IMG/VR virus record: IMGVR_UViG_3300020281_000108
Location: 1 to 27,155 of that record
Reading direction: 5' to 3' (one strand)
DNA length: 27,155 nt
DNA from: a virus
Shown: positions 1 through 27,155 of the stretch, piece after piece
Numbering within the stretch: position 1 is the stretch's first letter
Layout of the letters: each line of letters starts with the position of its first letter
Position numbers and translations under genes: made by a program
The notes under the pieces: model-generated
What the model saw: only the letters and a program-made list of their open reading frames with translations
The model's database searches: none
Told to the model about the DNA's origin: nothing

Positions 1-43
1 AATGGTTTACGATCCAGTATCCAGAAATGATAGTGCCTGACAT
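1..43 (-). CDS. Possible start of a further minus-strand gene, cut by the window edge
   Basis: An ATG lies 9 nt beyond the stop of the 110-aa gene, and an open frame of 14 codons (beginning M-S-G-T-I-I-S-G) runs off the left edge. The tight spacing fits the small-gene operon upstream. Only a few codons are visible, there is no clear ribosome binding site, and no function can be given. Confidence 0.25.
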   Translation of the reverse strand, partial: MSGTIISGYWIVNH

Positions 44-52
44 ACAGGCTCG

Positions 53-385
53 TTACGCATCTCGTGAATGACGTTTTGTTATGTGTCTATATTTAATGTG
101 CATATAGAACTGTTCTAACCACCATCTAAGTTTGTAAATTCCTGTACTCTTTTTTGTCTTGGTTTGTAATACAGCTAATGTTGCCTCTAGCTCTATTACT
201 TTCATCATTGCTTTAGATAATACTGCTTCAGCCCTGGCATGGTTCTTCATCATGTCTATACAAAAGGCTTTTAGTCTGTCTGTATCTTCACAAGCCATTA
301 CTTCTCTACATCGAAGTTCTATTGCCAGTTCAGCTTCGGGAGGTAGTTCCGTATGGATCATTTTCATAAAGCCATCGTTTTTCAT
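53..385 (-). CDS. Conserved small helical phage protein, function unknown
   Basis: A 110-aa protein with a helix-rich middle. Residues about 12-75 are a dense run of Glu, Ala, Leu, Met and Lys that looks like an amphipathic or coiled-coil helix; the last 30 residues are basic and aromatic (KLRWWLEQFY). The segment starting IHTELPPEAELAIEL resembles, from memory, small proteins of marine cyanophages, but I know of no assigned role. I chose the first ATG because the stop of the 58-aa gene upstream lies just 1 nt before it, which suggests translational coupling. A second candidate ATG pair follows 7-9 codons in. Cysteines at about 26, 32 and 43 do not form a recognisable metal motif. Confidence 0.7.
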   Translation of the reverse strand: MKNDGFMKMIHTELPPEAELAIELRCREVMACEDTDRLKAFCIDMMKNHARAEAVLSKAMMKVIELEATLAVLQTKTKKSTGIYKLRWWLEQFYMHIKYRHITKRHSRDA

Positions 386-386
386 A

Positions 387-563
387 TCATTGAAGATTTG
401 TAGTAGAGCCTGGATACATTCTGGCTTCGATAAAACTTACTGCCTGGTCATCTAATGTATTATCTGTTTGCTTTGCTATTGCTTTTAACAGATCAATAAT
501 TAATCTCTTCATTGCTTTGGATTTAATAAAGACTAGAAGGATAGGTTTTAAAATTTTTACCAT
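387..563 (-). CDS. Small 58-aa protein with hydrophobic amphipathic N-terminus
   Basis: A 58-codon frame starts MVKILKPILLVFIKS and ends in TTNLQ. The first 30 residues are a mix of hydrophobic and lysine residues that could form an amphipathic or membrane-associated helix; the last 25 are polar. Its TGA is followed after a single nucleotide by the ATG of the 110-aa gene, strong contextual support for a real operon partner. It diverges from the holin-like gene at 630. A weak GGGAAG lies rather far upstream as a possible ribosome binding site. A role near lysis or the membrane is a guess from composition and neighbours only. Confidence 0.65.
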   Translation of the reverse strand: MVKILKPILLVFIKSKAMKRLIIDLLKAIAKQTDNTLDDQAVSFIEARMYPGSTTNLQ

Positions 564-629
564 CGTTTTTATGTGTTACTTCCCAAACATAGCTAAATTG
601 CTAATATATAACAAGAGATATTACATTTC
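564..629. promoter_or_regulatory. Divergent intergenic region between left minus operon and plus cassette
   Basis: These 66 bases are the only DNA between two divergent transcription units, so promoters for both directions should lie here. The stretch is AT-rich and contains TAATATATAA around 602-611 on the plus strand and, on the opposite strand, TATATT (5 of 6 to the -10 consensus). I could not find a well-spaced -35 box for either, so exact promoter sites are not claimed. Confidence 0.35.
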
Positions 630-992
630 ATGGCTGAAGAGAAAAAAGGTATGATGGATAAGATAAAAGAAAAGTTTGAAGATAAAGAAGAACAATTTGA
701 GTACATCTCAGTTGCAGTAAGGCTTCTGGTAGTTTTTTGGAGTGGCCTTCTCGTTACGAGCAACTACTTGCCTAAGATCCCAGGTCTTACAACAGGAGAA
801 AAGCAGGATATAACTTTTCCCGCCAGCTTGCTCGCAACCGCACTTAGTTCTTTCGGGCTAGAACAAGCTAAAAAAGGTAATAAGAAAGACGATAAGGTTG
901 CAACAGAAAATGGTATGGTTCAGACTATAAGGGTAATAACACCTATTAAAATAGAAGGTGCTGAAGTAATCGACCCTAAACCTAAAAAATGA
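630..992 (+). CDS. Holin-like small membrane protein
   Basis: A 120-aa protein with a charged N-terminus (MAEEKKGMMDKIKEKFEDKEEQ), a hydrophobic segment at about residues 25-45 (SVAVRLLVVFWSGLLV), a second moderately hydrophobic stretch at about 60-75 ending SSFGLEQAKK, then a basic, polar tail. Two short membrane segments plus a charged tail is the usual layout of class II holins, and similar proteins occur, as I recall, in marine cyanophages. No endolysin is visible next to it, so a lysis role is inferred. It is the first gene of the plus-strand cassette, and its stop overlaps the next ATG in an ATGA junction. Confidence 0.65.
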   Translation: MAEEKKGMMDKIKEKFEDKEEQFEYISVAVRLLVVFWSGLLVTSNYLPKIPGLTTGEKQDITFPASLLATALSSFGLEQAKKGNKKDDKVATENGMVQTIRVITPIKIEGAEVIDPKPKK

Positions 993-1474
993 AAAAGCTA
1001 CTTCCATTTTTATTTCTTGTATCCGCACCAGCTTATGCGGATATGACACACAACATATCTTCTAGTGTAAAGTTTGAATCTTTATCGGCTGCAAGTACAG
1101 CAGATAAGATCGGATCTAGTTACAGCATCTCAGGTAATAATGTAACAACAGTAGATTCTAATTCAGCAGCTACAATAGGTGGCTTTGGATCTGTGACTAA
1201 TGGCGTACCAGCAGTGACTTTTCCTTCTGCTACACAAGCTACCAGTGGTGAAGCGTTCAGTTTTTCCACTAGCTATTTAGAGGGAGATGCCACACCAGGT
1301 AGTGCAGTTACAGTTGGCACTGTTCCAAACTTCAGTGATTTGACTTCAACTTCTGCGGGATCTGTAGGAACAGCAGCAGTAGCACTAGATAATCACAATA
1401 TTACAATGACACCTGGAACTGGAACGGGTATCGTGATAACAGGTCAGTTTGTCGTTGATCTTACTATCGAATGA
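989..1474 (+). CDS. Secreted Ser/Thr-rich protein with Sec signal peptide
   Basis: A 161-aa protein starting with a classical signal peptide: MKK, a hydrophobic core LLPFLFLVSAP, and an AYA-D cleavage site near residue 18. The mature part is rich in Ser, Thr, Gly, Ala and Val with almost no charge, and is predicted by eye to be beta-rich. It has no cysteine and no catalytic motif that I recognise. It overlaps the holin-like gene and the next gene by 4 nt (ATGA both times), so the cassette is translationally coupled. The product probably acts in the periplasm or outside the host, or sits on the virion. The family appears in marine cyanophages as hypothetical proteins (memory, not checked). Confidence 0.75.
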   Translation: MKKLLPFLFLVSAPAYADMTHNISSSVKFESLSAASTADKIGSSYSISGNNVTTVDSNSAATIGGFGSVTNGVPAVTFPSATQATSGEAFSFSTSYLEGDATPGSAVTVGTVPNFSDLTSTSAGSVGTAAVALDNHNITMTPGTGTGIVITGQFVVDLTIE

Positions 1475-1896
1475 GGAGGCTACTTCTTCTTGGTTTTGTT
1501 ATATCTGCTCCTTGCTACGCTGTTCCAGTTATTCCAAATTTCACACAAGGAAGTTCTACCAGCCGAACAGAAACTTCCACAATTATTACAGAATCTATAC
1601 GAACAACAGAATATAATTCTGGGTTTCTCTATTCAGTTACAGGATCAGGAATACAACATGACGGATCTTCTATATCTCCAGCAGCTACTACTGTCAGCGA
1701 AACTATAAACGGAACTACTTATACATGGCAGGGATTAAATTTAGATCAAAGACCAAACTGGACTCAAACAAACCAAGGAGATGCTTTTCAATTTACAGAA
1801 GTTTATCAAGCACCTGGAATGGAATCCGTAACCGACATAACCCGAACCATAGAAAGCACAAGTGTAACAGATACCACAACTATCTTCTCGCAATAA
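1471..1896 (+). CDS. Second secreted Ser/Thr-rich protein with Sec signal peptide
   Basis: A 141-aa protein with signal peptide MRRLLLLGFVISAPCYA and likely cleavage after residue 17. The mature chain is dominated by Thr, Ser, Ile and Glu, with beta-like segments such as GTTYTWQGLNLDQR and TSVTDTTTIFSQ. Its signal core resembles that of the preceding protein, and the mature parts share the SGxAF or GDAF sequence style (SGEAFSFSTSY versus QGDAFQFTEVY), suggesting an old duplication. The start is an ATGA overlap with the previous stop and is followed at once by GGAGG. The last 170 bases are also open in the frame of the next gene. Confidence 0.72.
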   Translation: MRRLLLLGFVISAPCYAVPVIPNFTQGSSTSRTETSTIITESIRTTEYNSGFLYSVTGSGIQHDGSSISPAATTVSETINGTTYTWQGLNLDQRPNWTQTNQGDAFQFTEVYQAPGMESVTDITRTIESTSVTDTTTIFSQ

Positions 1897-2510
1897 GCCT
1901 TATAAGTAATCCAGTATTTGCCAATACAAGCAATACGGCTGCACCTGTGGCACAATCATCATCTTCAGTATCAAACTTCGCAACCCAAGTTTTAGGTGGT
2001 CCGATGGTAGAAAATCAGTATGGAAATGGAATAGTCTGTTCTGGCCCACAAATGGGTATTAGCCCTTTTATAACTACAACATATAATCAAAGAAGGCCAC
2101 AAGATTATATCTACCATACCCCTGTTTATGACAATACAGATGCCAATAATGACAACGTGCCAGATAATCCAGGAAACATTCTTTACTATCAGGAAAACTA
2201 TAGTGGTAATAAGGATTCTTTAGGACTTAATTTTGGAATAGCACTTACATTTAATATTCCACTAGATAATAGGTTTCAAGACTCTTGTTTAGACGCTGCA
2301 AATACTCAAATAAAATTACAAAAACAAGAATTAAATGCAAAAATGCTTAACTATGAAATAGCCCGATTGAAAAATTGTGGTGAACTTATGCTGGCTGGTA
2401 TATACTTCGATCCAAAAAGCGAGTACGCAAAATTATGCGAAGGAGTCCGTATCGCTCCAAAACCTAATCAAGTTATACCGCACACTCACGAACTCAAAAT
2501 AGGTCAGTAG
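1725..2510 (+). CDS. Third secreted protein of the cassette; true start uncertain
   Basis: From about residue 53 this frame reads as a secreted protein: hydrophobic NYLLAISLISNP, VFA-N cleavage site, then a mature part of roughly 195 aa with NQYGNGIVCSGPQMGISPF, NVPDNPGNILYYQ, GIALTFNIPL and EIARLKNCGELMLAGIYF. These motifs match, from memory, a protein widespread in marine cyanophages, of unknown function. A helical stretch near the C-terminus and three to four cysteines may give a disulfide-stabilised fold. The only in-frame ATG is at 1725, but residues 1-52 lie over the preceding gene and look like out-of-frame translation (rich in Arg, Asn, His, Lys). No ATG, GTG or TTG lies near the signal peptide, so either a rare start or a small mutation is involved. 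Confidence 0.7.
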   Translation: MAGIKFRSKTKLDSNKPRRCFSIYRSLSSTWNGIRNRHNPNHRKHKCNRYHNYLLAISLISNPVFANTSNTAAPVAQSSSSVSNFATQVLGGPMVENQYGNGIVCSGPQMGISPFITTTYNQRRPQDYIYHTPVYDNTDANNDNVPDNPGNILYYQENYSGNKDSLGLNFGIALTFNIPLDNRFQDSCLDAANTQIKLQKQELNAKMLNYEIARLKNCGELMLAGIYFDPKSEYAKLCEGVRIAPKPNQVIPHTHELKIGQ

Positions 2511-2538
2511 ATAAGTCACGGGTATTACACTTATCTAC
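2507..2538. terminator. Bidirectional hairpin between convergent genes
   Basis: GTAGATAAGT and ACTTATCTAC form a perfect 10-bp inverted repeat with a 12-nt loop. It overlaps the stop codon of the third secreted protein and sits 6 nt beyond the stop of the convergent 214-aa gene. On the plus strand it is followed within about 20 nt by a T-rich stretch; on the minus strand by CTATTTT. Position and symmetry suit a terminator for both convergent transcripts, though the stem is AT-rich and neither U tract is immediate. Confidence 0.55.
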
Positions 2539-2544
2539 GGATAA

Positions 2545-3189
2545 TTATTCTACTTTATTTTTCTTCTTTGTCAGCTTCTTAAATAAATTTTTTATTAGAG
2601 GTTTTATGATATTAAGCAATAGTGGAGTAGAGGCAGCAACAGTAGCAATAACAGCAGTGCTAACAAGCTGTGGAGGATTCGGTATGTATTGCTCGATGAA
2701 TTTAACGTCCTCATAAAGCGTTATACATTTACTACCATCTTCGCTTCTTTTATGTCCGATAACACGCTCTAATTTAAACTCTGAAGCATATTGGCCTACT
2801 CTTTGGTCATTCGGTCCAGGACACTCAACGAAAAGCGGTTTATCTTCTTTTTTCTTTGGTTCGTATTTTGGAGGCTCTACTGTTGGCGGTACAAACTCTT
2901 CTGTCTGATTGGGGGTTTCAGCTTGCGTGTATTTAAATTCGTTGGGGTTATACTCCAAAGGTTCAAAACTAGGAATACTGAAGTTACCACATTCTGTATA
3001 TGTTCCATATTCATCTTTAGGGTTGTCAATGAGGCTGGTTAAGTTATTTCTATGTACTCTTACACAACCTGGAATATCTACAACAGGTTTATTTATGTAG
3101 TTTACTACTGGATTATTAAAGTTCCATATCGGTATTTCGTGTATCTGAATCTCGTTTATTTTAAAACGAGGTATTTCAGTCGTAGGCAT
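2545..3189 (-). CDS. Proline-rich protein with C-terminal membrane anchor
   Basis: A 214-aa protein with no signal peptide. Residues about 36-70 hold IPGCVRVHRNN and a second Cys region (YTECG). The middle (90-125) is rich in Pro, Glu and Lys (VEPPKYEPKKKEDKP), followed by a Cys pair (VECPGPNDQRVG and KCITLYEDVKF). A hydrophobic segment at about 177-196 (STAVIATVAASTPLLLNI) is followed by a strongly basic tail, which suggests a C-terminal membrane anchor. I recall the IPGC, CPxPNxxRxG and LYEDV motifs from cyanophage hypothetical proteins. It starts 14 nt inside the zinc-ribbon gene upstream and converges on the secreted-protein cassette. Function unknown; surface or membrane exclusion is only a guess. 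Confidence 0.75.
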   Translation of the reverse strand: MPTTEIPRFKINEIQIHEIPIWNFNNPVVNYINKPVVDIPGCVRVHRNNLTSLIDNPKDEYGTYTECGNFSIPSFEPLEYNPNEFKYTQAETPNQTEEFVPPTVEPPKYEPKKKEDKPLFVECPGPNDQRVGQYASEFKLERVIGHKRSEDGSKCITLYEDVKFIEQYIPNPPQLVSTAVIATVAASTPLLLNIIKPLIKNLFKKLTKKKNKVE

Positions 3190-3340
3190 CTCGTTTCTTT
3201 AAAACTTCCACTTCTGAATAACACCTGGGACAACTTAAATTAGTTCTTACAGAAAACTCAGGATATAAATTTCCCATAGATTCATCAACATCAATATCCC
3301 CACTTGGTATAAGTTCAGCGTCACACCAATAACAATTCAT
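3176..3340 (-). CDS. 54-aa zinc-ribbon protein
   Basis: A frame of 54 codons begins MNCYWCDAEL and carries two knuckles: C3-x2-C6 near the start and C37-x2-C40 (LSCPRCYSE) in the second half. Four cysteines spaced CxxC-30-CxxC are the pattern of a small zinc ribbon. Its ATG overlaps the stop of the 73-aa membrane protein (ATGA), and its end overlaps the start of the 214-aa gene by 14 nt, so it is firmly placed in the operon. Proteins of this size and start (MNCYxC) are common, as I recall, in cyanophages. Nucleic-acid or protein binding is likely, but the partner is unknown. Confidence 0.75.
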   Translation of the reverse strand: MNCYWCDAELIPSGDIDVDESMGNLYPEFSVRTNLSCPRCYSEVEVLKKRDAYD

Positions 3341-3558
3341 TTTTTAGGTAAAGGTATAGATGGCCCTGTTGCTTCTGGCATAACATTATTTAAAACTTTA
3401 GGCATAGCACCCTGCACATTTCCAAGAATTTCGTTCATAACTTGAGACTTGAAATTTTCTGATGTTACATATTTGTAGCCTAAATACGCTCCACCACTCA
3501 TGGAAGCTACCATAAGAAAAGATACAATACTTAAAACGTTAGCAATTTTTTGAAACAT
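3337..3558 (-). CDS. Small single-pass membrane protein
   Basis: A 73-aa protein with a short basic N-terminus (MFQKIANVLS), one hydrophobic helix at about residues 8-30 (VLSIVSFLMVASMSGGAYLG), then a polar stretch and a Pro-rich tail ending PSIPLPKK. The start is supported by an AGGAGGG ribosome binding site 12 nt upstream in the 35-nt gap before it. It resembles small proteins of marine cyanophages by memory. Its stop overlaps the zinc-ribbon ATG. It could be a lysis accessory or an inner-membrane protein used during infection; nothing in the sequence decides this. Confidence 0.7.
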   Translation of the reverse strand: MFQKIANVLSIVSFLMVASMSGGAYLGYKYVTSENFKSQVMNEILGNVQGAMPKVLNNVMPEATGPSIPLPKK

Positions 3559-3593
3559 GATTAAAGAAGCCCTCCTAAAAGCTTGTATGCCAA

Positions 3594-3824
3594 TTACTTT
3601 GATGACTTTGGCTTTGATTCTTGGGTTAGCTCCACTGTACCTGTTGGCTGGGATTCTTGCTCGATCTTCTTCAATAACATCTCCTTCGCCTGTATCCCGC
3701 CCTCAATCAGTAAAATAGTTTTTGTTTCTTCTTCTAAAACTTTTTGTGCTTGGTTCCTGGTTTGAACGTGTTTTGCTAGTTCTTCTTTCCATTGAACTAA
3801 TTGTTTTTCAATAATACCTTTCAT
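3594..3824 (-). CDS. 76-aa coiled-coil protein
   Basis: The first 60 residues form a likely single helix or coiled coil with alternating charge (IEKQLVQWKEELAKHVQTR, QKVLEEETKTILLIEGG), followed by a polar Ser/Thr/Lys tail. Its ATG lies 3 nt after the stop of the 517-aa fibre gene, so it belongs to the late transcript. Similar short helical proteins occur downstream of fibre genes in marine phages as I recall. A chaperone or adaptor role for the fibres is possible but not shown. Confidence 0.65.
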   Translation of the reverse strand: MKGIIEKQLVQWKEELAKHVQTRNQAQKVLEEETKTILLIEGGIQAKEMLLKKIEQESQPTGTVELTQESKPKSSK

Positions 3825-3827
3825 AAA

Positions 3828-5381
3828 TCAAACGATAGTAAGAGTTTCTCCTGCTCCTACAGTAACAGTAACACCGCTATCTATAGTGATAGGACCAGCA
3901 GACATAGCATTTTTGCCGTTAGTAATAGTATAGTCAGTAGTTACATTCTGACCATTTTCGTAAAAAATTTCATCAGATCCACCACCTGTAGCTCCAGCCG
4001 ATATGCCTGTTAATGCAGATCCATCTCCAGAAAAAGCAGTTGCAGTTAATGTGCCATTTGAAGAATTAAATGCTAAGTTTGACCCACTTTTAGGAGCTAA
4101 ATTACCAGTTGCAGCAGTAGCAAACAAAGGAAAACAAGTAGTATCAGAAGATTCGTCAGCTACAGTTACAGTTGTTGCGATAGCAGCAGTACCAGAGGTA
4201 TCTTGATTTCCAGAAGTGTTTACACCTGGAAGATTTATATTTCCTGTTCCATCAAATGATACTCCACCAATGTTTCGTGCAGTTTCAAGAGCCGTTGCAG
4301 TTGCAGCATTTCCTGTAGTGTCCTGGTTTAACGTGCCAACGACAAAATCTATAGTGCCATCGCTATCCTGGTATGTTACTGTTATGCCTGTCTCAGTATT
4401 ACCAGTAAGCATACCTCCAACAATGTCTTGAACTTGCTCATTAGTCAGAGTTGCAGTTATGTAGCCAGCACCATTGGTAATCGCATTATTGTTCAAAGAA
4501 ATATTTGCCGTTCCATCAAATGAAACTCCTGCAATAGTTCTCGCAGTTTCCAAAGCTGTAGCTGTAGCAGCGTTTCCAGTTGTATCTTGGTTCAGAGTTG
4601 CGACTCTAGCTGCTGCAAGCGTTCCAGAAGAAATATTAGAAGCATTTGTGGTATCTGTGGTAGCCGAAGCTGCAAGGCCAAGCATTGTTCTAACAGCACT
4701 TGGAGCAATTTCCTCTATTACCCCTGCACCACTTGAATCTCTGCCTAAAATTCTATTTGTTGCTGATACATTTTGAATTTTGGCATAAGTAACGGCATCA
4801 TCTGTTATTGATGCAGTAGCTATTTGGCCAAAAGACATAACGCCGCTACCATCAGTTTTTAAAACGTGGTTAGCTGATCCATCAGCAGAAGGTAAAGTAA
4901 ATTCAACACCTGCTGAAAGAGTGTCAACAGGCTTAAATTTTAAAAAGTTAGCTGTTGTTCTATCTCTGAACATCAACTTACTAACAGCGGAACTCGTACC
5001 TTGTATCGTTACTCCTTCTGAGCTAACTAAAACTCTTTGAACTGGCGTACTAGCTTGGTCGTAAAGTGAAAAAACGTTACTTGCAGAATATTGAGTTATT
5101 GTTTCAAAAGTAGGGTCCGCGCCGTTATTTGCTCTTAAAAATTTTCCGTCATTATTTACAGTTCCATGCTCTATTTTTGCTAAAGTTACTGCCTCATCAG
5201 CAATTTTAGCCGTGGTTATATCTCCATCATCTACTCCACCACTTATTTCAACAATAGATCCACCATCATTTTTGGTAAATAGCTTACCTGTATCTGTTCT
5301 TAGTGCTACTTCTCCAACAACTAAATCGCTAGTGCCTGGATCGCTACCAGAACCCCTTTTAAGTTTAATTGTGTTTGCCAT
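3828..5381 (-). CDS. Large modular tail fibre protein
   Basis: A 517-aa protein rich in Thr, Ala, Gly, Ser, Asn and Asp, typical of trimeric beta-structured fibres. The N-terminus (MANTIKLKRGSGSDPG, then GEVALRTDTGKLF) is shared in style with the 511-aa neighbour and probably attaches the fibre. A repeat starting TLNQDTTGNAATATALETAR occurs at about residues 260-297 and again at 348-385. The last 48 residues (from DEIFYENGQN) match the C-terminus of the 257-aa fibre at 36 of 48 positions. Translation start is backed by AGGAGGT 10 nt upstream. The host-receptor role is inferred from position after J and composition. Confidence 0.85.
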   Translation of the reverse strand: MANTIKLKRGSGSDPGTSDLVVGEVALRTDTGKLFTKNDGGSIVEISGGVDDGDITTAKIADEAVTLAKIEHGTVNNDGKFLRANNGADPTFETITQYSASNVFSLYDQASTPVQRVLVSSEGVTIQGTSSAVSKLMFRDRTTANFLKFKPVDTLSAGVEFTLPSADGSANHVLKTDGSGVMSFGQIATASITDDAVTYAKIQNVSATNRILGRDSSGAGVIEEIAPSAVRTMLGLAASATTDTTNASNISSGTLAAARVATLNQDTTGNAATATALETARTIAGVSFDGTANISLNNNAITNGAGYITATLTNEQVQDIVGGMLTGNTETGITVTYQDSDGTIDFVVGTLNQDTTGNAATATALETARNIGGVSFDGTGNINLPGVNTSGNQDTSGTAAIATTVTVADESSDTTCFPLFATAATGNLAPKSGSNLAFNSSNGTLTATAFSGDGSALTGISAGATGGGSDEIFYENGQNVTTDYTITNGKNAMSAGPITIDSGVTVTVGAGETLTIV

Positions 5382-5400
5382 GAGCTTCTACCTCCTAGCT

Positions 5401-6936
5401 CTAGTATGAACCACCATCTATGTTAAAGCTGGAGGCACTTTCATCTTCTAAAAACGTAACCACATCAGATAATGCAACTTGCTTCATCGTTCCATTATCA
5501 TTTAAAACCACTCTGTCTGCTGCTGCCAAAGTTGTTGAACTTGCAGATGTCGCTCCATCTAATAAATTAAGTTCAGCAGTTGTAGCTGTAACTCCATCAA
5601 GAATATTTAGTTCTGAAGCAGTAGATGTTACTCCATCTAAAATATTCAATTCAGCAGTTGTAACAGTAGCTCCATCAAGTATTTGTATTTCAGCTTCAGT
5701 CAAAGCAGCCAGAGCAGCAGATCCACCTGATTGACAGCCAGATAAGTTATCGAGGTCAGCATCATAAGCCTGTACTTGGCTTCCAATCGCAACTCCAAGA
5801 CTTGCTCTGGCAGTTGCTCCAGATTCGAGTACAAAATTAGATCCATTTCCAACAATAAAGTTGCTATCTGTAGGAGTTAAACCAGCTATATCAGTAAGTT
5901 GTGCATCAAAAGCCTGGACATCTGATCCAATCGCAACACCTAAAGCAGTTCTAGCTGCACTTGCACTTGTAGCACCCGTTCCACCATCGCCAATAGCAAG
6001 TGTTCCTGTTATAGAACTAGCAGCAAGATCAACAGCAATTTCAGCAGATTCAATAACAAGTCCACCATTAGATTTAAGATCCGCAGATAAAGTATTACCT
6101 GATTTTTCTAAACCATTTCCTGCTGTTATTTGACCAGCACCAGAAAATTGTGAAAATACTAAGTTATTAGTTCCTACTACAGCAGATCCTTTGTTGCTTG
6201 TACAAACAAAACCATTTTCAGCATTTACAGTTCCCTGTTCTATAAAAACAAACGCACCAGCAGCGTCAGCACCCGTAGCTAAATCATCTGCCCTGGTTGG
6301 AGCACCAGAAGCATTGACTATATAGATACCATTCTCTGTCTGAGTACTTTGGTCTTTGATAAGTATTCTGTCATTAGTAGCTAATGTAATACCATCAATA
6401 GTTTGACCATTAGCAAAAGCAGAAGCTAACGTGCCATTTGCTGTTGTGGTTGCTTTTACAGAATTTTTGACATCTAATCCCTGAGAAACACCATCTACAT
6501 AAGATTTATTTGCAGCATCAGTAGAAGCAGTAGGTGTAGCTAAGTTTGTTATTTTTTGACTATTTAAAGATACAGCAGCAGCAGGAGCAGCCATTTCTGC
6601 CAATGTATTGGTGCGTACTCCAGCATCAAAATCAGATATTTTTGTATGAGCCAGGGAAGGAATATCATCACTTACTAATGCTCTGAATGTAGGTGCAGCA
6701 GCACTTCCAGTTGTAGGGCCAGCTAATACAATATTTGCGTTTCTAGTTGTTGCTTTATCAAAAAATGCTCCTTTACCACCAATAGGCTCAATACTTGTTG
6801 CAGATCCTCCTGCTCCTCCAGTTCCTTTACCAATAATTAAAACTTCATCGCCTTCTCTAAAAGCTATTTCAGCATTTTCTAATGACGTTGGGTTTGACGA
6901 TCCAGTGGATCTTTTAATTCTAATTGTATTAGCCAT
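5401..6936 (-). CDS. Large tail fibre protein with ELNILDG repeats
   Basis: A 511-aa low-complexity structural protein. The N-terminus (MANTIRIKRSTGSSNP, GDEVLIIGKG) is paralogous to that of the 517-aa fibre. The middle carries NLATPTASTDAANKSYVDG and a segment ENGIYIVNASGAPTRADD, both common in marine phage fibres. Two copies of ARTALGVAIGSDVQAFDAQL and ARASLGVAIGSQVQAYDADL-type units follow, then three 13-residue ILDG repeats near residues 418-460. It ends FNIDGGSY. The stop of the 72-aa gene upstream overlaps its ATG by 1 nt (TGATG). Likely a distal fibre or receptor-binding protein. Confidence 0.85.
   Translation of the reverse strand: MANTIRIKRSTGSSNPTSLENAEIAFREGDEVLIIGKGTGGAGGSATSIEPIGGKGAFFDKATTRNANIVLAGPTTGSAAAPTFRALVSDDIPSLAHTKISDFDAGVRTNTLAEMAAPAAAVSLNSQKITNLATPTASTDAANKSYVDGVSQGLDVKNSVKATTTANGTLASAFANGQTIDGITLATNDRILIKDQSTQTENGIYIVNASGAPTRADDLATGADAAGAFVFIEQGTVNAENGFVCTSNKGSAVVGTNNLVFSQFSGAGQITAGNGLEKSGNTLSADLKSNGGLVIESAEIAVDLAASSITGTLAIGDGGTGATSASAARTALGVAIGSDVQAFDAQLTDIAGLTPTDSNFIVGNGSNFVLESGATARASLGVAIGSQVQAYDADLDNLSGCQSGGSAALAALTEAEIQILDGATVTTAELNILDGVTSTASELNILDGVTATTAELNLLDGATSASSTTLAAADRVVLNDNGTMKQVALSDVVTFLEDESASSFNIDGGSY
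5551..5683 (-). repeat. 39-bp tandem repeats coding for 13-residue ILDG units
   Basis: Three tandem units in the 511-aa fibre encode ILDGATVTTAELN, ILDGVTSTASELN and ILDGVTATTAELN, followed by a partial LLDGAT. Each is 39 bp, with DNA divergence at synonymous sites, so the array is old enough to have drifted. Such ELNxLDG arrays are common in marine phage fibres and probably form stacked beta turns. Confidence 0.85.
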
Positions 6937-7154
6937 CAGAAGTTTCCTCCATCAACGAGTGTAAGTTTGGTAGTAGTGTTGTCTGCCTTAAATGTATCAG
7001 AACTTGAGTCATAGTAAACAATAGAATCATTTACCTTGCTAGATCCATCAAAGGTAAAACCAGCAGCAGCAGGACCCTGTGGTCCAGCTGTGGTCAGTTC
7101 AACTGTTACTACATCAGAAACTTGACTGACTGTAACTCGATTAGGACTGCTCAT
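6936..7154 (-). CDS. Small GPQGP-containing fibre or tail-tip accessory protein
   Basis: A 72-aa protein: N-terminal MSSPNRVTVSQVSDVVTVEL (beta-like), a short collagen-type turn AGPQGPAAAG, then FTFDGSSKVNDSIVYYDSSS and a tail ending LVDGGNF. The C-terminal VDGGNF resembles the NIDGGSY end of the 511-aa fibre that follows, so the two may be split parts of one fibre module. ATG overlaps the upstream 113-aa stop by 4 nt; its own TGA overlaps the next ATG. Probably a fibre linker or base. Confidence 0.7.
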   Translation of the reverse strand: MSSPNRVTVSQVSDVVTVELTTAGPQGPAAAGFTFDGSSKVNDSIVYYDSSSDTFKADNTTTKLTLVDGGNF

Positions 7155-7492
7155 GCTGTGTATCCTTCACTTATAAATAGTTTACCCTCTAAATAATAGT
7201 TTTTGCTACCCGAAGGTTCTGTTAACAATACGTCATAAAATAAAACATTTGGAGTAAAAGTAGCTGTATCAGTATCAGCCAAATTCATATCAATAATTCC
7301 ATTAGCTCTATCTGTATATGTTATAGCCCAATCTGCATACTTTGTGGAACGTGATTCATCATAAACTTGTGCAGCTACAGTATATCCAGTTAAATTTATT
7401 GCCGATCCAGTTGAATCTTTAAATGTTAGTTTAATAGGAAAATCTGCTCTCCTATCAACAGTAAAGTTTTTCTTTCCTGGAATAATTGCCAT
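7151..7492 (-). CDS. Probable baseplate/fibre N-terminal-like domain protein (BppU-like)
   Basis: A 113-aa protein that reads as one beta-sandwich domain: FTVDRRADFPIKLTFKDSTG, INLTGYTVAAQVYDESRS, NGIIDMNLADTDTATF, YDVLLTEPSGSKNYYLEGK. The order of 'modest basic start, linear combination of beta strands, then YYLEGK' resembles N-terminal domains of BppU-type baseplate upper proteins and their stand-alone marine phage versions. It lies between a fibre-like gene and the GPQGP protein, with a 4-nt overlap to the latter. A docking adaptor for the fibres is inferred. Confidence 0.6.
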   Translation of the reverse strand: MAIIPGKKNFTVDRRADFPIKLTFKDSTGSAINLTGYTVAAQVYDESRSTKYADWAITYTDRANGIIDMNLADTDTATFTPNVLFYDVLLTEPSGSKNYYLEGKLFISEGYTA

Positions 7493-8029
7493 TTATGTTG
7501 AAACTTCTTGAAGTGTTAATGTTGAGACAGCAGATGGATCGTTAATTCTGTCACCATCATAAGAGTTTCTATTAAGAAATCCTGTATAACCACTATTAGT
7601 AATAATCATTCTTAGTTTTACTGTAAAATTACCAGTTGAAGCTGGAGAGTGCATACAATGGAAAGTTTCTCTTGCTAAATGATAAGTGGCATCAGCACTA
7701 GCAGAACCATTGTAATGTGTTCCCCAATGGTATCTTCCTCGACTATCCCTTGCTGGCGGTTGTTGAATAATATTATTACTGCCGTCTGCTAAATACATAT
7801 AACATATATTTCCAACACTACACCAAGCAGCAGAACAAACAATAAATAATTTATTAGATGCACTTTGCATATTTATAGTTGCTGACAAGCCAGTATCCGC
7901 ACCACTTGTTGATTGAGTACTAAATGCAGAGTCAAAAGCTGAGTAAACAGTTTGTATTACACCACCACCAGTAGCACCACTTGGCAGACCACCTGTTGGA
8001 ACGATTGAATTGACTTTAAGTTGGCTCAT
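7493..8029 (-). CDS. Short fibre-like protein, copy 3 of the MSxLKxN family
   Basis: A 178-aa protein starting MSQLKVNSIVPTGGLPSG, a glycine hinge, then GGVIQTVYSAFDS and a beta-rich body ending STLTLQEVST. The N-terminal motif is shared with the 175-aa and 168-aa genes upstream, while the body differs strongly, as expected of receptor-binding variants. It has three or four cysteines (AAWCSVGNICYMY, FHCMHS), unlike its relatives. The ATG lies 2 nt after the stop of the XkdW-like gene. The receptor-binding role is inferred from family pattern and location. Confidence 0.75.
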   Translation of the reverse strand: MSQLKVNSIVPTGGLPSGATGGGVIQTVYSAFDSAFSTQSTSGADTGLSATINMQSASNKLFIVCSAAWCSVGNICYMYLADGSNNIIQQPPARDSRGRYHWGTHYNGSASADATYHLARETFHCMHSPASTGNFTVKLRMIITNSGYTGFLNRNSYDGDRINDPSAVSTLTLQEVST

Positions 8030-8031
8030 AA

Positions 8032-8352
8032 TTAACTAGGTTTTGGATTAGCGTCTTTTACCGCTTTGTTATGGGCAAAAAATGTACCTGTTGAATCTAA
8101 TTTACCAGCAAGCATATCGTCATACAACATTGCCATTTGTTCTTTCCAATCTCCATATCTTGTAGAACCAAATTGACGATCTGTTTTGTATTTAACTTTA
8201 TTTAGTTCTATTCTTGCAGCATCAACAAGAGCTTGGTCTATTTCTACTAGATTGCCTTGACCATCAAAGCAACCTACACCTTCTTCTATAATTGCAACCC
8301 TATTAGGGTCTTTATTGTATGCTAAAAAAATTGCATCGTAATCGTAAGCCAT
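8032..8352 (-). CDS. XkdW-like fibre accessory protein, copy 2
   Basis: A 106-aa protein with an N-terminal YDAIFLAYNKDPNRVAII segment, FDGQGNLVEIDQALVDAAR helix, and a C-terminal YGDWKEQMAMLYDDMLAG ... NKAVKDANPKP. The 'GDWKEQ..MLY' signature and Pro-rich end are typical of XkdW-like or tail-fibre-assembly-type phage proteins. It is paralogous to the 106-aa gene at 8855. It overlaps the upstream stop by 1 nt (TAATG) and precedes a short fibre gene by 2 nt, which suggests it acts with these fibres as chaperone or partner. Confidence 0.7.
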   Translation of the reverse strand: MAYDYDAIFLAYNKDPNRVAIIEEGVGCFDGQGNLVEIDQALVDAARIELNKVKYKTDRQFGSTRYGDWKEQMAMLYDDMLAGKLDSTGTFFAHNKAVKDANPKPS

Positions 8353-8858
8353 TAGTTTACTGAGGGTAGCTCCATTAAAATCATTCTAGACTGTGTGTGC
8401 ATAGAATTATCGCTTGCTCTCCTATTAATGGTAAATTGTCTTGAGCCATTTGGTCTGGCAACTACTCCATAAGCAACTTGAGAAGTTGTACTTATTTCGT
8501 CATCAATAATTATTGCAGTAGCACTTACACTATCTCCAGAACCCATGTTATGAAAAGCACCAGAAGTAACATTCCCAGGACTGCCAGAAGCTCCTGACCC
8601 TACTTGTAATTGTGTGGAATCTCTATAAATATCAAAACCTACATCTGCTGTATTATTAGTACTTACTAAACCAAAATTTACGATTACTAAAATACTACTG
8701 CTTGTAGAAGAAGGAGTGATATTTGTTGTTAACTGAGTAATCGTATCTCCATTACTGAGGTTTCCAGTAATAGTAGTGTGAGTATATTTAACTTGAAGTA
8801 CTCTTGAAAGTACGTTTCCAGATGTGTCAAGTAGTGCGTTTGCTTTTAATGTACTCAT
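8352..8858 (-). CDS. Short fibre-like protein, copy 2 of the MSxLKxN family
   Basis: A 168-aa protein starting MSTLKANALLDTSGNVLSRV, then a beta-rich body with NITPSSTSSSILVIVNFG, VGFDIYRDSTQLQVGSG and a terminal RMILMELPSVN. The layout (ITPxSTSSxILV, YRDST, then a final LxxMEV strand) is the same as in the 175-aa paralogue, so they share a fold. It lacks the glycine hinge of the other two. Its ATG overlaps the upstream XkdW-like stop by 4 nt. Probable fibre tip or spike. Confidence 0.75.
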   Translation of the reverse strand: MSTLKANALLDTSGNVLSRVLQVKYTHTTITGNLSNGDTITQLTTNITPSSTSSSILVIVNFGLVSTNNTADVGFDIYRDSTQLQVGSGASGSPGNVTSGAFHNMGSGDSVSATAIIIDDEISTTSQVAYGVVARPNGSRQFTINRRASDNSMHTQSRMILMELPSVN

Positions 8859-9175
8859 GGCTTGGGATATTTAGCTTTTACAGCAGCAACGTGGTCTTTC
8901 CAGGTTGTCGTTCCGTTAACAGCATCTTTGTACTGCATATCTAATTGATCGCCTATGGAAGCATAAATAGTGTCTGTTGTACCAGCTTCACCTGTTCTCT
9001 GTCGTTGATATAAAGTTGCAGCAGCTTCAGCATCTAATGTGGCTCTTGCGGCATCTATTTTACTTTGATCTAAAACAACAGAATTACCGTTTTGATCGAA
9101 AGCACCTTTACTATCATCAATAGTAACTACTGTTCCAGCGTATGCTTTATAAATTGCTGAGTGATCTAATCCCAT
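8855..9175 (-). CDS. XkdW-like fibre accessory protein, copy 1
   Basis: A 106-aa protein: DHSAIYKAYAGTVVTIDDS, FDQNGNSVVLDQSKIDAAR, then a variable region and YASIGDQLDMQYKDAVNG followed by VKAKYPKP. The IGDQLDxxY signature and the YPKP end place it with XkdW-like tail proteins. It lies directly before a short fibre gene with an ATGA overlap and has a good promoter-like sequence 18-46 nt upstream. A role as chaperone or partner for the short fibres is inferred. Confidence 0.7.
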   Translation of the reverse strand: MGLDHSAIYKAYAGTVVTIDDSKGAFDQNGNSVVLDQSKIDAARATLDAEAAATLYQRQRTGEAGTTDTIYASIGDQLDMQYKDAVNGTTTWKDHVAAVKAKYPKP

Positions 9176-9192
9176 AACCAGTTTTTAGTTAA

Positions 9193-9221
9193 ATTATACA
9201 CGGAAGTAATCATGCTGACAC
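9193..9221 (-). promoter_or_regulatory. Sigma-70-type promoter candidate before the XkdW-like/fibre pairs
   Basis: On the minus strand TATAAT (9198-9193, full match to the -10 consensus) follows GTGTCA (9221-9216, 4 of 6 to TTGACA) with a 17-nt spacer. The predicted start lies about 10 nt before the ATG of the 106-aa gene, so the leader would be very short. The site sits in one of the few 30-nt gaps in the late block. Confidence 0.4.
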
Positions 9222-9737
9222 CTCCATACATATTATTGTTGATAGATTTCTTTGTCCATAAGTAGCACTATTAGAATCATCTACTGACCCATTGATGCGA
9301 ATATTTATACCTTGCGTGTGTGCAACTTGTACTTTATATGTGAGTGAACTTGTAGAAGATGGAGTATCTAAAAAATTCATACCTACATTTTGTGCAAAAG
9401 TATTGCCATCACCTGATATACCAGTTGAACATCTTTGCCTACTTCCATCAGAGGCACCTCTAGCAATATCTGTTGAATCTCTTACTATTTGCATTCTACC
9501 TCCATATCTGTTTGTTTCTGCTGTAACAACAGCATTTAAATAAACTAATACTAATATTTTGCTTGAAGTAGATGTTGGTGTAATAGAAACTGATAAACCA
9601 GTTACATCTACATTGCTTGTACTTGTTGTTGTGAAAACATCACCTTTAGTTGCTTGGACAACTTGAATTATTCCACCACCACCGCCTGTTGGTACACCTG
9701 CAACTGGAATTATGCTGTTGACTTTTAATGTGCTCAT
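9210..9737 (-). CDS. Short fibre-like protein, copy 1 of the MSxLKxN family
   Basis: A 175-aa protein starting MSTLKVNSIIPVAGVPTG, a polyglycine hinge, GIIQVVQATKG, then a beta-rich domain with SITPTSTSSKILVLVYLN, MQIVRDSTDIARG and a final STIICMEVSA. It is the upstream-most of three paralogues in this cluster. Proteins with the MSTLKVNxIxP start and this fold are widespread in marine phages and are annotated as virion structural proteins. It follows the 257-aa fibre by 3 nt. A receptor-binding or fibre-tip role is inferred. Confidence 0.75.
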   Translation of the reverse strand: MSTLKVNSIIPVAGVPTGGGGGIIQVVQATKGDVFTTTSTSNVDVTGLSVSITPTSTSSKILVLVYLNAVVTAETNRYGGRMQIVRDSTDIARGASDGSRQRCSTGISGDGNTFAQNVGMNFLDTPSSTSSLTYKVQVAHTQGINIRINGSVDDSNSATYGQRNLSTIICMEVSA

Positions 9738-9740
9738 AGT

Positions 9741-10514
9741 TTAAACGACTGTCCAGGTTTCACCAGCACCAACTGTAACTGTTACCCCTGATTGTATAGT
9801 AATTGGACCAAAGCTGCCAGCGTTTTGTCCATTAGTAATAGTATAACTCTGAGTTACTGTTTGGTCGTTTTCCCAAAAGATATTGTCACCTCCAGCACCT
9901 TGAGCACCTGCTCCAGCAGCAGCCCAACTTAGCGTTCCAGATGCGTCAGATACAAGAGCATAACCAGAAACAGCAGCATCAGCAGAAGGTAATGTCCAGG
10001 TAAGACTAGAAGAAACTGTAGCTGGTGCTTGAAATCCTACATAATGACTGCTATCAGCATCAGCAAATCTAAGATCATTTTGTCCCTGGAGCGTCAATCC
10101 GTTAGCATCAAATATCATTTGCTCTGTACCACTAGAAGAAAATCCCATTACGTTTGCAGATTTTCTAAATAAACCTAAATCTGTATCCGTATCAAAACTT
10201 AATGCAGGAGTAGAAGCACTTGAAGAATCATCAATTAAAAGCTGACCTGTCATAGTACCGCCAGCTTTAGAAAGTAAACCTAAGTTAGCTTGATCTATAT
10301 TTCCTATTTCTGTGAAAGCACCATTACTTGAATTTCTTATTTTTAAAATATTTGTAGTGGTATTAAGAAAAGGCATACCAGCAACACACTGACTTGTAGC
10401 TAAGTCAGATGATTTTGAATTACTTGATTGGATAGCAGCAAAAACATTATTAAGGTCAGTTCTTACATTTGCTCCAGAAGCATTTTCAATAGTGTAGTTT
10501 GTTACGTCAGCCAC
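9741..10514 (-). CDS. Tail fibre protein with conserved C-terminal beta domain
   Basis: A 257-aa fibre. Residues 1-90 hold an N-terminal helix-like region and AGGTMTGQLLIDDS, a motif common to phage fibres. Then come FDTDTDLGLFRKSANVMGF and LTWTLPSADAAVSGYALVSD, and the C-terminal 48-residue domain (from DNIFWENDQT) shared with the 517-aa fibre. The start codon is GTG (MADVTNYTIENASG); a GGAG about 17 nt upstream is the only ribosome-site candidate. It is the first gene after the J-like protein, where the side or tip fibre normally lies. Confidence 0.8.
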   Translation of the reverse strand: MADVTNYTIENASGANVRTDLNNVFAAIQSSNSKSSDLATSQCVAGMPFLNTTTNILKIRNSSNGAFTEIGNIDQANLGLLSKAGGTMTGQLLIDDSSSASTPALSFDTDTDLGLFRKSANVMGFSSSGTEQMIFDANGLTLQGQNDLRFADADSSHYVGFQAPATVSSSLTWTLPSADAAVSGYALVSDASGTLSWAAAGAGAQGAGGDNIFWENDQTVTQSYTITNGQNAGSFGPITIQSGVTVTVGAGETWTVV

Positions 10515-10538
10515 AATTAAATACTATTTTTCTCCATG

Positions 10539-13500
10539 TTAACCTCCTTTACCAAAACCAACAGCACTGTAGGTAAAGTTCCTATTAATACTAGCATTAC
10601 TTGAGTTTTTAAAGTGAACTGTAAAGCCAGTTCCAGATATACTACTAAGTTCAAAATAATCTCCTGATGCCATATTCTGTGGAGAAATATTAACAGATGG
10701 CAAAAAACTATTAAGGTTGCCTAATGCAGATGTTCCAACAAAGAATGGTGCGGTAAATGTTACTGCTTTTGCTCCTGCTCCAGAGGCTATGACAGATGAT
10801 TGTTCTGTTCTAGATGGCATAGTTGCTGTATATCCTGCCTGTTGAAGGTTCATATTCTGTGCTGTGTCTGCTGTATCTAAAGTAATCCTAAACTGAAATC
10901 CTCTACCCTTGAATGTTCCATTGGCAAAGTCATTAAATGACGTATAAGTAGGAGAGCTAGAAGGGTCATCAGTTGTGGTGCGTACAGCCATCTTTGCATT
11001 TACATCATTAGCAATAGAACCATCAAAATCTGTCCAGGTGTCTATATTGTCTGTTCTGTTATCAAACTGATCTCCTGTATAAAAACCAACTCCTTGAAAA
11101 TGTCTTTTTAAGACAAGTGAGAATGTACCGCCTAAATCAAGAGTATCTACAAAATCATAAGTACCACTAGCATTTGCTGTTGGATCTGTAAGTTTTAATC
11201 CACCAAGAGTAGAGTCAAAAGTAAGATTTGATTTTGTTCCGTTATATGGTGTTCCGTCTGTATCTTCTCGATCAGTTTTGACAGTAATAGAATCTAAAAT
11301 ATCAACGATAGATAAAGCTACGCTTGTTGCATTAGCACTAAATCTACCACCATCATCTTGAAATTTAAGGAGATAAGTTCCCGCAAGAGCAGGAGCTATG
11401 ACTTCTGTTGTGTTACCAGATACAGCTTCAATAACATCTTGTGCCGATTGGAATGTAGCTGCACCTCCAGTTTGATTTGTGTGCCTCACATAAACCCGAC
11501 CACCGTGCAAAACATCTATAGCAGTTGCTTGTGTAAATCTTAGTCTTACAAACTGTTCATTAATAGGTTCAATAGTAAGTCCAGATACATCTTCTGGTAA
11601 AGCGGTTTTACCTTGAGCAGTAAAACTAGCTTCCGTTGCATTTGCAGATATTTCGCCTAAAGAATTATATGAAAATACTTGAACTGTATAAGTTGCTTTT
11701 ATAGTGTCTAATAATTCAAAATCACTACTAAATACAATTTGAGAAACATAGTTTCCATTTTCAACTTTGTAGTTAACTAAATATTGAGTTACACCGACTA
11801 CAGGTTGCCAATCTACAATTAATTTACTTCTAGCAATACTATTTATAACAACTGTCTGCTCTGTAATCGTTAAGTTACTTGGCGGTGATGCAGGAGCATT
11901 TAATACTGATATTGTTCGTGTAGGTAAAGCAGTTCCATTTTCAATAAATGCGTATTTACCTTCAACATACGATAAAGCTGTAATAACGTAATTAACTTCA
12001 TCTTGTTCCTGGACTTGAATAACTCTAAATAATTGAGTTTGTAAAGTTGTACTAGATATTAAATAAGGTGCATTTGTACTTGGTGCGGAAGAAAAAGCAG
12101 AATTTACTGTTAAAACTGCTCCTGTAATGTCAGTTATAGTTTTAGATTCAACTGATCCATCAGAAAGGATTACACTAATAGTTGGATTATCATTTAAAGC
12201 TGGTAAGCCTGTTTGCTCTAAAGCATCAATAGTAATAGTTGTAGTTGTTGCAGATACTACACGACCACCTCTTCTAGCTCCTGCTCTTACTGGATCATTT
12301 ATTTCAATAACAGAACCAGGTCTGACAACAACTCCAGCATCTATTGAGGTTGTAAAAGAAACTGTTTCAGATTCGTTTTGTTCAGCAAAGAGTATGGCAC
12401 GGCCCAATCTTGCAGCCTGATTACGAGAAGTACACGCAAATGCTTTTACCTGTTTTACTATCGTTCCTAATTTTGATATTGCTGTTGCGTCTTCAATTAC
12501 TTCAAAATCTATTTCCTTAGAATCCATGTTGAAGTAGCTGACAGAAACAACGCTATGTCTTGTTTTTAAACTACTTCCTGAGTAACTAAAACCACCTTCT
12601 CCCACATTGGCTAAATTAAATAAATAACTAGCTGATGTTTCTTTATCCTGCGATAAAGTTATGCCTCCAGCAGACCAAATAGGCATACATCTCATAACAC
12701 CAGCCAAATCATTTATCGCTGCAAACGCTTCTTTAGGACTTTGAATGTTTACGTTGCAACTAAACCTGGCTTCTTTTGCACCTGACCCACTGCCATCATC
12801 TACTTCTTCATTTGAATATTTACTGGCAGCAACAAAGCTAAATAAATCTATATTGCTATCAACTATATGATTACCTAATCCATACCTAGTGTTCGTGAGA
12901 AGGTCTAGCAAACACATCGCAGGGCAATTTGTGTAAACAGCAGCACCCATAACTCCATTAAAAACGTAGCCACTTGGATAAATAATTCTTCCAGTTTGAA
13001 TATCAACTGTTGGTGTGCCAGTTCCAGAGGCTCCTGCTCCTGGTATTCTTACTTTTACTCCTCTAATTCGATACTTTCTCGAAGGAATACGATTAAATTG
13101 TTTACTATCAAAACGAAGAGCAGTATAAGCACTATTAGCATAAGTTGAATTGTTATCTAAAACTTCTTGAAGGCTAGTAAATTGAAAAGCATTAACCCTA
13201 TTAGATTCGGTGCTATCTGCTGTTACACGAATAACTCTTACATCTACTGTAGTAAATCCGCTTGTTAGTTCTATTCTGTGATCTTTTTGATAAGCGTCAG
13301 CAGTTCTACCACTTACAGAAGAAACTACTTTATCTACAAAACCGCCACTATCATGTTGTAGTTGAATTTTGTATTCAACTGTATCTCCTCTTAAATCTCC
13401 ATCATCTTCAGCTACTTGAATCTGAGGCCAAGTTAAAGTAACAATAACGGCATCTACGTCTGTATTCGTAATCTGTCTAGTTACTGGAGCAGAGGTAGTT

Positions 13501-13889
13501 ACAATAACTCCAACACCAGTAGGTGATCTAGTTTCAGCAGGAATACCACTCAATGCTGTTTGACTTGACGTACCAAATCTAGATTTAAAAATTACATCTT
13601 TAAAATTAAAATCAGTATCCGCAGGACTGCTATTAGAAGCGCTTGCATCAAGTATCGGAGTGTCATTAAGAAAAATATCTTTTAAACTAGCGTTGTCGTA
13701 TGCAGTCGTACCTTTAGTTAGCTGTGCTTTTGATGCACTAGCAAAACCCTCTATTTCTCCTTCAGATATTAAATCTTGAACAGTAGCAAAACTTCTACTA
13801 TGTAAAGTATCAGGAGCACGATACGGAGGGGGAGGTGGTTTAGGACCTCCACCACCAGCACCTTGAATAAGTTTAATTTCGTCTGTCAT
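10539..13889 (-). CDS. J-like: Lambda J-like central tail-tip / host specificity protein
   Basis: A 1116-aa protein with the classic J-type N-terminus: Gly/Pro linker (GGGGPKPPPPPYRAPDTLHS) followed by TVQDLISEGEIEGF. Mid-protein features include FNRIPSRKYRIRGVKVRIP, YTNCPAMCLLDLLTNTRYGL and GVMRCMPIWSAGGITLSQD, matching the hub domains of lambda gpJ relatives. Fibronectin type III-like segments are likely around residues 660-850 (APASPPSNLTI). The C-terminal 250 residues are beta-rich and unlike lambda J, so probably specific to the host receptor. ATGA overlap with the I-like gene fixes the start. It forms the trimeric tail hub that carries or binds the fibres. Confidence 0.9.
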   Translation of the reverse strand: MTDEIKLIQGAGGGGPKPPPPPYRAPDTLHSRSFATVQDLISEGEIEGFASASKAQLTKGTTAYDNASLKDIFLNDTPILDASASNSSPADTDFNFKDVIFKSRFGTSSQTALSGIPAETRSPTGVGVIVTTSAPVTRQITNTDVDAVIVTLTWPQIQVAEDDGDLRGDTVEYKIQLQHDSGGFVDKVVSSVSGRTADAYQKDHRIELTSGFTTVDVRVIRVTADSTESNRVNAFQFTSLQEVLDNNSTYANSAYTALRFDSKQFNRIPSRKYRIRGVKVRIPGAGASGTGTPTVDIQTGRIIYPSGYVFNGVMGAAVYTNCPAMCLLDLLTNTRYGLGNHIVDSNIDLFSFVAASKYSNEEVDDGSGSGAKEARFSCNVNIQSPKEAFAAINDLAGVMRCMPIWSAGGITLSQDKETSASYLFNLANVGEGGFSYSGSSLKTRHSVVSVSYFNMDSKEIDFEVIEDATAISKLGTIVKQVKAFACTSRNQAARLGRAILFAEQNESETVSFTTSIDAGVVVRPGSVIEINDPVRAGARRGGRVVSATTTTITIDALEQTGLPALNDNPTISVILSDGSVESKTITDITGAVLTVNSAFSSAPSTNAPYLISSTTLQTQLFRVIQVQEQDEVNYVITALSYVEGKYAFIENGTALPTRTISVLNAPASPPSNLTITEQTVVINSIARSKLIVDWQPVVGVTQYLVNYKVENGNYVSQIVFSSDFELLDTIKATYTVQVFSYNSLGEISANATEASFTAQGKTALPEDVSGLTIEPINEQFVRLRFTQATAIDVLHGGRVYVRHTNQTGGAATFQSAQDVIEAVSGNTTEVIAPALAGTYLLKFQDDGGRFSANATSVALSIVDILDSITVKTDREDTDGTPYNGTKSNLTFDSTLGGLKLTDPTANASGTYDFVDTLDLGGTFSLVLKRHFQGVGFYTGDQFDNRTDNIDTWTDFDGSIANDVNAKMAVRTTTDDPSSSPTYTSFNDFANGTFKGRGFQFRITLDTADTAQNMNLQQAGYTATMPSRTEQSSVIASGAGAKAVTFTAPFFVGTSALGNLNSFLPSVNISPQNMASGDYFELSSISGTGFTVHFKNSSNASINRNFTYSAVGFGKGG

Positions 13890-14503
13890 GCTTCTACCTG
13901 GTTAGTGTCAACTGCTGCACTTATTACAACACTTCCTGTGATTATTTCACCATAAACTATTGGAACAGGAGTACCAGCCCTAGATGTGTTTTGCACTCCA
14001 GCAAAGTTAAATGATAATTGTGGATCTTCCTCAGAACTAAATTTTTGTGGTTCAGGTAAGGGAAACAGCATTTCGCTTACTCCTGAAAGAAGCAAAGCCA
14101 CACCTATATTTCCTACTGTTGCCATGAAAGCACTAGGAGCAGCACCCGTAGCTATAAAACCAAAACCCCCTTTACCTAAAGCGAACCCTGCTCCTGGTGC
14201 TGCTATAGCGATACCTATTAAAACTGCTCCTAGTAATACTTTTCCGATACCTCTTCCAGCACCACTAATAACGGGAATAAAATGTATGTCCTGTTTACCT
14301 ACAGGGTGGTGTATCTCCTCTTCATTTACGTCATAATCGCCTACTTTTACTTGATAATAATTTGGACTCATAAAAGACTCTATACCTGGAAAATTATGTA
14401 TTAAAAAACTTACTGCCTTACCAACTGTTTCAGCTTTTACCTCGAACTCTTTATGCCCGACAAACTTAGCTAACTCTCCATACAGTTTTACTTTACGAAG
14501 CAT
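13886..14503 (-). CDS. I-like: Lambda I-like tail assembly protein
   Basis: A 205-aa protein with an N-terminal ubiquitin-like beta-grasp region (MLRKVKLYGELAKFVG, FEVKAETVGKAVSFL), a DIHFIPVISGAGRG junction, a long Gly/Ala-rich hydrophobic stretch at about 82-145, and a C-terminal segment with SFNFAGVQNTSRAGTPVPIVYGE. This is the layout of the lambda tail I family. Gene order K-I-J supports the call. It starts 11 nt inside the K-like gene. The protein is needed for tail-tip assembly; it probably does not stay in the virion, by analogy with lambda. Confidence 0.85.
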   Translation of the reverse strand: MLRKVKLYGELAKFVGHKEFEVKAETVGKAVSFLIHNFPGIESFMSPNYYQVKVGDYDVNEEEIHHPVGKQDIHFIPVISGAGRGIGKVLLGAVLIGIAIAAPGAGFALGKGGFGFIATGAAPSAFMATVGNIGVALLLSGVSEMLFPLPEPQKFSSEEDPQLSFNFAGVQNTSRAGTPVPIVYGEIITGSVVISAAVDTNQVEA

Positions 14504-15194
14504 AACGTAACCTCTTTCCCGTGCATTTTAGCAACCACTCAGAATATGGCTCTCTACAAGATAGTCTATCGGTTAAATGATGAATTACATCTCCTTTAAA
14601 AAATAATGCTACATGATTTAATCCAGGATTAAGAATACTCATAAATAATAAATCTCCATCTTCTAAGGGTTCTTCTGGTCTTAATTCTCTAAAACCTGTT
14701 CGCCAAGCACATCTTTCAAACATAGGATCTTTTAAAAATTCTTCTGGTGTGGTTGGCCTTTGCCAATCTCTTAACTCAATATTTTTTTCTTCTTTATACC
14801 AATCTCTCACTAAGCTCCAGCAGTCTGTTATACCCCATACCCATTGACGACCTAGAATTGGTGGTTTGTATCCACAAGGCTCTAAGTATGCCCATTTCTC
14901 TGTTTTTGGATTTACGATATGCCAAGGTAAATTACTTTTTTCACAACTTATTTTGTCTGCTTGGCTAGGTGTAGGTGGAGTTATTGGGTGACTATGTACT
15001 ACTGCAACTATATCTCCAGCATTGTCAGCCTTTACATAATCTTCTGGGTCAATAATAAAACATTGATGTTCAGTCATTGAAAGATTACGACACGGGTAAT
15101 ATCTTTCTTTACCCTTTATATTCAGTACTAAACCACAAGATTCTTTAGGATCTTCTCTTTGAGCATGAAGTAGTGCTTTGTATTTCCAAGTCAT
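14493..15194 (-). CDS. K-like: Lambda K-like tail-tip protein: MPN/JAB plus NlpC/P60 peptidase
   Basis: A 233-aa two-domain protein. Residues 1-105 are an MPN/JAMM domain with E18 (KESCGLVL), H67 and H69 (VVHSHPITPPTPSQAD), S77 and D80, so the full metal-binding set is present. Residues 115-233 are NlpC/P60-like with catalytic Cys125 (TDCWSLVRDWY), the DGDLL motif at 179-183 and His194 (NHVALFF) as the likely second residue; His205 or His206 may complete the triad. Length matches lambda K. It lies 2 nt after the L-like gene. Likely involved in tail-tip maturation and in local peptidoglycan cleavage at entry. Confidence 0.92.
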   Translation of the reverse strand: MTWKYKALLHAQREDPKESCGLVLNIKGKERYYPCRNLSMTEHQCFIIDPEDYVKADNAGDIVAVVHSHPITPPTPSQADKISCEKSNLPWHIVNPKTEKWAYLEPCGYKPPILGRQWVWGITDCWSLVRDWYKEEKNIELRDWQRPTTPEEFLKDPMFERCAWRTGFRELRPEEPLEDGDLLFMSILNPGLNHVALFFKGDVIHHLTDRLSCREPYSEWLLKCTGKRLRYAS

Positions 15195-15196
15195 GT

Positions 15197-15772
15197 TTAT
15201 CCTACAAACGTGCCAATGGCAGGAAAGATTGAACGAGTGGCCTGACGGCCTGGAATACGAACTCCAGCTAAATCCGTTGGAGCAGCTAGTTCAAATTCAA
15301 CAACTTCTCTACTTTCTGTTGCTTTTCTGTCTATAGAATAAATTTCTTGAGGAAATTCTGCTGTATTATCTGCTGTGGCGTTTGTTCCGTCAGCAAAGTT
15401 AACAGCATCAATAAATTTAGCTAGTGTTCTAATTCGTGTAACTGTAGCTCCCGTTAAATCATTACCAGTTGTTGTCTCATTGACAGAAAGGAGTATTGAT
15501 GAAATTAGTCCTGTAGCATTACTGATAATTAGTTTTGGTCTAGGTAACTGTCCTTTTTGAAACGCAAAACCTGATGCTTGCACGGGAAATCTAAGATATT
15601 CGTTACCAGCCCATACTATTCTGCCATTAGCATTTAGGTTACTTCCAGCATGGAATCTATAAATTGTATTTGCACCATGCAGTGCAGTTGATAATTGAAG
15701 AGTGAATAGTTCAATTATTGCTGATGGATTGATGTCCTGTAGACTGCTAAATATTTTTGAATTTACTGTCAT
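15197..15772 (-). CDS. L-like: Lambda L-like minor tail protein, short and cysteine-free
   Basis: A 191-aa protein with the tail-tip L pattern: SSLQDINPSAIIELFTLQLS near the start, GRIVWAGNEYLRFPVQASGF, QLPRPKLIISNATGLIS, ATVTRIRTLAKFIDAVNF, IYSIDRKATESREVVEFEL, and LAGVRIPGRQATRSIFPAIG at the end. It sits between M- and K-like genes as in lambda. Unlike lambda L, which ends in a cysteine-rich region that binds an iron-sulfur cluster, this protein stops soon after the IPGR motif and contains no cysteine at all. I checked the other two frames past the end and saw no lost cysteine-rich tail. Confidence 0.87.
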   Translation of the reverse strand: MTVNSKIFSSLQDINPSAIIELFTLQLSTALHGANTIYRFHAGSNLNANGRIVWAGNEYLRFPVQASGFAFQKGQLPRPKLIISNATGLISSILLSVNETTTGNDLTGATVTRIRTLAKFIDAVNFADGTNATADNTAEFPQEIYSIDRKATESREVVEFELAAPTDLAGVRIPGRQATRSIFPAIGTFVG

Positions 15773-16137
15773 TACGATGCTGGTTCAAATACTTGTCTAA
15801 AAGTGGCTTGTATAGTAGCTCTGTTGTTATAAGGTATTGACTTACTCCAGTTTTCGCAAACAAATTTAAAGTTTGAAGCAGTTTCTTCGGGTAAAAAACC
15901 TTCAGCAAAATCAAAACTAGCACTATCATTTGCACGAGCATCTAAAAATGTTTCGATAGTATCCGCATCTGTTTCTGAGACTTCATAAGTAAGACTGAAC
16001 TCTTTTGGATTTTGATGTTGAGCTAAACCAAATAGAAGTCTATGCTCATACCCATCAGCAAAACGAATCGTTCTAGTTAATGGTCTGGATTTTTTGCGGA
16101 TTCCGTAAGTAGGTTTTATTGAAGGGAAAGTAGCCAT
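15772..16137 (-). CDS. M-like: Lambda M-like minor tail protein
   Basis: A 121-aa protein with the M-family pattern: basic N-terminal part (YGIRKKSRPLTRTIRFADGY), QNPKEFSLTYEVSETDADTI, FLDARANDSASFDF, then a Trp-containing terminal strand region (CENWSKSIPYNNRATIQATF). Length and order (tape measure, M, L, K, I, J) match lambda-like tails. It overlaps the tape measure stop and the L-like ATG by 1 nt each. Structural role: first ring of the tail tip under the tape measure. Confidence 0.87.
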   Translation of the reverse strand: MATFPSIKPTYGIRKKSRPLTRTIRFADGYEHRLLFGLAQHQNPKEFSLTYEVSETDADTIETFLDARANDSASFDFAEGFLPEETASNFKFVCENWSKSIPYNNRATIQATFRQVFEPAS

Positions 16138-18005
16138 TATGCAAGTATTCCTCCAGGTCGTTTCTGTTGTATTAGTTCAGATTGTACCGCAGCCGAGATA
16201 AGACGACCAAGTTCTCTTCCCTGCTCTTCATCTCCTTGAACTTCTGTGCCAGATGCGTCTACATTTACTACTACAGTTGTAGAACCGCCAAGTGCATGAT
16301 TTGGTGTAATCATTCCAGATACACCTGGAGTAAACATTTCTGGGCCTCGTTCTCCTACAAGATACTGACCTCCTCCTTTTACTGGACCTCCTGCTGCACG
16401 TTTGATTGTTGAAATACCAAAAGACCCTTTCTTTAAATTTGCTCCACTGGGTATATTTGTTCCGAAAGTTGGGTCTGGTGTTGGACTAAATAAACTTCCA
16501 ATCCCACTAAATAGTGAACCAAGTAATCCTCCGCCCCCTAAAGAACCTTGTGGATTACCAAATAGTGCCATGTTAAACGCTGCGTCTATAAGTTTGTTTA
16601 AGACGTTGTTTAACATGTCGTTTAACGTGGAAGTACCACGAATCATTCCCTGGATTCCCTGTGATATGTCGGTTGCTATTGTCTGAGACATTCTTTCAAA
16701 TGCTGCTGCTGTTTCTAAAGCTAATTGTCTCTCTTTTTGTAAAGCATCTAGTTTTCTCATTTTATTAGCAAGTGCTTCTTCGTCTATTTCTATATCTCTA
16801 TCTTTAAGTTCCTGTATTTTTTGTTGTATTTCAAATTCTAGCTCAGATAAATGACCCATTTCTCTGCTTTTTTCAAGTAAAGCTATTTCACTATTTAATT
16901 GTTTTTGAGCAGCTTTATTTAAAGCATCATTTATTGCTTCAACTTCCGCTTTTGCGTCTTTTTGCTTTATAAAGAGTGTTAATGCGTCTAATGCTGCCTT
17001 TTTTTCTTCTATAGCTGCTGCTTTAGCTTCATCACTAAAAAAGTCCTTAAATCCGACTTTACCAGCGTTTTGAAATTCCGTAAATAATCTATCTTGTTCC
17101 TCATCTCCCGTTCCAAACTCTCTTTTGGCACGATCAAATGCTACATCAGTTTCTATTTGTCTAGTTAATGCACTTAAAATTCCAGATTGTTCTATAAGAT
17201 TTGCTATTCCTACTCGCATATTTAACATGAAAACACCAAAACTTGTAGTTAAATCTTGAGCCTGATCTCCAAATCTACTTAATGAGTCAACTCCATCTTT
17301 ACCTATTTGTTGAGTCATTTTTTCTCTGACTAACGCAAAAGCTGTTTCTTTATCTCCTAATTGTTCTATTAGTTTTACCTGTTTTTCAAAATTAGTTCCG
17401 ATTAAACCTAAAGACTCTATTAAAGGTGTTGTATCTTTATTAACACTATTTAAAGCCTGACCTAATTTAGCTGTTTCAATTCCAAATTGCTGAATAGGAG
17501 TGATAATAGAAGTTGCAAGTAAACCTCCTGCAAAACCTCCCATCTGGCCACCAACTGCTGATCCGATTCCACCACCTAATGCACCAGCAAGACCTACTAA
17601 TGGTCCTTGTCCAAATAACAGAGGAAATGCACCAGATATAATTGCACTACTGGCAGCATCAGAAAAACGACTTCCCCCTCCCGTACCAGTTCCTCCTGTA
17701 TTTCTACCACCACCTCCGCCTCCACCACGAGGTTTATTCATTAGATTTATTCTTCTTTTTTCAATTTCTAAAGCCTGTTTATCTACTTTTACTTGATCTT
17801 GTTTTCTTTTTAATACTTTTTGCTCTAATGCAAGCCTCTGGCCTGTCTTTCTTATTTTTTCCTGTTCATTACGCAATACAGTTCTATTAGCTCTTCCACC
17901 TTGAGCTAACTTATTTAACTTTGATATACGCTTTTCAAGATTATTTAGCTGCTTATTAACAGTCCTGGTATTCAGTTTTATATTAACTTCGTAATTAGAT
18001 GCCAC
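16137..18005 (-). CDS. Tail tape measure protein
   Basis: A 622-aa protein. Residues about 10-90 form a basic coiled coil, 92-112 are Gly-rich (PRGGGGGGGRNTGG), 115-170 are hydrophobic with glycines (possible membrane-penetrating segments), 200-480 are helical, and the end has QYLVGERGPEMFTPGVSG, a signature of tape measure proteins. At about 0.15 nm per residue (general rule for tape measures) the tail would be near 93 nm. The start codon is GTG (MASNYEVNIKL) with GAGATTA just upstream. It follows the chaperone gene, the standard place. The protein sets tail length and is later ejected. Confidence 0.92.
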   Translation of the reverse strand: MASNYEVNIKLNTRTVNKQLNNLEKRISKLNKLAQGGRANRTVLRNEQEKIRKTGQRLALEQKVLKRKQDQVKVDKQALEIEKRRINLMNKPRGGGGGGGRNTGGTGTGGGSRFSDAASSAIISGAFPLLFGQGPLVGLAGALGGGIGSAVGGQMGGFAGGLLATSIITPIQQFGIETAKLGQALNSVNKDTTPLIESLGLIGTNFEKQVKLIEQLGDKETAFALVREKMTQQIGKDGVDSLSRFGDQAQDLTTSFGVFMLNMRVGIANLIEQSGILSALTRQIETDVAFDRAKREFGTGDEEQDRLFTEFQNAGKVGFKDFFSDEAKAAAIEEKKAALDALTLFIKQKDAKAEVEAINDALNKAAQKQLNSEIALLEKSREMGHLSELEFEIQQKIQELKDRDIEIDEEALANKMRKLDALQKERQLALETAAAFERMSQTIATDISQGIQGMIRGTSTLNDMLNNVLNKLIDAAFNMALFGNPQGSLGGGGLLGSLFSGIGSLFSPTPDPTFGTNIPSGANLKKGSFGISTIKRAAGGPVKGGGQYLVGERGPEMFTPGVSGMITPNHALGGSTTVVVNVDASGTEVQGDEEQGRELGRLISAAVQSELIQQKRPGGILA

Positions 18006-18032
18006 TAATCTCGATAAAACATTACATTTAGT

Positions 18033-18594
18033 TTAGCGTACCTTACGATATTGAGCTTTCTTTTTCATATCTTCATACGCTTTTTCTTCTCTTTCATTTT
18101 TTAATCTAAAATATGCACTCCAGGCATACAACTCCTCTATGGTCATATTCTTTTGTAAATGACCTAAAGTAATTCCTAAAGTTTCTGCAACGAAAAACTG
18201 TAAATATAAATAATTATCTTTATCAAGTTGTACTTTTTACGGCATCAGGGGTTGCCTCCTCGCCCACCTCCTGCATTTTTGTCATAAGTTCCAGTAATAC
18301 AGCTAAAGGTATTTCTCTTCGTAAACTTGCCTTATCTGCTTCAACAAATAATTTTTGTCCGCTTTCATCTTCGGCTTTGTTAATTATTACTTGAAGTGCA
18401 AAATCTAAACTACCCTCTTCCTGCCCTTTGTTAGCTCTCATTAGAGTAGCATTTATGGAGTCTCTATCTGCAATAGTTAAAGGTGTCCAATAAACTTTTA
18501 AAATTAGTTCTCCGTCTTTATAAATAGGGTAACTGCTTTTGCTATTTATGCTAAATGCTTTTTTTAGCTTGTCGATTGCTCTATCTGTAGGCAT
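18033..18594 (-). CDS. GT-like: Tail assembly chaperone, long frameshift form (GT-like fusion)
   Basis: Translation would read the 123-aa frame to Lys120 at AAA 18237-18235, change frame on the run of five A, and continue from GTA at 18233 for 66 more codons, beginning VQLDKDNYLYLQFFVAETLG and ending in a basic tail. Total 186 aa (187 if the shift is -2). The extension has AETLGITLGHLQKNMTIEEL and YAWSAYFRLKNEREEK, matching the T-domain pattern of chaperones. The new frame has a TAA at 18239-18237, so the switch must happen in the few codons between it and the TGA at 18225. No start codon precedes VQLDKD, so a separate gene is unlikely. G/GT frameshifting is known in tailed phages. Confidence 0.75.
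18223..18594 (-). CDS. G-like: Tail assembly chaperone, short form (G-like)
   Basis: A 123-aa protein starting MPTDRAIDKLKKAFSINSKS with VYWTPLTIADRDSINATLMR, a helical middle (LDFALQVIINKAEDESG) and IPLAVLLELMTKMQEV near the end. This layout is that of gpG-type tail assembly chaperones that coat the tape measure during tail building. It lies just before the tape measure, separated only by the frame-shifted T domain. The preceding 42-nt gap has an AT-rich 7-bp inverted repeat (18606-18628). In siphoviruses the tail tube gene normally lies just upstream; here it does not. Confidence 0.8.
   Translation of the reverse strand: MPTDRAIDKLKKAFSINSKSSYPIYKDGELILKVYWTPLTIADRDSINATLMRANKGQEEGSLDFALQVIINKAEDESGQKLFVEADKASLRREIPLAVLLELMTKMQEVGEEATPDAVKSTT
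18231..18240 (-). other. Putative programmed frameshift site
   Basis: The minus strand reads GTA AAA AGT before a TGA four codons later. A +1 slip of tRNA-Lys from AAA to the overlapping AAA re-pairs perfectly and gives GTA CAA CTT, the T-domain frame. A -2 slip gives the same frame with one more Lys. GAGGAGG lies about 16 nt upstream and could act as an internal Shine-Dalgarno stimulator. A -1 shift leads to a stop after some 20 codons and no family match. Confidence 0.65.
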
Positions 18595-18636
18595 ACAAAA
18601 TAAATTAGTATATTCATCTACTATACTACTACTTTA

Positions 18637-19125
18637 TTACCTAAAGCCAACCTTTTTAAACGCTAATGCTATATCTTTGTTGATAAGACCACCTTTCGTA
18701 TAGATATTGTACCAATTCGGTCCTCCTGTAGAAGTTAAAGTAAACTGTTGACCATGTTGAGCGTAAGTTACTTCTTGACCACTGATACTGGGTCTTGTTT
18801 GACCTGGTGCATTAATAGCGAAGCCAGCATACTTAGCTCTGTTACCAATAAATAAATCCTGATTTAAAGTTACATTTGGAACTCTAGGGTTTTTTATTTG
18901 CCTGGCTGTAGGGTCAGGAATCAAATAATAGTCAAAGTCTGGTTTTCTTTTCTTAGTTGCCTGGACAGGACTTTTTGATACTATCCAGTTTTCTCCGAAT
19001 GTTCCTGTCCACCACGGACCTTTTTCAATTAAAGAACGAGTTACTGTCCTTGCAACCTCTTTTCTTCCCTTAGTTATTGCCTTTCCTAAATCTTTAGTAA
19101 AGTGTTTTTTAAAATCTTTAGGCAT
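18637..19125 (-). CDS. HK97 gp10-like / minor tail completion protein
   Basis: A 162-aa protein with a basic helical N-terminus (KKHFTKDLGKAITKGRKEV), then WWTGTFGENWIVSKS, a beta-rich middle, and FIGNRAKYAGFAINAPG followed by GGPNWYNIYTKGGLI. The order 'helix, TGxxxxxW, xxNxAxYA' is the pattern of gp10-like and lambda Z-like neck proteins that cap the tail or join it to the head. Its ATG lies 8 nt inside the tail-terminator-like gene. Neighbours on both sides are neck and tail-assembly genes, which supports the assignment; the exact family is uncertain. Confidence 0.65.
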   Translation of the reverse strand: MPKDFKKHFTKDLGKAITKGRKEVARTVTRSLIEKGPWWTGTFGENWIVSKSPVQATKKRKPDFDYYLIPDPTARQIKNPRVPNVTLNQDLFIGNRAKYAGFAINAPGQTRPSISGQEVTYAQHGQQFTLTSTGGPNWYNIYTKGGLINKDIALAFKKVGFR

Positions 19126-19546
19126 TAGCAGTAAAGTCGCAGCTTACAACAGATAAGTAATGACTATCTTCTTCAACATTTACAGAAGTCGGTCCTTCTA
19201 TTTGTAATACTCTTGGACTTACAGAAAATGTATCTGTGTAAGTTGAAGCATTTACAGAAGTCAAACCTGTAATAACTGTTTCAGCTATAGCAGATGCCTC
19301 CGCACTTCCCTTATGTGGTGGTGTCATAATCCCACATCTTATAGATCCAGAGTAGTAAGTTTGTGCTGCTCCTTGTGTTTGAGTAGTGGATTGTCCAAAA
19401 TCTAAACTTACCATCACATACTTTTTATTCTTCCCTGGAGTAGTTAGTGGCATATTGTCAAATATTACCAAAACAGTTGGATCTGCGTCTGTTACCGCAT
19501 CTAGTATTGCGGTTTCAAATGCTGCTCGTGCGTTTACTAAACTCAT
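19118..19546 (-). CDS. Tail terminator-like protein (lambda U / DUF4128 type)
   Basis: A 142-aa alpha/beta protein with an N-terminal helix (NARAAFETAILDAV), VLVIFDNMPLTTPGKNKKYV, QTYYSGSIRCGIMTPPHKG, a second helix (AEASAIAETVITGL), and a final strand pair with SHYLSVVSCDFTANA. This is the plan of tail terminators, which cap the tail tube at the right length. 1-nt overlap with the preceding gene. Located after adaptor and head-closure genes as in lambda and HK97. Assignment rests on fold pattern and order. Confidence 0.7.
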   Translation of the reverse strand: MSLVNARAAFETAILDAVTDADPTVLVIFDNMPLTTPGKNKKYVMVSLDFGQSTTQTQGAAQTYYSGSIRCGIMTPPHKGSAEASAIAETVITGLTSVNASTYTDTFSVSPRVLQIEGPTSVNVEEDSHYLSVVSCDFTANA

Positions 19547-19929
19547 TAGAAAATAACGTCAACTCTGAATAAATATTCCTGACCTCCTTTCAAGGTAAGA
19601 ATATTTGTTATCTTACAACCTCTGCTAGATCCAGAAAACGTAAGAGTAATGTCATCTTGCAATAAAGGTTGATTATCTCCTATCAAATCAGGTGTTATGT
19701 ATAATCTTGCCACATTCTCTTGAAAACCTGTTTCTTCAGTTGATCTAACAAACTCAATAGGAACCTTTATTGTGTAGTTCGTATCTACTGTTATGTATTC
19801 TCCAGTAGCGTTGTTATAACTTGATACTCCTTTTCTTGTATAAACAATAGTTGTGTCTAAAGAATCGCCAAGTTGAGCAACAACCTGTTTTGCAATGTTT
19901 TTTAGTGCTGTATCTAATTGTCCTGCCAT
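19546..19929 (-). CDS. Head-closure (stopper)-like protein
   Basis: A 127-aa protein with an amphipathic N-terminal helix (LDTALKNIAKQVVAQLGD), then mostly strands: TTIVYTRKGVSSYN, TIKVPIEFVRSTEETG, ARLYITPDLIGD, DDITLTFSGSSRGCKITN, YLFRVDVIF. A small beta-barrel after one helix fits head-closure or stopper proteins such as lambda FII and SPP1 gp16. It lies between the adaptor and terminator with 1-nt overlaps on both sides. No direct motif; placement is the main support. Confidence 0.65.
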   Translation of the reverse strand: MAGQLDTALKNIAKQVVAQLGDSLDTTIVYTRKGVSSYNNATGEYITVDTNYTIKVPIEFVRSTEETGFQENVARLYITPDLIGDNQPLLQDDITLTFSGSSRGCKITNILTLKGGQEYLFRVDVIF

Positions 19930-20459
19930 TAGCCTCTAACCGCCCTTAGTTGGAAAGTTCCTGCTCCTCCTAGCATATACGCTCCAAGATAACTTTGTAA
20001 CCAGGGGTAAACATCTAAAATATTATTTATTGATCCTGTTCCTTGGCTATCGGTATTGTACTTAACTTCAATATCCCCTAACTTTACCTCAGAAAAATTA
20101 CCATCTTTTCCAGTAGTACCAGTAATAGCACCAGTATCATTTGCTAATGCCCTGGCTAATTCATATTGTGCGTACTTAATATTGTTTGGAATAGTCGAAC
20201 AGCTTAATTCAACTCTATCGACTTGGTAATTTGTTCTAGGAAATTTTAATGCCTGATCTTCGTCACATCTATCACCTTGATATACAAAAGTATCAATCCA
20301 TCTCGTAGCAGCTATTAATGATCTGTTTTTCTGATCGTCTGTTTTATTATCCCAGGTTGTTGAATCTGGTACTGTTTCAAAGTAACTATTAGCCTCTGTC
20401 AATGTGACATAGCTATTAGCAGTTTCACTTTTTATAGTTGCGTTTATGGTAGCTGCCAC
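19929..20459 (-). CDS. Head-tail adaptor (DnaT-like domain family)
   Basis: A 176-aa protein with SYVTLTEANSYFETVPDS, NRSLIAATRWIDTFVYQGDR, LKFPRTNY, and a helical region NIKYAQYELARALA. These are the signatures of the family named for a 'DnaT-like ssDNA-binding' domain in databases. In phage structural blocks this family occupies the position of the head-tail connector/adaptor 1. The C-terminus carries a Gly-rich segment (YMLGGAGTFQLRAVRG). Start codon is GTG; no good ribosome site is visible. It follows the capsid terminator and is the first gene of the next transcript segment. Confidence 0.75.
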   Translation of the reverse strand: MAATINATIKSETANSYVTLTEANSYFETVPDSTTWDNKTDDQKNRSLIAATRWIDTFVYQGDRCDEDQALKFPRTNYQVDRVELSCSTIPNNIKYAQYELARALANDTGAITGTTGKDGNFSEVKLGDIEVKYNTDSQGTGSINNILDVYPWLQSYLGAYMLGGAGTFQLRAVRG

Positions 20460-20482
20460 GATTGATAAAGTAATTTAGTTTT

Positions 20483-20511
20483 ATTGTAGCGTAAAGAAAA
20501 AACCCCACCAA
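20483..20511 (-). promoter_or_regulatory. Promoter candidate for the neck/tail genes
   Basis: TACAAT (20488-20483; 5 of 6) with TTGGTG (20511-20506; 3 of 6) at 17-nt spacing. It overlaps the right half of the capsid terminator and lies 24 nt before the GTG of the adaptor gene. It could restart transcription after the terminator. The weak -35 box keeps confidence low. Confidence 0.3.
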
Positions 20512-20526
20512 TATTAGGTGAGGTTT
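20494..20526 (-). terminator. Rho-independent terminator after the major capsid gene
   Basis: On the minus strand AACCTCACC and GGTGGGGTT form a 9-bp stem (one G-U pair) around a 7-nt loop, followed at once by TTTTCTTT. This is a textbook intrinsic terminator 29 nt after the capsid stop codon. It would end or reduce transcription after the most highly expressed head gene. Confidence 0.85.
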
Positions 20527-20554
20527 GATGACCACATTTTAATCTTAATAGAAA

Positions 20555-21646
20555 TTAAGACTTTAGACCATTTGATAGTGGTGTGTTTACAAAGATTTCA
20601 ACCATCGGAATTTGGTCGATGTCGTATGTTACACCCCAGTTAGATCCTGTTCTAAGTGCTGAGTTAGCAGGGTTATCAGCAGCGTTTGTCCACTTAGTTC
20701 CCATAACGTGATAAGCACTATGGTAGTCAACAGACATAACATCTTGCTTAGATAAGATGTTTCTATCTGATTCAATGCTTAGAGGAGATTGCTCACCTTC
20801 AAGAATTGTTCCTGACTTAATTAAGTAGCAACGGAACTCTTTTTGATGACCTGTTGTACCAGGATGAACTGTATTAACTTGAGAGTCAATAACAACATTC
20901 ATACCAGCAAACTGACCGATGCTTGTTTCATTAACACCGACACCGCCACCACCCCAAGTTACTGCACCACCAGTTGTGAGAGCAGATGTTGAGAATGTAA
21001 GCATACCAACTTGATATAAGTAGTAAGCAACAGATGGATGAACAACTAAAGTATCTAACTCATCTCCTCTTGTTCCGAGAAGTGATCTTCCTCTTGCAAC
21101 AGTAGAAGCTGTCAAGAAGTTATCAGTATCAGCACCAGAAGCAGCACCTTTACTTAGATCAAGTGAGTTTGCACCTAATGGTCCGAAAGTAGAACCAAAC
21201 AAACCATCTAACAAGCTGAATAATCTTGCAGAGTTTAGTTTGTTGATAGCATCTGCAATTTGGTTTCTGATGTGACCCATTGGATCTTCGCCAGCAGCCA
21301 ATACAGCTACGTCATCAACAGCATACGCAAAACCTCTATGACAGATAGTTGCGATCTGTGTGTCTGTACCAATCTTCTGTGGTGTCAAGTGACCTTGGTT
21401 ACTTGTACCCCATGTTGCTGTACCATCTAAAATTTCTTCAGTTGGTGTGATTGGGTTAAATTCTGGAACTTGTATTCTTGTTCCACCTTCTGTTGCGTCA
21501 AGAAGTGAGTTTCTTACAACAGCACCAGATTTTAAAAATGCACTACGTTCCTTGATAGCTTCGGAAACATATGTGCTGAGATTATTTCTCTTAACGATGT
21601 CCGCTAATAGGACACCGCCAGAATAATTCTGAAACGGAGCAGCCAT
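20555..21646 (-). CDS. Major capsid protein (HK97 fold)
   Basis: A 363-aa protein. N-terminal LADIVKRNNLSTYVSEAIKE and KSGAVVRNSLLDATEGG, then RIQVPEFNPITPTEEILDG, TDTQIATICHRGFAYAVDDV, LAAGEDPMGHIRNQIADAIN, DTLVVHPSVAYYLYQVGM and FAGMNVVIDSQVN. This order matches the gp13-like major capsid family with an HK97-type fold. Gene order scaffold, capsid, terminator is also standard. An AAGG about 9 nt upstream is the ribosome site. No long N-terminal delta domain is present, consistent with the separate scaffold gene upstream. It builds the icosahedral shell. Confidence 0.9.
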   Translation of the reverse strand: MAAPFQNYSGGVLLADIVKRNNLSTYVSEAIKERSAFLKSGAVVRNSLLDATEGGTRIQVPEFNPITPTEEILDGTATWGTSNQGHLTPQKIGTDTQIATICHRGFAYAVDDVAVLAAGEDPMGHIRNQIADAINKLNSARLFSLLDGLFGSTFGPLGANSLDLSKGAASGADTDNFLTASTVARGRSLLGTRGDELDTLVVHPSVAYYLYQVGMLTFSTSALTTGGAVTWGGGGVGVNETSIGQFAGMNVVIDSQVNTVHPGTTGHQKEFRCYLIKSGTILEGEQSPLSIESDRNILSKQDVMSVDYHSAYHVMGTKWTNAADNPANSALRTGSNWGVTYDIDQIPMVEIFVNTPLSNGLKS

Positions 21647-21694
21647 TCAGATTACCTTGTTACTTTTGCGATACCCTAGTCACGGACAAGGGGA

Positions 21695-21713
21695 TTAGTT
21701 TCACAGAAACTAA
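21695..21713 (-). repeat. 8-bp perfect hairpin between scaffold and capsid genes
   Basis: TTAGTTTC and GAAACTAA form an 8-bp stem with a 3-nt loop directly after the scaffold stop codon. On the transcribed strand it is not followed by a U tract, so it is unlikely to be an intrinsic terminator. It could mark an RNA processing point or protect the capsid message. Confidence 0.5.
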
Positions 21714-22433
21714 CTATTTTTGAGCCTCTTGCTTGAGCACTGCTGCAAGCTGCGGATCTTGTTCTAATAGTATCATTTGTTGAGTGAGATTGCCCGTTTT
21801 CCAGGGATTTACCTGACCTCCACCAGCATTTCCTACAGGACTTGGTTTTGCTCCCATTCCAGCAGCAGAACTTGGCTTAAAATGATGTTCCCAACCACTA
21901 CCAGGGTTTTTGAGACTACTGAGATAGGTATTCAAGTCTTGTTCTACTCCACCATTAAGAACAACTACTTTACCTTCAGCATTTTTTTGTAACTTTCCTT
22001 GTAACAATGCTAAAGTTTGCTCTGCATTTATCGCACCAAGATTACTAATAGCTGCAAGTGCTGTTGTCTTTGTAGAGGCTGCTTCGTGAGAATTTTTCAT
22101 CTCTTCAAGCTGCTGAGATAAATTTATTATCTGCTGTTCTTTTTCCTGTGCTGTTTTATTAGCTTCCTCCCAAAGGGTTTTCCATTGACCCTGTTCTTCT
22201 AGGTCTTTGGTACGTTTTTCTTCTTTTTGTTTATAGACATCATCTAATTTACCCTTAATGCCTTTAAATTTTTCTTCTGCTTCAGCAGCCTCTTTACGGG
22301 CAGCAGCTAACTTTGCCTCATATTCTGCTTTTACAGAATCTAAATTGGGTGCTTGTGGTTGTGAAGGAGTGTCAGCCACGGGCTGTTCAGCAGGAGTCAC
22401 AGAATCAGGCTGAATTACTTTTTCTTCAATCAT
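21714..22433 (-). CDS. Capsid scaffolding protein
   Basis: A 239-aa acidic protein. Pro/Gln-rich start (TPAEQPVADTPSQPQAP), then a long coiled coil at about residues 30-125 with dense Glu, Lys, Ala and Gln (KAEYEAKLAAARKEAAEAEE), a Gly/Pro/Ser-rich linker near 180-210 (KPSPVGNAGGGQVNP), and a terminal helix (LTQQMILLEQDPQLAAVLKQ). A coiled coil followed by a small capsid-binding helix just before the capsid gene is diagnostic of scaffolds. No serine protease motif is seen. The protein guides shell assembly and leaves before packaging. Confidence 0.85.
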   Translation of the reverse strand: MIEEKVIQPDSVTPAEQPVADTPSQPQAPNLDSVKAEYEAKLAAARKEAAEAEEKFKGIKGKLDDVYKQKEEKRTKDLEEQGQWKTLWEEANKTAQEKEQQIINLSQQLEEMKNSHEAASTKTTALAAISNLGAINAEQTLALLQGKLQKNAEGKVVVLNGGVEQDLNTYLSSLKNPGSGWEHHFKPSSAAGMGAKPSPVGNAGGGQVNPWKTGNLTQQMILLEQDPQLAAVLKQEAQK

Positions 22434-22435
22434 AA

Positions 22436-22735
22436 TTATTTAGCAGAAATAAATTTTTCTAGTTCGGCAATCAAATCTACTTTGGTGTGCCTTTTGTCTA
22501 ACTCAATACCTATGGAACGACCATAAATTTCAAGTTCAGATTTTGTCATGGTTTTTAAATTAGCAGTCAGAATACCTTTATCAGGAGCAGTTTCATCAAT
22601 AGCTAATTCTCTAGGAACTAAAGGTTCGGGAGCAGGACAAACAACAGGAGCTTCGTCAGCTTCATTTTTAAGTTCTACCTCTTCCCATTTATAAGAACCA
22701 TCAGGTTGGAGTACCCTATCTATAGACTTAGACAT
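22436..22735 (-). CDS. Small protein with C-terminal SAP/HeH-like domain
   Basis: A 99-aa protein. The N-terminus (SIDRVLQPDGSYKWEEVEL) and a Pro/Glu-rich middle are likely disordered. Residues 63-95 (MTKSELEIYGRSIGIEL, then HTKVDLIAELEKF) match the helix-extended loop-helix pattern of SAP, HeH and LEM-like domains, which often bind DNA. It lies between portal and scaffold with a 34-nt gap upstream that holds TACAAT. HeH proteins next to head genes are common in phages and may connect DNA and head proteins; function not proven. Confidence 0.65.
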   Translation of the reverse strand: MSKSIDRVLQPDGSYKWEEVELKNEADEAPVVCPAPEPLVPRELAIDETAPDKGILTANLKTMTKSELEIYGRSIGIELDKRHTKVDLIAELEKFISAK

Positions 22736-22769
22736 GAAAATGTTTGTACTTATCTACTATTGTAGCAGA

Positions 22770-24212
22770 CTATTCAGATTTGACCTCATTTGCGTTTGGT
22801 AAAACTTCACCTTGCACCAAAATATCTCTAAATTCTTCTCTATCTATTACCTGTTGTTCAAATAATGAATTAAGTGCTGTAATATCTTGTCCAATAAGTC
22901 TTTCAATATCAAAATCTCTACTAATCTTTACTTCTGGTGGCTCGATTCCAACATATTCGGCTGAGAGATTGAAGGCTTTTTGTAGTTTTTGTTCAAGTTC
23001 CATTGATACCATCGCAAGCATAGAGTTTGTATCAACACGATCTAACCTACGAGCATCTGCTGATTCTGCAACAAATTTCTGTTGTGATAATGTACTGATT
23101 CCTAAAGTAGCCATTTGCATTTGTAGCTCTTTTATTTCTGCTGATTGGGCATCAAAAGCACTGGAAGCTGGCTCTACATAATAAACTTTATTACCTGGTT
23201 GAGTTGCCATTGCATAATTTACAGATATAGCAAGGTCTTTGGTCTGATCGTCATATCCTTCCATTACAAGCATTGGTTGAGATGCAACGTGCAAACTATG
23301 AATAAGATCAGCCTGTCTTTGAAAATGTGCAATATTCAAATATGCAATATCAAGTAGAGGTGGTTTGCTTACTAAATTATCTGTTTTTCCAGAATAAATT
23401 GTAACTAAAGGTATTTCACCTAAAGAAAAATTACCAGATTCTACCTGTTTATAATCTTTATCTGCTGATCCAGCTTCAAAACTGCCAGCAGAACTTCCAT
23501 CTGAAACATCGTACATTTCCTCTATCTGTTCTTTTTTGCGAAATACTCTGTAACTTCCTGGTTCAATCACTCTTACTTGGTCAAATACTCTTTCTCCAAA
23601 TTGTCCATCTGGCAGTACAGCTTTTTCACCAAGTCTTACCTGTATTAAGTTTCCATAATTAGATTCTCTATCTAATCTCCAACCGTAAAGATTATTTGGA
23701 TCGACTTCAATCCAGTATGGTCTGCGATTTTGTTGACGCTCTTCTGCAAGACTTACTGCTCCTGATGGTGCAGGATAATCTACAAGTATATGGCTTTGAC
23801 CGTATGTAAGAGAACACATTAGTAATCTTCTAGCGTATTCATCTAAATCTGACTTTCTACCATCTACATCTGCCTTGAACATTTCTGTCCAATAAGGATC
23901 TCCTGTAAGCACTATTGGTTTCCTTAAAACAAGACCTGTGGCTGCTCGAATTAATCTTTGGGTAAATGGGGAAAATACAGCACGATTTACTCTTGCAAGG
24001 TAAGCATCGTAATCTTCTCTTGGCTCTAGTGGTAGGAATGTTTCGCTGTTTGTTCGGAGATAATCTGTTCCTTCGGTTACGGCTTTCATTATTTCCCAAC
24101 CTTTCATCATGTCTAAGACAGCCCTCGTGCGAGTAAAAGGACTGTCTATCCCACCTACCGAAGTAGATGAAATAATATTGGTTCTAATTGGTCCAGGAAC
24201 AGCATAAGTCAT
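22770..24212 (-). CDS. Portal protein (DUF4055 family)
   Basis: A 480-aa protein with N-terminal FTRTRAVLDMMKGWEIMKAV, YLRTNSETFLPLEPREDYDA, RAVFSPFTQRLIRAATGLVL, a middle SHILVDYPAP and RPYWIEVDPNNLYGWR, and a helix-rich second half with IAYLNIAHFQRQADLIHSLH and AESADARRLDRVDTNSML. These are DUF4055-type portal signatures. GGAGGT 6 nt before the ATG is a strong ribosome site. Although other small genes separate it from TerL, the order terminase, portal, scaffold, capsid holds. The dodecameric ring is the DNA entry channel and docks the terminase. Confidence 0.9.
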   Translation of the reverse strand: MTYAVPGPIRTNIISSTSVGGIDSPFTRTRAVLDMMKGWEIMKAVTEGTDYLRTNSETFLPLEPREDYDAYLARVNRAVFSPFTQRLIRAATGLVLRKPIVLTGDPYWTEMFKADVDGRKSDLDEYARRLLMCSLTYGQSHILVDYPAPSGAVSLAEERQQNRRPYWIEVDPNNLYGWRLDRESNYGNLIQVRLGEKAVLPDGQFGERVFDQVRVIEPGSYRVFRKKEQIEEMYDVSDGSSAGSFEAGSADKDYKQVESGNFSLGEIPLVTIYSGKTDNLVSKPPLLDIAYLNIAHFQRQADLIHSLHVASQPMLVMEGYDDQTKDLAISVNYAMATQPGNKVYYVEPASSAFDAQSAEIKELQMQMATLGISTLSQQKFVAESADARRLDRVDTNSMLAMVSMELEQKLQKAFNLSAEYVGIEPPEVKISRDFDIERLIGQDITALNSLFEQQVIDREEFRDILVQGEVLPNANEVKSE

Positions 24213-24213
24213 G

Positions 24214-24480
24214 TCAGCACCTCCATCTCTTTAATGCTAACGCTTTTCTAGTTGGTCTACCTTTTTTATCTTTCAATGGCCCAGGCATACCTTTCATGCG
24301 AGCACAAAAGGATTTTCTTCTTGCTGCTCTTTTTCCTGTTGGATTCTTTTCAGTAACAGGTGCTTGTAAATTACTTCCAGTAGCACGATTATATTTAGCT
24401 CTTCCTTTCGCAGTCAGTCCTCCCTTCTTAGACTTTTCGCCTCTTCCTATAGATAAACTGACTCCTCTGCGTTTAGCCAT
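24214..24480 (-). CDS. Small basic protein, DUF6321-like
   Basis: An 88-aa very basic protein with GGLTAKGRAKYNRATGSNL, APVTEKNPTGKRAARRKSF, CARMKGMPGPLKDKKGRP and ALKRWRC at the end. This sequence pattern is strongly conserved in marine phages (DUF6321 as I recall); function unknown. It overlaps the 55-aa gene by 1 nt (TAATG) and ends 1 nt before the portal ATG. Cysteines at 59 and 88 are the only ones. Nucleic acid binding is likely from charge alone. Confidence 0.8.
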   Translation of the reverse strand: MAKRRGVSLSIGRGEKSKKGGLTAKGRAKYNRATGSNLQAPVTEKNPTGKRAARRKSFCARMKGMPGPLKDKKGRPTRKALALKRWRC

Positions 24481-24647
24481 TATTTTCCTTTTTTCCTCAT
24501 AGCTATTCTATGGGCTTCCATAAATGTTTTACCCTTCAACATCTCTTCCTTCATTATCGTCATGTGTTTTGCAGTATGAGTACCCTTCTTTTTATGATTA
24601 GCTAAAGCAGTCTTTTGCCTGGTTGTAAGTTCTTTCTTAACCTTCAT
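24480..24647 (-). CDS. Small basic 55-aa protein (KELTTRQ...TAKHM type)
   Basis: A 55-codon frame: MKVKKELTTRQKTALANHKK, then GTHTAKHMTIMKEEMLKGK and TFMEAHRIAMRKKGK. I recognise the LTxRQxxAL..H and HTxxHMxxM...GKTFxxAHxxAM pattern from cyanophage small proteins. It has ATGA overlap with the 40-aa gene upstream and TAATG overlap with the DUF6321-like gene downstream, so its frame is fixed on both sides. Likely one or two helices with many His and Lys residues; function unknown. Confidence 0.8.
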   Translation of the reverse strand: MKVKKELTTRQKTALANHKKKGTHTAKHMTIMKEEMLKGKTFMEAHRIAMRKKGK

Positions 24648-24766
24648 TTCTTTTTCCTCTTTTTCTTAGAACGTAGCTTTTTAAGATCAGCAGCAGTAAT
24701 CTTATCCCGTGGTGGAGCAACAGCAGCTAGTTTGCGTTGCTTTGCTGAATAAGATTTCTTAGGCAT
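24644..24766 (-). CDS. Small basic 40-aa protein
   Basis: A 40-codon frame: MPKKSYSAKQRKLAAVAPPR, then DKITAADLKKLRSKKKRKKK. Thirteen Lys and four Arg against two Asp make it one of the most basic products here. The AAVAPPRDKITAADxKxLR pattern recurs, as I recall, in marine phages. It starts by overlapping the stop of the tail tube gene by 1 nt and ends in an ATGA overlap with the 55-aa gene, so it is well embedded. Function unknown; DNA or capsid binding is possible. Confidence 0.78.
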   Translation of the reverse strand: MPKKSYSAKQRKLAAVAPPRDKITAADLKKLRSKKKRKKK

Positions 24767-25182
24767 TAGACAGCAGAAGTAATATCACCAGTAGTTTGGA
24801 AACTTACTGATACAGTTGAGACATCTCCAACGGTTGAACTATATGAAGTTCCTGTAATAATTCCGTTAAAACTTAATTTTTTAGCACCTGATGTATCCAA
24901 GAAAAGGTTAAACGAAGCATCACCAGCATCTTCAGCAGTTAATATGTCTGTAATAATTTCAGCAGTATTATCTCCACTTGTAGCTGTATAAAGAAGATCA
25001 ACTGTTCCTGTAGCTGTTATTAAACTCCCTACATATTTTCTTGCTGTATCGCCATGAGCAGTACACTCAAGAGTATCTTTAACAACATCTAGTGTCCAAG
25101 AAGTCGTAGAAGCTACTGCTCCAACTGATCCAGTTCCGTTATCAAATGATACAGAGCCTTCTTCACCACGAAAAAATGCCAT
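24766..25182 (-). CDS. Probable major tail tube protein, in unusual position
   Basis: A 138-aa beta-rich protein: MAFFRGEEGSVSFDNGTGS, TSWTLDVVKDTLECTAHGDT, RKYVGSLITATGTVDLLYTA, AGDASFNLFLDTSGAKKLSF, NGIITGTSYSSTVGDVSTVS and FQTTGDITSAV. The pattern 'W-strand, DxLxxTxxGD, Y..GxxxxTGT, final FxxTG.I' is the tail tube fold of the gpV/TTP type. No other candidate for the tube lies in the tail block. It sits between TerL and portal, flanked by micro-proteins, instead of just before the chaperone. The 58-nt gap upstream may carry its own promoter (TATAAG), which would suit high expression. Confidence 0.75.
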   Translation of the reverse strand: MAFFRGEEGSVSFDNGTGSVGAVASTTSWTLDVVKDTLECTAHGDTARKYVGSLITATGTVDLLYTATSGDNTAEIITDILTAEDAGDASFNLFLDTSGAKKLSFNGIITGTSYSSTVGDVSTVSVSFQTTGDITSAV

Positions 25183-25240
25183 GATTTCAATAAAATTTTA
25201 CTTATACGACTATCTTACCTTGAAACTGCGTTTTTCACAG

Positions 25241-25345
25241 TTATTTTTTCTTTTTAGTTGATTTTTTTGTAGTTTTTTTCTTCTTTCCCTTGCGTACAGA
25301 AGCTATATAACCCTGACACCTTGCCATTGCATGAGATTTTGCCAT
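25241..25345 (-). CDS. Very basic 34-aa micro-protein
   Basis: A 34-codon frame: MAKSHAMARCQGYIASVRKG, then KKKKTTKK and a poly-Lys end. Twelve Lys and two Arg, no acidic residue. The stop of the DUF5872-like gene lies 2 nt upstream and AGGAG about 6 nt before the ATG is a strong ribosome site. The start resembles small marine phage proteins with MAKSHAMARCxGY. A 7-bp hairpin with an AAAAA loop (25224-25242) overlaps its stop. Function unknown. Confidence 0.7.
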   Translation of the reverse strand: MAKSHAMARCQGYIASVRKGKKKKTTKKSTKKKK

Positions 25346-25347
25346 TT

Positions 25348-25608
25348 TTAACTCCTTTTTTTGCGTTTTTTACGTCTATGTTGATATGTTATCTTCTTAC
25401 TGCTTGTTTTTTCACGTTTGAACCTAGCTTTTTCACTTGCTGACATTTCTCCGACAGTCTTAGGTGTCTTACTTGATACACGTTTTTTGGGCCTGCAAGC
25501 TGGATAACCTCGTTTTTCGCCTTTTTTACGGCCACAAGGCTTACCAGTTTTTACATCAACCCAATTTTCTTTAAACCAACGGGTAAGACCGCCACTACTT
25601 CTTGCCAC
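25348..25608 (-). CDS. Basic protein with DUF5872-like domain
   Basis: An 86-aa protein from the GTG at 25608: MARSSGGLTRWFKENWVDVK, TGKPCGRKKGEKRGYPACRP, KKRVSSKTPKT, then VGEMSASEKARFKREKTSSK and a basic tail. The GGLxRWFKExWVD, CGRxxG and YPxCxP motifs are those of DUF5872, with two cysteines that may bind a metal. I chose the GTG since GTGGAG lies 7 nt before it and a longer form (to 25680) would read through the 53-aa gene. It overlaps that gene by 14 nt. Function unknown. Confidence 0.78.
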   Translation of the reverse strand: MARSSGGLTRWFKENWVDVKTGKPCGRKKGEKRGYPACRPKKRVSSKTPKTVGEMSASEKARFKREKTSSKKITYQHRRKKRKKRS

Positions 25609-25756
25609 GTTTTTTCTCCACTCGGTAAGTTCCTCCACGTTTTTTGTACTCTCGTACAAGCCACGCATTAGCATAAGCACTTGGGTAAACCTTAAATTTA
25701 CGCTTTGCCTCTGCTTTTACCCTAGAGTATAACGCTTTATTTACAGGAACATTCAC
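25595..25756 (-). CDS. Small basic 53-aa conserved phage protein
   Basis: A 53-codon frame from GTG: MNVPVNKALYSRVKAEAKRK, then FKVYPSAYANAWLVREYKKR and GGTYRVEKKRGKK. The KAEAKRKFxVYPSAYANAWLV motif is strikingly conserved in cyanophages and other marine phages by memory. GGGAGG about 11 nt upstream supports the start. It overlaps the upstream 26-aa frame by 20 nt and the DUF5872-like gene by 14 nt. The end is again strongly basic. Function unknown. Confidence 0.82.
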   Translation of the reverse strand: MNVPVNKALYSRVKAEAKRKFKVYPSAYANAWLVREYKKRGGTYRVEKKRGKK

Positions 25757-25817
25757 TTCTCTTCTTACCTCCCTTTTTCTTTTTCTTCTTCTTTTTCATA
25801 CCTGTGTGGTAGGGCAT
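25737..25817 (-). CDS. Possible 26-aa lysine-rich micro-protein
   Basis: A 26-codon frame: MPYHTGM, eight Lys in a row, then GGKKRSECSCK. Position directly after TerL, poly-Lys composition and the overlap with the next basic gene fit the other micro-proteins. A good ribosome site before the ATG is missing, and a frame this short can occur by chance, so it is less certain. The CSC end might be a metal or disulfide site. Function unknown. Confidence 0.5.
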   Translation of the reverse strand: MPYHTGMKKKKKKKKGGKKRSECSCK

Positions 25818-25836
25818 AGTAAAAATTAGGTAACTC

Positions 25837-27093
25837 TTAGTATATTCTAAACGAAGTTTGGCCTAATGTCTCTGGTTTGGCAAGGTTGAATTGCTGCAAA
25901 CATAAATACCCAAAAGCATCAAAAGCATGATCCACTCCCAGGTTTTTGTTTGGTAATCCCGTATTTGGAGCATAAGTCAAAGTTCGTAACGCTTTTATCA
26001 ATTCTTTACAACGTGGGTGGATAAATGTTCTTCGATCTCCATTAGCATCATACAAAGCCGTATTGATTGAAGTAATCTTATCTCTTATTTTCCAGGGTGA
26101 TCTCGGACTCATAACTGTAAATCCACTCCTTCTAAGGATATTGTGGTCCGTAACTCCGACTCCACTTGTTTTTCTCGCACTACCAGTAGGGTCAGGACAA
26201 GCGATAATTCGTCTATCTACCCCATATCTTCTAATAACTTCCTCCGCAAAATCCCAGGTCGTTGCTCCACCCGTCAACATGATTTCATCAAATACATAAA
26301 GATTATCATTATGTTTTACCGCACAAATTCCTGCCATAGGGTCCACGTTAAAATCCAATCCCAAAATTAAAGGTAACATCTGTAAATCCTGGACTTCGCT
26401 GCTTATGTTGTCATCGCTGAAACTGACAGCCACCAATCCCGTAAGATTCTCGAAACTTGCCTCAAATTCTTGCTTGAATGTTCTGCTATCTAATTGGGCC
26501 TTCGCAGCCTCGACTTCCTCTGCTGGAACATTGCCCCCGTCTATTGTGGTAAAACTCCACCTTTTCCAATCTCCCGTGGGGTCTTCTGGAACGTAACACC
26601 ATAAATCGTAAAACCAACTTGCCGTGCCATCGGGTGTTGAAATAAAAAGTGCCCAACCCTGTTTATCTGCTAGTGCTGGCCTGATAACTTGAAACCATAC
26701 GTCAGAATCCATGAAGGCTGCTTCATCTAATACAACACCAGCTAAACTTCGACCTCTAAGAGTGGTTGCGTTTTCTGTTCCCTTCAATTCGATAAGTGAA
26801 CCGTTTATTAGTTCAATCTTTAAGTCTGTCTCGTTTTTTGATTGTATCCATTCTCTTGGTACGAGTTTTTTCAATTCCTTCCATGCAATGTCCTTTGCCA
26901 TGCGATATGTAGGAGCACAATAAAAATATGTCTCGCCTGGTCGTTTGATTGCAGCATTTACAAGTTCAATACAGGATAAATATGATTTTCCAAATCTTCT
27001 GCCAGCCACCAGTACCCTAAATCTGTTTTTTGCATTGAACACCTCCCCCTGGGCCCAACGCAATGTTAAGTTTTCTCGTGTTTTTACACTCAT
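25837..27093 (-). CDS. terL: Terminase large subunit
   Basis: A 418-aa protein from the ATG, or 421 aa from an in-frame TTG at 27102 that has a better placed AGGG. ATPase: Walker A AGRRFGKS at residues 30-37, Walker B GVVLDEAA at about 119-126 with D123-E124, and coupling motif FISTPDG at 150-156. Nuclease: D247 (GLDFNVDP), D301 (CPDPTGSA) and D389/D392 (GVDHAFDAFGY), so the RNase H-type set is complete. It cuts and pumps DNA into the prohead through the portal. No small terminase is visible; it may lie beyond the right edge. Confidence 0.93.
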   Translation of the reverse strand: MSVKTRENLTLRWAQGEVFNAKNRFRVLVAGRRFGKSYLSCIELVNAAIKRPGETYFYCAPTYRMAKDIAWKELKKLVPREWIQSKNETDLKIELINGSLIELKGTENATTLRGRSLAGVVLDEAAFMDSDVWFQVIRPALADKQGWALFISTPDGTASWFYDLWCYVPEDPTGDWKRWSFTTIDGGNVPAEEVEAAKAQLDSRTFKQEFEASFENLTGLVAVSFSDDNISSEVQDLQMLPLILGLDFNVDPMAGICAVKHNDNLYVFDEIMLTGGATTWDFAEEVIRRYGVDRRIIACPDPTGSARKTSGVGVTDHNILRRSGFTVMSPRSPWKIRDKITSINTALYDANGDRRTFIHPRCKELIKALRTLTYAPNTGLPNKNLGVDHAFDAFGYLCLQQFNLAKPETLGQTSFRIY

Positions 27094-27097
27094 GTAG

Positions 27098-27130
27098 TAC
27101 AAAATAACCCTAATTTTAATTTATTTTGTA
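27098..27130. repeat. Perfect 10-bp inverted repeat just upstream of terL
   Basis: TACAAAATAA and TTATTTTGTA form a perfect palindrome around a 13-nt spacer. It covers the TTG alternative start and the likely ribosome site of terL, so it could be an operator, an RNA hairpin that controls terL translation, or the terminator of an upstream gene. The sequence is AT-only in the arms apart from one G-C pair. Confidence 0.4.
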
Positions 27131-27155
27131 GTTTTTATCGACTAATTTGCTATTT

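Follow-up and report, generated by a model that had tools for sequence, protein, structure and literature searches.

How does a phage translate a tail assembly chaperone whose second domain lies in a different reading frame from the first, and in which direction would the ribosomes shift? Frameshifting in tail chaperone genes is a textbook case of recoding, and distant phages are known to shift in each of the three directions. We addressed the question at a locus of an uncultured marine phage, using a contig of 27,155 nucleotides, hereafter the window. The features under discussion are as follows.

18223 to 18594, minus strand: G open reading frame, the short product of the tail assembly chaperone gene (123 aa), from ATG at 18594 to the stop TGA at 18225-18223 (PHROG and Foldseek).
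18033 to 18236, minus strand: T domain in the +1 frame, 67 aa plus stop (translation, PHROG, alignment and pN/pS).
18033 to 18594, minus strand: predicted GT fusion of 186 aa with the junction DAVK-VQLDK (translation skipping one base).
18232 to 18240, minus strand: putative slip site GTA_AAA_AGT, the E-, P- and A-site codons (211 distinct sequences).
18233 to 18246, minus strand: GATGCCGTAAAAAG, invariant within the clade at synonymous sites (63 of 63 distinct sequences, zero column entropy, codon test).
18255 to 18261, minus strand: GAGGAGG, a Shine-Dalgarno-like candidate stimulator (codons 112-113, anti-Shine-Dalgarno duplex).
16137 to 18005, minus strand: tape measure protein gene, directly downstream of the chaperone gene (PHROG 1538, tail length tape measure, E = 5e-10).

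Identity and reading frames of the chaperone gene

G matched PHROG 344 (tail assembly chaperone, E = 1.6e-5) and PHROG 20784 (E = 2e-16), and the T domain matched PHROG 337 (tail protein, E = 2e-4) and PHROG 25875 (tail assembly chaperone, E = 0.004). A search of the PDB with the G sequence gave no meaningful match. The AlphaFold2 model of G, of moderate quality (pLDDT 62), had chains A and B of the HK97 chaperone 2OB9 as its two top PDB matches in Foldseek (probability 0.99-1.00, E = 0.012 and 0.020). Given this best match and its position just before the tape measure gene, G is a tail assembly chaperone of the lambda gpG/HK97 type. As in other members of this type, the gene lies directly upstream of the tape measure gene, and the T domain is in another frame, accessible by a shift close to where G ends. 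The usual order, in which the chaperone gene directly follows that of the major tail protein, is not a defining property of the protein and was not seen in the window. The gene that probably encodes the major tail protein (PHROG 10528, E = 2.5e-25) is at 24766-25182, between terminase and portal; unlike in lambda, it is remote from the genes for the chaperone and the tape measure protein.

The T domain aligned with the interval between G and the tape measure gene of the cyanophages KBS-S-2A, S-H1 and MED4-184/P-HS2, and T domains could be aligned throughout the whole family. T is not annotated as part of a G-T fusion in the records of KBS-S-2A (L083, 3349-3530), S-H1 (L084), S-2L (L085) and P-HS2 (L284); in those records nothing is annotated from G up to the tape measure gene, except in S-H1, where a small hypothetical gene of its own stands there.

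On the minus strand, the last stop of the +1 frame is a TAA at 18239-18237, followed by 67 open codons (18236-18036) and a TAA at 18035-18033. The preliminary description had given these limits and the G stop correctly and had confined the crossover to GTA AAA AGT ACA ACT TGA, which our reading of the frames bears out. It had also held that a −1 shift leads nowhere; indeed, the −1 frame at the junction is open for just 22 codons and encodes no T domain, and the classical −1 heptamer layout (X_XXY_YYZ with T in the −1 frame) is absent from the window. No usual start codon precedes the conserved core of the T frame; the first ATG in that frame is at about 18147.

Eighty relatives were fetched from IMG/VR with G as the query, and 79 of them had the same layout, the remaining one ending before the junction; relatives were also sought in genome contigs, where none was found. 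In the window's own clade (clade A), all 63 distinct sequences that reach the junction share the arrangement. Their pN/pS was 0.15 for G and 0.19 for T in its own frame, compared with 1.8 and 1.2 for the T region in the two remaining frames; purifying selection acts on the T frame. Since the arrangement is kept in 63 distinct close relatives, T is under purifying selection and T aligns family-wide, these sequences place it far beyond chance. The locus very probably represents a chaperone gene of the lambda G/GT type, with a long product predicted to arise by programmed +1 ribosomal frameshifting.

The proposed slip site and the alternatives to a +1 shift

To define the site, we considered a set of 211 distinct related sequences from several lineages with the form NUN_AAA_AGN. 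Besides clade A, these include clade B (about 70 distinct sequences near the marine virus AG-345-A17), with TTR_AAA_AGC and T in +1, and a third clade with ATG_AAA_AGC, likewise with T in +1. In the phage records covered, AG-345-A17, a single-cell contig, is the sole +1 member, and no cultured phage carries the arrangement. T is in the +1 frame and the P-site codon is AAA in all 211. The A-site codon is AGC in 204, AGT in 5, and AGA and AGG in 1 each; the E-site codon is always NUN (ATG, GTA, TTA, TTG, CTG or CTC), and the 0-frame stop follows 2 to 9 codons later. The A run counts four bases in 107 sequences and five in 104, so the shared core is AAAA, and only a +1 slip of tRNA-Lys from AAA to AAA accounts for all of them. 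The preliminary description had proposed just this slip on AAAA, and re-pairing one base downstream is complete in 211 of 211. It had suggested that an alignment of homologs would reveal whether the arrangement and the A run are conserved: the +1 arrangement is kept, and the length of the run is not. Its +1 reading is upheld; the conserved rare AGC and the use of −1 by relatives were not visible from the single sequence.

In these phages AGC is used 3.9 to 7.6 times per thousand codons, compared with 37 to 43 for GCA, the codon that mostly stands in the +1 frame. Where nearly all relatives have AGC, the window carries AGT, a codon that is not rare, and the codon entering in the +1 frame would be GTA here and GCN in most relatives. 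The GC of AGC also begins the Ala codon of the T frame. Conservation of AGC may thus have two causes and, the codon being doubly coding, is not purely a pausing signal. With NUN in the E site, pairing there is probably weak, and weak E-site pairing is reported to favor +1 shifting in prfB (PMC5009743; PMC6321510); the constancy of NUN is inseparable from selection for Val, Leu or Met at that position. With moderate confidence, we ascribe a role in the shift to AGC and to the E codon. The site appears to fit the forward motifs described for PRFect, three or four equal bases with a more favorable A-site codon in +1 (PMC10885494).

In the proposed mechanism, the majority of ribosomes would pass through AAA AGT and stop at TGA 18225-18223, yielding G. 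A minority would pause with tRNA-Lys on AAA (18237-18235) and AGY, usually the rare AGC, in the A site, from where tRNA-Lys could slip one base downstream to the overlapping AAA at 18236-18234 with full re-pairing. A common codon, GTA or GCN, would then enter, and T would be translated to give GT. By analogy with lambda, G might bind the tape measure protein and T might recruit the tail tube protein. Both the making of the fusion and its level are predictions from the sequences.

The same destination frame would be reached by a −2 shift, as used in Mu and arteriviruses (PMC5009743), and the product would carry one extra Lys. Such a shift would seat tRNA-Lys on UAA at the GTA and TTA sites, on UGA at TTG, ATG and CTG, and on UCA at the CTC site of L294, none of which it normally reads. 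There is thus no −2 pairing common to the 211 sequences, whereas the +1 pairing is perfect in each. This argues strongly for +1 as the direction and leaves −2 a distinctly improbable route. Slippage of the RNA polymerase on the A run, giving a fused mRNA, is less probable still: a run is present and some genes do use transcriptional slippage (PMC5009743), but it comprises just four or five A of unconserved length, whereas the codon that follows is conserved, and at this position close relatives have a classical −1 heptamer for ribosomal shifting. It is similarly hard to credit that T is made as a separate protein by internal initiation. In clade A, GAGGAGG does stand 9 nucleotides ahead of an invariant T-frame ATG (18245-18243), as a start site might, but this ATG is followed by CCG TAA and opens an ORF of two codons; clade B has no such ATG, and the T core is without a usual upstream start codon. 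Finally, homopolymers are error-prone and one A fewer would fuse the frames, which had led the preliminary description to consider a base error in a plain in-frame fusion. The same five A recur in L003, a contig that was assembled independently and whose G protein is identical, other relatives of the window also carry GTAAAAAG, many independently assembled contigs have the identical site, sites with four A share the same arrangement, and no in-frame G-T fusion occurs among the relatives examined. An error is thereby rendered vanishingly unlikely and, like −2, largely excluded.

Constraint around the site and upstream elements

The putative +1 slip site is set within a stretch of unusual synonymous constraint. 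In the 63 distinct clade A sequences, GAT GCC GTA AAA AGY and the upstream GAG GAG show no synonymous change, one AGT excepted, whereas most other conserved G codons do vary synonymously. We scored codons that are degenerate and whose amino acid never changes, contrasting those up to nine codons from the site with those elsewhere. In clade A, 7 of 7 codons near the site were frozen, GAGGAGG among them, compared with 1 of 25 elsewhere (hypergeometric p = 2e-6, shared ancestry ignored); in clade B, the figures were 5 of 8 and 0 of 27.

Three further sequence features were considered. In the T frame, nearly all sequences have a stop codon immediately ahead of AAA, but this was discarded as a required signal given its absence from L294 (CTC_AAA_AGT). 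AAA AGC pairs elsewhere in the genomes numbered 5 against 9.3 expected in clade A and 13 against 16.3 in clade B; these counts are small, and avoidance was dropped as proof of intrinsic slipperiness. AAA AGC is found in frame once more early in G, at 18535-18540 (AGC AAA AGC AGT), with no NUN before it, so AAA AGC by itself is presumably not enough.

The GAGGAGG stretch at 18261-18255 is present as the preliminary description had noted, at 17 nucleotides from AAA 18237-18235 and not 16. Codons 112-113 are GAG GAG in 63 of 63 clade A sequences, whereas other Glu codons vary, and the duplex with the anti-Shine-Dalgarno sequence, at about −12 kcal/mol, is the strongest within 60 nucleotides upstream. 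Clade B has AAGGAGGT-like sequences further upstream (interval starting at about −31; about −11 kcal/mol), and there the Shine-Dalgarno-like stretch is kept despite differing codons. The suggestion that GAGGAGG stimulates the shift finds support only as selective constraint. Its spacing fits neither textbook arrangement, which is 8 to 11 nucleotides for −1 stimulation and adjacent to the E site for +1 (PMC6321510); a prfB-type Shine-Dalgarno next to the E site is not present, as GAGGAGG ends 17 nucleotides from the P codon.

Clade B also carries a nearly invariant GAGGCTAAAGCC, which can form the hairpin GGC-UAAA-GCC (consensus fold z of −3 to −4). Two of its members, L144 and L145, have the variant AGC-GAAA-GCU, with an A-U for one G-C pair and a GNRA loop; the replacement is probably a single event. 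A role of the clade B hairpin in shifting is plausible by analogy, since, in a bacterial system, upstream hairpins that adjoin the E site promote +1 shifting and dampen −1 shifting (PMC6321510). A corresponding hairpin in clade A was rejected as not significant (z of −0.6 to −1.5). Altogether, these elements hint weakly that GAGGAGG and, in the sister clade, the small hairpin might stimulate the shift. No conserved downstream pseudoknot or stem was found between +6 and +90 in clades A and B. Sites of +1 shifting need no downstream structure.

Shift direction within the family and known systems

In the cultured relatives KBS-S-2A and S-H1 and in uncultured kin, A_AAA_AAC precedes the same T domain, which there lies in the −1 frame. 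G and T in KBS-S-2A and S-H1, as in MED4-184/P-HS2, where T is also in the −1 frame, are homologous to those of the window, in the same place and with near-identical codons (GTA/GCA AAA AAC), so both directions occur in one family with homologous flanks. The G-domain tree requires three changes of direction, or three to five over bootstraps; the starred branches force three changes on the first tree and two without the junction residues. With few columns and long branches, the count is inexact and gains are indistinguishable from losses. Aligned at the junction, the DNA of KBS-S-2A and of L196 reads GTA AAA AAC and ATG AAA AGC, respectively, plus 2 nucleotides. The family appears to have undergone about three changes of direction, one of its lineages seemingly by AAC to AGC and a 2-nucleotide indel. 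L296 and L297 are −1 members (A_AAA_AAC) whose G is 58% identical to that of +1 phages around L200, possibly representing one more switch.

Like the gene studied here, lambda gpG/gpGT and its relatives combine a short G with a shifted T just ahead of the tape measure gene, and the lambda shift also falls a few codons ahead of the G stop; unlike it, lambda shifts −1 at a heptamer, and here the predicted shift is +1 at AAA_AGC. Tail chaperone shifts are known in −1, −2 and +1, the last predicted for the haloarchaeal virus HSTV-2 according to a passage of PMC5009743; this is an archaeal myovirus, likened by direction of shift only. In SPP1, the chaperone shifts −1 and the tail tube protein +1 (PMC6316719). 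As at CUU_UGA of prfB and CCC_UGA/UAA of Listeria and SPP1, a single P-site tRNA would slip +1 at a possibly slow A-site codon, in prfB likewise with weak E-site pairing; those sites pause on a stop, whereas the present site has a sense codon in the A site, with the 0-frame stop 2 to 9 codons off. Influenza A PA-X (UCC_UUU_CGU), as treated in passages of PMC5009743 and PMC3498833, shares the +1 slip, the homopolymeric P codon before a sense codon and the E-site influence; it is non-homologous and read by eukaryotic ribosomes.

The class of +1 chaperone shifts has precedents; what looks new is this site, together with its possible stimulators and the switching of direction. A literature search, which did not extend to the 2004 survey by Xu and colleagues, found no description of the slip site or the family, so priority is uncertain. 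More tentatively, and with slightly less than even confidence, we propose that NUN_AAA_AGC is a compact bacterial +1 signal on a sense codon, that it arose more than once from A_AAA_AAC, or the reverse, by AAC/AGC exchange and a 2-nucleotide indel, and that it is helped by a Shine-Dalgarno-like stretch and, in one clade, a mini-hairpin in an undescribed spacing. If so, the direction of a programmed shift could be switched easily with the two-product scheme retained. This is an unusually clear case of direction switching inside one gene family, with the step between −1 and +1 readable in nearly aligned DNA and testable by swapping a few bases, and the 211 distinct +1 sites are a deep natural data set on what a sense-codon +1 signal needs in bacteria.

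Elsewhere in the window, three small late genes (7493-8029, 8352-8858 and 9210-9737) have similar starts (MSxLK...). Two of them, when compared, were 48% identical at the N-terminus, and two of the three match the C-terminus of a tail fiber family, which looks like a repeated attachment-protein module.
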